The translations under genes and the position numbers were made by a program. Under the pieces are notes generated by a model. That model had not been told where the DNA came from. It worked only from the letters and a program-made list of their open reading frames with translations, and did no database searches. From Cyanobium sp. CH-040 (GTDB lineage Bacteria > Cyanobacteriota > Cyanobacteriia > PCC-6307 > Cyanobiaceae), in contig NZ_JAGQCJ010000009.1 in NCBI RefSeq assembly GCF_024346135.1, positions 1 through 64,000 of the forward strand: DNA of 64,000 bases, written 5' to 3'. How positions within the stretch are numbered: position 1 is the stretch's first letter; each line of letters begins with the position of its first letter. This document shows positions 1 through 64,000 of this stretch, one piece after another.

Positions 1-732
1 TGGGGTGAACAGGTAGAGCAGGGAGCTCAGCCCCACCCCCAGCCGCTCGCCGTAGGCATCCCACGCCGCCAGGGCCTCCGGGTCACCGGCATCGGCACGG
101 CGGCAGAGCTCGTGCGGCTCCAGGGCGCTCAGGCGGGCCAGGCCGGCGATGCTGCAGTAGCTCTCCAGGGAACCGCGGTTGCCGCTGTTGCAGGGGGGGC
201 CATCGGGCTGGAGGCCGATCAGGCCCGGCTCGGCGGCGGCGCCGCGGTGGCCGGTGAACAGCCGCCCGCCCAGGAGCACGGCCCCGCCCACGCCGGTGCC
301 GAGGGTGAGCAGCACCACATCGCCGGCGCCGCGGGCCGCCCCGTGCCAGAGCTCACCGATGGCCGCGCAGTTGGCGTCGTTGGCGCAGGTGACGCGGCGC
401 TCCAGCAGCGCCTCCAGCCAGTCGGCCAGGGGCACGTCCCGCCACCCCGGCAGGTTGATGGCGATGCGGGCCACGCGGCAGGCACGGTCGCTGGGCCCCG
501 GGTGGCCCACCCCCACCAGCGGCGCCCGGCGGTGCGGATCGAGCCGCTCGACCGCCTCGCTGATGGCCACCACCACCGCTCCGGGCATGGCGGGCCGGGG
601 GGTGGCCACATCCAGGGCCTCCAGCAGCGTGCCGTGGCGGTCGAAGCGGCCGAGCTTGATCGCCGTGCCGCCCAGATCCACGCCGATCACCTGATCCGCC
701 ACGCCGGCCACCGTCGCCGCCGCCAACGCCAT
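1..732 (-). CDS. ROK-family sugar kinase (glucokinase-like), 3' end cut by window edge
   Basis: Phosphorylates a hexose, probably glucose, with ATP in the cytoplasm (family knowledge). Read from ATG at 732, the frame stays open to base 1, so the C-terminus is missing. Visible are the N-terminal phosphate-binding segment VDLGGTAIKLG (residues 18-28), the catalytic-base segment ANDAN (Asp119) and a glycine-rich TLGTGVGGAVLLGG stretch (about 143-156). The usual ROK zinc motif CxCGxxGCxE is degenerate: residues 181-190 read CNSGNRGSLE, with two of the three cysteines replaced by Ser, and the upstream GHI-type histidine is a Leu (EPGLIGL). It lies directly downstream of tamB on the same strand (tamB stop at 734-736), so the two are probably co-transcribed. 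Substrate specificity is inferred only from family. Confidence 0.85.
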   Translation of the reverse strand, partial: MALAAATVAGVADQVIGVDLGGTAIKLGRFDRHGTLLEALDVATPRPAMPGAVVVAISEAVERLDPHRRAPLVGVGHPGPSDRACRVARIAINLPGWRDVPLADWLEALLERRVTCANDANCAAIGELWHGAARGAGDVVLLTLGTGVGGAVLLGGRLFTGHRGAAAEPGLIGLQPDGPPCNSGNRGSLESYCSIAGLARLSALEPHELCRRADAGDPEALAAWDAYGERLGVGLSSLLYLFTP

Positions 733-733
733 C

Positions 734-3700
734 TCAGAACCGGAAGAACACCTGCAGCTGGGTCTGCCAGGCGCCTTCGGTGTCCACCGACCCCTGCAGG
801 TTCACCAGGTCGGAGGCGCGCCAGGTGAGGGTGAGCTGGGGGGGGATGTCGGTGCGGTTGGGCGCCGTCAGCACCGAGAAGTTGAACTGCTCGCTCACGT
901 CCACGCCCACCTCGGTCGCCAGCACCAGCTGCGGCGGCACTCTGCCCGAGCGCTGTTCCGACCTCCGGCTCACGGCCGGGTTCACGTAGGTGGGGTAGAG
1001 GGCGAAGCTGAGCCGTTGGCCGAACGCCTCCCCCAGGGTGCCGAGCACCGGCGAGAGCAGGGTCTGACCGAGCACGGTGGCCAGGGCGGCCCCGGCGCCG
1101 GGCCCGGTGAGGCCGGCCAGGGAGTTGCCGCCGATCAGCGCCAGCAGACGGTCCTCCGGCAACGCCGGGGTGCTGCGCAGGGAGATGCCGTCGGCCAGGC
1201 GGTCCGCAGGCCCGCTCACCGACAGGAACACCTGCACCAGATTGAGCTGGTTGAGGGAGCTGAAGCCGTTCTCCAGCTGCGCCAGGGAGGGGGCATAGCT
1301 GGAGGTGGCCTGGCTGCCGCTCACCACCCCGCCGGCCGTGATGGTGTCCGACACCCGGCTGCGCAGGGTGATGTCCAGATAGGGCACAAGCCCCAGCGAG
1401 GGGGTGAACACCGCCACGTTGGGAGTGTTGCGGTCGAGCACGAAATTGGTGGTGAACAGGCTCAGCCGCCCCCCCTCCAGGCGCACCACGCCGCGGGCCT
1501 GGAGGTCGGGACTGAGGGGCCCGTCGAAGCGCAGGCTGCCGACCGTCCTGAAGTCGGCCAGCCGGGGCACCACCACGCGGAAATCGGAGCCCAGGCCGAT
1601 GCGCAGGGCGTCGAGGCGGATGAAGCGCACGTTCGGGATCAGGGCGCGCAGCTCCTCGCCCGTCTGGCTCTCCAGTTCGGGCCCCAGGAGCACCAGGGGC
1701 CGCTGGAAATCCCAGCGCTGCTCGGCCACCTCCTGCACCGTGGCCGCCGTCTCGGTGGCGTTCTCCTCCTCGGCCAGCCGGCCGGGCTGCACATTCAGCG
1801 AGCCCTTGGCCATTTCCAGGCTGCCGCCCACCTCCAGGGCGGTGAGGCTGCCGCCCACCTCGAGCTGCCCGTCGATGCTGGCCTGCAGACGGGGCACCCG
1901 GAAGGGCAGCTTGTCCACGGAGATGGTCAACCGGGCCGGCTCCCCCTCCGCGCTGGTCTGGGCACGGAAGAGGCCAAGACTGCCGCTGCCGCTGAGCTTG
2001 CCGCTGCTGCCGACCCTGGCGCTGAATTCCTGCAGGAACAGCTTCTCGAAGTCGAACAGCACGGTGGCCTGGAGGTCCTCCACCTCCTGCTCCACCAGCC
2101 GCAGCTGACCGTCCTGAAGGCGCAGGAAGCCGTTGGCGATCGGCTCCTCGAGGCTGCCGCGCACCAGCAGCTGCAGGTTGGCGCTGCCCTCTTCCCACAC
2201 CAGCGCCGGCTGGGCCAGGCGGCTGAGGAAGATCAGGCCGTCATCGCGGCTGGTGACGCGCAGTTCGATCCCCTCCTGCGCCGGATCGAGGGGAACGGTG
2301 CCGGCCAGTTCGATGCCACTGGCGGCCCCGTCCGCCCGCAGGGCCAGGTCCACCTGCATGGTGTTCTCCACCAGTTCCAGCCGACCCCGCTCGAGCAGCA
2401 GTCCGGTCTCCCCCAGACCGGCATCGGTGAGGGCCAGCTCCAGCGCCAGCTCCGGCTGGGCGGCGAGCCGGTAGCGGCCCCGGGAGGCCAGCGTGCCGCG
2501 CAGGTCGGCCGGCAGAGGGGTGAACAGCGCCAGCAGGGAGAGGGGCACACCGCTGAGGCCGAAGCTGCCTGACCCCAGCCGCACCGGTCCCTGCAGCGTG
2601 GCCCGCAGGGGCTCGCCGGTGAGGGCTTCATCCCGGTCCTGCCCGGGAAACCACAGATGCCCCTCCAGGGAGGCGTCGATGTGGGTGTCCGCCAGGCGCG
2701 GGCCGCGCAGCTCGGCCTCGAGATCGAAGCGGGCCGCCACCCGCTCCAGCCGTTCAGCCGGAGTGAGCCGTTCGCGCTGATCCACCAGCGCCTGGCGCAG
2801 GCGGGCGCGGGCCTGGTTGAGGGCCAGCAGCTGGCCATCGAGGCTGCCGCCGAAGGTGTCGATGAGCAGGGTCCCGAGATCGGCGGCGCTGCCGGGGTCG
2901 ATGCCGGGCTCACCGCGCCAGCGGGGCCAGGCCTCCAGCAGGCGCCGCACGAGCCCGTCATCCAGCCCGCGGGCGCTGATGCGGGCCACATAGGCCCCCC
3001 GCCACACACCGCTCCAGTCCAGGTCGAGATCGCCGCCGCCGTCGGCCGTCACCTGGCCGGTGGCCTGGTAGCGGCGGTTGCGGTAGCTGCCGTCGAGCTC
3101 CACCCGCCGGGCCGTCACCCCCAGCACGGCGGGCCGGTCGAGGTCGACGCGGCCCCGGAAGGCCAGCGGCTGCAGCTCCAGCACGCCCGATCCGGAGAGA
3201 CCACCCTGCAACGGCTGGAACTGGCCCCTGGGTCCGAGCGCCAGGCTGAGGCCGGCCAGGGCGAAGCCATCGGCGCTCCAGGCGTAGGCCCGCGGCGACC
3301 CGTCCAGGCGCAGCACGCCGCCGTCGCGCTCCAGCGTCACCGCCACCGGCACCCAGCTCCGGTCCAGGCGGGCCTCCAGGAGCCCGCGGGGGTCCTCGCC
3401 GCGGCTGGCCATGCGCAGCCGGCCGCCGCCGGCCGGGTCGCCGGACCAGTCGCCCTCCCAGGCCTCGGCCAGCAGCAGGGGGCCGGCGCCGGGCTGATCG
3501 ACACGCAGCCGGAACTCCGGCGTCAGACCGCTGAGCGGACCACGGATCGTGCCGCTGGCGTCCGCCAGGCCCTGCAGTTCCGCCCCCAGCAGCGTCGAGA
3601 GCCGCGCGAGCGGGTAGCGGGTCAGCTGCAGACGCAGATCCAGGGGGCCGCTGCGCAGCCCCTGCGGCGCCGTCAGGGCGAGGGGCAGCGACCCCTGGGC

Positions 3701-5053
3701 GGAGAGGTGGGCGCTGGCGAGACGGTCGAGCAGCAGCCGCTGGTCGCGCCAGCGCAGCTGGGCATCCCAGGGACCCAGCAGGGGGTTGCCGGCCTGACGC
3801 AGCTGGGTGAGCAGCTCCGGGCGGCGCCAGGATCCGCCGAGCCGGAAGCTGCCGGTCAGGGCCGAACCGGCCAGCTCGGGCGAGATCGGCCGGTTCACGG
3901 GGATGTCAGCCGGCTGCAGCCGCCAGGTGCCGCTGAGGGCAGGGTCTGGACTGACCCGGCCGCTGGCGCGCAGCCAGGAGTCGCGGGAGCTGAGCTCAAG
4001 GGTCTCCAGGGCCACCGCGTCCGGCCGCCAGCGGGCCCGCAGACCCAGCTCACCGCGCTGCCGGTCCCAGCGCCAGCCGCTGCGGGCCAGGGTGACGGCG
4101 GTGCCGTCGCAGGCCAGCCGCGGACGCTCCAGGATCAACGGCTGCTCACCGGCACGGGGCCGCCAGCCAAGCTGGCGCAGCCGCAGCTCGCCCTGGCAGT
4201 CCGGCTCACCCTGGCGCCAGCTGAGCCGCAGCTCGCCGTCGAGGCGGCCGTCGAGCTCGCCGCCGAGCCCCAGCAGCTGCGCCGGCCAGCCCACATCGAG
4301 GCTGCGGCTCAGCAGCCGACCCTGCCAGCGGCCGCTGCGCCAGTTGCCGCCTCCGCGCAGCTGCAGCTCGCCGGCCCCGGCCCTGCCCGCCGCCCCTGGA
4401 CGAAGCTGCAGCAGGGCGGAGGCCTCGCGGCGGTGGGGCTCCAGCATCACGCTGCCGCGCAGCGCCAGATCGCCGTCCAGCGGGGCGATGCGCAAGCGGG
4501 CGGGCTGGCCCAGGCGCAGGCGGACGGCCAGGCGGGGCGGCTCCAGGTCCGGATCGAGGCTGGGCAGACGCCAGTAGCTGCCGTCGGCGTTGGGCCGCAG
4601 GTCAGCGTCCACCCCCGTCAGGGTCACCTCCAGCACCGGCAGGCGGCGGCGCAGGCTGGCCAGGGGATCGAGACGCAGGCCGATCCCCGCCATCCGCACC
4701 CCGGACGGGTCAGAGGGCAGGGGCGTCAGGCGGCTGGGCCCCAGCTGCAGTCCCGACCAGCCCAGCCCGCGGTAGGGCCCGAGTTCGAGCGGATGGCCCA
4801 GCACGCTGCCGAGCTGGGCCTCCAGGCGGGGCCGCTGCCGCTCGTAGAGCCCGGCGACCAGGCGGTCGAGGGAGACGAGCGAAGCGGCGGCGCCGGCACC
4901 GGCCAGGGACGCGGCGATCAGCGCCGTGCGCACGGCCCGGCCGGAGAAGCGGCCCGCCGGTGGCCTGCCGGGGGGATGGGCCTGGGGAGCGGGGTCCCCG
5001 GCGGGGGGCTCAGGGGTTGCCGGTGGCGGGCCCAGGGGTGGCAACTCCGCCAT
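734..5053 (-). CDS. tamB: TamB-like translocation and assembly module protein (DUF490), 1439 aa
   Basis: TamB is an inner-membrane-anchored, periplasm-spanning beta-helical protein that works with an Omp85/TamA partner in outer-membrane protein or lipid transport (family knowledge). The protein has a proline-rich cytoplasmic N-terminus of about 40 residues, one membrane segment near residues 42-65 (TALIAASLAGAGAAASLVSL) and then over 1200 residues of alternating beta-strand repeats rich in G/L/R/D. The conserved TamB domain occupies roughly the last 350 residues and ends in LQVFFRF, a beta-strand ending in an aromatic residue as in outer-membrane-interacting proteins. The length fits cyanobacterial TamB, which is larger than most proteobacterial versions. 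It is divergent from ycf51 across a 166-bp gap carrying a hexamer repeat, and is followed within 1 bp by the ROK kinase. Long frames open on the opposite strand here are composition artefacts. Confidence 0.93.
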   Translation of the reverse strand: MAELPPLGPPPATPEPPAGDPAPQAHPPGRPPAGRFSGRAVRTALIAASLAGAGAAASLVSLDRLVAGLYERQRPRLEAQLGSVLGHPLELGPYRGLGWSGLQLGPSRLTPLPSDPSGVRMAGIGLRLDPLASLRRRLPVLEVTLTGVDADLRPNADGSYWRLPSLDPDLEPPRLAVRLRLGQPARLRIAPLDGDLALRGSVMLEPHRREASALLQLRPGAAGRAGAGELQLRGGGNWRSGRWQGRLLSRSLDVGWPAQLLGLGGELDGRLDGELRLSWRQGEPDCQGELRLRQLGWRPRAGEQPLILERPRLACDGTAVTLARSGWRWDRQRGELGLRARWRPDAVALETLELSSRDSWLRASGRVSPDPALSGTWRLQPADIPVNRPISPELAGSALTGSFRLGGSWRRPELLTQLRQAGNPLLGPWDAQLRWRDQRLLLDRLASAHLSAQGSLPLALTAPQGLRSGPLDLRLQLTRYPLARLSTLLGAELQGLADASGTIRGPLSGLTPEFRLRVDQPGAGPLLLAEAWEGDWSGDPAGGGRLRMASRGEDPRGLLEARLDRSWVPVAVTLERDGGVLRLDGSPRAYAWSADGFALAGLSLALGPRGQFQPLQGGLSGSGVLELQPLAFRGRVDLDRPAVLGVTARRVELDGSYRNRRYQATGQVTADGGGDLDLDWSGVWRGAYVARISARGLDDGLVRRLLEAWPRWRGEPGIDPGSAADLGTLLIDTFGGSLDGQLLALNQARARLRQALVDQRERLTPAERLERVAARFDLEAELRGPRLADTHIDASLEGHLWFPGQDRDEALTGEPLRATLQGPVRLGSGSFGLSGVPLSLLALFTPLPADLRGTLASRGRYRLAAQPELALELALTDAGLGETGLLLERGRLELVENTMQVDLALRADGAASGIELAGTVPLDPAQEGIELRVTSRDDGLIFLSRLAQPALVWEEGSANLQLLVRGSLEEPIANGFLRLQDGQLRLVEQEVEDLQATVLFDFEKLFLQEFSARVGSSGKLSGSGSLGLFRAQTSAEGEPARLTISVDKLPFRVPRLQASIDGQLEVGGSLTALEVGGSLEMAKGSLNVQPGRLAEEENATETAATVQEVAEQRWDFQRPLVLLGPELESQTGEELRALIPNVRFIRLDALRIGLGSDFRVVVPRLADFRTVGSLRFDGPLSPDLQARGVVRLEGGRLSLFTTNFVLDRNTPNVAVFTPSLGLVPYLDITLRSRVSDTITAGGVVSGSQATSSYAPSLAQLENGFSSLNQLNLVQVFLSVSGPADRLADGISLRSTPALPEDRLLALIGGNSLAGLTGPGAGAALATVLGQTLLSPVLGTLGEAFGQRLSFALYPTYVNPAVSRRSEQRSGRVPPQLVLATEVGVDVSEQFNFSVLTAPNRTDIPPQLTLTWRASDLVNLQGSVDTEGAWQTQLQVFFRF

Positions 5054-5154
5054 GAACCTGGAGAACCCAGACGCGCCAGGGCCGCAATATAAGGGCCTGG
5101 TCCAGGTGCTCAGGCATCCCTGCGCACCCGCACATCAGCGCCCCAGCATCAGCA

Positions 5155-5200
5155 CCCGACCACGACCAAGACCACGACCACGACCACGACCACGACCACC
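5155..5200. repeat. CACGAC hexamer microsatellite in the tamB-ycf51 intergenic region
   Basis: Positions 5161-5196 hold six consecutive 6-bp units, five CACGAC and one CAAGAC, flanked by partial units (CCCGAC before, CACCCG after). The array ends about 20 bp before the ycf51 ATG and lies between two divergent genes. Such arrays are prone to slipped-strand length change. A regulatory effect on either gene is only a possibility. Confidence 0.85.
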
Positions 5201-5219
5201 CGAGCATGCGCAGCCAACG

Positions 5220-5687
5220 ATGAGCACCGATCCGATCCTGTTCGTGGCCGGTGAATGGCTGGGGGCCGCCAGCGGCCTGCTGGCGCTGCTCACCCTCGCT
5301 GCCTTCCTGCTGGGCTGGGGCACCCGCTTCCGCCTGGTGGGCGTCACCAGCTTCACGGCCCTGCTGGCCATCTCCTGCCTGGCCTTCGCGGTGAGCTATC
5401 GGCCTCGGGTCACGGTGGAGGGTGCGCTGAGCGTGCCGGTGGTGTTCGACAACGGCACCGATCTGGTGGTGGCGGCGGCACCGGGGACACTCGACCCAGC
5501 CACCGCGGCCGCCAGCGTCAACCAGCTGGCCCTGAATCTCAGCGGCAGCGGCCGCACCACCCCGGACGGTCTGGTGCGGGTGCGGCTGCGCCATGTGGAA
5601 CGGGTGGGTCCGGGCCTCAGCCGGCCGGTGGTGCTGGCCGAAGCCATCCGCGACTTCGCCACCGACACCGTGACGCTCACGCCGTGA
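5220..5687 (+). CDS. ycf51: Ycf51 family membrane protein
   Basis: Ycf51 (DUF2518) is a conserved cyanobacterial and plastid-encoded membrane protein of unknown biochemical role. The 155-residue product starts at ATG 5220. It has two predicted transmembrane segments, about residues 10-32 (LGAASGLLALLTLAAFLLGWG) and 40-60, joined by the short RFRLVGVTSF motif typical of the family. A soluble C-terminal part of about 95 residues follows, with the NLSGSGR and PVVLAEAIRDFATD segments that align with remembered Ycf51 sequences. The frame continues upstream, but the hexamer array and the spacing to tamB argue for the ATG. Its stop (TGA 5685-5687) overlaps the GTG start of the next gene. Confidence 0.85.
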   Translation: MSTDPILFVAGEWLGAASGLLALLTLAAFLLGWGTRFRLVGVTSFTALLAISCLAFAVSYRPRVTVEGALSVPVVFDNGTDLVVAAAPGTLDPATAAASVNQLALNLSGSGRTTPDGLVRVRLRHVERVGPGLSRPVVLAEAIRDFATDTVTLTP

Positions 5688-6076
5688 GCCTTCCGGCCTG
5701 GCGGCTGCCAGGACACGCCCGCGCCGAGGCGGAGGTGCTGCGCGCCCAGGGCGTGGCCAGCTGGCCGGCCCTGGCCGCTCTGCCGGACGGGCTGGTGCGG
5801 CAGCTGGCCGGCTCGACCGGGGCCAGCGAAGCCACCCTGCGACGGCTGCGCGGCCAGGCACGACTGGTGGTGCAGGTGGGTCTGGAACCCGAGCAGGCGG
5901 CGTTGCTGCTGCATGCCGGCATCGCCGATGCCCGGGGCCTGGCCCGTGCCGACCCGCAACAGCTCTGGGTGCAGACCGGCCGGCTGCAGCGCCGGCTCAC
6001 CGGCGAGGCCGTGGCGCCGCCGGATCTGCCCACCCTGCAGCGCTGGATCGCCCGGGCTCGCCGGGCGGCAAACTGA
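5684..6076 (+). CDS. DUF4332-like helix-hairpin-helix protein
   Basis: Small cytoplasmic protein of 130 residues starting with GTG at 5684, which overlaps the ycf51 stop by 4 bp (GTGA) and so implies translational coupling. The sequence is helical and contains repeated short motifs of the type 'AEAEVLRAQGVASWPALAAL' and 'LLLHAGIADARGLARADP'. These resemble the paired helix-hairpin-helix units of DUF4332 proteins, which are related to DNA-binding HhH folds. Trp, Leu and Arg are abundant and there is no signal peptide. The function is unknown, and the DUF4332 assignment is by pattern only. The next gene starts 18 bp later. Confidence 0.7.
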   Translation: MSLPAWRLPGHARAEAEVLRAQGVASWPALAALPDGLVRQLAGSTGASEATLRRLRGQARLVVQVGLEPEQAALLLHAGIADARGLARADPQQLWVQTGRLQRRLTGEAVAPPDLPTLQRWIARARRAAN

Positions 6077-6094
6077 CCCCACGACGGCCAGGGG

Positions 6095-6487
6095 ATGGGC
6101 GAGCCCATCTGGAATGGAAGCAGACGCGAACAGGTCGTGGCGGCTCACCAGCGATTCCTGACGCCGATCCGGCGCGCAGACCGCAGGCCTGGCGCGCTGC
6201 TGCTCTGCGCCCTGGCGGCAGCGGTGGCGCTGCTGCCGGCGGCTGGAACCCTGATGGCGATACCGGCTCCGGCGCTGGCCCAGTCCAACCTGCTGCAGTC
6301 GGTGCGACGGGATCCGGCCCGCGCCAAGGCGCTCTGCAACCAGCTGCGTGAGATGAACCGCCAGGGCATGTCCGCCACCAGCAAGGAGGCCACCCGCAGG
6401 ATCGCCGCCCAGGAAGGGCTCAGTCCGGTGGACGCCGAGGTGCTGATCACCTACGTGGTGGGGATGCACTGCCCGGAGGTGCGCTGA
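6095..6487 (+). CDS. Secreted hypothetical protein, 130 aa
   Basis: I do not recognise a characterised family. The N-terminus has a basic stretch (RRADRRPG, residues 26-33) followed by a hydrophobic core (ALLLCALAAAVALLPAAGTLMA) and a probable signal-peptidase site after PAPALA-Q (residue 63). This indicates export to the periplasm or thylakoid lumen. The mature part of about 67 residues is charged and helical, with two cysteines (in ALCNQLREM and GMHCPEVR) that could form a disulfide. The N-region before the signal core is unusually long, so a downstream start is possible, although AGGGGATGGGCG around 6090 gives a plausible ribosome site for the ATG at 6095. It sits in the same-direction run between the DUF4332-like and CocE-like genes. 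Confidence 0.6.
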   Translation: MGEPIWNGSRREQVVAAHQRFLTPIRRADRRPGALLLCALAAAVALLPAAGTLMAIPAPALAQSNLLQSVRRDPARAKALCNQLREMNRQGMSATSKEATRRIAAQEGLSPVDAEVLITYVVGMHCPEVR

Positions 6488-6498
6488 CGGCCGCGCCG

Positions 6499-8124
6499 GT
6501 GTCCTGGCGGGATGCCTGGCTCTGCTGCCGCGACGGCGTGCGGCTGATCAGCCGGATCTGGCAACCGCCGGGCGAGGGGCCCTGGCCGGTGCTGCTGATG
6601 CGCCAGCCCTACGGCCGGGCGATCGCCTCCACCCCCACCTACGCCCACCCGGGCTGGTATGCCGCCCAGGGATTCCTGGTGGTGGTGCAGGACGTGCGCG
6701 GCCAGGGCGATTCGCAGGGCAGCTTCGCCGGCTTTGCCCAGGAGGCCCGCGACAGCACCGACAGCGTGCGCTGGGCCCGGCGGCTGGAGGGCTGCAACGG
6801 CCGGGTGGGCCTGTACGGCTTCTCCTACCAGGGCCTCACCCAGCTGCTCAGCGACGCCGGCGACGCGGAGGGGCTGCCCGACTGCCTGGCGCCGGCGATG
6901 GCGGGGCTGGATGAGCGCCGGCACTGGGCCGGCAGCGGCGGTGCCCACTGGTGGGCCCTGGGGCTGGGATGGGGTCTGCAGCTGGCGGCGCTGCAGTGCC
7001 GCCGCCGCGGCGACCGGGAGGGCTGGCGGCGCATCCGCTGCAGCCTCGATTCGGGCGCCTTTCTGGAGGAGGGGCCGGCGCTGCTGGAGGAGCTGGATCC
7101 CGAAGGCATGGGCCTGCGCTGGCTGCGGCAGGATCCCGCGCTGGCGGAGGGCTGGCGGGTGCATGAGCCGCCGGCGCCGCTGTGGCGGCGGCCGATGCTG
7201 CTGATCGGCGGCTGGCACGACCCCCATCTCGAGGGCGTGCTGGACCTCTGGCGGCGGGCGCGGGCCGCCGGGGGCAGGCCCCTGCTGCGCATCGGCGCCT
7301 GGACCCACCTCAACTGGGGCGACGGGGTGGACGGGCTGCTGGCGCGCTTCTTCCGCCGGCATCTGCAGGATCCACCCGGGGAGGCGTTCGCCGAACCGGA
7401 GGTGGCGGTGCAGAGCGGGCGGCAGGGCTCCTGGTGGAGCCTCCCTGCGCCGGCCGCCGATGCCATTGCGGAGCCGACTGGCGACGCCCCGGCAGGGCGA
7501 CGCTGGTGGCTGCGGGGAGTGGAACTGCTGCCGGCCGGTGGCCCCACGCCGAGCGGGGCGGAGCGGCGCTGGATCGTGCACGATCCCTGGCGGCCGGTGC
7601 CGGGGCGGGGCGGGCACCTGGGGCTCGACGCCGGACCCTGCCAGCGAGGAGATCTGGACCAGCGGCGCGACGTGGCCTGTTTCACCAGCGCTCAGCTGGA
7701 ACGGACGCTGCGCCTGCTGGCCCGTCCCCGCCTGCGGCTGCGGGTGAGCAGCGACCAGCCGGGATTCGACCTCTGCGCCGCCCTGAGCCGGATCACCCCG
7801 GACGGCGGCGTGGAGCAGCTCAGCACAGGCGTCAGCCGTCAGCTGGGCGCCGGCTGCCGGGAGCCGGCCTGGCGCGAGGTGCAGCTGCAGCCCCTGCTGC
7901 TGGAGCTGCAGCCCGGGGAGCGGCTGCGGCTGTCACTGGCGGCGGCGGCCTGGCCCCAGGTGGCCGTGAATCCGGGCACAGGCGAGCGGCCCTGGGGGGG
8001 CAGCGGCCCGGAGCATCGCGTGATCACCCTGGAGCTGGACAGCCAGGACGCGGTGCTGAGCCTGGAGACGGTCGAGGGACTGGATCCTGGGGCAAACTGT
8101 GGCCTGCCGTGCCCGCCGCCGTGA
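6499..8124 (+). CDS. CocE/NonD family alpha/beta-hydrolase (X-Pro dipeptidyl-peptidase S15 type)
   Basis: Serine hydrolase of the CocE/X-prolyl aminopeptidase superfamily; natural substrates in cyanobacteria are unknown, but acyl esters or peptides are expected. The 541-residue protein shows the S15 N-terminal segment (RDGVRLISRIWQP), the oxyanion region (VVVQDVRGQGDSQG), the nucleophile elbow GFSYQG with Ser at about residue 116, an acid loop GGWHDPHLEG and a His loop GAWTHLNWG. All three members of the triad are therefore plausible. The C-terminal third is the beta-sandwich (XPP C-terminal) domain ending with RVITLEL. The start is taken as GTG 6499, 12 bp after the preceding stop. No signal peptide is visible, so it is probably cytoplasmic. 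Confidence 0.85.
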   Translation: MSWRDAWLCCRDGVRLISRIWQPPGEGPWPVLLMRQPYGRAIASTPTYAHPGWYAAQGFLVVVQDVRGQGDSQGSFAGFAQEARDSTDSVRWARRLEGCNGRVGLYGFSYQGLTQLLSDAGDAEGLPDCLAPAMAGLDERRHWAGSGGAHWWALGLGWGLQLAALQCRRRGDREGWRRIRCSLDSGAFLEEGPALLEELDPEGMGLRWLRQDPALAEGWRVHEPPAPLWRRPMLLIGGWHDPHLEGVLDLWRRARAAGGRPLLRIGAWTHLNWGDGVDGLLARFFRRHLQDPPGEAFAEPEVAVQSGRQGSWWSLPAPAADAIAEPTGDAPAGRRWWLRGVELLPAGGPTPSGAERRWIVHDPWRPVPGRGGHLGLDAGPCQRGDLDQRRDVACFTSAQLERTLRLLARPRLRLRVSSDQPGFDLCAALSRITPDGGVEQLSTGVSRQLGAGCREPAWREVQLQPLLLELQPGERLRLSLAAAAWPQVAVNPGTGERPWGGSGPEHRVITLELDSQDAVLSLETVEGLDPGANCGLPCPPP

Positions 8125-8885
8125 TGCCACGCTCCGCTCCGCTGCTGCTGGGTCTGTGCGCGGCCCTGACCCTGGGCGGCGCTCCCCAGGGCCTGCGGGC
8201 CCAGGGCACGCAGGCCGCCGCAGCCCCCCGGTCCACTCTCACGGTGGCCGAGGCCCGGGCGGCGGCCAACCGCTTCCTGGAGGCAGCGAAGACCCGCGAT
8301 GCCGACCTCCGCTATGCCCAGTTCTCCCCCGAACTGAAGGCGATCAGCAGCCCGGCGATCGTGGCTGAGCGCATCCGCAACGAACCCGTGCTGCGCGGCT
8401 GGACCCTGCTGAGCGTGCGCGGCGGCCTCAGCACCACCACGGTGGAAGCGACGCTGGACACCGCCGAGGGAACCCGCGACCTGTTCATGGTGCTCAACGG
8501 CCGGGGGGAACTGGAGGGATACCACTTCGACCTCACCGACGCCGACACCGCCAAGGTGGCCAGGGATTTCGTGGTGGCGCTGAGCGCCGGACAGTTCGTG
8601 ACCGCGCGCAGCTTCCTCAGCCTGCCCAAGCAGGAGGAGTTCAGCGCCGCCGCGCTGCGCACCAAGTGGCAGGAGCTGCAGCGCCAGACCGGTGCCTTCG
8701 TGAAGGTGGGCCGGGTGCTGGAGGTGGACCGGGCCGAGGACACCCGCCTGGTGCTGGTGAGCACCGAGTTCAGGGAGGTCACCGATGCGCTGTTCGTGAT
8801 CCTCAACACCAACAACGAGATCGTGGCGGTGAACTTCCCGCAGGATCCGGTGCGGCCGCGCAAGTTCTCCCCCAGCTCGCGCTGA
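8124..8885 (+). CDS. Secreted protein with duplicated DUF3887-like (NTF2-like) domain
   Basis: Exported protein of 253 residues. ATG 8124 overlaps the previous TGA by one base. A classical signal peptide ([18 protein letters not shown]) is followed by [10 protein letters not shown] as the cleavage region. The mature protein contains two copies of one unit: '[19 protein letters not shown]' to '[17 protein letters not shown]' and '[23 protein letters not shown]' to '[18 protein letters not shown]'. Each has an alpha helix, a variable strand region and a closing strand with V(F)LN. This layout resembles DUF3887/NTF2-like binding domains. No catalytic residues can be assigned. It is probably in one transcript with the upstream hydrolase. 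Confidence 0.65.
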
Positions 8886-8958
8886 ATCCACGGCGCCGCA
8901 CGGGAGGCGGCTGCCACCGGGAACCGCCCTAAGCTCGCGGCGCCCGTGCTGCCTTGCC

Positions 8959-11274
<2,316 letters not shown>

Positions 11275-11324
11275 TCCCGCGGGGTGGTCGGGTAGGTTCG
11301 CCCCTGGCCCGGTTGTCTGCCCTG

Positions 11325-12383
11325 ATGTCCACCTCCGCTCCCCTGCTGCTGCGCGCCGCCCGAGGTGAGCAGGTGGAGCGGCCGCCGGTGTGGATGATGC
11401 GCCAGGCGGGCCGTTACATGAAGGTGTACCGCGACCTGCGCGACCGCCATCCCGGCTTCCGGGAGCGCTCGGAGAACCCCGATCTCTCCTACGAGATCTC
11501 GATGCAGCCCTTCCACGCCTTCCGGCCCGACGGCGTGATCCTGTTCTCCGACATCCTCACGCCGCTGCCGGGCATGGGGATCGACTTCGACATCATCGAG
11601 AGCAAAGGGCCGATCATCGAGCCCGCCATTCGCACCCAGGCCCAGGTGGATGCCCTGCGGCCCCTGGATCCGGCCGCGGCGCTGCCGTTCGTGGGCGAGG
11701 TGCTGGGCCGGCTGCGCGCCGACGTGGGCAACGCGGCCGCCGTGCTCGGCTTCGTGGGCGCCCCCTGGACCCTGGCGGCCTACGCCGTGGAGGGCAAAAG
11801 CTCCAAGACCTACTCGGTGATCAAGGCCATGGCCTTCCGGGAGCCGGCGCTGCTGCACCAGCTGCTGGGCCACCTGGCCGACTCGATCGCGGCCTACGTG
11901 CGCTACCAGATCGATTCGGGTGCCCAGGTGGTGCAGCTGTTCGACTCCTGGGCCGGCCAGCTCAGCCCGATCGACTACGACGTGTTCGCAGCGCCCTACC
12001 AGAAGCGGGTGATCGACCAGGTGAAGGCCACCCACCCCGACACCCCTCTGATCCTCTACATCTCCGGCAGCGCCGGGGTGCTGGAGCGCATGGGCCGCAC
12101 CGGCGTCGACATCGTGTCGCTGGACTGGACCGTGGACATGGCCGACGGCTGCGCCCGCCTGCCCGAGCACGTGGGCGTGCAGGGCAACGTGGACCCCGGC
12201 CTGCTGTTCGGCACCCCCGAGGCGATCCGTGAGCGCATCCTCGACACGGTGCGCAAGGCCCGCGGCCGCCGCCACATCCTCAACCTCGGCCACGGCATCC
12301 TGCCCGGCACGCCCGAGGACAACGCCCGGGTGTTCTTCGAGACCGGCAAGGCGGTGAACGAGCTGCTGGGGGCCACCGTTTGA
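11325..12383 (+). CDS. hemE: Uroporphyrinogen III decarboxylase HemE
   Basis: Decarboxylates the four acetate groups of uroporphyrinogen III to give coproporphyrinogen III, the committed branch towards heme and chlorophyll. The 352-residue protein starts at ATG 11325; a TTG at 11313 in the same frame would add four residues and is less likely. The hallmark N-terminal substrate segment [13 protein letters not shown] (about residues 20-32) with its invariant Arg residues is present, as are [14 protein letters not shown] with the catalytic Asp, the LIGF-type segment ([14 protein letters not shown]) and the C-terminal NLGHGI(L)PGTP motif. It overlaps the next gene by 4 bp, so the downstream SDR gene is probably co-translated. 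Confidence 0.98.
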
Positions 12384-13480
12384 CGGCTGCCGGCGGACCC
12401 GGCGACGGCATCCCCGGCCCAGCCCGGCCCCAGCGGATTCTGATCACCGGCGCCTCGGGCTGCGTCGGCCAGCACATCGCCCATCTGCTCCTGCGCGAGA
12501 GCGACGCCGAGCTGCTGCTGCTGCTGCGCGATCCCGCCAGGCTCACGGCCGTGCCGGCCGACCATCCGCGCATCACCCTGCTGGTGGGCGACCTGCGCGA
12601 TCTCACACCCCATGCCGGCGCCATCGCCACGGCCACCCGAGTGGTGCACACCGCCACCGCCTGGGGGGACCCGGCACGGGCGATGGCCGTGAACGTGGTG
12701 GCGGTGAAGCAGCTGCTGGCCTGCTGCAGCCCCGAGAGACTGGAGCAGGTGCTGTATTTCTCCACCGCCTCGATCCTGGACCGCGACCTGCAGCTGCTCC
12801 CCGAAGCCCTCAGCGAAGGCACCGAATACATCCAGACCAAGGCCCTCTGCCTGCAGCAGCTGGAGCACCATCCCCTGGCTGAGCGGATCGTGGCCCTCTT
12901 CCCCACCCTGGTGTTCGGCGGCCGGGTGGATGGCAGGGGAGTGGATGGAGATGGCCAGTTCCCCACCAGCTACCTCACCGCCGGCCTGAAGGAGGCCTGC
13001 CGCTGGCTGTGGCTGGCGACATGGCTGCGGGTGGACGCCAGCTTCCATTTCATCCACGCCGGCGACATCGCCCGGGTGTGCGCACACCTGCTGAGCGAGC
13101 CCCACGGGAGCGCAGCCGGACGCCCCAATCCCGAGCCCGGCCAGGGGCGGGTGCGGCGGCTTGTGCTGGGCCAGCCGGCGGTCACCGTGAACGACACGGT
13201 GCGGCGGCTGACGCGCTGGCGCGGCGGCTGGATGCCGCCCGTGGGCCTGGCGGTCACCCCTGCGCTGGTGGAGGTGCTGATCAAGCTGCTGCGCCTGGAG
13301 GTCACCGCCTGGGACCGCTTCTCGATCCGCCAGCGCCACTTCGTGCACGAGCCGATCAGCCCCCCGGAGCGCTTCGGCCTGGTGAGCCAGGCGCCCACCC
13401 TGGAGGCGGTGTTCGAGCAGGCCGGGCTGCCGCGCCGGCGGCCGCTGGCGAAACGGCTGTGGCAATTGTTTCGAAGCTGA
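12380..13480 (+). CDS. NAD(P)-dependent epimerase / extended SDR protein
   Basis: Extended short-chain dehydrogenase of 366 residues with an N-terminal Rossmann fold: [15 protein letters not shown] (TGxxGxxG, residues about 20-34), then LLVGDLRD and VVHTAT. The active-site pattern is STAS followed by EYIQTKALC, giving Tyr and Lys in the YxxxK arrangement. The substrate is unknown; related picocyanobacterial proteins are annotated as nucleoside-diphosphate-sugar epimerases or hydroxysteroid-type SDRs. The probable start is TTG 12380, overlapping the hemE stop (TTGA). The coupling to hemE suggests co-expression but does not prove a tetrapyrrole role. Near the end, [22 protein letters not shown] is typical of the 3-beta-HSD-like clade. 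Confidence 0.85.
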
Positions 13481-13550
13481 GCATCACGGGGCACCGGGGC
13501 CCAGGGGGCGCCTACGTTTGCGGGGCTATTGCGTTGCGAAGCGCCTTTCC

Positions 13551-13892
13551 ATGCGCCGTCTCCTTTCCCTCATCGCTCTGTGCCTGGCGTTGGTGCTGGG
13601 CGCCGCCCCCAGCTATGCGGCCGACGTGGCCCATGGCGCCCAGATCTTCTCGGCCAACTGCGCCGCCTGCCACATGGGTGGCGGCAACGTGGTGAACGCC
13701 GAGCGCACCCTCAAGCAGGATGCCCTGGCGGCCTATCTAGCCGACTACTCCAGCGACCACGAGGCCGCCATCGCCTACCAGGTGACCAACGGCAAAAACG
13801 CCATGCCCGCCTTCGGCGGCAAGCTCAGCGCCGGCGACATCGCCGATGTGGCCGCCTACGTGGAGGACATGGCCGGCAAGGGCTGGGCCTGA
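13551..13892 (+). CDS. petJ: Cytochrome c6 (cytochrome c553) precursor
   Basis: Soluble lumenal electron carrier between cytochrome b6f and photosystem I, also able to feed cytochrome oxidase. The 113-residue precursor starts at ATG 13551. It has a signal peptide ([22 protein letters not shown], cleaved before ADVAHG), the heme attachment motif CAACH (Cys37, Cys40, His41) and the axial Met85 in NAMPAFGG. The C-terminal helix [16 protein letters not shown] is the usual c6 ending with the conserved Trp. The frame extends upstream to 13518, but the added residues would spoil the signal peptide. A strong intrinsic terminator follows 64 bp after the stop. Confidence 0.97.
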
Positions 13893-13955
13893 ACTGCTGG
13901 CTGGGCCTGATCCACGCCGATCGGCCTTCTCCACCAGCACCCCTGAATCCTTCGA

Positions 13956-13981
13956 CCCCGGCCCCTGGGCCGGGGTTTTTT
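13956..13981 (+). terminator. Rho-independent terminator of petJ
   Basis: A perfect GC-rich hairpin at 13956-13975 (CCCCGGCCC paired with GGGCCGGGG, very short loop) is followed at once by six T residues (13976-13981). It sits 64 bp after the petJ stop and just before the convergent small gene at 13987. Confidence 0.93.
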
Positions 13982-13986
13982 GCTGC

Positions 13987-14193
13987 TCAGGCCAGCGCCC
14001 GGCGCGCCTCCAGCACCGCCAGGTAGAGCTCCTCAGGCACCTCGCGGATGTCGTACTCGCTGGGCAGCACGCCATGCACGTGGCGGTGCACCGCCAGCCA
14101 GCAGTTGCGCTCCGGATCGGCGCCGGTGGCGTCGAACTCGAGCGAGCTCTCCGCCAGCTGCCGCACCAGATCGCCGTCCATCGCTTCGCCCAT
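13987..14193 (-). CDS. Small hypothetical protein, 68 aa
   Basis: Acidic soluble protein of 68 residues (start [20 protein letters not shown]; end [15 protein letters not shown]). It contains Trp32 and two His-rich steps (HRHVHG) in the middle. No signal peptide, membrane helix or recognised motif is present. It is convergent with petJ and divergent from clpB, with 156 bp to the clpB start. The coding-like composition and clean placement between two regulated genes support it as real, but I know no function. Confidence 0.6.
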
Positions 14194-14259
14194 CGGCCAC
14201 CACCCTTGCGCGGCCCATCATGGCCAGCGGTCCCGGTCGCTGGGGCGGAGCGCCGTACA

Positions 14260-14269
14260 CGAACGTTCG
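14260..14269. promoter_or_regulatory. Perfect 10-bp palindrome upstream of clpB
   Basis: CGAACGTTCG lies 81 bp before the clpB ATG, in the gap between two divergent genes (13987-14193 and clpB). A dyad in a divergent promoter region could be an operator, but it matches no operator I can name with confidence. It does not match the CIRCE element expected for HrcA control. Confidence 0.3.
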
Positions 14270-14349
14270 GCCTGCCGGGGGTGTCAGGGCCGCGAGGGAT
14301 CCATAGCTTGAGATCAACCCAAACACCGCCGCCGCCGGGAGGTTTCCGC

Positions 14350-16986
<2,637 letters not shown>

Positions 16987-17048
16987 GCGGCGGGCGGCAA
17001 CGGTCAGCGGCGATAGGTTGAGGTTGATGGCAGCTGGAGGAATCAGCC

Positions 17049-18095
17049 ATGGATTCCCTCATCCCACTCGGCCACCCCGCTGGCAGCGGCGATCGCGCCC
17101 CGTCCCGTCCCGGGGCCGTCCCGGCCCCGCCCCTGCTGCTCTCGGCCGGCGTCGACGCCGACCCCGCCCGGGCCGCTGATGGGGCCCTGGCGGCGCTGCT
17201 GGAGTGGCGCCGCGTCCAGCTGCAGCGGATCCTGGGCGAGCGCATCGGCCTGCTGCGCCGCCCCTTCAGAGGGGCTGGCCGCAAGGCCAGGGCCGACGAC
17301 CGCGAGCAGGTGCACCAGCTGCGCACCGGCCTGCGGCGACTGCGCTCGATGGCCGAAGCCTTCCCCCGCCACTGGCGCGGGCCCTCGGCAAAAAGCCTAC
17401 GCAAGCTGGCCCGCGCCGCCGGCGAGGTGCGCGACCTGGATGTGCTGCTGGAGACCCTGGAGGAGCACCAGCGCGAGATGGGCGGGGGCGAGCGGCGGCG
17501 GTTGGGGCGCCTGATCGACCGGCTGCAGACGGTGCGCTGCCGGGGGCGCCGCCAGCTCAGCCGGCGGCTGCGCCGGCTGCCCAGGGGTCTCGCACCCGCC
17601 CCGAAGCCGCCGCAGAGCCCGGAAGCCGCCAGCGACGTCCATCAAGGCGCCCTGCCGCTGCTGCGGGCCGGCCTCATCCGCCAGCTGGCGGAGCTGCGCC
17701 TGCATCCGGGCTGGGGGGATGGCCGCCGGCCGGCCCGCGGCAGCCGCCGGGAGCGGGATCAGCACGAACTGCGCAAGGCCTTCAAGCGGCTGCGCTATCA
17801 GCTGGAGGTGCTCGAGGCCCTGGAGCCGGCCCTGCGCGACCGGCTGGTGCTGCTCAAGCGCACCCAGGACAGCCTGGGGCTGCTCCAGGACCTGGTGATC
17901 TGGCGGCCGCTGCTCAAGCAGCACCTGGAAGGTCGCCTCAAGCGCCGGCTGCCGGCCCTGGCCGCCCGCTGGCGGCGGCAGGCCGATGGCGCCTGGGCCG
18001 ACTGGCTGGAGCTGCGCCGCCAGTGGCTGGATCCGGCCACCGGCCTGGAGGCCTGGCAGCGCTGGCTGCTGGAGCTGGAGAGCACCGCCGCCTGA
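17049..18095 (+). CDS. CHAD domain-containing protein
   Basis: CHAD (conserved histidine alpha-helical domain) proteins bind polyphosphate and often associate with polyphosphate granules (family knowledge). The 348-residue protein is almost wholly helical and very Arg-rich, with the two characteristic segments: REQVHQLRTGLRRLRSMAEAF (about residues 85-105) and DQHELRKAFKRLRYQLEVLEAL (about 237-258). Both hold the conserved His followed by Arg/Lys helices that line the polyanion pore. No CYTH triphosphatase domain is fused. ATG 17049 is supported by GGAGG at about 17035. It lies 62 bp after clpB in the same direction. Confidence 0.85.
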   Translation: MDSLIPLGHPAGSGDRAPSRPGAVPAPPLLLSAGVDADPARAADGALAALLEWRRVQLQRILGERIGLLRRPFRGAGRKARADDREQVHQLRTGLRRLRSMAEAFPRHWRGPSAKSLRKLARAAGEVRDLDVLLETLEEHQREMGGGERRRLGRLIDRLQTVRCRGRRQLSRRLRRLPRGLAPAPKPPQSPEAASDVHQGALPLLRAGLIRQLAELRLHPGWGDGRRPARGSRRERDQHELRKAFKRLRYQLEVLEALEPALRDRLVLLKRTQDSLGLLQDLVIWRPLLKQHLEGRLKRRLPALAARWRRQADGAWADWLELRRQWLDPATGLEAWQRWLLELESTAA

Positions 18096-18151
18096 CCTCG
18101 GCCCAGCCACCCCGGAGCGTCCACGAGCAGCATCGGCCCGAGGCTGAACGA

Positions 18152-18994
18152 TCAGTCGAACAGGTCGGGTTCGGTCACGATCACGTCCTCCCAGAGGGTC
18201 TGGAAGTTGAGCCAGCCCGCCTGCGGCGTGGCGGTGTGCTCACGGGTGTATTCCGCCCACTCGCGGCGGATCAGCTGGGGCGTGCCGGCGGCTTCGGCCA
18301 GCAGCTGGCACTGGCAGGCGCGCTCCATGGCGATGAACCAGTAGGCCGCTTCCTCCACGGTGTGCCCCACCGTGAACAGGCCGTGGTTCTGGTGGATCGC
18401 CGCCTTGCCGCGGCTGAAGGCGGCGGCGAAGCGCCGGCCGGCCTCCTCCTCCAGCACCACCTTGCCGCCGTCCTCTCGCACCAGCACGTGGTCCTCGAAG
18501 AACATGCAGCTGTCCTGACTGATCGGATCCACCAGCCGCCCCAGGCTGGCGAAGGCCTTGCCGTGGGGCGAGTGGGCGTGGGCGGCGGCCTGCACCTCCG
18601 GCCGGCTGGCATGGAGGGCCGCGTGCAGCACGAAGGCCGCCCGGTTCACCGGCCAGTGGCCGATCACCACCTCGCCGGCGTGGTTCACCAGCAGCAGATC
18701 GCTCACCTTCAGGCGGCGGAAGCAGCGGGCGAAGGGATTGACCCAGAAGTGATCGGGAAATTCCGGATCGCGCACGGTGATGTGGCCAGCCACCCCCTCG
18801 CCGAAGCCCAGCCGGCCGAAGATCCGCAGGGCCGCCACCAGCCGCTCCTGGCGGTGGCGGCGCTCCAGCTCCGGCGTTTCGAACACCGGCGGTGCGAGCG
18901 TCTGCAGCGGTTTGGGGGTGAGCGGCACGCCGCCGATGCAGGGAACCGCTGCGGACGGGCCGGCGGCGGCGGAAGGGCTGTTGGCGACGGTCAC
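18152..18994 (-). CDS. Class II aldolase/adducin family protein
   Basis: Zn-dependent class II aldolase/adducin head domain of about 280 residues; the exact aldol substrate is unknown. The fold signature is present: GFGEGVAGHITVRDPE near residue 70, the first metal-ligand pair in AHAHSPHGKAFA, the catalytic acidic segment ISQDSCMFFEDH and the third histidine in HQNHGLFTVGHTVEEA. I chose GTG at 18994. A start at 19066 is also open but would overlap the divergent transporter gene by 46 bp and add a low-complexity tail. The protein ends WEDVIVTEPDLFD. It is divergent from the EamA transporter. Confidence 0.88.
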   Translation of the reverse strand: MTVANSPSAAAGPSAAVPCIGGVPLTPKPLQTLAPPVFETPELERRHRQERLVAALRIFGRLGFGEGVAGHITVRDPEFPDHFWVNPFARCFRRLKVSDLLLVNHAGEVVIGHWPVNRAAFVLHAALHASRPEVQAAAHAHSPHGKAFASLGRLVDPISQDSCMFFEDHVLVREDGGKVVLEEEAGRRFAAAFSRGKAAIHQNHGLFTVGHTVEEAAYWFIAMERACQCQLLAEAAGTPQLIRREWAEYTREHTATPQAGWLNFQTLWEDVIVTEPDLFD

Positions 18995-19020
18995 GGGGCG
19001 GCGCTCACCCGGAGGGGCCC

Positions 19021-20001
19021 ATGCTGACAGAGCCGAACCGGCTTGGCAGACCGCCCGCACCGCCACCGATGCTCACAGGGGTTCCATGGTTGTGGCTGAC
19101 GCTCGGCACCGCCCTCGGTGAAACCGTGCGCGACCTCTGCCTGCGCACGGTGCTGCGCCGCTCCGGCTGGAGCACCCTGCGGGTGATCGGCATCAGCAGC
19201 GGCCTGGCGGGCCTGCTGCTGCTGCCGCTGCTGCTCAGCCGGCCGCCGGTGGTCAACCTGCCCGCGTTCGCGGCGGCCCTGCTGCTGGGCGGCAGCCTCA
19301 ACGCCCTGGCCTTCTGGTGCTACGGCCGGGCCATCGCCCTGGAGGATCTCAGCCTGGTGCTGCCCCTGATCAACCTCTCGCCCCTGGCCCTGCTGCTGGC
19401 GGGGTGGTGGGTGCTGGGCGAACGGCCCGGTCCGCTGGCGGTGCTGGGGGTGGCCCTGCTGGTGCTCGGGGCCCTGCTGCTCGGCCAGCCCCGCAGCCGG
19501 ACGGGAGCGGAGGGCTGGGGCCTGGCGCGTCTCTGGTCCAGTCCCGGCTGCCGCGCCATGCTGCTGGTGGCGTTGCTCTGGGGCATCGGCGCCAGCGTCG
19601 ACAAGCTGGGGGTGAGGGCCGGCGGCAGCGTCGCCTGGGTGCTGGCCCTGCAGCTGAGCATCGGCAGCAGCCTGCTCGCTCTGTCGCTGCGGGAACCGCG
19701 CCGGCCATCCCGGAGCCGCAGGCCGAAGCCGGCGGGGGCAGGCCCCCTGGCCGTGGCGCCGGTGATGGTTGTCGCCCTGGTTCTGGCGGCCCTTGCCCTG
19801 GCCGCCGGAACGGTGCTGCAGATGGAGGCGATCCGGCAGACGGCGGTGGTGCACGTGATCGCCATCAAGCGGCTGAGCACGCTGCTGGGCAGCGGCGCCG
19901 GCGTGCTGGCCCTGGGCGAGGCCGATGGACTGCGACGCCTCACGGCCGCCGGCCTGATGCTGCTCGGCGCCGCCACGGTGCTGCGGGGCGCGATGGGCTG
20001 A
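19021..20001 (+). CDS. EamA/DMT-superfamily transporter
   Basis: Inner-membrane drug/metabolite-type exporter with about ten transmembrane helices in two EamA repeats (about residues 20-160 and 180-325). The helices are plain in the sequence, for example LAGLLLLPLLLSR, FAAALLLGGSLNALAFW, LAVLGVALLVLGALLLG, VMVVALVLAALALAAG and LTAAGLMLLGAATVLRG. A basic cytoplasmic loop (REPRRPSRSRRPKPAG) separates helices in the second half. ATG 19021 has a strong GGAGGGG site 5 bp upstream; a second ATG at 19069 would also give a full transporter. The substrate cannot be read from the sequence. It is divergent from the aldolase, with 26 bp between the chosen starts. Confidence 0.88.
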   Translation: MLTEPNRLGRPPAPPPMLTGVPWLWLTLGTALGETVRDLCLRTVLRRSGWSTLRVIGISSGLAGLLLLPLLLSRPPVVNLPAFAAALLLGGSLNALAFWCYGRAIALEDLSLVLPLINLSPLALLLAGWWVLGERPGPLAVLGVALLVLGALLLGQPRSRTGAEGWGLARLWSSPGCRAMLLVALLWGIGASVDKLGVRAGGSVAWVLALQLSIGSSLLALSLREPRRPSRSRRPKPAGAGPLAVAPVMVVALVLAALALAAGTVLQMEAIRQTAVVHVIAIKRLSTLLGSGAGVLALGEADGLRRLTAAGLMLLGAATVLRGAMG

Positions 20002-20053
20002 TCCCCAGCCAGGCTGGAAGGCCCTCTCCCACCACGGACCTCTGCCGCCTGCC

Positions 20054-21055
20054 ATGCCCTCCCTGCCCCGGCCCCGCCGCATCCTGATCACCGGCGCCAG
20101 CTCGGGCATCGGCCTGCAGGCGACCGCGCAGCTGATGGTTGCCGGCCACCGGCTGACCCTGCCCTGCCGCGATCCGCAGCGGGCCGCTGCCACCACCGCC
20201 CGCCTCATCCCCCGCCTCGCCGACGCAGCCGGCGGCGGCCCCGAGCCCCAGGCGCCGGTGTGCGACCTGGCCGATCTGGAGAGCGTGAACCGCTGCGCCG
20301 ACGCCCTGCTGCGCAAAGGCGAGCCGATCGACACCCTGGTGCTCAATGCCGGCCTGCAGTACACCGGCGCCCGCGAGCCACAGCGCTCGGCCCAGGGGCA
20401 TGAGCTCACCATCGCCGTGAACCACCTGGCCCACCAGCTGCTGGCGGTGCGCCTGCTGCCCCTGCTGCAGGGCGGCCGGGAGCCGCGGGTGGTGGTGACG
20501 GCCTCGGAGGTGCACGATCCCGTCAGCCCCGGCGGGCGGGTGGGTCGGCCCGCCGGCCTGGGCGACCTGAGCGGCCTGCGCCGGGGGCCCGACTTCGCGA
20601 TGGTCGATGGGGTGTCGCCCTTCGATGCCGACAAGGCCTACAAGGACAGCAAGCTCTGCAACCTGCTGTTCGCCCGGCGGCTGCAGCAGCGGTTGCAGGA
20701 GCAGGGACACCACTGGCCGGTGATCGCCTGGAGCCCGGGCCTGGTGATCCCGCGCGGCAGCGACGGCTTCTTCCGCTACAGCCGCCGGCACAACGAAGCC
20801 GGCCAGCGCCTGTTCGCCCTGGTGGCGCGCGATCTGCTGCGGCTCACCGAAACCGTGGAGCGGGCCGGGGCGCTGCTGGCGGGTCTGGCCACCGATCCGG
20901 CTCACGCCGAGCCGGGCTTCCGCTACTGGAGCAACCGGGTGCTGGGGCCGGGCCGGCGCCGCTTCGAAGCGGTGGATCCCAGCGCCGAGGCCCGCGACGA
21001 CGCCCTGGCCGCCAGCCTCTGGGAGCTCAGCGCAGGACTGGTGGGACTGGCCTGA
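20054..21055 (+). CDS. Protochlorophyllide-reductase-like short-chain dehydrogenase
   Basis: SDR-superfamily protein of 333 residues with clear relationship to light-dependent protochlorophyllide oxidoreductase (LPOR). The NADPH motif is ILITGASSGIGLQA (residues 10-23). The LPOR-type catalytic segment KAYKDSKLCNLLFARRL (Tyr196, Lys200, Cys202) is preserved, as are a LGDLSGL segment before it and the C-terminal RYWSNR and LWELSAGLVGL blocks, which match LPOR's 'HWSWGNR' and 'WELSAKLVGL'. It differs in the region after the catalytic Lys (LVIPRGSDGFF in place of CVADTPLFRN) and in its N-terminal half, so it may be a paralogue of the true enzyme. It probably acts on a tetrapyrrole or a similar hydrophobic substrate in the cytoplasm. 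Confidence 0.8.
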   Translation: MPSLPRPRRILITGASSGIGLQATAQLMVAGHRLTLPCRDPQRAAATTARLIPRLADAAGGGPEPQAPVCDLADLESVNRCADALLRKGEPIDTLVLNAGLQYTGAREPQRSAQGHELTIAVNHLAHQLLAVRLLPLLQGGREPRVVVTASEVHDPVSPGGRVGRPAGLGDLSGLRRGPDFAMVDGVSPFDADKAYKDSKLCNLLFARRLQQRLQEQGHHWPVIAWSPGLVIPRGSDGFFRYSRRHNEAGQRLFALVARDLLRLTETVERAGALLAGLATDPAHAEPGFRYWSNRVLGPGRRRFEAVDPSAEARDDALAASLWELSAGLVGLA

Positions 21056-21059
21056 GCCC

Positions 21060-21347
21060 TCAGCCGGCCAGCTGGTCGATGCGCTGGGCCAGTTGCACGT
21101 CGAGGTTGGAGAGACCGCCGGTGTCGTGGGTGGTGAGATCGATCGTCACCCGGTTCCACACATTGCTCCACTCGGGATGGTGGCCCAGGGTCTCGGCCGC
21201 CAGGGCCACCTTGGCCATGAACCCGAAGGCCTCGGTGAAGTCGGCGAAGCTGAGCTGCCGGTGCAGCTTGCCCTCCCTGAGGCTCCAGGCTGGCAGGGAG
21301 GAGGGCAGCGCGTTGATCTGCTCGGGGGTGAGGGGCGTGGCGGCCAT
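21060..21347 (-). CDS. phhB: Pterin-4a-carbinolamine dehydratase
   Basis: Dehydrates 4a-hydroxytetrahydropterin and so recycles pterin cofactors; cyanobacteria often keep the gene without phenylalanine hydroxylase. ATG 21347 gives 95 residues, the usual size; a start at 21362 adds five. The active-site signature is intact: [17 protein letters not shown] (His56, His57, Trp60), and the helix motif [16 protein letters not shown] precedes it. The end, [22 protein letters not shown], is typical of the family. It lies just after the convergent POR-like gene (4 bp between stop codons). Confidence 0.92.
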
Positions 21348-21422
21348 CGTCGGGCGGAACACGGAGCGGCGCCATGGTGGCGCATCCGCCGGCGGGGCTG
21401 ACCGCGGCTGCCGGCCCGGTGC

Positions 21423-21773
21423 TCAGAGGCTCGGCCCGAACAGGATCGGCCGGCCGGTGAGCGCCGCATCCTTGGCGGTACTCCAGCGCACCCGGCAGCG
21501 GAAGCTGCGCTCAGCAGGCTCCCCCAGCCGCTCGTAGTGCATGGTGGTGACGACGGCGCCGGCCGGCCGCTGAGCCTGGGCCCGGTTGCAGGCATCCACC
21601 GGCGAGATCAGGGAGCTGACCTCCACCTCCCCGCTCTGCGCAGCGGGCGCTTCCTCGGCCCGCAGCGGCAGGGGGCTCAGCAGCGACGCGGCACAGATCA
21701 GGACGGCAGGCACCGCTGCGGTCCGGGGTGTTGACAGGGGCGGGGAAGCCATCGGCCGGCGGCAGGAAGGCAT
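21423..21773 (-). CDS. Secreted hypothetical protein, ~116 aa
   Basis: Probable exported protein of unknown function. From ATG 21773 (alternative ATG 21752) it has a signal peptide (hydrophobic core TAAVPAVLICAASLLSPLPL, cleavage after LRA-EEAP). The mature domain of about 75 residues has two cysteines (DACNRAQ and FRCRVRW) that could form a disulfide, and strands such as TTMHYERLGEPAERSFRCRV. The frame stays open further upstream, but that part has no coding character and holds the triple 16-bp repeat, which therefore lies in the upstream region of this gene. Confidence 0.6.
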   Translation of the reverse strand: MPSCRRPMASPPLSTPRTAAVPAVLICAASLLSPLPLRAEEAPAAQSGEVEVSSLISPVDACNRAQAQRPAGAVVTTMHYERLGEPAERSFRCRVRWSTAKDAALTGRPILFGPSL

Positions 21774-21861
21774 GACCCTAGGCATAGCGCCTCCGGTGAA
21801 GGGCACCTGGGGCCATGGCCAGCCTGGGGCCATGAGAGCGACCACTCCGCGGGCCAGGTCC

Positions 21862-21909
21862 GTCGGTGGTCGTTCCTGTCGGTGGTCGTTCCTGTCGGTG
21901 GTCGTTCCT
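21862..21909. repeat. Three perfect tandem copies of a 16-bp unit
   Basis: The unit GTCGGTGGTCGTTCCT occurs three times without mismatch at 21862-21877, 21878-21893 and 21894-21909. It lies between two minus-strand genes (21423-21773 and 21943-22182), about 90-135 bp upstream of the secreted-protein start. There is no spacer, so it is not a CRISPR array. It could be binding-site iterons or a minisatellite. Confidence 0.92.
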
Positions 21910-21942
21910 GCCCTGGCGATCCCTGTCAGGCTGTCTCGCGGA

Positions 21943-22182
21943 TCAGGACAGACGCCCTCTGAGGGCCGGCATGTCACTGCCGAGCACCTCCTCCAGCAGC
22001 CCCTGGATGTGGTGCAGGTCGTTGCGCAGGTCGGTCGCCAGATCGCGGATGGAGTCCTCGCTCTCCTCGTCGAGATCGCGGCTGTCAAATCGCTCCACCC
22101 TCTGCTGGGCGGTCGCCCTGGCCTGCTCGAGCCGGCGCACGATCTCCTCGAGCAGATCCTGGCTCACGGACGTGGATGACAT
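21943..22182 (-). CDS. Small acidic coiled-coil hypothetical protein, 79 aa
   Basis: The protein from ATG 22182 is soluble, charged and helical. It starts MSSTSVSQDLLEEIVRRLEQ, has an acid-rich middle (RDLDEESEDSIRDLATDLRND) and ends HHIQGLLEEVLGSDMPALRG. Heptad-like spacing of Leu/Ile/Val suggests a coiled coil or helical hairpin. I recognise no family and assign no function. The frame continues upstream to 22449, but that part reads as noncoding AT-richer sequence. Confidence 0.6.
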   Translation of the reverse strand: MSSTSVSQDLLEEIVRRLEQARATAQQRVERFDSRDLDEESEDSIRDLATDLRNDLHHIQGLLEEVLGSDMPALRGRLS

Positions 22183-22550
22183 GGCCGTCGGGGATGGACA
22201 TCCCTCCACTGTGCCTCGCCCACGGTGTCTGGGCCCACGCTGGCTGGCAGGCCGTTGCTCCGGATTGAGCAGCCCTGCAGCACTGGCTGCAGTCGGCGGG
22301 ACGTTGACAGCACAGGGGTTTGGGGTATGGCGGAAATAACGGATGCGCTCACGCTTCCGATCCAAATTACACACTGGACCATCACGCTGCGCACCGATCG
22401 TCTGTGGCGATCTGCGCATCAATGCTGGACCAGGGAGTGCATCGGGCACCTTCTGATTTCGTCCGGAACCGGATAGCAGGCCCGTTCAAGTCGGACCGTG
22501 CCTGGCCGTATCCGCCGTTGTATTGAAACTGTATTCAAGGAGTAACGATC
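22183..22550. other. 368-bp noncoding region, AT-richer than surroundings
   Basis: No convincing gene is seen here. The sequence is visibly richer in A/T than most of the window. It contains an inverted repeat TCCGG-AA-CCGGA at 22462-22473 and, near the right end, a TTGTATTGAAACTGTATT stretch followed by AAGGAG (22538-22543), the ribosome site of the coiled-coil gene at 22551. It probably holds divergent promoters for the 79-aa and 116-aa genes. Confidence 0.55.
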
Positions 22551-22901
22551 ATGAACACCAGCACAGAGATGTCTGTGGCCCGTAGCGAGCAGGAAGAGCT
22601 GCGCCGGGCCAATGAACAGCTCCGCCAGGCCATCCTCGACAAGAAAGAGGCGCAGATCCAAGCCTGGTCTGCCCAGATCGAGCAGGTCCAGCAGAGCCTG
22701 AACAGCGTTGCCGAAAGCGTTCGCGACGAAACCGGGAAACGACTTGCCGAGCTGCGCCAGGCCCGTGATCAGGCCCGCGCTCAGCTCGACACGCTTCAGC
22801 AGGCCTCCCAGGACAGCTGGGCATCCCTGCTTCAGCAGAGCGACGGTTTCTTCCAGGAGCTGTCCAGGCACTTCCACGAGTTTGTGGTCGAGCACACCTG
22901 A
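22551..22901 (+). CDS. Coiled-coil hypothetical protein, 116 aa
   Basis: Almost entirely helical and hydrophilic protein: Gln, Glu, Ala, Arg and Leu dominate and heptads run from residue 12 (EQEELRRANEQLRQAILDKK) to about residue 100. The end, SLLQQSDGFFQELSRHFHEF, is more aromatic and could form an interaction surface. There is no signal peptide or membrane helix. It has one of the best ribosome sites in the region (AAGGAG, 7 bp before ATG 22551), suggesting good expression. I know no family; phasin-like, scaffold or structural roles are guesses. It lies in an AT-richer, probably acquired stretch. Confidence 0.7.
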   Translation: MNTSTEMSVARSEQEELRRANEQLRQAILDKKEAQIQAWSAQIEQVQQSLNSVAESVRDETGKRLAELRQARDQARAQLDTLQQASQDSWASLLQQSDGFFQELSRHFHEFVVEHT

Positions 22902-23003
22902 GAGGGTGCCGAACGCTTTCCAGGTCATCAACATCCAGGTTTTCAACTTCCAAGTCCCGAACACCCGTTTACTCAACACAGGTTCATATCGCCTCGATCA
23001 GAT

Positions 23004-23657
23004 ATGCATTTAATCCCCATTCAGACTGAACATCATGACAGTGTGTTTGACTGCTACCAGGCCCTGCGCAGTCCATCCACACCCCGTAGTCCGGCCGGCA
23101 TCACCGAGGCCCTCCTGCCGGAGATCAGCAATTCGTTCTGGCTGCTGGTGACCAGCAATGCGGTGATCGACGCTCAGGACACCCAGGCCCTGCGGATGAT
23201 CCTTGCTCGGGCGCTCCCCAGGGGCGTCTCGGTGGCTCTGGATGTGACCTGGCAACCGCAGCGCTGGAGCCTGCCCGAGCGGAGCGCACCCACCGCCGAG
23301 GTGCTGCGCCGCTTCCGGCCTCTGTCGCAGGCTGCCCAGCTGATCCGCTGCACACGCGGGGAAGCCGAGGCCTTCTTCGGCAGCGACGATCCGGTGCGGG
23401 TCCATGAAACCCTGGCCCAGCGGCCGGCCGTGCTCATCAGCGGTCCGGCCGGCGGTCTCGACTGGTGCATCGGCGGACGCCGGGGGCGCCTGGACCCCTC
23501 GATGCTGCAGGACCACGCTGTCTTCCTGGCGCGTCTCCTGGACAACCTCTGCACCCAGCCCCAGCTGCTCGGCAGTGCCGGCCCCGGCATCGATGCCGTC
23601 GCAGACCCTGACGGACTTGCCGAGCAGCTGCTCATCGCAGCCGGATGCGCCAGCTGA
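23004..23657 (+). CDS. Truncated PfkB-like sugar-kinase homologue
   Basis: The 217-residue product resembles only the central part of PfkB/ribokinase-family kinases: VSVALDVTWQPQRWS corresponds to the strand with 'DPNxRPxLW', AAQLIRCTRGEAEAFFG to the 'AdilKlneeEaeaLfG' segment, and PAVLISGPAGGLDWCIGGRRG to the 'vvvTlGeeGa' strand. The N-terminal substrate lid with the GG motif and the C-terminal DTxGAGD anion-hole motif, both needed for catalysis, are absent. Normal length is about 300-340 residues. It is therefore a remnant or a repurposed fold, not an active kinase. The N-terminal 30 residues (HLIPIQTEHHDSVFDCYQAL) look unrelated. It starts in AT-richer DNA 102 bp after the coiled-coil gene. 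Confidence 0.55.
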   Translation: MHLIPIQTEHHDSVFDCYQALRSPSTPRSPAGITEALLPEISNSFWLLVTSNAVIDAQDTQALRMILARALPRGVSVALDVTWQPQRWSLPERSAPTAEVLRRFRPLSQAAQLIRCTRGEAEAFFGSDDPVRVHETLAQRPAVLISGPAGGLDWCIGGRRGRLDPSMLQDHAVFLARLLDNLCTQPQLLGSAGPGIDAVADPDGLAEQLLIAAGCAS

Positions 23658-23696
23658 GCCAGGGCCTGCAACCGCTTGGGATGAGGCCCCTGGCCG

Positions 23697-25406
23697 TCAG
23701 GGCGCGGTGAGGGGCGGTTGCTTCCCCTCCCACGTCCTGCGCAATTCGGCACTGGTGACTTGGGCCTCGCGCAGGCGTCCCTGCCCGCGCAGGCTCCTGG
23801 CCAACCCATCCAGAGACCAGCCGTTGGCAGGGAAGCGCTTCAGATCCTCACGGAAGATCCGTTCAGCAGCGGCATCCTCACCCACCTCCAGAAGAAAGAC
23901 ACCGAAGTCCTGGCGGACGGGAACCGTCCATTCCGGTGGTTCGCCATAGACCATCCCGTCCTCCAGCGACACCGCATGGATGAAGTGCCTCCTGGCCGAA
24001 CGGACATCCCCGTCCGCTGCGGCGAGATGGGCCTCCAGCACATCGGCGGCGATGGCCAGCACGGTGCCGGAGGTGTTGAATTCCAGGCGCTGGGCTGACA
24101 GCTCGGGATCGCCAGCCAGGGCCCGCAGGTCCGCCAGCCGTCGGCGGGCCTCCTCCAGCTCCCCCCGGGCGATGAGCGCACGACCGCGGGCATAGGCCCA
24201 GAGCCCGCGGGCATGTCCGAGGTCTGCCGCAGGGGCCGGTTCGGCCAGGATCGACTCCCATTGCGAGAACCGCACCTTCATCTGCAGATGCCGGGTGCGG
24301 TGATGCTGCAGGAAGGTCATGCCCGGGGCGCGCAGCATCTCCTTTGGGGAGAGGGTGCGCATCGTCTCGGTGGCGGCAAGGGCCTGGTCGCGCAGGCCGA
24401 TCATGCTGGCCGCGAAGGCCAGGAAATCATAATTGTGAGGATAATATCCCGCCAGGTACATTCCGAAGCCAGGCCGTTGATCGCGGATGTAGGTTTCGTC
24501 GGCATGGATGGCGTGTTCATTGGCCGTGATCGCATCGCGATACCGCCCTACCCTCACATAGATGTGGCCAGGCATGTGCACGATGTGTCCTGCCCCGGGC
24601 ATCAAGCCCGCCAGGCGTTCGGCGGCTTGCACGGCCCGTTCGGGATGCACCTCCTCGATGGCATGGATATAGAAGTGATTGGCTCCAGGATGGTTGGGTG
24701 CGGTCTGCAGAACGGTCTCGAGTTGCTGCAGGATCTCTCCCGTGGTCTCCCGCGCTGAGCCGTCTTTGTTCCAGTAGTGCCAGGGGCTCAGATTCATCAG
24801 CGCCTCCACATGGAGCGTGCGGAGATCCATGTCGTCGGGATACCTGCTGACCAGCTGCCGCAGGGCCTCGGCCCAGGCGGCATCAAGACTGCTCCGTTCC
24901 TCCGCAGGATCGGCCACGTAGCGCACGGAGAGGGCCTGGATCAGATCCCGCTCCTTCGCGGAGGCCGACGCCAGCGTCGCGCGTGCCCGCTGCAGGGCGG
25001 CCCAGGCCATCAGCCCCGCCTCGCGGTCCATCGGCAGATTGATGTTGGGGCCCCATGCCAGCGCTTCGCCCCAGTGGCAGAGCGCACAGGAGGGGTCGAG
25101 GGCGGCGGCATGGCGGAAGGCCCGGATGGCTTCCTGGTGGTTGAACGCGTAGTAGAGACGCAGCCCCTGATCGAAGTAGGCCTGAGCCCGGGGATCCCGG
25201 ATCGAGAGGGGGTAGTGGTGCGAGCCGAGGTTGTCGTAGAGGGGGGGCTCCTGAACCTGGGCGAGGCTGAAGGGTGCCGCCAGGACGAGTCCCGCCAGCA
25301 GGGGCACCAGCGTTCTGAGCGCCACCGGAGGGGCTCCCGTGTTGCCACTCCGCAGGATCTCGTCTCCACTCAGCAGGATTTCTGGCTTTTCTGCGTGCAC
25401 CTGCAT
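23697..25406 (-). CDS. Exported tetratricopeptide-repeat protein, 569 aa
   Basis: A large helical-repeat protein of unknown role, probably exported. ATG 25406 is preceded by GGGAGG, which favours it, although this leaves a 28-residue N-region before the hydrophobic core (LRTLVPLLAGLVLAAPFSLA); GTG 25325 would give a more ordinary signal peptide. After the signal come TPR-type helices (AQAYFDQGLRLYYAFNHQEAIRAFRHAAALDP) and the motif CALCHWGEALAWGPNINLPM (Cys107, Cys110, His111). A central HFYIHAIEEVHPERAVQAAERLAGLMPGAGHIVHMPGHIY block is rich in His and typical of this TPR family. More TPRs run to the end. Cys-X-X-Cys-His also matches a c-type heme motif, but in the family I recall the position after the second Cys as variable. 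Confidence 0.78.
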   Translation of the reverse strand: MQVHAEKPEILLSGDEILRSGNTGAPPVALRTLVPLLAGLVLAAPFSLAQVQEPPLYDNLGSHHYPLSIRDPRAQAYFDQGLRLYYAFNHQEAIRAFRHAAALDPSCALCHWGEALAWGPNINLPMDREAGLMAWAALQRARATLASASAKERDLIQALSVRYVADPAEERSSLDAAWAEALRQLVSRYPDDMDLRTLHVEALMNLSPWHYWNKDGSARETTGEILQQLETVLQTAPNHPGANHFYIHAIEEVHPERAVQAAERLAGLMPGAGHIVHMPGHIYVRVGRYRDAITANEHAIHADETYIRDQRPGFGMYLAGYYPHNYDFLAFAASMIGLRDQALAATETMRTLSPKEMLRAPGMTFLQHHRTRHLQMKVRFSQWESILAEPAPAADLGHARGLWAYARGRALIARGELEEARRRLADLRALAGDPELSAQRLEFNTSGTVLAIAADVLEAHLAAADGDVRSARRHFIHAVSLEDGMVYGEPPEWTVPVRQDFGVFLLEVGEDAAAERIFREDLKRFPANGWSLDGLARSLRGQGRLREAQVTSAELRRTWEGKQPPLTAP

Positions 25407-25635
25407 CCTCTGTCCTCCCGAGGCTGCAGGTCACTCCGCAGCTCTCTGCATCCGTCTATGTCTCAAGGCTGCACTTGTCCCTTGAACGGATGCACCTGAT
25501 GGCTGCAGTGGACAAAAATCTTCACTCCACCGGCTGCCACCCTGATCACGGGGGAGGACTCATGAGGACTCATCTTCTGAGCACTTCTGCTCATGATTCC
25601 CTGGGGTGCCGCCTCCGGGCGTGGACACTGGCCGC

Positions 25636-26814
25636 TCAGGCCTTTCCGGAGGCTTCGAGCCGGCTGGCGACACCCCGGCAGCCGCCCGGCAGGGTGCGGC
25701 GGGAACGGGCGCCGCTCCAGGCGGCCAGATAGTGCTGGGCCTGGGGGTCGAGCTGACGCACGCCGCTGAAGTTGGCGTTCTCCACGATCGCGCCGGTGCC
25801 GTGACCGCTCTCGTGATCCACCGGGCCTGGGGCCCCGGCCGGACTGGCGGTGGCGACCCGGCCCAGGAAGAACAAGGTGCCATCGAGCAGGGCACCGTCC
25901 AGATCGGCACCGGCGAGGTTGGCCCCGGCCAGGTTCGCCTCGCGCAGGTCGGCGCCGGCGAGGTTCGCGCCCCTCAGGTCGGCGCCGTTGAAATCGACGC
26001 CGCGCAGGTCGGTGCCCGAGAGGTCGGCTCCCTTGAGCACCTGCTGCAGCCGGATCACGGGAACGCCCTGGCGGCGGTCCTCCTCGTAGTTCCCCTCGCC
26101 GTCGAGGATCGCGCGGCCAAGCCGCAGATCCCGGCGCAGCGGGGTGAGCAGGCGGGCATGGGAGAGGAAGCGCAGGATCCGCGCCCGGCCCTCCCGGTCG
26201 ATGCTGCCCATCACCGCCGCCAGCCGTCCCTCCGCCAGCATCCGCTCCAGGGGCCAGTCCTCCAGCAGGCCCTCCTCGTCGACGATCAGCTCGGAGATCC
26301 CGTGGATGAAGCTGTCGATCGTCTGGGCCTGGGTGATGCGGTTCTGCTGACTGGTGAGCCGCTGGTCGATCATCACCTGCCGCCAGGCGATCGCCAGGGC
26401 CACCAGCGCCACCAGGATCTGGCCGATGGCACCGATCACCCCCTCGCCGATGGCGCCGATCGCCTCCCAGTTGCGGCTGCGGTAGATCTCCAGCAGCGGG
26501 TCCCACCAGCCCAGGGCCAGCGGCACGGCCAGGGCCGCCACCAGCAGGCCCAGCACCGCCAGCACGCGGGTGGTGGGCACGTCGTCCAGACGCCCGGCGA
26601 GCACGCGCCAGAACGGAGGCAGCAGCTGCGCCAGGGCCAGGGCGATGGTGACCAGGGCGGCGGGGAGGGCCAGCCAGCGCCAGTGCAGCAGCAGGGCCGC
26701 CAGGGTGGTGACGCTGGCGACCAGCAACTGCAGGGAGGCCGACTGGTTGAGACGGCTCAGGCGGCTGCGGGACTGGAAGGGGGGCACCGCAGGCGTGTCG
26801 GCCGGGGAGGTCAT
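25636..26814 (-). CDS. Membrane protein with pentapeptide repeats
   Basis: Integral membrane protein of 392 residues. Three or four hydrophobic helices lie in the first 150 residues (LQLLVASVTTLAALLLHW, LALPAALVTIALALAQLL, VLAVLGLLVAALAVPLALG, IGQILVALVALAIAWRQV). A cytoplasmic helical linker follows, then a run of pentapeptide repeats A(D/N)LxG/x at about residues 285-335 (LKGADLSGTDLRGVDFNGAD and on to LAGADLDGALLDG). This forms a short right-handed quadrilateral beta-helix of about ten repeats. Such membrane-linked pentapeptide proteins are frequent in cyanobacteria; their function is unknown. It is convergent with the EamA side of nothing nearby and stands 57 bp before the exchanger gene stop. 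Confidence 0.82.
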   Translation of the reverse strand: MTSPADTPAVPPFQSRSRLSRLNQSASLQLLVASVTTLAALLLHWRWLALPAALVTIALALAQLLPPFWRVLAGRLDDVPTTRVLAVLGLLVAALAVPLALGWWDPLLEIYRSRNWEAIGAIGEGVIGAIGQILVALVALAIAWRQVMIDQRLTSQQNRITQAQTIDSFIHGISELIVDEEGLLEDWPLERMLAEGRLAAVMGSIDREGRARILRFLSHARLLTPLRRDLRLGRAILDGEGNYEEDRRQGVPVIRLQQVLKGADLSGTDLRGVDFNGADLRGANLAGADLREANLAGANLAGADLDGALLDGTLFFLGRVATASPAGAPGPVDHESGHGTGAIVENANFSGVRQLDPQAQHYLAAWSGARSRRTLPGGCRGVASRLEASGKA

Positions 26815-26871
26815 CCGATGCCAGGAGCCGGGGGCTGCTTGTGAGGGCCGTTCAGCATGATCGAGATGGGC

Positions 26872-27951
26872 CTAGGCCAGCGCACCGGTCTGGAAGAAGA
26901 ACCCTGCCGCCAGGATCACGTAGGCGGCCAGCAGCAGGGCCCCCTCGAGCCAGTCGGAGCGTCCGTCGAGGCTCACCAGGTTGCTCACCACCACGGCGGT
27001 GATCACCGCCACGAGCTCATAGAGATCGAAGCGCAGATCCAGGGGATGGCCGAGCCAGGGACCCACCAGCACCAGCACCGGCACCACCAGCAGGGCCACC
27101 AGCAGGGTGGAGCCAAGCGCCACCGACACCGCCAGATCCATCTTGTCCTTGCGGGCCATCGAGACGGCCGTGAGGTACTCCGCCACGCCGCCCAGCAGCG
27201 GCAGCAGGATCACGCCGGTGAACACGGCCGAAAGCCCCAGCCTGCCGGTGACGGTCTCCACCACCCCGACGAACAGCTCCGATTCCACGGCGATGCCCAC
27301 CGTGGCGCCCGCCAGCACCGCCAGCCAGGGCAGCAGCGGCGGCCGCCGGTGCTCATGCTCCGGGGCCTCCGGCTCCAGGTCCGCTTCCGCCACCTCGTAG
27401 AGGGTGCGGTGGGTGCCGAGCGAGAACAGCAGCGTCAGGCCGTACACCACCAGCATCACGCAGGCCACGAACAGCGAGAACTCCTCACGGCCCTCGGCGC
27501 CGCCCAGGGTGGCCAGGCTCGGCAGCAGGATCGCCAGCACGGCCAGGGTCATCGCCGATCCGTTCACCCGGGCCACCACCGGCTGGAAGCGCTGCTCGCT
27601 GCGGCCGACGCCGCCCACCACCATCGCCAGGCCGAGGGCCAGCAGCAGGTTGGCGGTGATCGTGCCGGTGATGCTCGCCTTGACGATGTCCACCAGGCCG
27701 GCTTTGAGGGCCACCAGGGCGATGATCAGTTCGGTGGCGTTGCCGAACACGGCGTTGAGCAGGGCGCCGATCGCAGGACCCAGGGTGATCGCCAGCTCCT
27801 CGGTGGCGGTGCTCAGCCACACCGCCAGGGGAACGATGGCGGCCACGGAGGTGAGAAACACGGCCGTTTCTCCCCACTGCAGATGCTCCGCCGCCAGTGA
27901 CACGGGCACCATCACCAGCAGGCCGATGGCCAGGGCGTTGCGGGCGGACAT
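26872..27951 (-). CDS. Ca2+/H+ exchanger (CaCA/CAX family)
   Basis: Proton-coupled calcium (or other cation) exporter of the CAX/ChaA family with about 11 membrane helices. ATG 27951 gives 359 residues, the family length; an upstream frame to 28029 adds a non-hydrophobic tail. The first alpha-repeat has GNATELIIALVALK (about residues 63-76) and the second has LLPLLGGVAEYLTAVSMARKDKMDLAVSVALGS, both with the conserved acidic residue in a polar membrane helix. Between the repeats is an acidic loop (EVAEADLEPEAPEHEHRR), as in cyanobacterial members. Probable location: cytoplasmic or thylakoid membrane. Confidence 0.93.
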   Translation of the reverse strand: MSARNALAIGLLVMVPVSLAAEHLQWGETAVFLTSVAAIVPLAVWLSTATEELAITLGPAIGALLNAVFGNATELIIALVALKAGLVDIVKASITGTITANLLLALGLAMVVGGVGRSEQRFQPVVARVNGSAMTLAVLAILLPSLATLGGAEGREEFSLFVACVMLVVYGLTLLFSLGTHRTLYEVAEADLEPEAPEHEHRRPPLLPWLAVLAGATVGIAVESELFVGVVETVTGRLGLSAVFTGVILLPLLGGVAEYLTAVSMARKDKMDLAVSVALGSTLLVALLVVPVLVLVGPWLGHPLDLRFDLYELVAVITAVVVSNLVSLDGRSDWLEGALLLAAYVILAAGFFFQTGALA

Positions 27952-28088
27952 GCGGGAGCACGGCACTGGCCACCATTGTGAGCCGCGCGGATGAACGGGC
28001 CTGCACGGCTGCCCTGCGCCATGCATCACGACTGCATCCCTGAGGTGATCCGATGGGGCCGTGAACGGAGCCGATCCGGCCGGACCCC

Positions 28089-28541
28089 TCAGGCTCCCAT
28101 CAGGTGCAGGCTCAGCCGGCGGCGATGGCTGCGGGCCCGGTGCTCCCAGAGGTACACCGCCTGCCAGGTACCGAGCAGCAGCCGCCCGCGCTGGAAGCTC
28201 AGCTGCAGGCTGGTGGCGGTGAGGGCGGTGCGGATGTGGGCCGGCATGTCGTCGGGCCCCTCGTCATCGTGGGCATAGCGCTGCCGCTCCCCTTCGCCGC
28301 TCAGCGAGCGGAAGCCCTGTGCCGGCACCAGCGCGCGCAGGTAGGCGGCCAGGTCGTGGAGCACACGCGGATCGGCGTTCTCGTTGATGGTGAGGGAGCA
28401 GCTGGTGTGCTGGCAGACCAGCGTGGCCACCCCTAGATCCAGCCCGCTGGCTGCGATCTCCCGGTTCAGGGCGGCGGTGAGGTCGGTGAAGCCCTCGGCG
28501 GAGGTGGTGACCTCGAGCAGGTGCAGGTTCTGGCACAGCAT
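28089..28541 (-). CDS. yjbQ: YjbQ/UPF0047 family protein (secondary thiamine-phosphate synthase-like)
   Basis: Small trimeric enzyme-like protein; members have weak thiamine-phosphate synthase activity in E. coli tests, but the real role is unclear. ATG 28541 gives 150 residues (ATG 28565 would add eight). The family signature is complete: LVCQHTSCSLTINENADPRVLHDL (with His, Thr/Ser and Asn residues), then the YAHDDEGPDDMPAHIRTAL block with conserved Asp and His, and GRLLLGTWQAVYLWEHRA at the end. It is divergent from the small secreted protein at 28606. Confidence 0.93.
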   Translation of the reverse strand: MLCQNLHLLEVTTSAEGFTDLTAALNREIAASGLDLGVATLVCQHTSCSLTINENADPRVLHDLAAYLRALVPAQGFRSLSGEGERQRYAHDDEGPDDMPAHIRTALTATSLQLSFQRGRLLLGTWQAVYLWEHRARSHRRRLSLHLMGA

Positions 28542-28605
28542 CGCGACAGCGCGGGCAGCCCCCATGGTGATGCTCCCTAGCATCACTCCAGCGTGTCGTC
28601 GGCCC

Positions 28606-28857
28606 ATGCTCTCCATCGCCAACAAGGTCGCTCTCGGCCTCGCCGCCACCGCTCTGTCCCTCATGGCCACCCCGGCCCTGGCCCAGCGGGAGGTGCCCAA
28701 GCTCGGCATCATCTGCCCCCTGGGCTACGTGGATCTGCTCAACGGCAAGTGCAGCACCCTGGGGCTGGCGAACTACACCGTGCGGCCCACCTACGGGAAG
28801 GCATGCCCCGAGGGCTGGATGAACGTGGGCGGCCGCTACTGCCGCAAGAAATGGTGA
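28606..28857 (+). CDS. Small secreted cysteine-containing protein, 83 aa
   Basis: The product from ATG 28606 has a signal peptide (NKVALGLAATALSLMATPALA, cleavage before QREVP). The mature part of about 57 residues has four cysteines in the pattern ICPLGY-x-GKCSTL-x-KACPEGW-x-YCRKKW, suggesting two disulfides. It probably acts in the periplasm or lumen. The two CP(L/E)G units look like an internal duplication. No function is known to me. The frame is open upstream but overlaps yjbQ, so the later ATG is chosen. Confidence 0.72.
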   Translation: MLSIANKVALGLAATALSLMATPALAQREVPKLGIICPLGYVDLLNGKCSTLGLANYTVRPTYGKACPEGWMNVGGRYCRKKW

Positions 28858-28879
28858 TCTCCTGCGCCCCGATGCGGCC

Positions 28880-29293
28880 ATGACGCCCCAGCTGCGCATC
28901 CTCTACGACGGGGCCTGCCCCCTCTGCCTGCGGGAGGTGCGCGTTCTGCGGGAGCGCGACCAGCGGTTGCACCCGGACACGCCGCAACTGGCGTTCGTGG
29001 ACATCAACGACCCGGGCTACGACCCGGCGGCCCACGCCGGCGTCGACTACCGCTCCGCCATGGGCCGCATCCACGCCATCAGCGCCGACGGTGAGGTGCT
29101 GCGCGATGTGGCCGTCTTCCGCCGCGCCTACGCCCTGATCGGCCTGGGCTGGCTCTATGCCCCCAGCGCCTGGCCCGGTCTGCGCCAGCTCGCCGACTCC
29201 GCCTATGGCCTCTGGGCCCGTTGGCGGCTGCGGCTCACCGGCCGGCCCAGCCTGGAGCAGCTCTGCAGCGACCGCTGCCGCCCGCTCCCATGA
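28880..29293 (+). CDS. DCC-family thiol-disulfide oxidoreductase (DUF393)
   Basis: Thioredoxin-like protein of 137 residues with the DCC signature YDGACPLCLREV (Cys13, Cys16) directly after the first strand. The DUF393 pattern continues with AFVDIND, the RIHAISADGEVLRDVAVFRRAYALIG block and the Trp/Pro-rich helix GWLYAPSAWPGLRQLAD. It is cytoplasmic or peripheral in the membrane, and its redox partner is unknown. ATG 28880 starts 22 bp after the previous stop. The stop overlaps the start of the FAD oxidoreductase (ATGA), so the two are translationally coupled and may work together. Confidence 0.92.
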   Translation: MTPQLRILYDGACPLCLREVRVLRERDQRLHPDTPQLAFVDINDPGYDPAAHAGVDYRSAMGRIHAISADGEVLRDVAVFRRAYALIGLGWLYAPSAWPGLRQLADSAYGLWARWRLRLTGRPSLEQLCSDRCRPLP

Positions 29294-30858
29294 CGCCCAC
29301 GCCATCCCGCGGCGCCGCCGATCCGGATCTGGTGGTGGTGGGCAGCGGCCTGGGGGGCCTCTGCGCGGCGGCCCTGGCCGCCCGCCACGGGCTGGAGGTG
29401 CTGGTGCTGGAAGCCCACGACCAGCCCGGCGGAGCGGCGCACGGCTTCCAGCGGCGCGGCTTCCACTTCGAGTCGGGCCCGTCGCTGTGGTCGGGGCTGG
29501 GACGCTGGCCGAGCGGCAACCCCCTGGCCCAGGTGCTGCGGGCCGTGGGCGAGAGCGTGCCGGTGGCCACCTATCAGGAGTGGGGCCTGCTGCTGCCCGA
29601 GGGACAGCTCACGGTGGGCGTGGGTCTGGAGCCGTTCCTGGCGGTGGTGCGGGAGCTGCGCGGCGCCGCCGCGGCCGAGGAATGGACGGCCTTCATGGCC
29701 TGGCTGCAGCCCTACTGCGAGGCCGCCCGGGCCCTGCCGCTGCTGGCCCTGCGGCCCGGACTGGGCCTGGCCGCCACCCTCGGCCGCCAGGGGCTGGGAC
29801 TGCTGGGCCAGGCCGGACGGCTGGCGGCCCTGGGCGGCGCCTTCGGGCCGATGGCGCGGCGGCACCTGCGCGATCCCTTCCTGCTGCACTGGGTGGATCT
29901 GCTCTGCTTCCTGATCTCCGGCCTGCCGATGGATCAGACCAGCGCCGCCGCCATGGCCACGCTGTTCGGGGAGTGGTTCGAGCCCGGCGCCTGCCTCGAC
30001 TACCCGATCGGCGGCAGCCCCGCGGTGGTGGCCGCCCTGGTGCGGGCCCTGGAGCGCCAGGGGGGCGCCCTGCGCACCCGCAGCCCGGTGGCGGAGGTGC
30101 TGGTGGAGCGCAACCGGGCCGTGGGCGTGCGGCTCGCCGACGGCCGGCGCATCGGCGCCCGCCGCGGCGTGATCGCCAACGTGAGCCCCTGGAGCCTGCC
30201 GGAGCTGCTGCCGGAAAGTGCCACACCGGCCCGCTGGCGGCGGCGCCAGGCGGACACGCCGGCCTGCCGCAGCTTCCTGCACTGGCACCTGGCCCTGCGC
30301 GGCGACGACCTGCAGCACCTGCCCATCCACCACGTGTGGGTGGGCGACTGGCGGCGGGGCATCGACGCCGAGCGCAACATGGCCGTGCTGTCGATGCCGT
30401 CGCTGCTCGATCCTTCCCTGGCCCCGCCCGGCCACCAGGTGCTGCACGGTTACACCCCGGCTAACGAACCCTGGGATCTGTGGCGGGATCTGGAGCGCGG
30501 CAGCCCGGCCTACGCTGCCCTCAAGGCCGAGCGCTGCAGCCTGTTCCACCGGGTGCTGGCCCCGCTCATCCCCGACTGGCGCGAGCGGGTGGTGCTGGAG
30601 CTGCAGGGCACGCCCCTCACGCACCGGCACTACCTCCGCATGCCCCAGGGCAGCTACGGGCCGGCCTGGCCGGCCGACGCGAGGCCGTTTCCGGGGGGCG
30701 GCACACCGATCGACGGGCTGGTGCTCTGCGGTGCCGGCACCTTCCCGGGCATCGGCGTACCGCCGGTGGCGGTGAGCGGCGCCATGGCCGCCCACCGCTT
30801 CGTGCCGGCCCGCCAGCAGCGGCAGCTCCTGGAGGAGATCGGTCTGGCGGTCCCCTGA
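29290..30858 (+). CDS. FAD-dependent oxidoreductase, phytoene-desaturase/carotene-isomerase type
   Basis: Flavoprotein of 522 residues in the CrtI/CRTISO superfamily. It begins with the dinucleotide-binding fold DLVVVGSGLGGLCAAALAARHGLEVLVLEAHDQPGG and a substrate-cap region, and ends with the FAD-binding block IDGLVLCGAGTFPGIGVPPVAVSGAMAAHRF. The segment FHFESGPSLWSGL after the first motif is typical of carotenoid isomerase-like proteins. Likely substrate: a carotenoid or other isoprenoid at the membrane surface, not proven. ATG 29290 overlaps the DUF393 stop by 4 bp. Confidence 0.88.
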   Translation: MTPTPSRGAADPDLVVVGSGLGGLCAAALAARHGLEVLVLEAHDQPGGAAHGFQRRGFHFESGPSLWSGLGRWPSGNPLAQVLRAVGESVPVATYQEWGLLLPEGQLTVGVGLEPFLAVVRELRGAAAAEEWTAFMAWLQPYCEAARALPLLALRPGLGLAATLGRQGLGLLGQAGRLAALGGAFGPMARRHLRDPFLLHWVDLLCFLISGLPMDQTSAAAMATLFGEWFEPGACLDYPIGGSPAVVAALVRALERQGGALRTRSPVAEVLVERNRAVGVRLADGRRIGARRGVIANVSPWSLPELLPESATPARWRRRQADTPACRSFLHWHLALRGDDLQHLPIHHVWVGDWRRGIDAERNMAVLSMPSLLDPSLAPPGHQVLHGYTPANEPWDLWRDLERGSPAYAALKAERCSLFHRVLAPLIPDWRERVVLELQGTPLTHRHYLRMPQGSYGPAWPADARPFPGGGTPIDGLVLCGAGTFPGIGVPPVAVSGAMAAHRFVPARQQRQLLEEIGLAVP

Positions 30859-30938
30859 CGGGCCTTGGGAGCGGTCCGCGCCCGCGGTGTCGCCGGGCGA
30901 TCAGAGTGGAACGCCATGGCCCCTCCCCCGGACCGGCG

Positions 30939-31346
30939 ATGACCACCATCTCCTGCCGCTACGACGGCGGCCTGCGCTGCGCCGCTGAGCACGGCCCATC
31001 CGGCAGCGTCATCGACACCGACGCTCCGCCGGACAACGCCGGCAAGGGGGAGTGCTTCTCCCCCACCGACCTGGTGGCCACGTCCCTGGCCACCTGCCTG
31101 CTCACGGTGATGGGCATCGTGGCCGAGCGCCACGGCTGGCCCCTGCAGGGAGCCGCCGCCCGGGTGGAGAAGACGATGAGCGGCGACCCGCCCCGGCGCA
31201 TCGCCGCTCTGGAGGTGTGGGTGAGCCTGCCGGCGTCTCTCGATGAGCGCCAGCGGCGGGTGCTGCAGCGGGCGGCCGAGAGCTGTCCCGTGAAGGCCAG
31301 CCTGGAGGGAGCCGTTCCCATGACCCTGCACTGGGAGGTGGACTGA
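30939..31346 (+). CDS. osmC: OsmC/Ohr-family peroxiredoxin-like protein
   Basis: Reduces organic hydroperoxides with two active-site cysteines. The 135-residue product from ATG 30939 contains the motif LVATSLATCLLTVMGI (Cys53) and the second cysteine in AAESCPVKASL (Cys116); both sit at the family positions. The N-terminal domain has strand-rich GGLRCAAEHGPSG and the usual GKGECFSPTDL. The length is that of OsmC/YhfA-type members. It is cytoplasmic and follows the FAD oxidoreductase by 80 bp. Confidence 0.93.
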   Translation: MTTISCRYDGGLRCAAEHGPSGSVIDTDAPPDNAGKGECFSPTDLVATSLATCLLTVMGIVAERHGWPLQGAAARVEKTMSGDPPRRIAALEVWVSLPASLDERQRRVLQRAAESCPVKASLEGAVPMTLHWEVD

Positions 31347-31443
31347 AGCAGCCGAGGGTGGTTCGGCTCGTTCATGCAGGTGATCAACCAGGTCAGCCTG
31401 CTGTCACAGCTGCTCGACGAAGCGGCGCCGGTGCACCCTGGCC

Positions 31444-31635
31444 TCAGGAACTCTGCTGGTAGAGCTGCTCAAGCCGCTCGCGGCTGAGATCCACCACCAT
31501 CACCAGCTCACCGGGTTCGGGCGCTTCCGGATGGCGGCGGGGACCGGCGGCGGAGCGGAAGCCCTGAGCCATCAGCGAGAAGGCCCCCACCAGCAGCAGG
31601 ACGAAGCAGAGGAGATAGACCGCGGTGAACACCAT
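31444..31635 (-). CDS. DUF2973-like small membrane protein, 63 aa
   Basis: One transmembrane helix at the N-terminus (TAVYLLCFVLLLVGAFSLMAQGF) is followed by a short cytoplasmic tail. The tail has PHPEAPEPGELVMVVDLS and ends RERLEQLYQQSS, which fits the DUF2973 pattern 'HPE...LLVmr...REQLDxLYxxS'. DUF2973 is restricted to cyanobacteria and its function is unknown. It lies alone on the minus strand, divergent from the small hli-cluster gene at 31812. Confidence 0.7.
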   Translation of the reverse strand: MVFTAVYLLCFVLLLVGAFSLMAQGFRSAAGPRRHPEAPEPGELVMVVDLSRERLEQLYQQSS

Positions 31636-31776
31636 GGCGCCGGGAGCACAGGACCCTGACCCTAGTGTGAAGAAGTATTAACCGCGACGCGTCGATCAGA
31701 TCCCCTGCGCCGCAGCAGATGTCACCCGAGGCCGAATCCCAGGACGAGCCTGAAGCGGGCAGATGAGCAGCCCTGT

Positions 31777-31791
31777 TAACGTTCCGTTACA
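31777..31791. promoter_or_regulatory. Inverted repeat TAACG-TTC-CGTTA upstream of the 31812 gene
   Basis: The dyad at 31777-31789 ends about 22 bp before the ATG of the small gene at 31812. It includes the 10-mer GTTCCGTTAC (31781-31790), which matches 8 of 10 bases of GTTTCGTAAC just upstream of hli at about 32099. It may be a shared operator, by inference only. Confidence 0.35.
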
Positions 31792-31811
31792 TCCACACCG
31801 GGCCAGCGGCC

Positions 31812-32087
31812 ATGACCGTCGGAGAGCTCTTCCTCGAATCGATCGCCACAGGCGTGATCACCCCCGCCGAACTCAACTGGATCACCACCCAGCAGCCCCG
31901 CTTCTCGCGGGTGGAGGAGGCCGCGGCCCTGCGCCTCGGCCGCCTGCTCGATCAGGGCGACATCCAGCTGGGCTGCCGCCTGCCGGCGGCCAGGGTTCAG
32001 CACGACAGCGTGCGTGAGCACTGGATCGAACCGCTGGGCCGTCGCCGCCGCCGCCGGGGCAGCCCCAACGCGTTCACAATCCTTTAA
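31812..32087 (+). CDS. Small conserved hypothetical protein next to hli, 91 aa
   Basis: Cytoplasmic protein without signal or membrane segment: MTVGELFLESIATGVITPAE at the start, then a helical VEEAAALRLGRLLDQGDIQLGCRL unit and a strongly basic C-terminal tail (GRRRRRRGSPN). I remember similar short proteins in marine picocyanobacteria without assigned function. The Arg-rich tail could bind nucleic acid or membrane. It ends 30 bp before the hli start, and the two could share regulation. Confidence 0.7.
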   Translation: MTVGELFLESIATGVITPAELNWITTQQPRFSRVEEAAALRLGRLLDQGDIQLGCRLPAARVQHDSVREHWIEPLGRRRRRRGSPNAFTIL

Positions 32088-32096
32088 GATCGCATC

Positions 32097-32110
32097 ACGT
32101 TTCGTAACGT
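32097..32110. promoter_or_regulatory. Inverted repeat ACGTT-TCGT-AACGT just before hli
   Basis: A dyad with a 4-base loop, 7 bp upstream of the hli ATG at 32118. The position could affect transcription or form a small leader hairpin near the ribosome site. The half-site resembles that upstream of the neighbouring gene (31777-31789). Confidence 0.35.
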
Positions 32111-32117
32111 CACCTCC

Positions 32118-32261
32118 ATGTCCGACTCCACCTCCCGCTTCGGCTTCGTGGCCTTCGCTGAAACCTGGAACGGCCGCCTGGCCATGATGGGTTTCGTGAT
32201 CGGCCTGGCCACCGAACTGCTCACCGGCCAGGGCATCCTCAGCCAGATCGGCCTGGGCTGA
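32118..32261 (+). CDS. hli: High-light-inducible protein (HLIP), 47 aa
   Basis: Single-helix chlorophyll a/b-binding-like protein that binds chlorophyll and carotenoid and protects photosystems or chlorophyll synthesis under strong light. The reading frame from ATG 32118 to TGA 32259-32261 gives 47 residues. The diagnostic motif AETWNGRLAMMGFVIGLATE (Glu15, Asn18, Arg20) contains the chlorophyll ligands and the start of the membrane helix, and LLTGQGIL follows. The short N-terminus (SDSTSRFGFVAFA) is typical of HLIPs of Synechococcus and Prochlorococcus. A terminator follows 37 bp later. The gene lies just after the 91-aa gene. Confidence 0.95.
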   Translation: MSDSTSRFGFVAFAETWNGRLAMMGFVIGLATELLTGQGILSQIGLG

Positions 32262-32297
32262 AACCGCTCCCCGGGGCGTCATTCCGACGATGTCCAA

Positions 32298-32326
32298 AGC
32301 CCTCGGTTTCCAGCCGAGGGCTTTTT
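32298..32326 (+). terminator. Rho-independent terminator of hli
   Basis: Stem AGCCCTCGG (32298-32306) with CCGAGGGCT (32314-32322), 7-base loop, then a T run to 32326. It is 37 bp after the hli stop and separates hli from the carboxypeptidase gene. Confidence 0.9.
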
Positions 32327-32427
32327 GCTGAGGGGGCCTTGCGCCGGCGCTCAGGCACGGGCGGCCACCGCGGATCCCAGGTGCGCCTCCAGCCTCGTCA
32401 TGCTGGTGCCCAGCACCTCACCCTGTG

Positions 32428-33996
32428 ATGTCCCAGCCGGGAAAGGCTCTCGATCGGCTGCAGAGCCACCTGCACCACACCCGTCTGCTCGGCTCCATCA
32501 GCAGCACCCTCTACTACGACCAGAACACCGTGATGCCCCCGGCGGGGGCCGCCTGGCGTGGGGAGCAGCTGGCCCTGCTGGCCAGCCAGCTGCACGAGCG
32601 CCAGAGCAGTGAGACCTACGCCGATCTTGTGGCCGCCGCGGAGGCCGAGGTCAGCGCCGACGCGCCCCTCCCCCTGCGCCGCAACCTCCAGCTGCTGCGC
32701 CTGGAGCTGGAGCGCCAGCGCTGCCTCGATCCGGCCCTGGTGCAGGCCCTGGCGATGGCCCAGTCGCGCGGCAATGCGGTGTGGCAGCACGCCCGCAGCC
32801 GCAACGACTTCCCGGCCTTCGCCCCCGCGCTCGAGGAGCTGATCGATCTGCGCCGCCGCCAGGCGGCCCAGCTGGCGGCGGCCGAGCCGGTGGCCCGCAG
32901 CCCCTGGGAGATCCTGGCCCAGCCGTTCGAGCCCGACGTGAGCAAGGCACGGCTGCAGGCGCTCTTCGACCCGCTCGAGGCGGCCATCCCGCCGCTGCTG
33001 GAGCGGGTCGCCGCTGCCGAAGAAGCTGGGCCCGCTGGCGCAGTGCCTGCCGGCACGGACGGATCCAGCGACCGCACTGGTTCGCTCGATCTTCCGGAAA
33101 GCCTGCAGGAGCAGCTCTGCGCCGAGCTGCTGGAGAGCTGGGGCTACGACGCCAGCCGCTGCCAGCGCTCCCGCTCCGCCCATCCCTTCTCCTGCACGGT
33201 GGGGCCGGCCGACTTCCGCATCACCACCCGGGTGGTGCCGAACCAGCCCTTCTCCGCCTTCCTGGCCACCGCCCACGAGTGGGGCCATTCCCTCTACGAA
33301 CAGGGTCTGCCCCGGGGGGACGACCACTACTTCCCCTGGCCCCTGGGGGAGGCCACCTCGATGGGCGTGCATGAGTCCCAGTCGCTGTTCTGGGAGTGCC
33401 GGGTGGCGCGGGGCCGCGCCTTCGCCGAACGCTGGCATCCGCGCTTCAGCGCCGCCCTGGGCCGCGATCCCTGGGGCGGCGCGGCGTCGTTCTGGCGCCA
33501 GCTCAACCCCCTGCGGCCCGGACCGATCCGGGTGGAGGCCGACGAGCTCAGCTACTGCCTGCACATCGTGCTGCGCTTCGAGCTGGAACTGGCGCTGCTG
33601 GAGCAGGACATGCCGGTGGCAGAGCTCCCGGATGCCTGGAACCGGCGCCTGCAGGAGCTGCTCGGCATCAAGCCGGCCAGCGACGCTGAGGGCTGCCTGC
33701 AGGACATCCACTGGGCCGAGGGGTTGTTCGGCTACTTCCCCTCCTATGCCCTCGGTCACCTGATCAGCGCCCAGCTGGCCGAGGCGCTGGAGGCCGGGAT
33801 CGGCCCCATCGATGGGCACGTGGCCGCCGGCGATGAGGCGGCGCTGCAGGCGTGGCTGGCGCAGCAGGTGTGGCCCCTGGGCCGCAGCGTCAACGGCGAG
33901 GAGCTGGTGGAGCGCGTCAGCGGCAGAGCCCTCGGCGCCGGGCCGTTTCTCGCCTATCTGGAGAACAAGGTGGGCCGCCTGCTCGAGGGCGGCTGA
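32428..33996 (+). CDS. Carboxypeptidase Taq, M32 family metallopeptidase
   Basis: Zn-dependent carboxypeptidase with broad specificity, cytoplasmic. ATG 32428 gives 522 residues, close to family length (about 500); the GTG one codon earlier is an alternative. Metal ligands are in the HExxH motif AHEWGHSLYEQG (His283, Glu284, His287) and the third ligand is in the following GVHESQSLFWE block (from His315). The N-terminal part has the family feature DQNTVMPPAGAAWRGEQLALL. Residues about 195-215 (EEAGPAGAVPAGTDGSSDRTGS) form a low-complexity insert not typical of the family. It has its own start after the hli terminator. Confidence 0.94.
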   Translation: MSQPGKALDRLQSHLHHTRLLGSISSTLYYDQNTVMPPAGAAWRGEQLALLASQLHERQSSETYADLVAAAEAEVSADAPLPLRRNLQLLRLELERQRCLDPALVQALAMAQSRGNAVWQHARSRNDFPAFAPALEELIDLRRRQAAQLAAAEPVARSPWEILAQPFEPDVSKARLQALFDPLEAAIPPLLERVAAAEEAGPAGAVPAGTDGSSDRTGSLDLPESLQEQLCAELLESWGYDASRCQRSRSAHPFSCTVGPADFRITTRVVPNQPFSAFLATAHEWGHSLYEQGLPRGDDHYFPWPLGEATSMGVHESQSLFWECRVARGRAFAERWHPRFSAALGRDPWGGAASFWRQLNPLRPGPIRVEADELSYCLHIVLRFELELALLEQDMPVAELPDAWNRRLQELLGIKPASDAEGCLQDIHWAEGLFGYFPSYALGHLISAQLAEALEAGIGPIDGHVAAGDEAALQAWLAQQVWPLGRSVNGEELVERVSGRALGAGPFLAYLENKVGRLLEGG

Positions 33997-34067
33997 AGCC
34001 GGCGGCGGCAGGGAAGAAAGCGCGCCGGCGCACTCCTTAGGATGCGCCGCTCCCCACGACCCGCTTC

Positions 34068-34667
34068 ATGGCGAACATCGACCACGCACCAAGCCGCACG
34101 ATGCTCAATCTGCTGCACGTGCTGCCGGCCTTCGCCGATGAAGCGGACCTGCGGCTGAACGCGATCGTCGAGCTCAACTCGATGACGATCAACAAGTACG
34201 AGCTGATCACCGAAACGGGCCACCTCAAGCTCGACCGCGTCGGCTACTCGTCCCTGGCCTACCCCTTCGCCTACGGCTGCATCCCCCGCACCTGGGACGA
34301 GGACGGCGACCCCCTCGACATCGAGATCGTGGGCGTGACCGAACCGCTGATCCCCGGCTCCCTGGTGGAGGCACGCATCATCGGCATCATGAAGTTCGAC
34401 GACGGCGGCGAGGTGGACGACAAGGTGATCGCCGTGCTGGCCGATGACAAGCGCATGGACCACATCACCAGCTACACCCAGCTCGGTGAGCACTGGCTGA
34501 AGGAAACCCAGTACTACTGGGAGCACTACAAGGACCTCAAGAAGCCCGGCACCTGCCGCGTGAACGGCCTCTTCGACGCCGACGAGGCCGTGCGGGTGAT
34601 CAAGACCTGCGAAGCCCGCTACAACAGCGAGATCGACCCCAAGCTGGTCGACGGACCCACCGCCTGA
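34068..34667 (+). CDS. ppa: Inorganic pyrophosphatase (family I)
   Basis: Hydrolyses pyrophosphate and pulls biosynthetic reactions forward. The 199-residue protein carries the family I signature intact as DEDGDPLDIEIV (Asp79, Asp81, Asp84). It also has the substrate-site residues in ELNSMTINKYELI (Lys/Tyr), RVGYSSLAYPFAYGCIPRTW, DDKVIAVLADDKR and EHYKDLKKPG. It has an N-terminal addition (SRTMLNLLHVLPAFADEADLRL) and a C-terminal tail compared with the short cyanobacterial type, as in other picocyanobacteria. A second, shorter family member lies at 53523-54047. ATG 34068 follows a 71-bp gap. Confidence 0.95.
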   Translation: MANIDHAPSRTMLNLLHVLPAFADEADLRLNAIVELNSMTINKYELITETGHLKLDRVGYSSLAYPFAYGCIPRTWDEDGDPLDIEIVGVTEPLIPGSLVEARIIGIMKFDDGGEVDDKVIAVLADDKRMDHITSYTQLGEHWLKETQYYWEHYKDLKKPGTCRVNGLFDADEAVRVIKTCEARYNSEIDPKLVDGPTA

Positions 34668-34706
34668 GGCGGCCTTCTCAATCCGATCCCACCCACCAGC
34701 AGCGCC

Positions 34707-35270
34707 ATGGCCCGCCGGACCTTCCGCCTCCAGCCCCGTCTGACGCCCCTGATGGCCCTGCTGCTGGGGAGTGCCCTGATGGCCGCGGGACCCGCCGGGC
34801 ATGCTGCCGACGAACCGGCAGGGGCAGGGGCCGAAACGGCCGCGGCGCCCGCTCCACCGGCGGTGCTCAGCCGGGAGATCGTGCTGGAACTGGGCCGGCG
34901 CCAGATCTCCCTGGTGGAGGAGGGGAAGGTGCTGGGCAGCTGGCCCGTGGCCATCGGCGACCCGCGCACCCCCACCCCCACGGGGCGCTTCGTGGTCGAG
35001 AACAAGGTGCTGAACCCGATCTACCAGAGCACCTCCAGCGGCAAGGTGAACAACAAGGTGGGTCCCCAGGCCCCCCTCGGTGACCGCTGGATCGGCTTCA
35101 AGCAGAGCGGGCTCAATCAATACGGCATTCACGGCACCCCCGACGCCTGGTCCTGGACCGTCACCTCCAGGGCGGCGGTCTCCAACGGCTGCGTGCGCAT
35201 GCTCACGCCCCACGTGCGCCAGCTGTTCGATCAGGTGGAGGTGGGTACTCCGGTGATCGTCAGACCCTGA
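34707..35270 (+). CDS. L,D-transpeptidase (YkuD domain), exported
   Basis: Forms 3-3 peptidoglycan cross-links or anchors proteins to the wall in the periplasm. The 187-residue protein has a signal peptide (RLTPLMALLLGSALMAAGPAGHA, cleaved near residue 33), an Ala/Pro-rich spacer and a YkuD domain from residue 57 on. The catalytic motif is HGTPDAW (His142) with SNGCVRM (Cys162), both complete. The preceding strand PVAIGDPRTPTPTGRF is the family hallmark. No LysM domain is attached. It is downstream of ppa by 39 bp. Confidence 0.94.
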   Translation: MARRTFRLQPRLTPLMALLLGSALMAAGPAGHAADEPAGAGAETAAAPAPPAVLSREIVLELGRRQISLVEEGKVLGSWPVAIGDPRTPTPTGRFVVENKVLNPIYQSTSSGKVNNKVGPQAPLGDRWIGFKQSGLNQYGIHGTPDAWSWTVTSRAAVSNGCVRMLTPHVRQLFDQVEVGTPVIVRP

Positions 35271-35420
35271 TCCGGGAGCTGCACCGGGAGCGGATCGCCA
35301 AGCCGGTCCTTCCGGTTTGTTTCACAACCCGGAAGACTTCCTGCAGTCCGCCGGCCTGACGGTTGTGGTGGGACCTGCAGCCCTTAGCTTTGCCCCTTCA
35401 ACGCCCAGCACCGCTCCGGC

Positions 35421-35612
35421 ATGGTCAGCGACCAACCCCACCACCACGAGGGAGCCGCCACGCCCAGCACGGTGCTGAAGTGGTCCAGCGACGGCGAACT
35501 CTCCGCCATCGACCTGCAGCGGCTGGTGGATCGGCTGCAGCAGACCGATCCGGTGGCCGAAGCCCTGCTGCATCCCTCCCACTTCGCGGCCCTCAATCCC
35601 GGGTCCTGCTGA
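35421..35612 (+). CDS. Small hypothetical protein, 63 aa
   Basis: A short soluble, acidic protein: STVLKWSSDGELSAIDLQRLVDRLQ at residues 16-40 reads as a real helix with coding bias, and it ends [17 protein letters not shown]. The N-terminus HHHEG might bind metal, but this is a guess. The 3' end overlaps the convergent clc gene by 20 bp. I recall similar short proteins in picocyanobacteria but no function. Confidence 0.5.
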   Translation: MVSDQPHHHEGAATPSTVLKWSSDGELSAIDLQRLVDRLQQTDPVAEALLHPSHFAALNPGSC

Positions 35613-37566
35613 CCCGCCGGGCCAGGGCCCGCGCCAGTCCATCGCGGCTGGCCAGACCGCACAGGGCGCTCACCGGCAGGCCGCCAGCCGGCAGTCCGTG
35701 GGGCAGCACCGGCACACCTGCACCGGGGAGATCGAACACCGGCAGCTGGCGCAGACCACTGGGACGCAGCTGATCTTCGAGCTGCACCAGATGGGCGGCC
35801 AGGGGCAACCAGATCAGCTCCGAGCGGCGGCAGTCCCCCAGCCGGATGCCGGAGCCGGTTCCGTCGTCGCTCGGCCCGTCGTCCCGGGCCGAGAGCAGGC
35901 GCTGCAGATCCGGGAGGGTGACCAGGGCCACCACCCGGGACCCCTCACGCACCAGCAGACAGTGGCCGCGGGCCTCCACCAGGTGGTCGAGGGCTTCCAG
36001 AGCGGCGCAGTCGCTGGGCAGCACCAGCGGCTGCTCGGGCTCCAGCGCTTCGGCCAGGGGCACCGCGGCCAGCTGGCGGCGGCGCCGCTCCTCGGCCACG
36101 TCGGGACCCAGCAGGCCTGGGTCGCTGAGGCCTTGCCAGCGTTCCACCAGCGCCGCGCTGAGCCCGGCTGCGGCCATCAGCGGCAGCACGATGCGGATGT
36201 CGCGGGTGAGCTCGAACAGCAGCAGCAGCGCCGAGAGCGGTGCCCGGGCACTGCCGGCCAGCACCGCCGCCATGCCCACCATGGCGTAGGCGGGCGGTTC
36301 CGCCACCGACAGACCCAGGCCGCCGTCCCCCAGCAGCTGGCCGTAGCAGTTGCCCAGCACGGCGCCCAGCACCAGGGCGGGCGCGAAACCGCCGCCCACG
36401 AACCCGGTGGCGGAGCTGATGGCGGTGGCCAGCAGTTTGGCGCCGAGCAGCAGCAGCAGCCCCAGCAGCGGCACGCCGCCATCGCGCCCCAGCAGGGCTT
36501 CGATGGTGTCGTAGCCCACCCCCAGCACCTGGGGAAAAGCCAGGGCCAGCACGCCCACCACGGCACCACCGAGGGCGGTGCCCACGCCGGCAGGCAGCAG
36601 CGCCAGCCAGCGCTGGAAGCGGGCGCTGCGGCCCAGCGCCAGAGCCAGCAGCAGCAGCAGTGAAAGGCCGCTGGCCAGCAGACCGAGCCCCAGGTAGAGC
36701 GGCAGCTCCAGGAGGGAGCGCACCTCATAGGCGGGCAGGCGCAGGATGGGCGCATCGCCCAGCAGCAGCTGCGTCACCAGGGTGGCGCTCACGGCCGCCA
36801 CCAGCACCGCCCGCAGGCTGGGCCGCCCCTGGATCGTGCTGAAGCTGCCTTCGAAGGCGAAGAACACCCCGGCGATCGGGGCCTTGAACCCTGCCGCCAG
36901 GCCGGAGGCCACCCCGGCGGCCACCAGGGCCTTCTGGCTCTGGGGGGCCAGACGGGCCCGCTGCGCCAGCCAGAGGCCCACATTGCCGCCGCTCTCCACG
37001 CTGGGCCCCTCCGGCCCGAGGGATGCGCCGCTGCCCAGGCTTACCGAGGCGGCCAGCAGGCGCTGGAACGGCAGCCGGGGCGCGGCCGGCGCGGCCCCAT
37101 CCGCCATCGCCATCAGGCTGGGAAGGCCCGGACCCAGATCAGGGGTCCAGCGGCGCAGCACACCCACCACGAGTCCCCCCAGGGTCGGCACCACCAGCAC
37201 CGGCCAGAGCTGGAGCCAGTCGGGCAGGCCCGAGGCGGGCGGCGGCAGTTCAGGCAGGGCCGGTGGGGGCGGCAGATAACCCAGACCGCCCAGGCCGATC
37301 TGGAGCAGAACCGCCAGTGGTGTGCTGCGCTCCAGCGGCGGCAGCGGGGGCGGAGCGGGGGGGGGCTGCGACTGCCCCAGCGTCAGCAGGGTTTCCACGA
37401 ACGGCCCGAACAGGGCGCTGTTGATCAGTCCCACCAGCTCGTGGAAGGCGACCACCGCCAGGCCGGTGAGCAGGCCCACGAGCCCGGCCCAGGCCAGCAG
37501 GTTCCACTGGAAGGGCAGCCCGGCCGCAGGGGCGGGCGGCTCAGGCCTCGGGCCGGACGCTGGCAA
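35593..37566 (-). CDS. ClC-family chloride channel/transporter with C-terminal cytoplasmic domain
   Basis: Dimeric anion channel or Cl-/H+ antiporter of 657 residues, with about ten membrane helices and a soluble C-terminus (about 490-657) in the position of a CBS pair. Selectivity motifs: [16 protein letters not shown] (GxEGP with the gating Glu kept, but Pro in place of the usual Arg), [14 protein letters not shown] (GxFxP) and the helix [18 protein letters not shown]. The N-terminal part carries an unusual proline-rich loop ([16 protein letters not shown] and [15 protein letters not shown]). The start overlaps the hemC end by 26 bp, so it is the last gene of the rpoD-DUF1824-hemC-clc unit. 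Confidence 0.93.
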
Positions 37567-38503
37567 AGATCTCCTCCAGGATCTCCCCGGCGCCCTGCTC
37601 CCGCAGCTTGCCGGCCAGGGCGATGCCGATGGCCTCGGGATCGCCCTCGGGGCCCCGGGCCTCGTCGCGGATCAGGCGCAGGCCATCGAGGCTGGCCACC
37701 ATGCCGGTGAGCACCAGTTCGGCCGTCTCACCCTCGCCGTCGAAGCGGGTGTTCACGCCGATCGGCACCTGGCAGCCGCCCTCCAGCTCGCGCAGGAAGG
37801 CGCGCTCCGCCAGGCAGCGGCGGGCGGTGGGGATGTGCTCGAGCACCTTGATCTGTTCCAGCACGGCGGCGTCGCCGTCGCGGCACTCGATGCCCAGGGC
37901 ACCCTGGCCCACGGCATGCAGGGAGATGGAGGGGTCGATCAGCTCATGAATGCGGTCGCCCAGACCCAGCCGCCCCAGGCCGGCCGCGGCCAGGATCAGG
38001 CAGTCGAAGGCGCCGGAATCGAGCTTCTCGAGACGGGTGATCACGTTGCCGCGCACGTCCTTGAAGGTGAGGTGCGGGAAGTGGTGGCGCAGCTGAGCCA
38101 GGCGCCGCAGGGAGCTGGTGCCCACCACCGAACCCTCCGGCAGGGTGGCCAGGGTCTTGTCGCTGTGCTTCGCGTGCACCACCAGGGCATCGGCGGGGTC
38201 TTCCCGTTCGGTGATGCAGCCCAGCATCAGGCCCTCGGGCAGGTTGGTGGGCAGGTCCTTGAGGCTGTGCACGGCGATGTCAGCCTGATCCACCAGCATC
38301 TGGGCCTCCAGCTCCTTGGTGAACAGACCCTTGTCGCCGATCTTGGCCAGGGCCACATCGAGGATCTTGTCGCCCTGGGTGGCCATCGCCTCGATGCTGA
38401 TCTGCAGGCCGGGGTGGGCCTTGGCCAGTTGGTCGCGCACCCAGTGGGTCTGCACCATGGCCAGCTGGCTGCGGCGGGAGGCGATTCGCAGGGTCGGTGC
38501 CAT
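37541..38503 (-). CDS. hemC: Hydroxymethylbilane synthase (porphobilinogen deaminase)
   Basis: Joins four porphobilinogen units into hydroxymethylbilane, the third shared step of heme and chlorophyll synthesis. From ATG 38503 it has 320 residues (an upstream frame to 38548 adds 15). Signature segments are [16 protein letters not shown] at the start, [21 protein letters not shown] with the catalytic Asp, [13 protein letters not shown], and [10 protein letters not shown] with the Cys that binds the dipyrromethane cofactor. The last part is the normal domain 3. It follows DUF1824 by 60 bp and precedes clc in the same direction. Confidence 0.97.
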
Positions 38504-38563
38504 GGCAGGCGATTCACAGCCGGCCAGCCTAAGGAGCCGCTCGCTCATCCCTGGCCGCCGCTG

Positions 38564-38985
38564 TCACAAAGAGGCGGTGGGCGGGGCGCCGGCCCCGGCG
38601 AACAGGTCCAGGGGCAGGGGACCCCAGGTGTCCTCGACATCGGGGTCGGCGGGACTGTGGCCGGTGATCAGCAGACCAACCCCCAGGCCGGTTTCACGCC
38701 GCACCAGAAAGCGGCGGGTGGTCTGGTTGCCCTTGAGGAACACCGGTCCCTCGATCGTCTGCAGCGCCTCCCCCGCCGGATCGAGCTGCAGCGGCGCCCA
38801 GCCCAGGGCCGTCTCCAGCTGCCGCAGACAGAGCACGGCAGCCTCTGCCGAGGGCGCCATCACCCCCACGGTGAACCAGTCGCAGCGTGCCAGCAGCGGC
38901 TGGAGCTCGGCCCGCAGGCCGGCACGGGCGGCGGCATCGAGATCCGGTGCGCTGCGCAGGCCCCGCAGGGCCGCCAGGCCCTGAC

Positions 38986-38989
<4 letters not shown>
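38564..38989 (-). CDS. DUF1824 family protein
   Basis: Cyanobacterium-specific family of unknown function, 141 residues. The pattern is clear: [29 protein letters not shown] at residues 36-64, [18 protein letters not shown] (about 79-96), EGLGEGILIS-like [12 protein letters not shown], and [10 protein letters not shown] near the end. It starts with GTG at 38989, overlapping the rpoD stop by 4 bp (GTGA). Thus it is translated with the principal sigma factor. It appears soluble. Confidence 0.9.
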
Positions 38990-40317
<1,328 letters not shown>

Positions 40318-40710
40318 AGACGCAGGCGGAGCACGCTCGCTGGCGCAGGGATCGCAGGGTTCGCACCCTGGTCAGAAGCTCAGGCGGTGCGCTGGCTCAC
40401 GCATTCGCAGGCGGAACTGGGCCGCCCGGAACCGGAGTGTTCTGCCGATCCTGCGCCCGGGACGGTTGCAGAACCCTGGAACAGACGCAGAAAACCTGAG
40501 AACGCTGGAGAGCCTGGAGAACGGGACAGGGGGGTGGCGGTGGCCGCGACAGGATCGGCAGGGGTGGTCGCAGACCGGAGATGCTGGACGCCAGCAGAGG
40601 CCATGGGCGGCCTGAACCTGACGAATTCTTCGGGTCTTCCCTCTGGACGGAACTCTGTCGGGTTCCGACGGCAGTGATTGAACTGCCCAACGCCCCCATC
40701 CTATGAAGCG
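40318..40710. other. 393-bp intergenic region between divergent rpoD and priA
   Basis: No gene is supported here. It should hold the promoters of rpoD (minus) and priA (plus). The only structure I can point to is a hairpin at 40355-40370. A small open frame of 74 codons on the minus strand (40380-40604) lacks recognisable coding content. Confidence 0.6.
40355..40370 (-). other. Hairpin in the rpoD leader
   Basis: CAGGGT-TCGC-ACCCTG is a perfect 6-bp stem with a 4-base loop. It lies about 40 bp upstream of the rpoD start on the transcript side and has no T run, so it is not a terminator. It might be a leader structure. Confidence 0.35.
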
Positions 40711-43005
40711 ATGGTGAGCACCGCAAGCACATCCACGCCCGGCTGGCTCCAGATCTGGGTGGAGGCGGGCCGGGAAGGCCAGGTGTTCACCTACGCCAAT
40801 CCCGCCTGTCTGCCTCTGGCCATCGGCGATCTGGTGGAGGTGGGTCTGCAGGGCAGGCGCCACGCGGGCCTGGTGGTGGACGCGCTCTGCGCATCGCCGC
40901 CGGAGATGGCGGGCCGGCGCCTGCAGCCGGTGCACCGGCTGCTGCAGCCGGCCGCCGTGGACGGCAGCTGGCAGCGGCTGATCACGGCCGTGGCGGATCG
41001 CTGCCACACCAGCCGCTTCCGGACCCTCAAGAGCGCACTGCCGCCCGGCTGGCTGGGCCAGCGGCGCCCCGGCCATCGCACCGCCCCGGCCCCGATCTGG
41101 TACCTGCGGGTCCGTGAACCCCGGCCTGCCGGCAGCGAGGAGCACCTCAGCCAGCGCCAGCGGGATCTGCTGGCGCACCTGCGCCGGGCCGGAGCCCCCC
41201 TGCCGCTGCGCAGCGTCTGCGGGCGCGAGGGCTTCAGCCGCTCGGTGCTCCATGCGCTGGAGCGGCGCGGACTGGTGGACCGGGAGCGGGGGCCCGCCGA
41301 GCCGGCGGGCGTGGAGGGATGGAGCATCGGCGCCAGGAACGGCAACGCCCTGGCGCCACCACCGCCCCAGCCGGCGGTGCCCCCCCGCCAGCTCACGGCA
41401 GCCCAGGAGGAGGCTCTGGCGGCGATCGACAGCGCCCCAGCCGGCCAGGCGCTGCTGCTCTGGGGCGTGACCGGAGCGGGCAAGACGGAGGTGTATCTGC
41501 AGGCGGCGGCCCGCAGCCTGGGGCGGGGCCGCAGCGTGCTGATCCTGGCCCCGGAGATCGGGCTGATCCCCCAGCTGCTGGACCGCTGCCGCGAGCGCTT
41601 CGGGGCGCGGGTGGTGGAGTTCCACAGCGGCATGGGCGATGGTGCCCGGGTGGCCACCTGGCGGCGCTGCCTGAGCGGCACCCCGCTGCTGGCCGTGGGC
41701 ACGCGCTCGGCGGTGTTCCTGCCCCTGCCGGCCCTGGATCTGATCGTGCTCGACGAGGAACACGACAGCTCCTACAAGCAGGAGAGCCCCATGCCCTGCT
41801 ACCACGCCCGCGACGTGGCACGGCTGCGGGCGCGCCTGTGCGGCGCCCGCCTGCTGCTGGGCAGCGCTACCCCCGCACTGGAAACCTGGCTGGCCTGCCG
41901 GGACCCGGACGCCGACACGCGCCTGCTGCGCCTGCCCCAGCGCATCGGCGGGCGCCCCCTGCCGCCCGTGCGGGTGGTGGACATGCGTCAGGAGCTGGCC
42001 GAGGGACACCGCCGGCTGCTCAGCCGGCCGCTGCTCGATCGTCTCAGCGCCATCCGCGCGCTGGGGGAGCAGGCCGTGGTGCTGGTGCCGCGCCGCGGCT
42101 ACCACGCCTTTCTGAGCTGCCGCAGCTGCGGCGAGGTGGTGCTCTGCCCCCACTGCGACGTGGCCATGACGGTGCACCGCTCGCGGGGCGGGCGGGAGTG
42201 GCTGCGCTGCCACTGGTGCGACCACCGCGCCGAGCTGGGCGAACGCTGCGGCCACTGCGGCTCCACCGCCTTCAAGCCCTTCGGCGCCGGCACCCAGCGG
42301 GTGATGGACCAGCTGATGGCGGAGCTGGAGGGCCTGAGGGTGCTGCGCTTCGACCGCGACACCACCCGCGGCCGGGACGGCCACCGCCTGCTGCTGGAGC
42401 GCTTCGCCGCCGGTGAAGCGGATGTGCTGGTGGGCACCCAGATGCTGGCCAAGGGGATGGACCTGCCCCGGGTGACGCTGGCGGCGGTGCTGGCGGCCGA
42501 CGGCCTGCTGCACCGGCCGGACCTGCGGGCCGGCGAGCAGAGCCTGCAGCTGCTGCTGCAGCTGGCGGGCCGGGCCGGCCGGGGCGAGCGGCCCGGAGAG
42601 GTGCTGGTGCAGACCTACAGCCCGGAGCATCCGGTGATCCGCCATCTCGTCGATGGCCGCTACGACCGCTTCCTGGCGGAGGAACTGGAACTGAGGCGCC
42701 ACGGCGGGCTGGTGCCGTTCAGCCGTGCCTGCCTGCTGCGCTTCAGCGGCCCCAGCGCCTCGGCCACGGCCACGGCGGCGGCGTCCGTGGCCGAGAGCAT
42801 CCTGCCGGCGGCGGGGCGGCAGGGCTGGTGCGTGATCGGACCCGCCCCGGCCCCCGTGGCCCGGGTGGCGGGCCGCAGCCGCTGGCAGCTGCTGCTGCAC
42901 GGTCCAGCGGCGAGCACCCTGCCGCTGCCGCCGGAGGCGGAGCTGCGGCGGATGCTGCCGGCCTCCGTGGGCCTGGCGATCGACCCCGACCCGCTGGTGC
43001 TCTGA
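40711..43005 (+). CDS. priA: Primosomal replication-restart helicase PriA
   Basis: 3'-5' DNA helicase that reloads the replisome at stalled forks. ATG 40711 gives 764 residues. It contains an N-terminal DNA-binding domain (WLQIWVEAGREGQVFTYANP), then the helicase core with Walker A LLWGVTGAGKTEVYLQ, motif II LIVLDEEHDSSYKQ and motif III GSATP. The zinc-binding domain has Cys pairs in CRSCGEVVLCPHC and CHWCDHRAELGERCGHC. Motifs V and VI are VLVGTQMLAKGMDLPRVT and QLAGRAGRG. All eight zinc cysteines are present. The C-terminus is divergent and low in complexity (ATATAAASVAES). Confidence 0.96.
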   Translation: MVSTASTSTPGWLQIWVEAGREGQVFTYANPACLPLAIGDLVEVGLQGRRHAGLVVDALCASPPEMAGRRLQPVHRLLQPAAVDGSWQRLITAVADRCHTSRFRTLKSALPPGWLGQRRPGHRTAPAPIWYLRVREPRPAGSEEHLSQRQRDLLAHLRRAGAPLPLRSVCGREGFSRSVLHALERRGLVDRERGPAEPAGVEGWSIGARNGNALAPPPPQPAVPPRQLTAAQEEALAAIDSAPAGQALLLWGVTGAGKTEVYLQAAARSLGRGRSVLILAPEIGLIPQLLDRCRERFGARVVEFHSGMGDGARVATWRRCLSGTPLLAVGTRSAVFLPLPALDLIVLDEEHDSSYKQESPMPCYHARDVARLRARLCGARLLLGSATPALETWLACRDPDADTRLLRLPQRIGGRPLPPVRVVDMRQELAEGHRRLLSRPLLDRLSAIRALGEQAVVLVPRRGYHAFLSCRSCGEVVLCPHCDVAMTVHRSRGGREWLRCHWCDHRAELGERCGHCGSTAFKPFGAGTQRVMDQLMAELEGLRVLRFDRDTTRGRDGHRLLLERFAAGEADVLVGTQMLAKGMDLPRVTLAAVLAADGLLHRPDLRAGEQSLQLLLQLAGRAGRGERPGEVLVQTYSPEHPVIRHLVDGRYDRFLAEELELRRHGGLVPFSRACLLRFSGPSASATATAAASVAESILPAAGRQGWCVIGPAPAPVARVAGRSRWQLLLHGPAASTLPLPPEAELRRMLPASVGLAIDPDPLVL

Positions 43006-43012
43006 GCCGGCT

Positions 43013-44179
43013 TCAGGCGGGCAGCTCGGGCCAGCCGAAGCCGAGGCGCCTGCGCAGGCCGGCCAGCAGCAGCACCAGGGCAAGACCCAGGCCGATCGCC
43101 ACGGCCCCCAGACCCAGCGGGCTCCAGCGCCAGCAGCGCAGCTGCAGCTGATTGAGCCGGCCCGGACGCAGTGGCCAGCGCAGCTCCGGACCCGGCTGGT
43201 CGCGCACCGCGGGCAGCACCTGCACCGGCTCCGGGACGGCCCACCGCACGGCCTGTCGCCGCAGGGGGCGGAGATCCACGGCCAGGGCCACGCCGGGCAC
43301 CGCGCCGGCGTCCCGCAGGTCGAACTCCAGCGCCAGCTCCTGGCGGACGCCCACCAGCCAGTTGGTCTCCCGCCACTGCCACAGGGGTGGTGGCAGGGAC
43401 ACACCGGCCAGCCGGGCCGCCGCGGTGGCGCTGGCGGCCAGGGTCTCCAGCGTGTCGGCGGCCGGCTGCATGCGCCCCTCGAGCCGGTCCACGCGGCCCT
43501 GCCGCCCGGAGGCCAGGGCCGGCCGCAGTCCCAGCTCCTGCAGCAGCCCGGCGAACTGGCGCTGCCACGGTCCCGGCGACTGCCCCTGCGCGGGGCTCAG
43601 CTCTTCCACCAGCTGCAACCGCCCGGGAGCCCCGAACTGCAGCTCGGCCCGCACCTCGACGCAGCCGGCCAGCAGCAGGGTGAGCAGCGTCAGCACCAGC
43701 ACCACTGCCGCGAGTCCCACCGGAGCCCGGGTGGGGCCCACCGGCGGCGGCGGTGGTGGTGGTGGTGGGCCTGCCGGTCCGGCGCGGCGGGAGCGCTGGC
43801 GGAGGGAGCCGGCGATCGGAGCCGTCTCACCGAGCTGCGGCAACGTCAGCGACCACTCCCGCGGCCGCTGGAGGGAGGGTGCCTCGAGCACCTCGAGCAG
43901 CTCCCGGGCCTGCAGCCGCAGGGCAGGGTCGGCGCAGCGCCGGGCCTGGTGGCAGCAGGCCAGGGCGGCGGCGCTGTTGCCCTGGCCCATGCAGGCGGTG
44001 GCCATCAGCAGCTGCAGCTGGCCGCCCTGGGGGGTGGCCGGCGGATGGCGGCTCACCAGGGGCTCCAGCAACCGCAGCACCGTGCCGTAGTCACCACGGT
44101 CGAGGGCCTCGCGGGCGTCGGCGAAGGGGTCGGCGAAGAGATCCGGAGAGGGTTCAGCGGGGGAAGGCTCGAGATTCAT
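43013..44179 (-). CDS. TPR-like domain fused to DUF3153, internal lipobox-like Cys
   Basis: The 388-residue protein has a soluble N-terminal part with a TPR-like helical stretch (AREALDRGDYGTVLRLLEPLV, residues about 21-100). A proline-rich linker (residues 138-146) is followed by a membrane helix (about 153-171, VGLAAVVLVLTLLTLLLAG), and Cys173 sits right after LLLAG in a lipobox-like sequence. The DUF3153 domain (VEVRAELQFGAPGRLQLVEEL and on) extends to a second C-terminal helix (LGAVAIGLGLALVLLLAGLRR). Stand-alone DUF3153 proteins are usually short membrane proteins with an N-terminal signal; here the domain appears preceded by an extra domain. The topology is therefore TPR in the cytoplasm and DUF3153 outside. 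It ends 8 bp from the convergent priA stop. Confidence 0.8.
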   Translation of the reverse strand: MNLEPSPAEPSPDLFADPFADAREALDRGDYGTVLRLLEPLVSRHPPATPQGGQLQLLMATACMGQGNSAAALACCHQARRCADPALRLQARELLEVLEAPSLQRPREWSLTLPQLGETAPIAGSLRQRSRRAGPAGPPPPPPPPPVGPTRAPVGLAAVVLVLTLLTLLLAGCVEVRAELQFGAPGRLQLVEELSPAQGQSPGPWQRQFAGLLQELGLRPALASGRQGRVDRLEGRMQPAADTLETLAASATAAARLAGVSLPPPLWQWRETNWLVGVRQELALEFDLRDAGAVPGVALAVDLRPLRRQAVRWAVPEPVQVLPAVRDQPGPELRWPLRPGRLNQLQLRCWRWSPLGLGAVAIGLGLALVLLLAGLRRRLGFGWPELPA

Positions 44180-44227
44180 CGCGCGCGCACCGGCTCTGCT
44201 CAGGTCCGTCTACTCCGTCCCGTCTAC

Positions 44228-45124
44228 TCAGTTCCGCAGCCAGCGTTCACTGCCCACCACCATCGTGCCGATGCCGGCATCGGTGAACACCTCCAGCAGC
44301 AGGGCATGGGGCACACGGCCATCCACGATGTGCGCGGCCCCCACCCCCTGGGCCAGGGCACGGATGCAGCACTCGGTCTTGGGGGTCATGCCGCCCTCCA
44401 CCACCCCCTCGGCGATCAGATCGCGGGCGCCCGCCAGGGTCACCTGGCGGATCAGCGAGGCGGGATCGTGGCGATCGCGCAGGATCCCCGGGGTGTCGGT
44501 GAGCAGGATCAGCTTCTCGGCCTGCAGGGCGGCCGCCAGCTCGCCGGCCACCGTGTCGGCGTTGATGTTGTGGGCCTGGCCCTCGCGGTCGGCGGCCACG
44601 CTGGAGATCACCGGGATGTAGCCGGCATCCAGCAGCGGGAAGAGCACGGCCGGATCCACGGCCTGCACCTCCCCCACCAGGCCGTGGTTGCCGTCGTCGT
44701 AGGTGCGGGCCACCACCAGGGAGCCGTCGCTGCCGCAGAGGCCCACGGCGCGGCCGCCGACGGTGTTGATGCCGTTGACGATGTGCTTGTTGACGCGGCC
44801 CACAAGCACCATTTCCACCACGTCCATGGTTTCGGGGGTGGTGACCCGCAGGCCCGCCTTGAACTGGGGCTGGATGTTGAGCCGACCCAGCCAGTCGTTG
44901 ATCTCCGGACCGCCCCCATGCACCACTACCGGCCGCACCCCCACCGAGGCCAGCAGCACCAGATCCCGGTAGACGGCGTCGCGCAGGTCGGCCCGGGCCA
45001 TCGCCGCCCCGCCGTATTTCACCACCACCCGGCGGCCCGAGAAGCGCTGGATGTAGGGCAGGGCCTCACTGAGCACCGAGACGCGCAGGGCATCGGTGCG
45101 GCTGATGGCGGGATCGGAGCTCAA
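44228..45124 (-). CDS. argB: Acetylglutamate kinase
   Basis: Phosphorylates N-acetylglutamate, the controlled step of arginine synthesis, and in cyanobacteria is activated by the PII protein GlnB. No ATG fits; TTG 45124 gives 298 residues and a normal N-terminus ([32 protein letters not shown]). Motifs visible are [49 protein letters not shown] and LTDTPGIL, with GGMTPK near the end. The arginine-sensitive N-terminal helix ([10 protein letters not shown]) is present, suggesting feedback inhibition and PII control. It lies between DUF2854 and DUF3153 on the minus strand. Confidence 0.96.
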
Positions 45125-45182
45125 GGCAGCAGGGGGAATCGGGGGGTGATGGGCCCATGATCGGCCCCGCAGGCCCCGCGGC

Positions 45183-45740
45183 TCAGCCGGCGGGCGCCGG
45201 GACCGGCTGGGGCAGCAGCGTGAGCTGGAGTCCGTCCTCCCCCAGGGGCTCCAGGTCGGCCACCAGGCCGGCACCGAAGAAGCGGCCGAGGCGGTCGCGA
45301 CGCTCCTGCCAACGCTCGTAGGACACCGCGCCGCAGCGGAAGCGCAGACGCAGGCCATAGCCCCCGTCATGCTCCAGCTCCTCGACGCTGAGCAGCTGGG
45401 GAGGGTTGTCCTCGTCCCAGAGCTTGAGCACCTCCAGGGAACTCTCCAGGTGGGCCTTCTGGCCGTAACGCCAGCGCAGCACATCGGCCCGCAGCTTGCG
45501 CAGGGGCTCGCTCGCGGGCAGCTCCCGCAGGGTGCGGAAGCGATCGGGGGGCGTGAGCCGCTCGGGTGGGGGCAGTTCGGACGACTTCAGCGCCAGGCCA
45601 CCGAGCAGGATCGGGATGCCGTAGAAGATCGTCGGCAGGCTGAGATTGGGGTTGCCGCTGGCGTAACCGATCCAGCCGATCACCGAGAGAACCGCACCGG
45701 CCAGCGTGACCAGGCTGCCGGGCGAGAGAAGTGCTTGCAT
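45183..45740 (-). CDS. DUF2854 family membrane protein
   Basis: Cyanobacterial/plastid membrane protein of unknown function. ATG 45740 gives 185 residues. Two membrane helices are at residues about 7-27 ([20 protein letters not shown]) and 35-53 ([19 protein letters not shown]), with the family signature [31 protein letters not shown] between and in them. The rest is cytosolic and includes [30 protein letters not shown], typical of DUF2854. It overlaps nothing, ends 58 bp before the argB start, and is probably in the same transcript. Confidence 0.9.
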
Positions 45741-45762
45741 GACGTCATCTTCCTGCATGCCC

Positions 45763-45972
45763 ATGGCCGACGCGACCCCACCCGAGGCGACACCTGGGGC
45801 CGCCTCCAGCGCGGCGGAGCTGGTGCGCCAGCTGCAGGCCGACCGCCTCTGGCTGCTGCGTCACATCGACAGCGGCGCCTGGCCCCAGTGGCGGCTGGAT
45901 CTGGCGGCCCTGGAGCGGGAACTGGGCGAACTCCTCGACCGGGTGGGGGAGCATCCCCAGGCGCAGGACTGA
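45763..45972 (+). CDS. Small hypothetical protein, 69 aa
   Basis: Soluble helical protein: AAELVRQLQADRLWLLRHIDSGAWPQWRLDLAALERELGELLDRVGEH with Trp residues in regular positions. Start chosen at ATG 45763 (ATG 45757 adds two residues). The N-terminus ADATPPEATPGAAS is flexible. No motif is recognised. It is divergent from DUF2854 (23 bp between starts) and convergent with ssb (24 bp). The coding bias of the helical part supports it as real. Confidence 0.6.
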   Translation: MADATPPEATPGAASSAAELVRQLQADRLWLLRHIDSGAWPQWRLDLAALERELGELLDRVGEHPQAQD

Positions 45973-45996
45973 ACCGTGGCCGGCGCCGCCGCGCGA

Positions 45997-46464
45997 TCAG
46001 AAGGGAATCTCGTCCTCACCCTCCGGCAGGTCGGGCACCAGGGGAGCGGCATTCCAGCTGGGGGCGGGGCTGGGACTGGGGCTGGCCAGGGGCTGGGGTG
46101 CGGCGGATCTGGCGGGGGCCGGAGCGGTGCCGCCCGCCTGGGCCGCGGCCGTGAATGCCGGCGCGGACAGGGGATGCAGCCGGGCGAGGGTGAACTCGGC
46201 CCGCTTCTCCTTGATGCCGTCCGCGCGGGTCACGGTGTTCATGCGCAGACGGCCTTCCAGCACCAGGCGCTGGCCGGGCTGGACGCGGTTCTGGAGGTCC
46301 TGGGCCAGGTTGCCCCAGCCCACCACCTTGAGCTGGCCCGGCGGGTCGTCGGGCCGGAGCCCCTCCACCTGCACGAGCATCTCCGCCACCGGCGTCTGGT
46401 TGTCCTGGGTGTAGCGGACCTGGGGCGCCTCGAGCACGTCGACTTCCAGAAGACAGTGATTCAC
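45997..46464 (-). CDS. ssb: Single-stranded DNA-binding protein
   Basis: Binds ssDNA in replication and recombination. GTG 46464 gives 155 residues beginning with the picocyanobacterial type start NHCLLEVDVLEAPQVRYTQDNQTPVAEM, an OB fold (KVVGWGNLAQDLQNRVQPGQRLVLEGRLRMNT) and TRADGIKEKRAEFTLARL. The C-terminal part is an Ala/Pro-rich linker ending with the acidic tip EGEDEIPF that recruits partner proteins such as PriA, which is also encoded in this window. The open frame up to 46482 adds six residues. Confidence 0.95.
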   Translation of the reverse strand: MNHCLLEVDVLEAPQVRYTQDNQTPVAEMLVQVEGLRPDDPPGQLKVVGWGNLAQDLQNRVQPGQRLVLEGRLRMNTVTRADGIKEKRAEFTLARLHPLSAPAFTAAAQAGGTAPAPARSAAPQPLASPSPSPAPSWNAAPLVPDLPEGEDEIPF

Positions 46465-46496
46465 GCCCGCTGACCCTCGCAACGCCGCCCATCCTG

Positions 46497-47384
46497 ATGC
46501 ACGATCCCCCGGCCCGGCCGCAGCCCGGGCGGCTCTGGCTGTTCAGCGGCACGGGAACCGGCCCACCGCTGGCGGCGCGCCTGCTGGCCCTGGGCTGGCG
46601 GGTGCGGGTGAGCGTGGTCACCGGCGCCGCCGCCCGGAAGTATCCCGACGATCCGGCCCTGGAGCTGCAGGTGGGGCCGCTGGGCGGAGCCGCCCGGCTG
46701 ACCGGCGAGCTGCAGCGGGCCCAGGCGCAGGGGCAACCCTTCCGGGTGGTGGTGGACGCCACCCATCCCTTCGCCAGCCGCATCCAGCACGAGCTGGCCG
46801 AGGGCAGTGCCGCCGCGGCGGTGCCGCTGCTGCGGCTGGAGCGGGACATGGAGATGGCGGCAGCGGAGCCGGCCGGGCCCCATGGCGGGGACTGCCGGCT
46901 GAGCGGCGGGGGAGTGGGCGGTGGAGGCGCGGTTGAGGAGCTCGCCGATCTGGGGGCCCTCAGGGCCGTGCCGCTGGCCGGCAGCCGGCTGCTGCTGGCG
47001 ATCGGCTCGCGCCACCTCGCCGAGGCCCTGCGCTGCAGCCCCGGCGCCCTGCATCACGCCCGGGTGCTGCCCCATCCGCAGGCCCTGAGGCTGGCCCTCG
47101 CAGCCGGCGTGCCCCCCCACCGCCTGGCCCCCCTGCACCCCCGACCGCCCGGCGAGCCGACGGAGCGGGATGAGGGGGGCGTGGAGGCGGCGCTGGTGCG
47201 GCGCTGGGGCATCGCGGTGATCCTGGCGCGGGCCTCGGGGCCACCCAGCGAAACCCTCTGGCGCCGGGTGGCAGCCACCGAGGGCTGCCGGCTGCTGCTG
47301 CTGCGCAGGCCGCAGCTGCCGCGCACCACACCTGGTCTCGATGCCGAGGCCCTGCTGCGGACCCTGGCAGCCTGGAACGACTGA
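46497..47384 (+). CDS. cobK: Precorrin-6A reductase (CobK/CbiJ)
   Basis: NADPH-dependent step in the corrin ring pathway towards cobalamin (pseudocobalamin in Synechococcus). The 295-residue sequence has the first fold with RLWLFSGTGTGPPLAARLLALGWRV at residues 11-35 and VVVDATHPFASRIQHELAEGS (typical 'DATHPFA' motif). The C-terminal part ends with VILARASGPPSETLWRRVAAT. A low-complexity Gly insert lies in the middle (RLSGGGVGGGGAVEE). ATG 46497 is divergent from ssb (32 bp). It is followed by cutA 11 bp downstream. Confidence 0.9.
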   Translation: MHDPPARPQPGRLWLFSGTGTGPPLAARLLALGWRVRVSVVTGAAARKYPDDPALELQVGPLGGAARLTGELQRAQAQGQPFRVVVDATHPFASRIQHELAEGSAAAAVPLLRLERDMEMAAAEPAGPHGGDCRLSGGGVGGGGAVEELADLGALRAVPLAGSRLLLAIGSRHLAEALRCSPGALHHARVLPHPQALRLALAAGVPPHRLAPLHPRPPGEPTERDEGGVEAALVRRWGIAVILARASGPPSETLWRRVAATEGCRLLLLRRPQLPRTTPGLDAEALLRTLAAWND

Positions 47385-47395
47385 TCCACGCAGCC

Positions 47396-47728
47396 GTGAT
47401 GCCTGAGGACGCCGATCTGGTGCTGGTGCTCACCACCGAGGCCGATCAGGAGCGGGCCGAAGCTCTGGCCCGGGCGGTTCTGGAGCGGCGGCTGGCGGCC
47501 TGTGTGGCCCTGCAGCCGCTCACCTCGCTTTACCACTGGCAGGGTGAGCTGCAGCGCGGCGCCGAGGTGCAGCTGCTGATCAAGACCCACCCCGCCAGCC
47601 TGGAGCCCCTGCGGCAGGCGGTGGTGGCGCTGCACAGCTACACGACACCGGAGTGGATCTACTGGCCGGCGCGCTGCAGCGGCGGCTACGGCGCCTGGCT
47701 GGCCGAGGGCTGCTGCCAGCCCAGGTGA
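47396..47728 (+). CDS. cutA: Divalent-cation tolerance protein CutA
   Basis: Small trimeric ferredoxin-like protein; in cyanobacteria it is conserved but the role is unsettled. The 110-residue product (GTG 47396 or ATG 47399) contains VLVLTTEADQERAEALARAVLERRLAACV and the signature SLYHWQGELQRGAEVQLLIKTH, then YTTPEWIYWPA. The 3' end overlaps the convergent PfkB-kinase gene by 43 bp. The C-terminal GGYGAWLAEGCCQPR lies in the overlap and may be partly an extension. Confidence 0.93.
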   Translation: MMPEDADLVLVLTTEADQERAEALARAVLERRLAACVALQPLTSLYHWQGELQRGAEVQLLIKTHPASLEPLRQAVVALHSYTTPEWIYWPARCSGGYGAWLAEGCCQPR

Positions 47729-48708
47729 CGGCAGGCCAGCTCGCGCAGGTCCACCTGGCTGCGGGGGCCGAGCTGGGTGACCACCTGGCCGGCGCAGAGA
47801 GAGGCCAGCCGGCCGCAGCTGAGCAGGTCCCTGCCCTGGGTGTAGGCGTGCAGGAAACCGGCGGCGTAGAGGTCACCGGCACCGGTGGTGTCCACCAGGG
47901 GGCCCAGCGTCACCGCCTCGATCGGGTGGCTCTCGTCACCGGCGAGCACCAGCGATCCCGCCTCGCTGCGGGTGAGGGCGGCCACCCGGCAGCGGCCGCG
48001 CACCTGCTCCACCGCCTCGGCGAAGCTATTGGCGCGGTAGAGGGCGGTGATCTCCATCTCGTTGGCGAACAGCAGGTCAACGTGACCGTCCACCAGCTCC
48101 TGGAAGCTCTCGCGGTGCCGCTCCACGCAGAACGCGTCGGACAGGCTCAGGGCCACCTCACCGCCGTGGGCCCGGGCCACCTCGGCGGCCGCGATGAAGG
48201 CCCGCTTGGCGGCATCGCTGTCCCAGAGGTAGCCCTCCAGATAGAGCACCCGGGCTCGGGCCACCATCTCCAGATCGAGGTCGGCCGGATCCAGACCCAC
48301 AGAGGCCCCCAGGTAGGTGCACATGGTGCGCTGGGCATCCGGCGTGACCAGGATCAGGCAGCGGGCCGTGGCGGGGCCGGCCGTGGCGGGCGGGGTGTCG
48401 AAGTGGGCTCCGGTCGCGCGGATGTCATGGGCGAAGATTCCGCCCAGCTGATCGTCGCGGACGCGGCCGATGAAGCCGGCCCGGCCGCCCAGCTGGGCGA
48501 TGCCGGCCAGGGTGTTGGCGGCCGAGCCGCCCGAGGTCTCCAGACCCGGCCCCACGCTCCCGTAGAGCCGCTGGGCCTGCTGCTCGTCCACCAGGGTCAT
48601 GGTGCCCTTGGTGAGCCCGTGGTCGCCCAGGAAGCGTTCCTCCGCGTGCACGAGCACGTCGACGATGGCGTTGCCGATGCCGACGACGTCCAGGTTTTTG
48701 GCGGTCAT
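47686..48708 (-). CDS. PfkB-family carbohydrate/nucleoside kinase (adenosine-kinase-like)
   Basis: ATG 48708 gives 340 residues. The ribokinase fold is complete: N-terminal DVVGIGNAIVDVLVHAEE, the GG motif LETSGGSAANTLAGIAQLGGRAGFIGRVRDD (about residues 60-90) and the C-terminal anion-hole motif LVDTTGAGDLYAAGFLHA. The segment NEMEITALY resembles adenosine-kinase and fructokinase types. Cyanobacterial proteins of this kind are annotated adenosine kinase or sugar kinase; the substrate is not decided. Read upstream, the frame to 48795 would overlap purA. It lies 22 bp after purA on the same strand, which fits an adenine-nucleotide role. Confidence 0.9.
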   Translation of the reverse strand: MTAKNLDVVGIGNAIVDVLVHAEERFLGDHGLTKGTMTLVDEQQAQRLYGSVGPGLETSGGSAANTLAGIAQLGGRAGFIGRVRDDQLGGIFAHDIRATGAHFDTPPATAGPATARCLILVTPDAQRTMCTYLGASVGLDPADLDLEMVARARVLYLEGYLWDSDAAKRAFIAAAEVARAHGGEVALSLSDAFCVERHRESFQELVDGHVDLLFANEMEITALYRANSFAEAVEQVRGRCRVAALTRSEAGSLVLAGDESHPIEAVTLGPLVDTTGAGDLYAAGFLHAYTQGRDLLSCGRLASLCAGQVVTQLGPRSQVDLRELACRHLGWQQPSASQAP

Positions 48709-48730
48709 GGAATGGACTGGGCAGGGTGGA

Positions 48731-50050
48731 TCAGGCGCTGAGCAGGGCCCGCTTGGGTCCGTGGATGGGATCCTCCACCACGATCGTCTGGTCACGGCCA
48801 GCGCCCAGCGACACGATCGCGATCGGCACCTCCATGAGCTCGGCGAGGAAGCGCAGGTAGCTCATCGCCGTGGCCGGCAGATCCTCCAGCGCGCGGCAGT
48901 CGGCCGTGGAGGACTGCCAACCGGGGAGGGTCTGGTAGATGGGTCGGCAGCGGGCGAAGTCCTCGGCGCTGCTGGGGAAGTGTTCGATGCGGCGGCCATC
49001 GAGCTCGTAGGCCACGCACACCTGGATCTCGTCGAGTTCATCGAGCACGTCCAGCTTGGTGATGGCCAGACAGTCCAGACCGTTCACCTCCACCGCATAG
49101 CGTCCGATCACACCGTCGAACCAGCCGCAGCGGCGCCGGCGGCCGGTGGTGGTGCCGTACTCGCCGCCCCGGTCACAGAGGTGGTCGTTGAGGCTCCCCT
49201 CCAGTTCGGTGGGGAAGGGCCCCTCGCCCACCCGGGTGGTGTAGGCCTTGGCCACGCCGATCACCCGGTCGATCAGGGTGGGGCCCACGCCGGCGCCGAT
49301 GCAGGCGCCGCCGCTCACCGGGTTGGAGGAGGTGACGTAGGGATAGGTGCCGTGATCGAGGTCCAGGAGGGTGCCCTGGGCGCCTTCGAAGAGGATGTTC
49401 TTGCGGGCCCGCGCCGCTTCGTGAATGGCCCGCGTGCAGTCCACCACGTGGGGCGCGAGCCGCTCGCCGTAGCCCACGTACTCCGCCACCACCGCCTCGA
49501 AATCGATCGGCTCGAGGCCGTAGAGCTTCTGGAGAATCTCGTTCTTCTCGGCCAGGGGGCCGGCCAGGCGCTCCCGCAGCCGCTGCTCGTCCAGCAGGTC
49601 GATGATGCGGATGCCGTTGCGCTCCGACTTGTCGGCATAGGTGGGACCGATGCCGCGGCCGGTGGTGCCGATGCGCCGGGCGCCGCGCCGCTGCTCCATC
49701 GCCTGATCCAGCAGGCGGTGGTAGGGCATGGTCACGTGGGCGGTGGAGGCGAGCCTCAGGCCCGTCACCTCGATGCCCAGCTCGAGCAGCATGTCGAGCT
49801 CGCTGAGCATCACCCGGGGATCGACCACCGTGCCCGAACCGATCAGGCAGGTGGTGTCGGGGTAGAGGATTCCGGAGGGAATCAGGTGCAGCTTCAGCAC
49901 CCGGTCGTCCACCACGATCGTGTGGCCGGCGTTGACGCCGCCCTGATAGCGCACGACCACGTCGGCCGAACGACTCAGGAGATCGGTGATCTTGCCCTTG
50001 CCCTCGTCACCCCACTGCGCACCGATGACGACGACGTTGGCCAAGGACAC
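48731..50050 (-). CDS. purA: Adenylosuccinate synthetase
   Basis: Converts IMP and aspartate to adenylosuccinate with GTP, in AMP synthesis. The 439-residue protein starts with GTG 50050 ([26 protein letters not shown]) and carries the P-loop QWGDEGKGK, the base-binding segments [23 protein letters not shown] and [20 protein letters not shown], and the C-terminal VGAGRDQTI-type segment. The length is normal. Psb27 is 75 bp upstream. Confidence 0.97.
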
Positions 50051-50125
50051 GGCGGCCCGAAGCCGCTTGTGAGCACAAGCGAAGAGCCTCTCATCCTGCG
50101 GGGGAGTTCGTAAAGGGCGGCGGGA

Positions 50126-50557
50126 TCAGGCCCCGCGCACCACCCCGCGCTCCGCCTTCTGCAGCTCCTTGGTCACCCGTTCGCGCAGGGCCTCGGGGAC
50201 GGGGCGGTTGGGGTAGTTGGCGTAGTGCCCGGCCAGGGAGTTGAGGGCGGTCTGCATGGTGGTGAACGACGCCAGTCCATTGACCGCCGGCCGGGGGCGG
50301 TAGCGGGCCATGTAGTCGTTGATCAGACCACGGGCGCGGGTCTCCGCCTCCCCCCGGCCCGGGTCGTCAGCGCCCAGGGCGATGGTGGCGATCAGGCTGT
50401 CGGCGACGGCCACGGTGTCGTCCACGTAGTTGCCGCTCAGGCTGGAGGCACCGCTGCAGGCCCCGAGCAGCAGACAGCCCACCAGCGCCAGGGCCGCCAG
50501 GGCCCTCCCCCAGCGCTCACACCACTGCTGGAGCGACAGGGAGAGGGCGGCGGCCAT
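50126..50557 (-). CDS. psb27: Photosystem II assembly lipoprotein Psb27
   Basis: Lumenal lipoprotein that binds CP43-containing photosystem II intermediates during assembly and repair. The 143-residue protein has a signal with lipobox LLLGACSG (Cys34), then the four-helix bundle GNYVDDTVAVADSLIATIALGADDPGRGEAETRARGLINDYMARYRP and ASFTTMQTALNSLAGHYANYPNRPVPEALRERVTKELQKAE, both typical of Psb27. It lies between purA and proS. Confidence 0.95.
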   Translation of the reverse strand: MAAALSLSLQQWCERWGRALAALALVGCLLLGACSGASSLSGNYVDDTVAVADSLIATIALGADDPGRGEAETRARGLINDYMARYRPRPAVNGLASFTTMQTALNSLAGHYANYPNRPVPEALRERVTKELQKAERGVVRGA

Positions 50558-50622
50558 GGCAACGATGCGGGTGCCTGGATCCTAGGGATGGTGCCTGCCG
50601 GCGGCCTTGCGGACGGGTCGGC

Positions 50623-52452
50623 TCAATCCTCGAGCAGGCCGCGCCTCTGGCGCCGGATCCGGGGCAGCAGATGGTCGACCAGGGCGTCGGCCGGCAGATC
50701 CAGAGACCCCTCCCCGGCGCGCTCCACCAGTTCGACACGCCCCTCGGCGGCGCCGCGGCCCACCACCACCCGCCAGGGGATGCCGAGCAGGTCGCCATCC
50801 TTGAACTTCAGCCCGGCGCGCTCGGGCCGGTCGTCCAGCAGCACCTCGACGCCGGCCTCCTCCAGCCGGGCCTGGAGGTGCTCGGCCAACTCCGCCTGAA
50901 CCGCATCGGCAGCGTTGGCCGGCACCACCAGCACCTCGAAGGGGGCGATGGCCAGGGGCCAGCAGATGCCGTTGGCGTCGTGATGCTGCTCCACGGCCGC
51001 CTGGGCCAGCCGCGACACCCCGATGCCGTAGCAGCCCATCCAGAACGGCTCGCTGCTGCCGGTCTCGGTGGTGAAACAGGCCTCCATGGCGGTGGAGTAC
51101 TTACGGCCCAGCTGAAAGATGTGGCCCACCTCGATGCCCCGGGTGGCCTCCAGCCTCTGGTCGGCGTCGTGGCAGCAGCGATCCCCGGGCTGGGCCGCCC
51201 GCAGGTCGACCACATCGGGCTGCAGCTCCAGGCCGCTCCAGCTGGCCCCCACCAGGTGCTGATCGGTCTGGTTGGCCCCGCAGACGAAGGCCTCGAGCTC
51301 CGCGGCCGTGGGATCCACCAGCCGCAGGAAGCCCCGGGCCCAGCTGCGCCCGCCGGCCAGCAGCCGGTCGTCGAGCTGAGGGCCCAGGTAGCCGAAGGGG
51401 AGCTGGGGCAGGTCCTGGGCCGCGAGGAGCTCGGGGGTGATGGCAGACAGGTCCAGCAGCGCCCCGTGCTCCGCCCCGAGGCGGGCGCTGACGGCGTTGG
51501 CCAGCTTCACGTCGTTGAGCTGCTGATCGCCGCGCAGCGCCACCAGCAGGGGCTGGCCGGCACCGTCCTCGAAGCGCGCCAGCAGCAGCAGCACCTTCAC
51601 CACCTGGCTGGGATCGAGGCCGTGGCCGGCGCAGAGCTGCTCGATCGTGGCCTCACCGGGGGTGGCCAGGGGCTCGCCGGCGCCGCCGCGGCGCAGACCA
51701 CCGGGCAGAGGCCGGGCAGCGGTCGGCAGCGACACCGCCCGCTCCTGATTGGCCGCATAGCGGCCATCGGGACTGGCCAGAATCAGATCCTCACCGGCTT
51801 CGGCGGTGACCATGAATTCCTGGCTGGCGGAGCCGCCGATCGCGCCGCTGTCGGCTTCCACCGCCACCGCCCGCAGGCCGCAGCGGGCGAAGATGCGACG
51901 GTAGGCGCGGTCCATGGCCGCGTAGGCCTCCGCCAGGGAAGCCTCGTCGGCATGGAAGGAATAGGCATCCTTCATGATGAATTCGCGGCCGCGCATCAGC
52001 CCGAAGCGAGGGCGGATCTCATCCCTGAATTTGGTCTGAATCTGGTAGAGATTCACCGGCAGCTGCCGGTAGGAGCGCAGCAGATCGGCAGCCAGGGTGG
52101 TGATCACCTCCTCGTGGGTGGGCCCCAGGCCGAGCTCCCGTCCCTGACGGTCCTGGAGGTGAAACATGATGCCCTCGCCGGCGGTGTAGCCGGCCCAGCG
52201 GCCACTGCGACGCCAGAGGTCGGCCGGCTGCAGCTGGGGCAGCAAGGTTTCCAGAGCGCCGGCGGCGTCCATCTCCTCGCGCACCACCTGCGACACCTTG
52301 CGCAGCACCCGCCACATCAGCGGCAGATAGGCATAGATCCCAGGCGCCAGACGGCGGATGTATCCCGCCCTCAGGAGCAGCTTGTGGGAGGGAATCTCGG
52401 CTTCCGCCGGATCCTCCCGCAGCGTCACCAGCATCAGGCGGGAGACGCGCAT
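50623..52452 (-). CDS. proS: Prolyl-tRNA synthetase (bacterial type with editing insertion)
   Basis: Charges tRNA(Pro) with proline. ATG 52452 gives 609 residues (52467 adds five). The N-terminal catalytic half has motif 1 context (PSHKLLLRAGYIRRLAPGIYAYLPL), motif 2 (TKFRDEIRPRFGLMRGREFIMKDAYSFH) and, after the editing (INS) insertion in the middle (residues about 220-400), motif 3 in GCYGIGVSRLAQAAVEQHHD. The C-terminal anticodon domain includes PFEVLVVPANAAD. It is divergent from the 52577 gene, 125 bp apart. Confidence 0.97.
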   Translation of the reverse strand: MRVSRLMLVTLREDPAEAEIPSHKLLLRAGYIRRLAPGIYAYLPLMWRVLRKVSQVVREEMDAAGALETLLPQLQPADLWRRSGRWAGYTAGEGIMFHLQDRQGRELGLGPTHEEVITTLAADLLRSYRQLPVNLYQIQTKFRDEIRPRFGLMRGREFIMKDAYSFHADEASLAEAYAAMDRAYRRIFARCGLRAVAVEADSGAIGGSASQEFMVTAEAGEDLILASPDGRYAANQERAVSLPTAARPLPGGLRRGGAGEPLATPGEATIEQLCAGHGLDPSQVVKVLLLLARFEDGAGQPLLVALRGDQQLNDVKLANAVSARLGAEHGALLDLSAITPELLAAQDLPQLPFGYLGPQLDDRLLAGGRSWARGFLRLVDPTAAELEAFVCGANQTDQHLVGASWSGLELQPDVVDLRAAQPGDRCCHDADQRLEATRGIEVGHIFQLGRKYSTAMEACFTTETGSSEPFWMGCYGIGVSRLAQAAVEQHHDANGICWPLAIAPFEVLVVPANAADAVQAELAEHLQARLEEAGVEVLLDDRPERAGLKFKDGDLLGIPWRVVVGRGAAEGRVELVERAGEGSLDLPADALVDHLLPRIRRQRRGLLED

Positions 52453-52576
52453 GGGGGGTTGCGGCAACGGAGCGCGGAAGCTACCACTGCCTGGGAACCG
52501 GCCTCAGCCGACACCACCGGGAAAGCCCGAGCCTGCTAGGTTCGGACGCTGATCCCAATCGTCTCAATCGCGTCTC

Positions 52577-53149
52577 ATGGCCACCAGCCCAGGCTTCTTC
52601 GATCCCCTGGGCCGCTCCCCGCATCTTCAGCCCGTTCCTGGCCAACCCCAATCCGTGCCTACCGCTCCATCCGGCAATGGCCACCAGTCCCCGGCCATCC
52701 ACGCGGACAACGCCGCTGCATCGGCAGCGCGACCCACGGATGCCGGCACGGAAGGCTTGATCCTGACGCCGTCGGTGACCGCCGGCTCCGGTGAATCGGC
52801 CACCAGCCTGCTGGGCATCGATGAGGTGCAGAAGGCACTGAGCCGTTCGCGGGCTTCGGTGTACCGCTACACCAACACCGACCCGCGCAATCTCAACCCG
52901 GCGTTCAACCCGCGCAGGCTCAATCCCGAGTACCGCAGCGACCAGAAGGACCCCCTGCTCTTCCACCCCAACGAGGTGGCCCGCTTCGCCCGGGATGTGC
53001 TGCGCATCAAGGAGGTCACCGTCGAGGTGCTGAATTCACCCTCCACGGCCACCCAGCAGCTTCTCGGCGCCATTCTCGGCGAACTGCAGGCGATCCGGCT
53101 CCGGCTCGACCAGCTCGACCTCGACGCAGAGACCAGGTCCGCCGCCTGA
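52577..53149 (+). CDS. Conserved hypothetical protein with possible HTH segment, 190 aa
   Basis: The product has a flexible, Ser/Pro/Ala-rich N-terminal half (about residues 1-75). The second half resembles a helix-turn-helix recognition unit: LLGIDEVQKALSRSRASVYRYTNTDPRNLN, where 'SRASVYRYTN' looks like the recognition helix of MerR/resolvase-type domains. A basic patch (NPRRLNPEYRSDQKDP) and the helix NEVARFARDVLRIKEVTVEVL follow. The C-terminus is a coiled coil (GELQAIRLRLDQLDLDAE). It seems to be a DNA-binding protein restricted to picocyanobacteria, but this is inference. Confidence 0.65.
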   Translation: MATSPGFFDPLGRSPHLQPVPGQPQSVPTAPSGNGHQSPAIHADNAAASAARPTDAGTEGLILTPSVTAGSGESATSLLGIDEVQKALSRSRASVYRYTNTDPRNLNPAFNPRRLNPEYRSDQKDPLLFHPNEVARFARDVLRIKEVTVEVLNSPSTATQQLLGAILGELQAIRLRLDQLDLDAETRSAA

Positions 53150-53296
53150 GCCGGCCGGCGCTGCCCGGCCGGCAATCCGATGGTGCAGGCCCAGGTTGCG
53201 AGTGGCAGGATGGGTGGGTCTTGATGATCCGGATCCACCGGTTGTCCGGTGCCGCCACGGCCGCCGCCTTCCACGCGGCGCTCAGGCACCCACCCC

Positions 53297-53605
53297 ATGA
53301 CCATCGCCCTCAACCGAGACCACGCCGTGCCTGAGCGGTGCGGCAGTGATGCCGAGCCAGGCGCGCCTGAGTCACCCAGTGCCCAGACGGAAGACCCTTT
53401 CAGTCCGGGCCTGCTTCCCCTCCTGCACGCGCTCGGTGGCCTCATCGGCGTAATCGCCATCGTGCTGCCCTTCGCCACCGTTCTGGCCGCCCGACCTCCG
53501 TCCCCGGGACCCCACAGCCTTCATGGATCTGAGCCAGCTGCCGGCATCCCCAGCGCCCGGGCTCGTGAACCTGGTGGTGGAGATTCCGGCGGGCTCGCGC
53601 AATAA
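53297..53605 (+). CDS. Possible small membrane protein overlapping ppa2
   Basis: A frame of 102 residues from ATG 53297 with one clear membrane helix (LLPLLHALGGLIGVIAIVLPFATVL, about residues 38-62), preceded by a hydrophilic tail and followed by a low-complexity Pro/Gly/Ala tail. The last 83 bp overlap the second ppa gene in another frame, which is unusual, so the real gene may end earlier or not exist. There is a plausible start, but no family is known. Confidence 0.3.
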   Translation: MTIALNRDHAVPERCGSDAEPGAPESPSAQTEDPFSPGLLPLLHALGGLIGVIAIVLPFATVLAARPPSPGPHSLHGSEPAAGIPSARAREPGGGDSGGLAQ

Positions 53606-54047
53606 ATACGAATACAACGCCAGCGCCGGTGTGATGGCTCTGGACAGGATCCTGCACTCCTCGGTGCGCTACCCCTTCGACTACGGGTTTGTGCCCAACA
53701 CCCTGGCCGAGGACGGCTCCCCCCTCGACGCCATGGTGATCATGGAGGAGCCCACGTTCGCCGGCTGCCTGATCCGGGCACGGCCGATCGGCATCCTCGA
53801 CATGGTGGACAGCGGGGCACGCGACGGCAAACTGCTGTGCGTGCCTGAGGCCGATGTCCTCAACCGGCAGGTGCGCTCGATCCGCCAGATCGGCAACACC
53901 CAGCTGGAGGAGGTGGCCGAGTTCTTCCGCACCTACAAGAGCATCGAAGGCCGCGTGATCGAGATTCTCGGCTGGCTGGATGTGGAGGCGGTGCCCGCCC
54001 TGCTGGAGCGCTGCGGCGAGGCTGCCACGCGCGACCAGGGCGGCTAG
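53523..54047 (+). CDS. ppa: Inorganic pyrophosphatase homologue (family I), altered signature
   Basis: The 174-residue product matches the short cyanobacterial Ppa in length and sequence (GLVNLVVEIPAGSRNKYEYN, RYPFDYGFVPNTLAEDG, GCLIRARPIGILDM). However, the metal-binding signature reads DGSPLD: Ser66 in place of the second Asp of D-x-D-P-x-D. Asp64 and Asp69 remain. The middle Asp is a metal ligand in characterised enzymes, so activity or metal choice may be altered. Another intact PPase is at 34068. It overlaps the methyltransferase end by 4 bp (convergent). Confidence 0.92.
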   Translation: MDLSQLPASPAPGLVNLVVEIPAGSRNKYEYNASAGVMALDRILHSSVRYPFDYGFVPNTLAEDGSPLDAMVIMEEPTFAGCLIRARPIGILDMVDSGARDGKLLCVPEADVLNRQVRSIRQIGNTQLEEVAEFFRTYKSIEGRVIEILGWLDVEAVPALLERCGEAATRDQGG

Positions 54048-54817
54048 GCGGGCCGCTGCAGCAGGAAGCCCTCGTAGCCCAGGGCCTGGAAGATGCGGGC
54101 CGGGTCGCCGAATCCCGCCGCGTTCACCAGCGCCGTGAGCCGGGCCACGCCGATGGGATGCAGACCCTGGCCGAGGGCCGCCTGCCGGCTCGCCTGCTCG
54201 CTCAGGCCACTGGCCCGTTGAAAACCAAGCCAGGCAGCCTGCACCTGAGCCTGCAGCGGCGAGCGCTCCGGCGCCATCAGATCCACGAGCACAAGCTGAC
54301 CTCCCGGCTCGAGGCTGCGGGCCAGGGCGGAGAGAAAGGCCAGCTTGGTGCCGTCATCGGGCAGGGACTGGAGCACCAGCACCGAGAGCGCACCGGCGTA
54401 GCAGCCTTCGGCGTGCAGCTCCTCCACGCGCGCCTGCTGCCACTGGATGGTGCCGTCGCCGAGGCGCCGCTGGGCCGCCTGCAGCATCGCCAGGGAGGGG
54501 TCGATGGCCGTGATCCGCCAGTCCGGCCTCTGGGCGCGGGCCTCCACCAGCTCGGCGCCGGTGCCGCAGCCCGCCACCAGCACCGCGGCGCCGTCCCGGC
54601 CGGCCCGGGGAGATGCCGTCAGCAGGGCCACCGAGAGACGGGCCAGGCTGGCGTACCCGGGGATCAGCTGCTGCACCACCAGGTCGTAGCCCTGGGTGTC
54701 GCTGAGCGGCGAATCGATGGCGGCGCCAGGGCTGTCGGGGCCACCGGGGGAGGGGGGCTGGGGCAGCGTCTGGTTCTCTCCCACGGGCTCGCAACAACTG
54801 GCGGCGATGCTAGGCAT
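54044..54817 (-). CDS. SAM-dependent class I methyltransferase
   Basis: The 257-residue product from ATG 54817 has the SAM motif I AVLVAGCGTGAELVEARA (about residues 80-97), the acidic loop ITAIDPSLAMLQAAQRRL (motif post I) and ALSVLVLQSLPDD (motif II). The C-terminal part with GQLVLVDLMAPERSPLQAQVQAAWLGFQRASGLSEQASRQAA is typical of small methyltransferases of unknown substrate in cyanobacteria. The start could also be further upstream (54862). It is convergent with ppa2 and divergent from the ferredoxin. Confidence 0.85.
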   Translation of the reverse strand: MPSIAASCCEPVGENQTLPQPPSPGGPDSPGAAIDSPLSDTQGYDLVVQQLIPGYASLARLSVALLTASPRAGRDGAAVLVAGCGTGAELVEARAQRPDWRITAIDPSLAMLQAAQRRLGDGTIQWQQARVEELHAEGCYAGALSVLVLQSLPDDGTKLAFLSALARSLEPGGQLVLVDLMAPERSPLQAQVQAAWLGFQRASGLSEQASRQAALGQGLHPIGVARLTALVNAAGFGDPARIFQALGYEGFLLQRPA

Positions 54818-54867
54818 CGCCCCCCCTGAGGGCCTAAGTTTGGCGGCGCGTTCACCCCCCACCGGCC

Positions 54868-55230
54868 GTGCCCACCATCCGTTTCGAACAGGAAGGCCAG
54901 CAGGTCGGTTGCATCGAAGGCGCCAATCTCCGCAAGGCGGCCCTCGATGCCGGCATCAATCCCTACAAGGGTCTCAACAACCTCAACAACTGTGGCGGCC
55001 TCGGTCAGTGCGGCACCTGCGTGATGGAGGTGCTCGAGGGCATGCAGAACCTCTCACCCCGCTCTGATGTCGAAGAGGTGTATCTGGCCGATCGTCCCGC
55101 CAGCTACCGCCTCAGCTGCCGCACCAGCGTCAACGGCGATGTCACCGTGCGAACCCGGCCCGACGATGGAGTGGGCAAGGGCTCCAACAGCCTGGTGGGC
55201 GCCCTCAAGGCCCTGGTCGGACGCAAATGA
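54868..55230 (+). CDS. Plant-type [2Fe-2S] ferredoxin-like protein, 120 aa
   Basis: Electron carrier with four cluster cysteines: NNCGGLGQCGTC (Cys42, Cys48, Cys51) and LSCRT (Cys84), giving the spacing C-x5-C-x2-C-xn-C. This differs from PetF (C-x4-C-x2-C) and matches the minor cyanobacterial ferredoxins. The start is GTG 54868. The C-terminal extension after residue 90 (RPDDGVGKGSNSLVGALKALVGRK) is longer than in PetF and basic. The redox partner is unknown. The ArsC/Spx-like gene is 60 bp downstream. Confidence 0.92.
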   Translation: MPTIRFEQEGQQVGCIEGANLRKAALDAGINPYKGLNNLNNCGGLGQCGTCVMEVLEGMQNLSPRSDVEEVYLADRPASYRLSCRTSVNGDVTVRTRPDDGVGKGSNSLVGALKALVGRK

Positions 55231-55290
55231 CGCCGGGCCTGGCCGGCCGCTCCTGACCGCTGGCCGTCACAGCCTCCCCTCGAAGCGCCG

Positions 55291-55644
55291 TTGAAGCTCT
55301 ACAGCTATCCCCGTTGCGGAACCTGCCGCAAGGCCCTCGCCTGGTTGCGCAACCAGGGGCTATCGGTCGATCCGATCGACATCATCGACATCACCGTCCA
55401 GCCGCCTGAGCTCGAGGAGCTGGGCCTGGCACTCCAGCAGCTGGGCCGCCGGCGGCTGTTCAACACCAGCGGCCAGAGCTACCGCGCCCTCGGTGCCGCC
55501 GCCGTGCAGGCCATGGATGACGAGCAGGCACTGGCGGCCCTGGCGGCTGACGGCAAGCTGGTCAAGCGCCCCTTCCTGATTCACCGGGACCGGGTGCTCA
55601 CCGGCTTCGATCCCGAGGAGTGGCAGCAACTGCTGCTGAGCTGA
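55291..55644 (+). CDS. ArsC/Spx/YffB family thioredoxin-fold protein
   Basis: The 117-residue product from TTG 55291 has the N-terminal motif YSYPRCGTCRKALAWLRNQGL (Cys9, Cys12) with the CxxC at the ArsC/Spx position. The family arrangement continues with the helix ELEELGLALQQLGRRRLFNTSGQSYRALG and LVKRPFLIHRDRVLTGFDPEEW. It resembles Spx and the reductase-like YffB. Probable role: thiol-based redox regulation or glutaredoxin-linked reductase; arsenate reduction is not proven. Cytoplasmic. Confidence 0.9.
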   Translation: MKLYSYPRCGTCRKALAWLRNQGLSVDPIDIIDITVQPPELEELGLALQQLGRRRLFNTSGQSYRALGAAAVQAMDDEQALAALAADGKLVKRPFLIHRDRVLTGFDPEEWQQLLLS

Positions 55645-55653
55645 GGCCCGCTT

Positions 55654-57204
55654 TCAGGTCGACCGCGTGGGCTGACCGTCCGCCTCCATCCCAGCATCCA
55701 TCCCATCCGCTCCTGCCGGCGGGGCGGCGGCCATGAGCTGGTCGAGTTCGTCGATCAGGGATGTGATGCGGGCCCTGCTGATCTGACTCAGGTAGGTGGA
55801 CTTGAGGCCTTCGATCAGTGCGCAGACCAGATCCTGGGTGCGCTGCAGGGCAGGGCCGGTCTCCAGCGACAGGGCCAGCTCGTCCCAGAAGCGGTCGATG
55901 CAGCGCTGCAGCATCTCCAGCTGCACGTCGTCGGTGCGCGCCAGGCGGGTCCCCGTGCTGCGCGAAAGGTCCAGCAGGCTGTCCACCATCCCTCCGGCCA
56001 GCTGGGTGCTCAGACCGGCTTCCACCTGCAGCAGCGGTGCGAGCTGGCGCAGGGGCGGCGGCACCACGGTGCGGTCCAGGCTCTGGCGCAGGCTGTAGGC
56101 CAGCAGGGTCTGAAGTTCGGGGGCCAGCCGTGGCGCCACCTCGGAGAGCAGCAGTGGCCCCCAGATGCGCGCCAGTTCCAGCAGCTGACGCTCATCCTCG
56201 CTGCGGATCACCGTCTGATGGCTGCGCAGCGAGCGGATGCGCTGGGGCCAGCGGGGCGAACGCACCAGGCCCTGGAACCCGTCCATCAGCTGCAGGGCCA
56301 GCACCTCGAACAGCTCCAGGGCCAGCAACCCCACCACGCCCCGGCTCACCACCGCCCGCAGAGGCTCGAAGTTCACCAGGGCGGAGGTCTGCAGCCGCTC
56401 CACCACCGGCACGATCCGCAACCAGCGCCAGAAGGGCAGCAGCAGCGGCAGATCGGACCAGCGCCGCAGCAGCGCATCCCGCCAGCGCAGCCCGGGGATG
56501 CGGCGGCGCAGGCGGATCAGGCGCTGCAGGATGTCGAGCAGGAACACCCACTGGAACAGCAGCAGGTCGATGCGCCAGGCGTGATCGGTGGGCTGGGCGT
56601 TCTCGTCGATCGAGCGCCAGTAGTTGATCTCCACCAGCGGCAGCACCTGCTCGCGCCAGAAGCGGCGCTCCTCCTGCCAGCCGCGCTCGGCTAGCCAGGC
56701 GGGGCTGAGCAGCCGGGCGGCGGCCTGCTTGGCCGAATCCTCACCGGCGCGGTCGCGCAGCCGGTTCTTGATCTTCTCGAGCGAGCCGCTGAGGCCCGAC
56801 CCCTCGAAGGGGTTGGTGTCGATGATCTGCTCGGTGCGCTGAAGCTGCTCCTGCAGCAGGGCCTGCTGGGCAGGGGTGAACGGTGCGGCGGCGCCGCCAA
56901 GGGCGGCGTCCAGGCGCTCGAAGTGGTCCAGGAAGGCCTGGGTCTCGCGGTGGGGCTCGATGCCCTTCACCGGGTCCACCCAGGGGGTGATGTCGGGGAG
57001 CACCTGCAGGGGCACCGAGAGGGGCACGCCGGGCAGGGGATGGAGGTTGCGCTGCAGCCAGAACGACCGCAGGGGCACATAGCTGAGATCGAAGGCCACC
57101 CAGGCCAGGTTGAGCGTGGCCCAGACCGCCACGAAGCGATTCCAGCCGCGCTCCAGGGCACCCCGGGAGGGAACGGGGGGGCGCTGCCAGCGGGGACGGA
57201 CCAT
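55654..57204 (-). CDS. Conserved cyanobacterial membrane-associated protein, 516 aa
   Basis: No named family is recognised. The protein has an N-terminal hydrophobic helix (RFVAVWATLNLAWVAFDLSYVPL, about residues 23-45), a long helical middle and further hydrophobic segments around 220-300 (LLLFQWVFLLDILQRLI, LPLLLPFWRWLRIVPVVERL, GVVGLLALELFEVLALQLM). The C-terminal third is soluble and helical (TRLARTDDVQLEMLQRCIDRFWDELALSLETG). Similar large membrane proteins occur in picocyanobacteria near lepB. The divergent lepB start is 84 bp away. Confidence 0.7.
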   Translation of the reverse strand: MVRPRWQRPPVPSRGALERGWNRFVAVWATLNLAWVAFDLSYVPLRSFWLQRNLHPLPGVPLSVPLQVLPDITPWVDPVKGIEPHRETQAFLDHFERLDAALGGAAAPFTPAQQALLQEQLQRTEQIIDTNPFEGSGLSGSLEKIKNRLRDRAGEDSAKQAAARLLSPAWLAERGWQEERRFWREQVLPLVEINYWRSIDENAQPTDHAWRIDLLLFQWVFLLDILQRLIRLRRRIPGLRWRDALLRRWSDLPLLLPFWRWLRIVPVVERLQTSALVNFEPLRAVVSRGVVGLLALELFEVLALQLMDGFQGLVRSPRWPQRIRSLRSHQTVIRSEDERQLLELARIWGPLLLSEVAPRLAPELQTLLAYSLRQSLDRTVVPPPLRQLAPLLQVEAGLSTQLAGGMVDSLLDLSRSTGTRLARTDDVQLEMLQRCIDRFWDELALSLETGPALQRTQDLVCALIEGLKSTYLSQISRARITSLIDELDQLMAAAPPAGADGMDAGMEADGQPTRST

Positions 57205-57287
57205 CGGGCCGGGGCGCGGTGGGGGCCTGCCTAATCTGCCCTGGCCGCGGCGCCCGGTTGCGGCGATCCAGGAGGAGACCCCAGTCC

Positions 57288-57989
57288 TTGAGCGAGCCGA
57301 ACCCGAAGGGTCACGCCCACCATCCCGACAATCCCTGGGCCTTCTGGCGAAGCGTGGCCATCACCCTGGCCGTGGCCCTCGGCATCCGCCAGGTGGTGGT
57401 CGAGGCCCGGTACATCCCCTCCGGCTCGATGCTGCCGGCGCTGCAGATCCAGGACCGGCTGCTGGTGGAGAAGCTCACCTACCGGCGCAGGCCACCGCAG
57501 CGCGGCGAGATCGTGGTGTTCCGCTCCCCCCACCGCTTCGATCCGGTGCTCGCCAGCGGCAGCAACGGCAATCCGCTGCGCTGCCTGCTGGTGAACCTGC
57601 CGGTGGTGGGCAGCCTGCCGGGCCTGGCCAACCCCGCCTGCGACGCCTACATCAAGCGGGTGGTCGCCCTGCCGGGGGAGCGGGTGGTGGTGGATCCACT
57701 GGGTCAGGTGAGCATCAACGGCCGGCGGCTGGACGAGCCCTACGTGCAGAACCTCTGCCCGGTGGACGCCCAGGGGATGGGACCCTGCCGCACCATCAAT
57801 GCGGTGGTGCCTCCGGATCACGTGCTGGCCCTCGGGGACAACCGCGCCAACAGCTGGGACGGACGCTTCTGGCCGGGAGGCCCCTTCATCCCCACCGACG
57901 AGGTCATCGGCCGGGCGTTCTGGCGTTTCTATCCCTTCAACCAGGCAGGCTCCCTGGTGCCGCAGACTCCCCGTCCCACGCCGCGCTGA
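57288..57989 (+). CDS. lepB: Signal peptidase I
   Basis: Membrane-bound serine/lysine protease that removes signal peptides on the outer face of the cytoplasmic and thylakoid membranes. TTG 57288 has a strong AGGAGG site at about 57270 and gives 233 residues. The single N-terminal membrane anchor (SVAITLAVALGIRQVVVEA) is followed by box B YIPSGSMLPAL with Ser47, box D with the catalytic Lys in CDAYIKRVVALPGE and box E GDNRANSWDGRFW. Two Cys-containing loops occur (RCLLVNLPVVG and NLCPVDAQGMGPCRTI). The end overlaps the convergent dihydroorotase-like gene by 53 bp. Confidence 0.96.
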   Translation: MSEPNPKGHAHHPDNPWAFWRSVAITLAVALGIRQVVVEARYIPSGSMLPALQIQDRLLVEKLTYRRRPPQRGEIVVFRSPHRFDPVLASGSNGNPLRCLLVNLPVVGSLPGLANPACDAYIKRVVALPGERVVVDPLGQVSINGRRLDEPYVQNLCPVDAQGMGPCRTINAVVPPDHVLALGDNRANSWDGRFWPGGPFIPTDEVIGRAFWRFYPFNQAGSLVPQTPRPTPR

Positions 57990-59244
57990 GCCCGCTGGCC
58001 AGCACCCGTCCGCTGATCCGCTCGCCCAGCAGGGGCTGGTTGGCGGCCAGGGAGAGCGACTCGGCCCGTGTCCAGGTCCACGGCGCCCTGGGATCGAACA
58101 GCAGCCAGCGCCGGCTGCCGGCCTGCAGACGCTCCGGCGGCAGTCCCAGCAGCCTGGAGCCGCCCCAGCTGAGCAGCTGCCAGAGCTGCTGCAGCGAGCA
58201 GCCGCGGCGGTCCACCAGTTCCCGCCAGAGCAGCGGCAGCACCAGGCCATGGCGGGCGCCATGACCGGCGAGGCCGGGACGGCGCTGGTCGAGGGGGAGC
58301 AGTTGCTCCTCCGCGTCCAGGGGCAGGTGGTGGACAGCCACGGCGGAGATCAGGCCCTCCACCGCGGCAGAGAGCAGCGCTTCGCGATCGCGGGGAGCGC
58401 CGAGGGAGGGCACCAGGCGCCAGCCCACCCGCGCCGGCTCAAGACTGCCGCTGTCGGCGAGCAGGTGCCACCAGCTCACGGTGCAGGGCAGAGGGCTCTC
58501 CAGTGCACGCAGCCGCTCCAGCGCGGCCGCCGTGGACAGGTTCATCAGCACCAGCCGGGCTGCGGGTCGGGCGGCCGCCACCGCCAGCAGGGACTGGAGC
58601 GGCAGCGTCTCGCTCAGCACCGGATCGGGGGGCCAGCCGGCGCGCAGGGTCTCCACCGCCTCGCGCACGAAGCCACCGGCACAGAGCCCCGCGCTGCGGG
58701 GCGACACGAGCACAGGCCGCAGGCCCATCTCCCCCAGCAGCAGCCCCCGCTCCAGCAAGGGCAGCGGCGGGATCTGGTCGCCGGCGCTCAGCCCGATGGC
58801 GCCGGCCAGCAGCTGGTCGCGGTGGGGAGCCAGCTCGGCATCGCCACCCTCCGCGCTGAAGCTTCCCCACAGCACCAGCTGCAGGGGATCGGGCCAGGCC
58901 ATCCCCCGCAGGCGCTCGGGCCGATCCCGCCAGGGACGGGCCCAGGGCAGCAGCGCCACGGTGCCGTAGCCGCCGGCGGCCGCCGAGCGGGCCAGGCTGT
59001 CGAGGGTCTCGGCCACGCCGTCCCAGGGCTGTTCCAGCACGCTGTGGGGATCCACCAGCACGGGGGCCAGCAGCCAGCCTTCGGCCGGCACGGGATCGAG
59101 CCCCAGCTCCTCGCCCTGCCTCGCGGCCCCCTCGCCCCACACCTGCAGGCGGCCGCGGGCGTCGATCAGGGCATCCTGGTGGCGGGGTGGTTCACCGGGA
59201 CCGGCGAGCACCTGCACCCGGCGCAGCCAGAGGGGGGTGGCCAT
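57937..59244 (-). CDS. Dihydroorotase-like protein, metal ligands lost
   Basis: Amidohydrolase-fold protein of 435 residues related to PyrC (dihydroorotase). Where active enzymes have DPHVHLREPG, this has VDPHSVLEQP (His67, second His replaced by Val69). The 'HVST' strand is MNLST. The 'TDHAPH' motif is AVHHLPL, although the following context (EEQLLPLDQRRPGLAG) still matches PyrC. Thus most zinc ligands are missing and no hydrolase activity is expected. A scaffold or regulatory role is possible (inactive DHOase is known to partner PyrB in some bacteria). It overlaps lepB by 53 bp. Confidence 0.8.
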   Translation of the reverse strand: MATPLWLRRVQVLAGPGEPPRHQDALIDARGRLQVWGEGAARQGEELGLDPVPAEGWLLAPVLVDPHSVLEQPWDGVAETLDSLARSAAAGGYGTVALLPWARPWRDRPERLRGMAWPDPLQLVLWGSFSAEGGDAELAPHRDQLLAGAIGLSAGDQIPPLPLLERGLLLGEMGLRPVLVSPRSAGLCAGGFVREAVETLRAGWPPDPVLSETLPLQSLLAVAAARPAARLVLMNLSTAAALERLRALESPLPCTVSWWHLLADSGSLEPARVGWRLVPSLGAPRDREALLSAAVEGLISAVAVHHLPLDAEEQLLPLDQRRPGLAGHGARHGLVLPLLWRELVDRRGCSLQQLWQLLSWGGSRLLGLPPERLQAGSRRWLLFDPRAPWTWTRAESLSLAANQPLLGERISGRVLASGLSAAWDGESAAPGSLPG

Positions 59245-59249
59245 GGGGC

Positions 59250-60614
59250 CTAGAGCGCACCCGCGGCGGTGCGGTCGAGCACCCCGCCGAGGTGGCTGGT
59301 GAGGTTCATGGCCGCCACCACGGGGATGCCGCCGGCTCCCTGGGGGTAGTCGACCACGGTCACGCCGCCGTTGCCCTGCTTGATCGTCCAGATGTCCGCC
59401 GGCGTGAGCCCCAGGAGATCGCAGAGGATCGTCTTGTTGACGGCGTCGTGGGCGACCACCAGGGCGGTCTCCTGGTCATCGAGGCTGGCGGCGATCGTGG
59501 ACCAGGTGTTCAGGGAGCGGCTCCACACCTCATGGATGGTTTCGCCTTCGGGCATCTCCACCGTGTGGGGAGCGCGCTTCCAGTCGGCCAGGAGCTGGGG
59601 CCAGGATTCGGCGATCTCGCGCTCCAGCCGGCCCTCCCAGAGGCCGTGACCGATCTCCACCAGTCCCCGGGTGGCGGTGAGCGGCACGCCGGGGTGGGCC
59701 GCGAGGATCACTTCGGCGGTCTGCCGCGGCCGGGCCATGGAACTGGTGTAGGCCCGGTGGATGCTGGCCGAGGCCAGGAACGAACCGGCGGCCTCGGCCT
59801 GGGCCAGCCCGTTGGCGTTCAGGGGGATGTCGATCTGCCCCTGGAAGCGCCCCTGACGGTTCCAGTCGGTCTCGCCGTGGCGCACCAGCAGCAGCCGGGG
59901 GCCAGGACCGCGCGGAGGCAGAGGCGCACCCAGGTGGGCGGTGCCGTTGAGCGACTCCACCTGCACGCTCTGAGTGCCGGCCGCAGCACCACTGATGTTG
60001 AGCACGGAAATCGAGCCGTTGTCCACCCGCAGACGGCGGAAGCCCTGGGCGTCCAGGCCCAGGAGGGTGAGCACCAGGCAGCGCAGGATGGCGTTGTGGC
60101 CCACCAGCAGCACGCTGCTGTCTGCACCGTCCACGGCCGCCGCATGGCTCTCCAGAAGCCGGCGGCAGAACCGGGCCGCCTGCTGCATCAGCTCCGGCAG
60201 GGGACGGTAACGGCTGCCGTCCCGACGCTCCAGCTCCAGGCTGTGCGGTGCCGCCCGCCAGACGGCCTCCTGGGCGGGGAAGCGCTCCCGCAGCTCCCGG
60301 CGCTGCAGGCCGCTCCAGGGGCCCAGGTCGATCTCCAGCAGGTCCTCGTCGAAGCTGGGGGTGAGCCCGCGGCCGTGGACCTCGAGCAGATGGGCGGCCG
60401 TGTCGCTGGCCCGCTGCAGGGGTGAGCTGTAGACCGCGTCGAACCCCACATCGGCCAGCGCCGCACCCGTGGAGCGGGCCTGGGCCACGCCCACGTCGGT
60501 GAGGGCGGACAGGTCGTCACGTCCCTGGATCCGGTGCTCGACGTTGAAGCTGCTGAGCCCGTGGCGGACCAGCACAATCCGAAGCGACACGGACCCAGGG
60601 CTGCTCGCGGTCAT
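59250..60614 (-). CDS. Tandem histidine phosphatase (phosphoglycerate-mutase-like) protein
   Basis: The 454-residue protein from ATG 60614 has two histidine-phosphatase domains. Domain 1 is about residues 11-220, with the catalytic motif LVRHGLSS (His18) and the closing motif LLVGHNAILR. Domain 2 is about residues 240-440, with LVRHGETDWN (His246), SSMARPRQTAE, EIGHGLWEG and VVAHDAVNK. Both retain RHG and a second His, so both may be active. Known relatives include phosphoserine and alpha-ribazole phosphatases; the substrate here is unknown. It ends 5 bp after the start of the DHOase-like gene on the same strand. Confidence 0.92.
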   Translation of the reverse strand: MTASSPGSVSLRIVLVRHGLSSFNVEHRIQGRDDLSALTDVGVAQARSTGAALADVGFDAVYSSPLQRASDTAAHLLEVHGRGLTPSFDEDLLEIDLGPWSGLQRRELRERFPAQEAVWRAAPHSLELERRDGSRYRPLPELMQQAARFCRRLLESHAAAVDGADSSVLLVGHNAILRCLVLTLLGLDAQGFRRLRVDNGSISVLNISGAAAGTQSVQVESLNGTAHLGAPLPPRGPGPRLLLVRHGETDWNRQGRFQGQIDIPLNANGLAQAEAAGSFLASASIHRAYTSSMARPRQTAEVILAAHPGVPLTATRGLVEIGHGLWEGRLEREIAESWPQLLADWKRAPHTVEMPEGETIHEVWSRSLNTWSTIAASLDDQETALVVAHDAVNKTILCDLLGLTPADIWTIKQGNGGVTVVDYPQGAGGIPVVAAMNLTSHLGGVLDRTAAGAL

Positions 60615-60705
60615 CGTATGGGAGCAGCCCACAGGCGCCGCCCGCCGCCCAGGGGTGGCGCGGCAGGGGGAGAATCCAGGCCATCGCCCAACCGCAGAGG
60701 AGCGT

Positions 60706-62142
60706 TTGACCGTCCCCACCACCCGGCCCGGGCAGCGGCCGGGCCCTCCTCCACCCGCGCCGGCGCCGCCCTGGAAGCTGCTCCTGGCAGCGCTCAGCCT
60801 GCTGCTCTGCCTGCTGCTGTGGCTCAACGGACTCCTGGAGAGCCTGAACCGACCGTCGGTGGTCGATGCCCTGGAGCTGCGCCAGCGGCAGCTCCAGGCC
60901 CTGGCGGCACCGGCCCTGCCGGAGCGGCTGCGACCCTGGCTGGCGGGGGAGGAGGCGCTGGCGGACCTGGCCGACCAGCTGGAGCAGGGCCTGGCGGACG
61001 GCCCCGGTCCCGGCAGCCCCGACCAGCTGCTGCAGCTCACCCTGCTGAGCCGCAGCCAGGGGCATCCACGCACCGCAGCCGTGCTGGCTGAGCTGGGCCG
61101 CCAGGTCCCTCCGGAGCGTCGGCCCCTGCTGGAACTGCTGGACAGCGGCAGCAGCGGCATGGCCACGGCGCCGGCGCAGCTCGCGCGGCTCAGCGCCCCC
61201 TGGGAGGGAGAGCTGAGTCCGCTCACCAGCCAGCTCCTCTGCCAGGCGCTGGAGCCGGAGCGGCCCGACTGCGGCGATGCCGCCGTGCAGCGCCGGGCCC
61301 TGGCGCGCCTGCTGGCCGTGAGCTGGCTGCCGGGGATTCTGCTGCTGCTGGGCGTGGTTCTGCTGGCGCGGGAGGGCTGGCTGCTCTGGCGGCGTCGCGG
61401 CACCCCCCTGCCGCCGCTGGTGGGCCCCCAGCTCGACCTGGTGGACGTGACCCTGCTGATCGCCGGAGGGTTCGTGGTGCTGGGGGAACTGAGCGTGCCG
61501 CTGGTGCTGGAGCCGGCCCTGCGCCCCCTGCTGGCGCCCCTGCAGTCCACGCCCGTGCGGCAGCAGGGCATGCAGGTGCTGCTCCTCTATCTGGGGCTGA
61601 TGCTGCCGCCGCTGCTGATCCTCAGGGCCCAGCTGCAGCCCATGGCCGCGCGGCGGCCGCCCGCAGGCTGGCTGCAGTGGCGCTGGAGGCCCCCCGCTTC
61701 GGCTCTGCGCGGCGCCCTCGGCCACATGCTGATGGTGTTGCCGGTGGTGGCCTTGACGGGCTGGCTGGTGGACCGGCTGGTGGGTGATCCGGGAGGCAGC
61801 AATCCCCTGCTCGAGCTGGTGCTCACCGCCCGCGATCCGGTGGCCCTGAGCTGCTTTGCGCTGACGGCGATGGTGCTCGCGCCTCTGTTCGAGGAAACCC
61901 TCTTCCGAGGCGTGCTGCTGCCCGTGCTCGGCAGCCACTGGGGTGGGGCGGCCGGGGTGGTGGCCAGCGCGCTGGTCTTCGGGCTGGCCCACCTGAGCCT
62001 GGGCGAGCTGGTGCCCCTGGTGATGCTGGGCCTGGGGCTGGGGTGGCTGCGGCTGCGCAGCGGGCGGCTCGGCCCCTGCGTGCTCATGCACGGCCTCTGG
62101 AACGGTTTCACCTTCGCCAATCTGCTGTTGCTGGGGGTTTGA
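60706..62142 (+). CDS. CPBP-family intramembrane glutamic protease
   Basis: Multi-pass membrane protein of 478 residues in the CAAX/bacteriocin-protection protease family. TTG 60706 is preceded by AGAGGAG. The first helix is at about 22-40 (LLLAALSLLLCLLLWL), followed by a soluble helical domain of about 150 residues. Further helices come next, and the ABI motifs are EETLFRG (Glu396, Glu397), FGLAHL (His429) and HGLWN (His462). All catalytic residues are present. The first domain is larger than typical, as in other cyanobacterial members. The substrate is unknown. It is divergent from the histidine phosphatase. Confidence 0.9.
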   Translation: MTVPTTRPGQRPGPPPPAPAPPWKLLLAALSLLLCLLLWLNGLLESLNRPSVVDALELRQRQLQALAAPALPERLRPWLAGEEALADLADQLEQGLADGPGPGSPDQLLQLTLLSRSQGHPRTAAVLAELGRQVPPERRPLLELLDSGSSGMATAPAQLARLSAPWEGELSPLTSQLLCQALEPERPDCGDAAVQRRALARLLAVSWLPGILLLLGVVLLAREGWLLWRRRGTPLPPLVGPQLDLVDVTLLIAGGFVVLGELSVPLVLEPALRPLLAPLQSTPVRQQGMQVLLLYLGLMLPPLLILRAQLQPMAARRPPAGWLQWRWRPPASALRGALGHMLMVLPVVALTGWLVDRLVGDPGGSNPLLELVLTARDPVALSCFALTAMVLAPLFEETLFRGVLLPVLGSHWGGAAGVVASALVFGLAHLSLGELVPLVMLGLGLGWLRLRSGRLGPCVLMHGLWNGFTFANLLLLGV

Positions 62143-62179
62143 AGGCGCCGCTCACCAGCCTTGCTGCGGGACGGACAGG

Positions 62180-62698
62180 GTGGTTCACTGGCGAAGCATT
62201 CGGCTCCCTTCCGTGGTCGCCTCCAAAACAGCAGGGCGGGCCGCGCGGCGCCTCATCGGCCTCGAGACCAGCGACCGTCCCCGATTCCGCCTGGACACCG
62301 CAGCCGCCCCGCTGCAGGTGATCAACGGATCCCTGTCGGGGCGTGCCGGGAGCCATCGCCGACCCTGGCTGCAGAGCCTCCACCGCACCGCAGACGGCAC
62401 CCTGGCGGGCCTCGGGCTGTGCATGCTCGCCCTGAGCGGCCTCACCCTCCACTGGCAGAACGAGTGGGCGATGAGCTTCCGCAAACTGGAAGCGGCGCAG
62501 GTGCTGGAGCACCGTCTGCAGGAGGCCTCCGCTCAGCTGGAACGGCACCACCTCGGCGTGGTGGGCCAACCCGGCCAGCTGGTGCCCACCAGCAGCGACA
62601 AGCTGATCTTCGTGGCGCCGCCGCCGCGGCGATCCGGGCCTGCCCGGGCAGCGCTGGTGCCCGCACTGCGCTGGCGGGAGGCAGCGGCCGGCTACTGA
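62180..62698 (+). CDS. Bitopic coiled-coil protein before ftsI (FtsL-like candidate)
   Basis: The product of 172 residues from GTG 62180 has a basic N-terminal cytoplasmic part (about 72 residues), one membrane helix (about residues 73-92, TLAGLGLCMLALSGLTLHW) and then a charged helical stretch with heptads (FRKLEAAQVLEHRLQEASAQ, residues about 99-118) and LERHHLG. A short strand (QLVPTSSDKLIFVAPPP) ends the periplasmic domain. This is the layout of FtsL/DivIC divisome proteins. The gene directly precedes ftsI (76 bp), as ftsL often does. The remaining C-terminal tail is low complexity. No family is recognised by sequence alone. Confidence 0.6.
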   Translation: MVHWRSIRLPSVVASKTAGRAARRLIGLETSDRPRFRLDTAAAPLQVINGSLSGRAGSHRRPWLQSLHRTADGTLAGLGLCMLALSGLTLHWQNEWAMSFRKLEAAQVLEHRLQEASAQLERHHLGVVGQPGQLVPTSSDKLIFVAPPPRRSGPARAALVPALRWREAAAGY

Positions 62699-62774
62699 GC
62701 AGCCCAGGCCCCACCATGGGCCGCCGCTGCCCCATCCCACCCCATCCCTTCCCTCCGCTCCCCTGACCGGCTTC

Positions 62775-64000
62775 ATGGGCACGACCCCGCTGCAACGCTC
62801 CCGCCGGCCGGTCGTGCAGCACCGCACGGGATCCGGCCGCGAGCAGCGGGTGGTGCCGCTCCAGCCCCCCAGCAACGGCAGGCTTCTGGCCGTCTACGGC
62901 CTGCTCAGCCTCGGTCTGCTGGGCCTGGCGCTGCGCCTGGCCTGGCTGCAGGTCATCGACACCGGCAATCTCCAGGCCAAGGCGCGGGCGATCCAGACCC
63001 AATCCCAGCAGCCCCTCGGCAAACGCCGCACGATCGTGGATCGCAACGGCCGTCTGGTGGCGCTCGACGAGGAACGCTTCACGCTCTGGGCCCACCCCCG
63101 CTTCTTCAACTTCCCCGGCGACGATCCCCAGAAGCTGCGCAGCCGTGAGGAGGTGGCCGAGCGTCTGGCGGGGGTGCTCGCCCAGCCCGCCCAGGTGCTG
63201 CACGAGCGCATGGCAGGCCGCCCCAGTGGCGTGAAGATGGCCACCGAGATCGATCCGGAGACCGCCGAGCGGATCCGCCGTCTCGGCATCAGTGGCCTGG
63301 ACCTGGAGGCCTATCCCCAGAGGATCTACCCCCAGGGATCCCTGTTCGCCAACGTGGTGGGCTTTCTCAACCTCGAGCGCGTCCCTCAGGCTGGGTTGGA
63401 GCAGAGCCGCGACGGCGATCTGCAGCGCCAGGAGACCACCATCACCATGCGCCGCGGTGCCGACGGCACCCCCCTGCCGGAGGGGCTCAAGGCCGGCGCC
63501 CTCTACGGGGACGACCTGCGCCTCCAGCTCACCCTCGACGCCCGCCTGCAGCACGTGGCCCAGCAGGCCCTGGCCAGCCAGGTGGCGAAGTGGAAGGCCA
63601 AGCGCGCCGCCGCCCTGGTGATGGACGTGCGCAACGGCGAGATGCTCGCCCTGGCCTCCTACCCCACCTACGACCCCAACCAGTTCTGGAAATTCAACCC
63701 GGGCCTGTTCCGCGAATGGTCGGTGCAGGATCTCTACGAGCCCGGCTCCACCTTCAAGCCCATCAACCTGGCCATCGCCCTACAGGAGAAGGCGATCGAC
63801 CCCAAGGGCACGGTGAGTGACCCCGGCCAGCTGACGATCGGCGGCTGGCCGATCTTCAACGCCAACCGCCAGGGCAACGGCGTGATCGACTTCCCCACCG
63901 TGCTGGAGGTGTCCAGCAACGTGGGCATGGTCAATGCCATGGCCCAGGTGAAGCGCGAGCGCTTCTGGGAGTGGCTGAACAAGCTCGGCATCGACACCCG
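62775..64000 (+). CDS. ftsI: Penicillin-binding protein 2 / FtsI, partial (cut at right edge)
   Basis: Septal peptidoglycan transpeptidase with one N-terminal membrane helix (residues about 37-53, LLAVYGLLSLGLLGLALRL). A non-catalytic dimerisation part follows, beginning RRTIVDRNGRLVALDEERFTLWAHP. The transpeptidase domain shows the active-site SxxK in YEPGSTFKPINLAIAL and the SxN motif in LEVSSNVGMVNAMAQ. The KTG motif lies beyond the window. The start is ATG 62775. The protein is related to both FtsI and PBP2/SpoVD. Confidence 0.94.
   Translation, partial: MGTTPLQRSRRPVVQHRTGSGREQRVVPLQPPSNGRLLAVYGLLSLGLLGLALRLAWLQVIDTGNLQAKARAIQTQSQQPLGKRRTIVDRNGRLVALDEERFTLWAHPRFFNFPGDDPQKLRSREEVAERLAGVLAQPAQVLHERMAGRPSGVKMATEIDPETAERIRRLGISGLDLEAYPQRIYPQGSLFANVVGFLNLERVPQAGLEQSRDGDLQRQETTITMRRGADGTPLPEGLKAGALYGDDLRLQLTLDARLQHVAQQALASQVAKWKAKRAAALVMDVRNGEMLALASYPTYDPNQFWKFNPGLFREWSVQDLYEPGSTFKPINLAIALQEKAIDPKGTVSDPGQLTIGGWPIFNANRQGNGVIDFPTVLEVSSNVGMVNAMAQVKRERFWEWLNKLGIDT

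Follow-up and report, generated by a model that had tools for sequence, protein, structure and literature searches.

The sequence considered here, a 64,000-nucleotide stretch of the Cyanobium sp. CH-040 genome (hereafter, the window), carries a coiled-coil gene and a kinase-derived gene on the same strand, preceded by a noncoding region and accompanied by a tandem repeat and several accessory genes. The features are listed below by position and strand, with the ground for each assignment in parentheses.

21673–28088, no strand: islet absent from related genomes (comparison of flanks with relatives)
21862–21910, no strand: 16-bp repeat GTCGGTGGTCGTTCCT, 3.1 perfect copies (tandem-array search)
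21943–22182, minus: 79-aa gene, no family assigned (open reading frame)
22304–22331, plus: likely promoter, TTGACA at 22304–22309 and TATGGC at 22326–22331, 16-bp spacer (fixed geometry across copies)
22338–22550, plus: predicted 5' leader of about 213 nt (inferred start 6 nt after the −10 hexamer)
22340–22347, plus: predicted 5' arm of an end-to-end helix, CGGATGCG (complementarity, folding, permutation test)
22507–22514, plus: predicted 3' arm of the same helix, CGTATCCG (complementarity, folding, permutation test)
22537–22542, plus: ribosome-binding site AAGGAG, 8 nt before the coiled-coil ATG (sequence)
22551–22901, plus: sll1863-family coiled-coil stress protein, 116 aa (NF052504)
23004–23657, plus: PfkB-derived pseudokinase, 217 aa (fold match; GAGD and N-terminal part missing)
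23697–25406, minus: TPR protein, 569 aa (Pfam TPR_19 and TPR_2 above cut-off)
25636–26814, minus: pentapeptide-repeat protein, 392 aa (PF00805, 78.3 bits)
26872–28029, minus: Na/Ca exchanger family protein (PF01699, 132.8 bits)

An acquired islet and its accessory genes

Comparison with relatives delimits an islet of about 6.4 kb (~21673–28088), the left edge of which is fixed to ~50 bp. Fifteen of 19 related loci lack it and have the flanking genes close together, none contains it, and four were not judged. In three genomes (G489, G501, and G520) the match to the window runs from 20500 up to 21672, 21636, and 21632, respectively, and resumes at 28089, with 124, 201, and 182 bp in place of the islet; nine of ten further loci also lack it. 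The window copy of the gene pair sits in this composite islet, between a pterin dehydratase gene and a gene that we take to be YjbQ-like.

A preliminary description made from the sequence alone had proposed an acquired or decaying islet at 21774–25635, distinct in composition from the rest of the window. In non-overlapping 1-kb windows, GC content averages 0.714 (sd 0.034) and is lowest, at 0.612, in 22001–23000; the AT-richer noncoding region that had been described (22183–22550, 368 bp) has a GC content of 0.609. The codon index is 0.454–0.475 for the coiled-coil, kinase, and TPR genes vs. 0.597–0.790 in eight reference genes of the window, and an ordinary flanking gene (28089–28712) also has an index of just 0.520. 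The compositional difference is confirmed. Because none of the related loci compared carries the islet and a compositional shift is present, acquisition is supported, and the stretch is an inserted islet. Its end is not at 25635, as it also takes in the pentapeptide and exchanger genes, whose GC content is ordinary (0.728 and 0.699) and which would therefore be missed by composition alone. In each of 12 loci measured, one of them the window's, GC content is lower over the 400 bp preceding the coiled-coil match than in the sequence around; low GC is in part intrinsic to the module.

No tRNA gene that could serve as an attachment site was found in the window, and no recombinase was found by Pfam among the six islet proteins and three neighbors. 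A phage origin was also considered and rejected: relatives of either protein of the pair were encoded in none of 75 and 146 pattern-matched stretches of a viral collection.

The 16-bp repeat, correctly described as triple, is the highest-scoring tandem array in the window and occurs at no other place in the 2.9-Mb genome with up to two mismatches allowed. Matches to the 79-aa gene are found in only two of 201 genomes including its own, G054 having two places (58–60% identical). The TPR gene, which like the truncated kinase gene lies where it had been placed, has copies 80–81% identical in G090 and G113 and any match at all in six of 121 genomes, its own among them; its product is putatively secreted, judging from a hydrophobic N-terminus. 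Full-length relatives (62–75%) of the pentapeptide protein occur in nine of 24 genomes searched, and the exchanger and pentapeptide genes are also neighbors in nine further loci (L095, L105–L112).

A coiled-coil gene paired with a pseudokinase

The coiled-coil protein scores 53.7 bits against NCBIfam NF052504, for which the curated cut-off is 35, and its AlphaFold2 model consists of three helices (mean pLDDT 83.1). The very good ribosome site first noted for it is the AAGGAG listed above. Comparison of genomes indicates that an sll1863-type gene directly upstream of a pseudokinase gene recurs in Synechococcus/Cyanobium, mostly at different chromosomal sites: of 28 coiled-coil loci, 25, among them that of the window, have a kinase match on the same strand in the flanking sequence covered (three partial). 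Taken from the kinase side, the pairing is not strict: the coiled-coil gene is missing from four of 14 named loci, and another has just a distant relative on the opposite strand. Across the class, none of the best 30 loci of the sll1863 family has the kinase alongside (tblastn E ≤ 1e-3, flanks ≤ 1.5 kb). The main text of a WH5701 expression paper (PMC12834511) does not contain the words kinase, hypothetical, coiled, or “unknown function,” the pair's genes are not named in passages of the SynAce01 paper (PMC6337551), and in literature listings we noticed no paper about the leader or about cyanobacterial PfkB pseudokinases.

The model of the window pseudokinase (pLDDT 85.2) has fructokinase 3ljs as its best solved match (Z 16.1, 184 residues, rmsd 2.7), with further matches to the ATP-bound fructokinase 3lki and to chains of the plastid RNA polymerase complex. 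Its sequence can be aligned with the genome's own full-length PfkB kinase, and in that alignment ~100 residues are missing, corresponding to the N-terminal sugar-binding part with its GG motif. PF00294 is not matched by the window protein (E ≤ 1) or by five truncated relatives (E ≤ 0.1), and is matched by the N-terminally complete relatives L100 and L097. The catalytic GAGD is absent from all 21 pseudokinases compared, the window protein included, and the N-terminal part is missing from 19 of them as well; GAGD is present in the genome's own full-length kinase and in all 19 full-length relatives (12 by count, seven read as DSTGAGD or DATGAGD). These comparisons show that the pseudokinase has a common origin with the PfkB sugar kinase of the cell itself and has kept the kinase core, minus GAGD and, mostly, minus the N-terminal part.

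That the kinase fragment is a decaying pseudogene and the islet neutral cargo is very unlikely. Such decay would fit the loss of motif and domain, the low codon index, and the existence of cut copies (L089, L151, L169, and a fragment in G102). However, the 21 pseudokinases form one group in the tree (100/100), with the 19 N-truncated forms as a single group nested inside it (100/100); dN/dS is 0.13–0.51 among pairs with dN under 0.32, and a conserved tail of its own, near GNAGPGxDAxADPD, marks the truncated clade. The aligned copies were chosen as open frames, and openness alone is weak proof. With these shared losses, a coiled-coil protein that belongs to a named stress family, and a noncoding stretch with a likely promoter and with leader ends that vary in concert from copy to copy, the pair looks maintained by selection, and the “decaying” half of the original proposal is not supported.

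Likely promoter and predicted leader of the gene pair

Fixed geometry across copies suggests that the 368-bp noncoding region likely holds a promoter and the ~213-nt leader. Of 17 copies examined, 11 have TTGACA exactly 36 nt ahead of a CGGAYG-type motif, which takes a variant form in two of the 11. The exact promoter pattern gives ten hits in 16 genomes, six of them at this gene pair (backward control, two). A regulon sharing the pattern was considered and rejected, as three of the four hits off the pair are alike (probably one conserved stretch) and the other is single. The 21 leaders used have in common a predicted start 6 nt past the −10 hexamer, and leader length ranges from 204 to 322 nt; no recognizable leader of this kind was found in G035b, WH5701b, G083a, or L174.

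The first nucleotides of the predicted mRNA are complementary, in 21 copies, to a segment shortly ahead of the ribosome site, roughly 15–50 nt before the ATG. When each leader's 5' end is matched with its own 3' end, pairing is far better than when ends are swapped between leaders (z −6.4; 0 of 20,000 permutations as good), in a test that was not blind, the 5' anchors being hand-placed and the complementarity partly seen beforehand. Control windows further upstream gave z −0.84 to +0.99 in the same test. Clades have different sets of arms (AACGGA/TCCGTT vs. CTGGAAC/GTTCCAG), and comparison indicates that they change together, with compensating changes in many copies.

RNAalifold predicted no pairs on the full MAFFT alignment of leaders; in alignment A6 the share of paired cells was not above shuffles (125/500), and the covariation score stood at 17/500. 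Single leaders are not significant alone, with 5 of 60 shuffles attaining the value of the window and 11 of 60 that of G030, and whole-leader folds of G113 and G533 barely form the helix (sums 0.3 and 0.4). For the window copy, the best fold is a local hairpin on the 5' arm (probability 0.5–0.6), with the long-range helix at ~0.4. In this copy the hairpin at the leader 5' end truly competes with the helix. A role for the helix as a translation switch was rejected in silico, mean exposure of the ribosome site being barely altered (0.54 with the helix vs. 0.52 without); single copies such as G530a, at 0.61 with and 0.40 without, are exceptions.

The arms could instead be DNA sites of one regulator, the first serving as operator at the start site and the second as its inverted counterpart ahead of the gene, changing together as the regulator changes. 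The motif sits at the predicted start site with fixed spacing to the promoter, a placement frequent for operators, but complementarity extends past the core by copy-specific lengths, with G-U pairs and bulges, and three pairs are changed on both sides, which makes this reading unlikely. We consider it very unlikely that the region yields a separate small RNA with paired ends and that the coiled-coil gene is transcribed from a promoter of its own. Stand-alone structured RNAs typically have paired ends, and the leader is long; against this, most copies have a ribosome-site-like GGAG between the 3' arm and the ATG, no long T-run was seen by eye after the 3' arm in the leaders inspected, and Rfam 15 gave no match in the window (gathering level), in 22200–23010 (up to E 5), or in 13 related loci (gathering level).

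A candidate stress module and its known counterparts

Our main reading, to which we give a probability of about 0.5, is that the islet core is a two-gene stress module, in which the leader shields the mRNA end and a non-catalytic kinase fold serves as partner or regulator. Under salt or other stress, the promoter and leader would make the coiled-coil protein strongly expressed. The helix between the leader ends would protect the mRNA 5' end against 5'-end-dependent decay and keep the ribosome site accessible, and the pseudokinase, no longer phosphorylating sugar, would bind and tune a partner, which may be the coiled-coil protein, the parent kinase, or a nucleotide. Possible, if on the improbable side, is a variant in which a pseudokinase with an altered nucleotide- or sugar-binding role acts as sensor and the coiled-coil protein as effector: the Rossmann-like core is modeled with high confidence and the solved relatives include ATP-bound 3lki and the plastid RNA polymerase chains, set against the loss of GAGD in every pseudokinase compared. 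Rather doubtful is the broader idea of a new picocyanobacterial stress unit, in which a new leader class, with the first nucleotides of the mRNA locked onto the flank of the ribosome site, would control a general stress protein and also a new non-catalytic sugar-kinase family, which would signal carbon or energy status to that protein.

The frequent presence of a degraded sugar kinase as partner may give a handle on what sll1863-type proteins do; the forms that keep the whole length without the catalytic motif would make a clear example of an enzyme that has become a partner, and the leader would be a compact, testable RNA element.

Four known systems invite comparison. A passage in PMC8670252 places Sll1862 and Sll1863 of Synechocystis among the most strongly salt-induced proteins, of unknown function, and tells of unpublished work in which strains with sll1862 and sll1863 inactivated were not salt-sensitive. 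Like Sll1863 and the NF052504 family, the window protein is short, helical, and above the curated cut-off; it differs in being paired with a PfkB pseudokinase. The pseudokinase resembles PfkB carbohydrate kinases (fructokinase, PF00294) in its fold and in its alignable sequence, and departs from them in lacking GAGD, the N-terminal part, and a PF00294 match. Chains of PEP structures match its model at Z about 14 (fold matches only, 11–14% identity), and these chains are presumably the FRUCTOKINASE-LIKE proteins. Those proteins are longer and plastid-located, and form part of an RNA polymerase. In a passage of PMC3409070, plastid FRUCTOKINASE-LIKE 1/2 are described as PfkB-type proteins of the PEP complex whose role is unknown and suspected to be regulatory. 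Yeast Gal3p, treated in the same source, is likewise a sugar-kinase-like regulator without catalysis, but it belongs to the galactokinase family and is evolutionarily distinct (PMC3409070).

Absence of the islet from related genomes

The preliminary description placed an AT-richer accessory segment at 21774-25635, as expected for an acquired or decaying islet. All the features it named were found at their positions, within a region summarized here.

21673-28088 (approximate): islet with 16-bp repeat and 79-aa, coiled-coil, pseudokinase, TPR, pentapeptide and exchanger genes
21943-22182: 79-aa gene; two relatives, both in genome G054 (201 genomes searched)
22338-22550: leader, the predicted 5' part of the mRNA, behind a likely promoter
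22551-22901: sll1863-type coiled-coil gene
23004-23657: PfkB-derived pseudokinase gene

The compositional shift was borne out by 1-kb windows, as 22001-23000 has the lowest GC content of the 64 kb (0.612; mean 0.714, sd 0.034). A second AT-richer kilobase lies at 10001-11000 (GC 0.637). Codon use agreed in part: the coiled-coil, kinase and TPR genes depart from the window's eight reference genes, but an ordinary flanking gene is also low (0.520). The triple 16-bp repeat is perfect and occurs at a single place in the genome, even with up to two mismatches allowed.

Gene order in relatives differed, with the islet absent from 15 of 19 loci, present in none, and four loci unjudged. Window 20500-28700 was compared with nine further genomes of the genus. 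In G489, G501 and G520, whose flanks are 81-87% identical to the window, matches stop at 21672, 21636 and 21632, respectively, and restart at 28089, with 124, 201 and 182 bp between; in G474, G511 and G529, 535, 217 and 232 bp separate the dehydratase side from the 28.1-kb side. G537, G544 and G551 had a strong match for one side alone and were left out of judgement. The pterin dehydratase gene is present in all 24 other genomes searched, and ten of these loci were compared. In nine (L113-L121) it is followed, without the islet, by a YjbQ-like gene 31-1019 bp away; in the tenth (L122), left out of judgement, the YjbQ-like gene was unmatched. The gene at the right flank of the islet we take to be YjbQ-like. 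The stretch from clpB to pterin dehydratase (window 17000-21055) is likewise variable among relatives.

The islet is composite, because GC content is 0.61-0.68 in its left part vs. 0.728 in the pentapeptide gene and 0.699 in the exchanger gene. The latter two lie side by side in nine other loci; in G037 this pair (L095:3347-7517) directly adjoins the coiled-coil/kinase pair; at the corresponding place in the sister locus, G077 has a gap of ~140 bp (L094:7755-7898). No recombinase was found among the proteins tested, and no tRNA within the window.

Linkage of the coiled-coil and pseudokinase genes

The coiled-coil protein was classified by NCBIfam as an sll1863-family stress protein (53.7 bits, cut-off 35), a profile exceeding its cut-off in 81 of 388 genomes of the class. 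Within the taxonomic family, own genome counted, the window protein itself was matched in 10 of 121 genomes and the profile (E <= 1e-8) in 20 of 400. According to PMC8670252, Sll1863 and Sll1862 of Synechocystis react to many stresses and are 13.3-fold and 9.9-fold more abundant, respectively, in salt-acclimated cells; unpublished work related there found no salt-sensitive phenotype upon their inactivation. More tables appear in PMC6789579 and PMC3516471.

A same-strand kinase match flanks the coiled-coil gene in 25 of 28 loci from a profile search (partial in L150, L151 and L169), with none in the flanks of L174, L175 and L177. Among 14 named kinase loci, filed under Synechococcus, Cyanobium and, in one case, "Cyanobacteria bacterium," an upstream coiled-coil gene is found in nine and none in four, while L135 has a distant coiled-coil relative on the opposite strand. 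Strain CS-1330 kept the kinase and, relative to a sister locus, has 17 bp in place of 287 bp that hold most of the coiled-coil gene. The pairing is therefore strong but not obligatory. Module sites mostly differ between genomes, common flanks being limited to pairs such as G099/G030, G077/G037, G035b/G106 and G072a/G076b.

In strain WH 5701 the module occurs twice, at sites ~17 kb apart; one copy has a leader and the other lacks it (L123, L130). G530, which has a third copy with a partial kinase match (L151), is probably the same strain; the coiled-coil genes lie at identical contig coordinates. On contig 23 of G076 (L089:6583-10949) the coiled-coil gene precedes a cut-off kinase, and ~3.3 kb beyond is another kinase remnant, similar to the long form of SynAce01. 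An HSP20 gene is convergent to the module in G099 (L092:9264-9830).

Close relatives of the kinase fragment (45-68% identity) occur in ten other genomes of the 121 searched, and an eleventh (G102) has a 55-residue fragment; full-length PfkB kinases match at 20-43%, with some match in 94 of the 121. Aligned with the genome's own full-length kinase, the window protein lacks ~100 residues near the N-terminus and the GAGD motif, which is present in all 19 full-length relatives (12 as DTTGAGD-like forms, by script; seven as DSTGAGD or DATGAGD, from the printout). Four g6 genomes (L162-L165) and one SynAce01 copy (L097/L135) keep the N-terminal part and lack GAGD. In a maximum-likelihood tree of 41 proteins, midpoint-rooted for drawing only, the 21 pseudokinases form one group (100/100) with the 19 truncated ones nested within (100/100). 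The two long forms branch first, although the fork separating them is supported at 94/73 and the SynAce01 form is a flagged long branch. We infer that catalysis was likely lost first and the N-terminal domain later.

Comparison of coding sequences establishes purifying selection on the pseudokinase; pairs with dN < 0.32 have dN/dS of 0.13-0.51 (Nei-Gojobori), the lowest value coming from near-saturated synonymous sites. A conserved tail near GNAGPGxDAxADPD is particular to the truncated clade. The best AlphaFold2 model has a mean pLDDT of 85.2 (five models span 60.7-85.2), and its best solved structure match is a Xylella fructokinase (Z 16.1); plastid RNA polymerase complex chains match as well (Z ~14).

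Likely promoter and complementary leader ends

TTGACA lies exactly 36 nt 5' of a CGGAYG-type motif in 11 of 17 copies, two of the 11 having a variant motif. In 21 leaders, with anchors set by hand and inferred start sites, a -10-like TANNNT hexamer ends 6 nt before the 5' arm; the window hexamer ends in C. Probable duplicates were counted once each: G530 and WH 5701, and likewise G502 and G479 with CS-1329 and bin.51, which they seem to be from their matches. The leader was unrecognised in G035b, WH5701b, G083a and L174. In G072a (L086:6180-7790), left out of the 21, a transposase-related ORF (PF13808) splits the leader and first codons from the remaining coiled-coil gene; promoter and leader look intact.

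When leaders are folded singly, their first 12 nt pair with the final 48 nt upstream of the ATG, giving a pairing sum of 77.0 over 11 leaders (60 shuffles: mean 14.3, maximum 35.9). Single leaders are often not significant, with shuffles as good in 5/60 for the window and 11/60 for G030. A local hairpin is slightly favoured in the window copy (0.5-0.6 vs. ~0.4 for the long-range helix), and long-range pairing is hardly predicted in G113 and G533. In alignment A6, where G099 and G030 look misaligned, 77.4% of cells are paired vs. 24-56% when slid, and three pairs have changes on both sides; in paired share the alignment does not stand out from shuffles (125/500), of which 17/500 reach its covariation score. 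RNAalifold found no pairs in the whole alignment.

Swapping 3' ends gave sums as good in 228 of 20,000 permutations for the first 11 leaders and in 0 of 100,000 for 19. For 21 leaders, the own sum is -309.9 kcal/mol against a permuted mean of -225.7 (sd 13.2; 0/20,000 as good), and control windows at least 31 nt before the ATG gave no signal (z -0.84 to +0.99). Fifteen representative leaders gave z -5.0 (0/20,000; controls -1.25 to +0.42). Permutation leaves some effect of relatedness: four g6 genomes probably have in common a single change from AACGGA/TCCGTT to CTGGAAC/GTTCCAG.

Proposed working of the module

Sequence comparison establishes the leader-end complementarity, the gene linkage and the loss of the catalytic motif. 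The helix would hide the mRNA 5' end: in silico it leaves the mean exposure of the ribosome site unchanged (0.54 vs. 0.52), and a stress-protein mRNA would benefit from slow decay. By analogy, the pseudokinase would bind a partner or act as a sensor; PMC3409070 describes such a role for Gal3p and raises it as a possibility for FLN proteins of plants.
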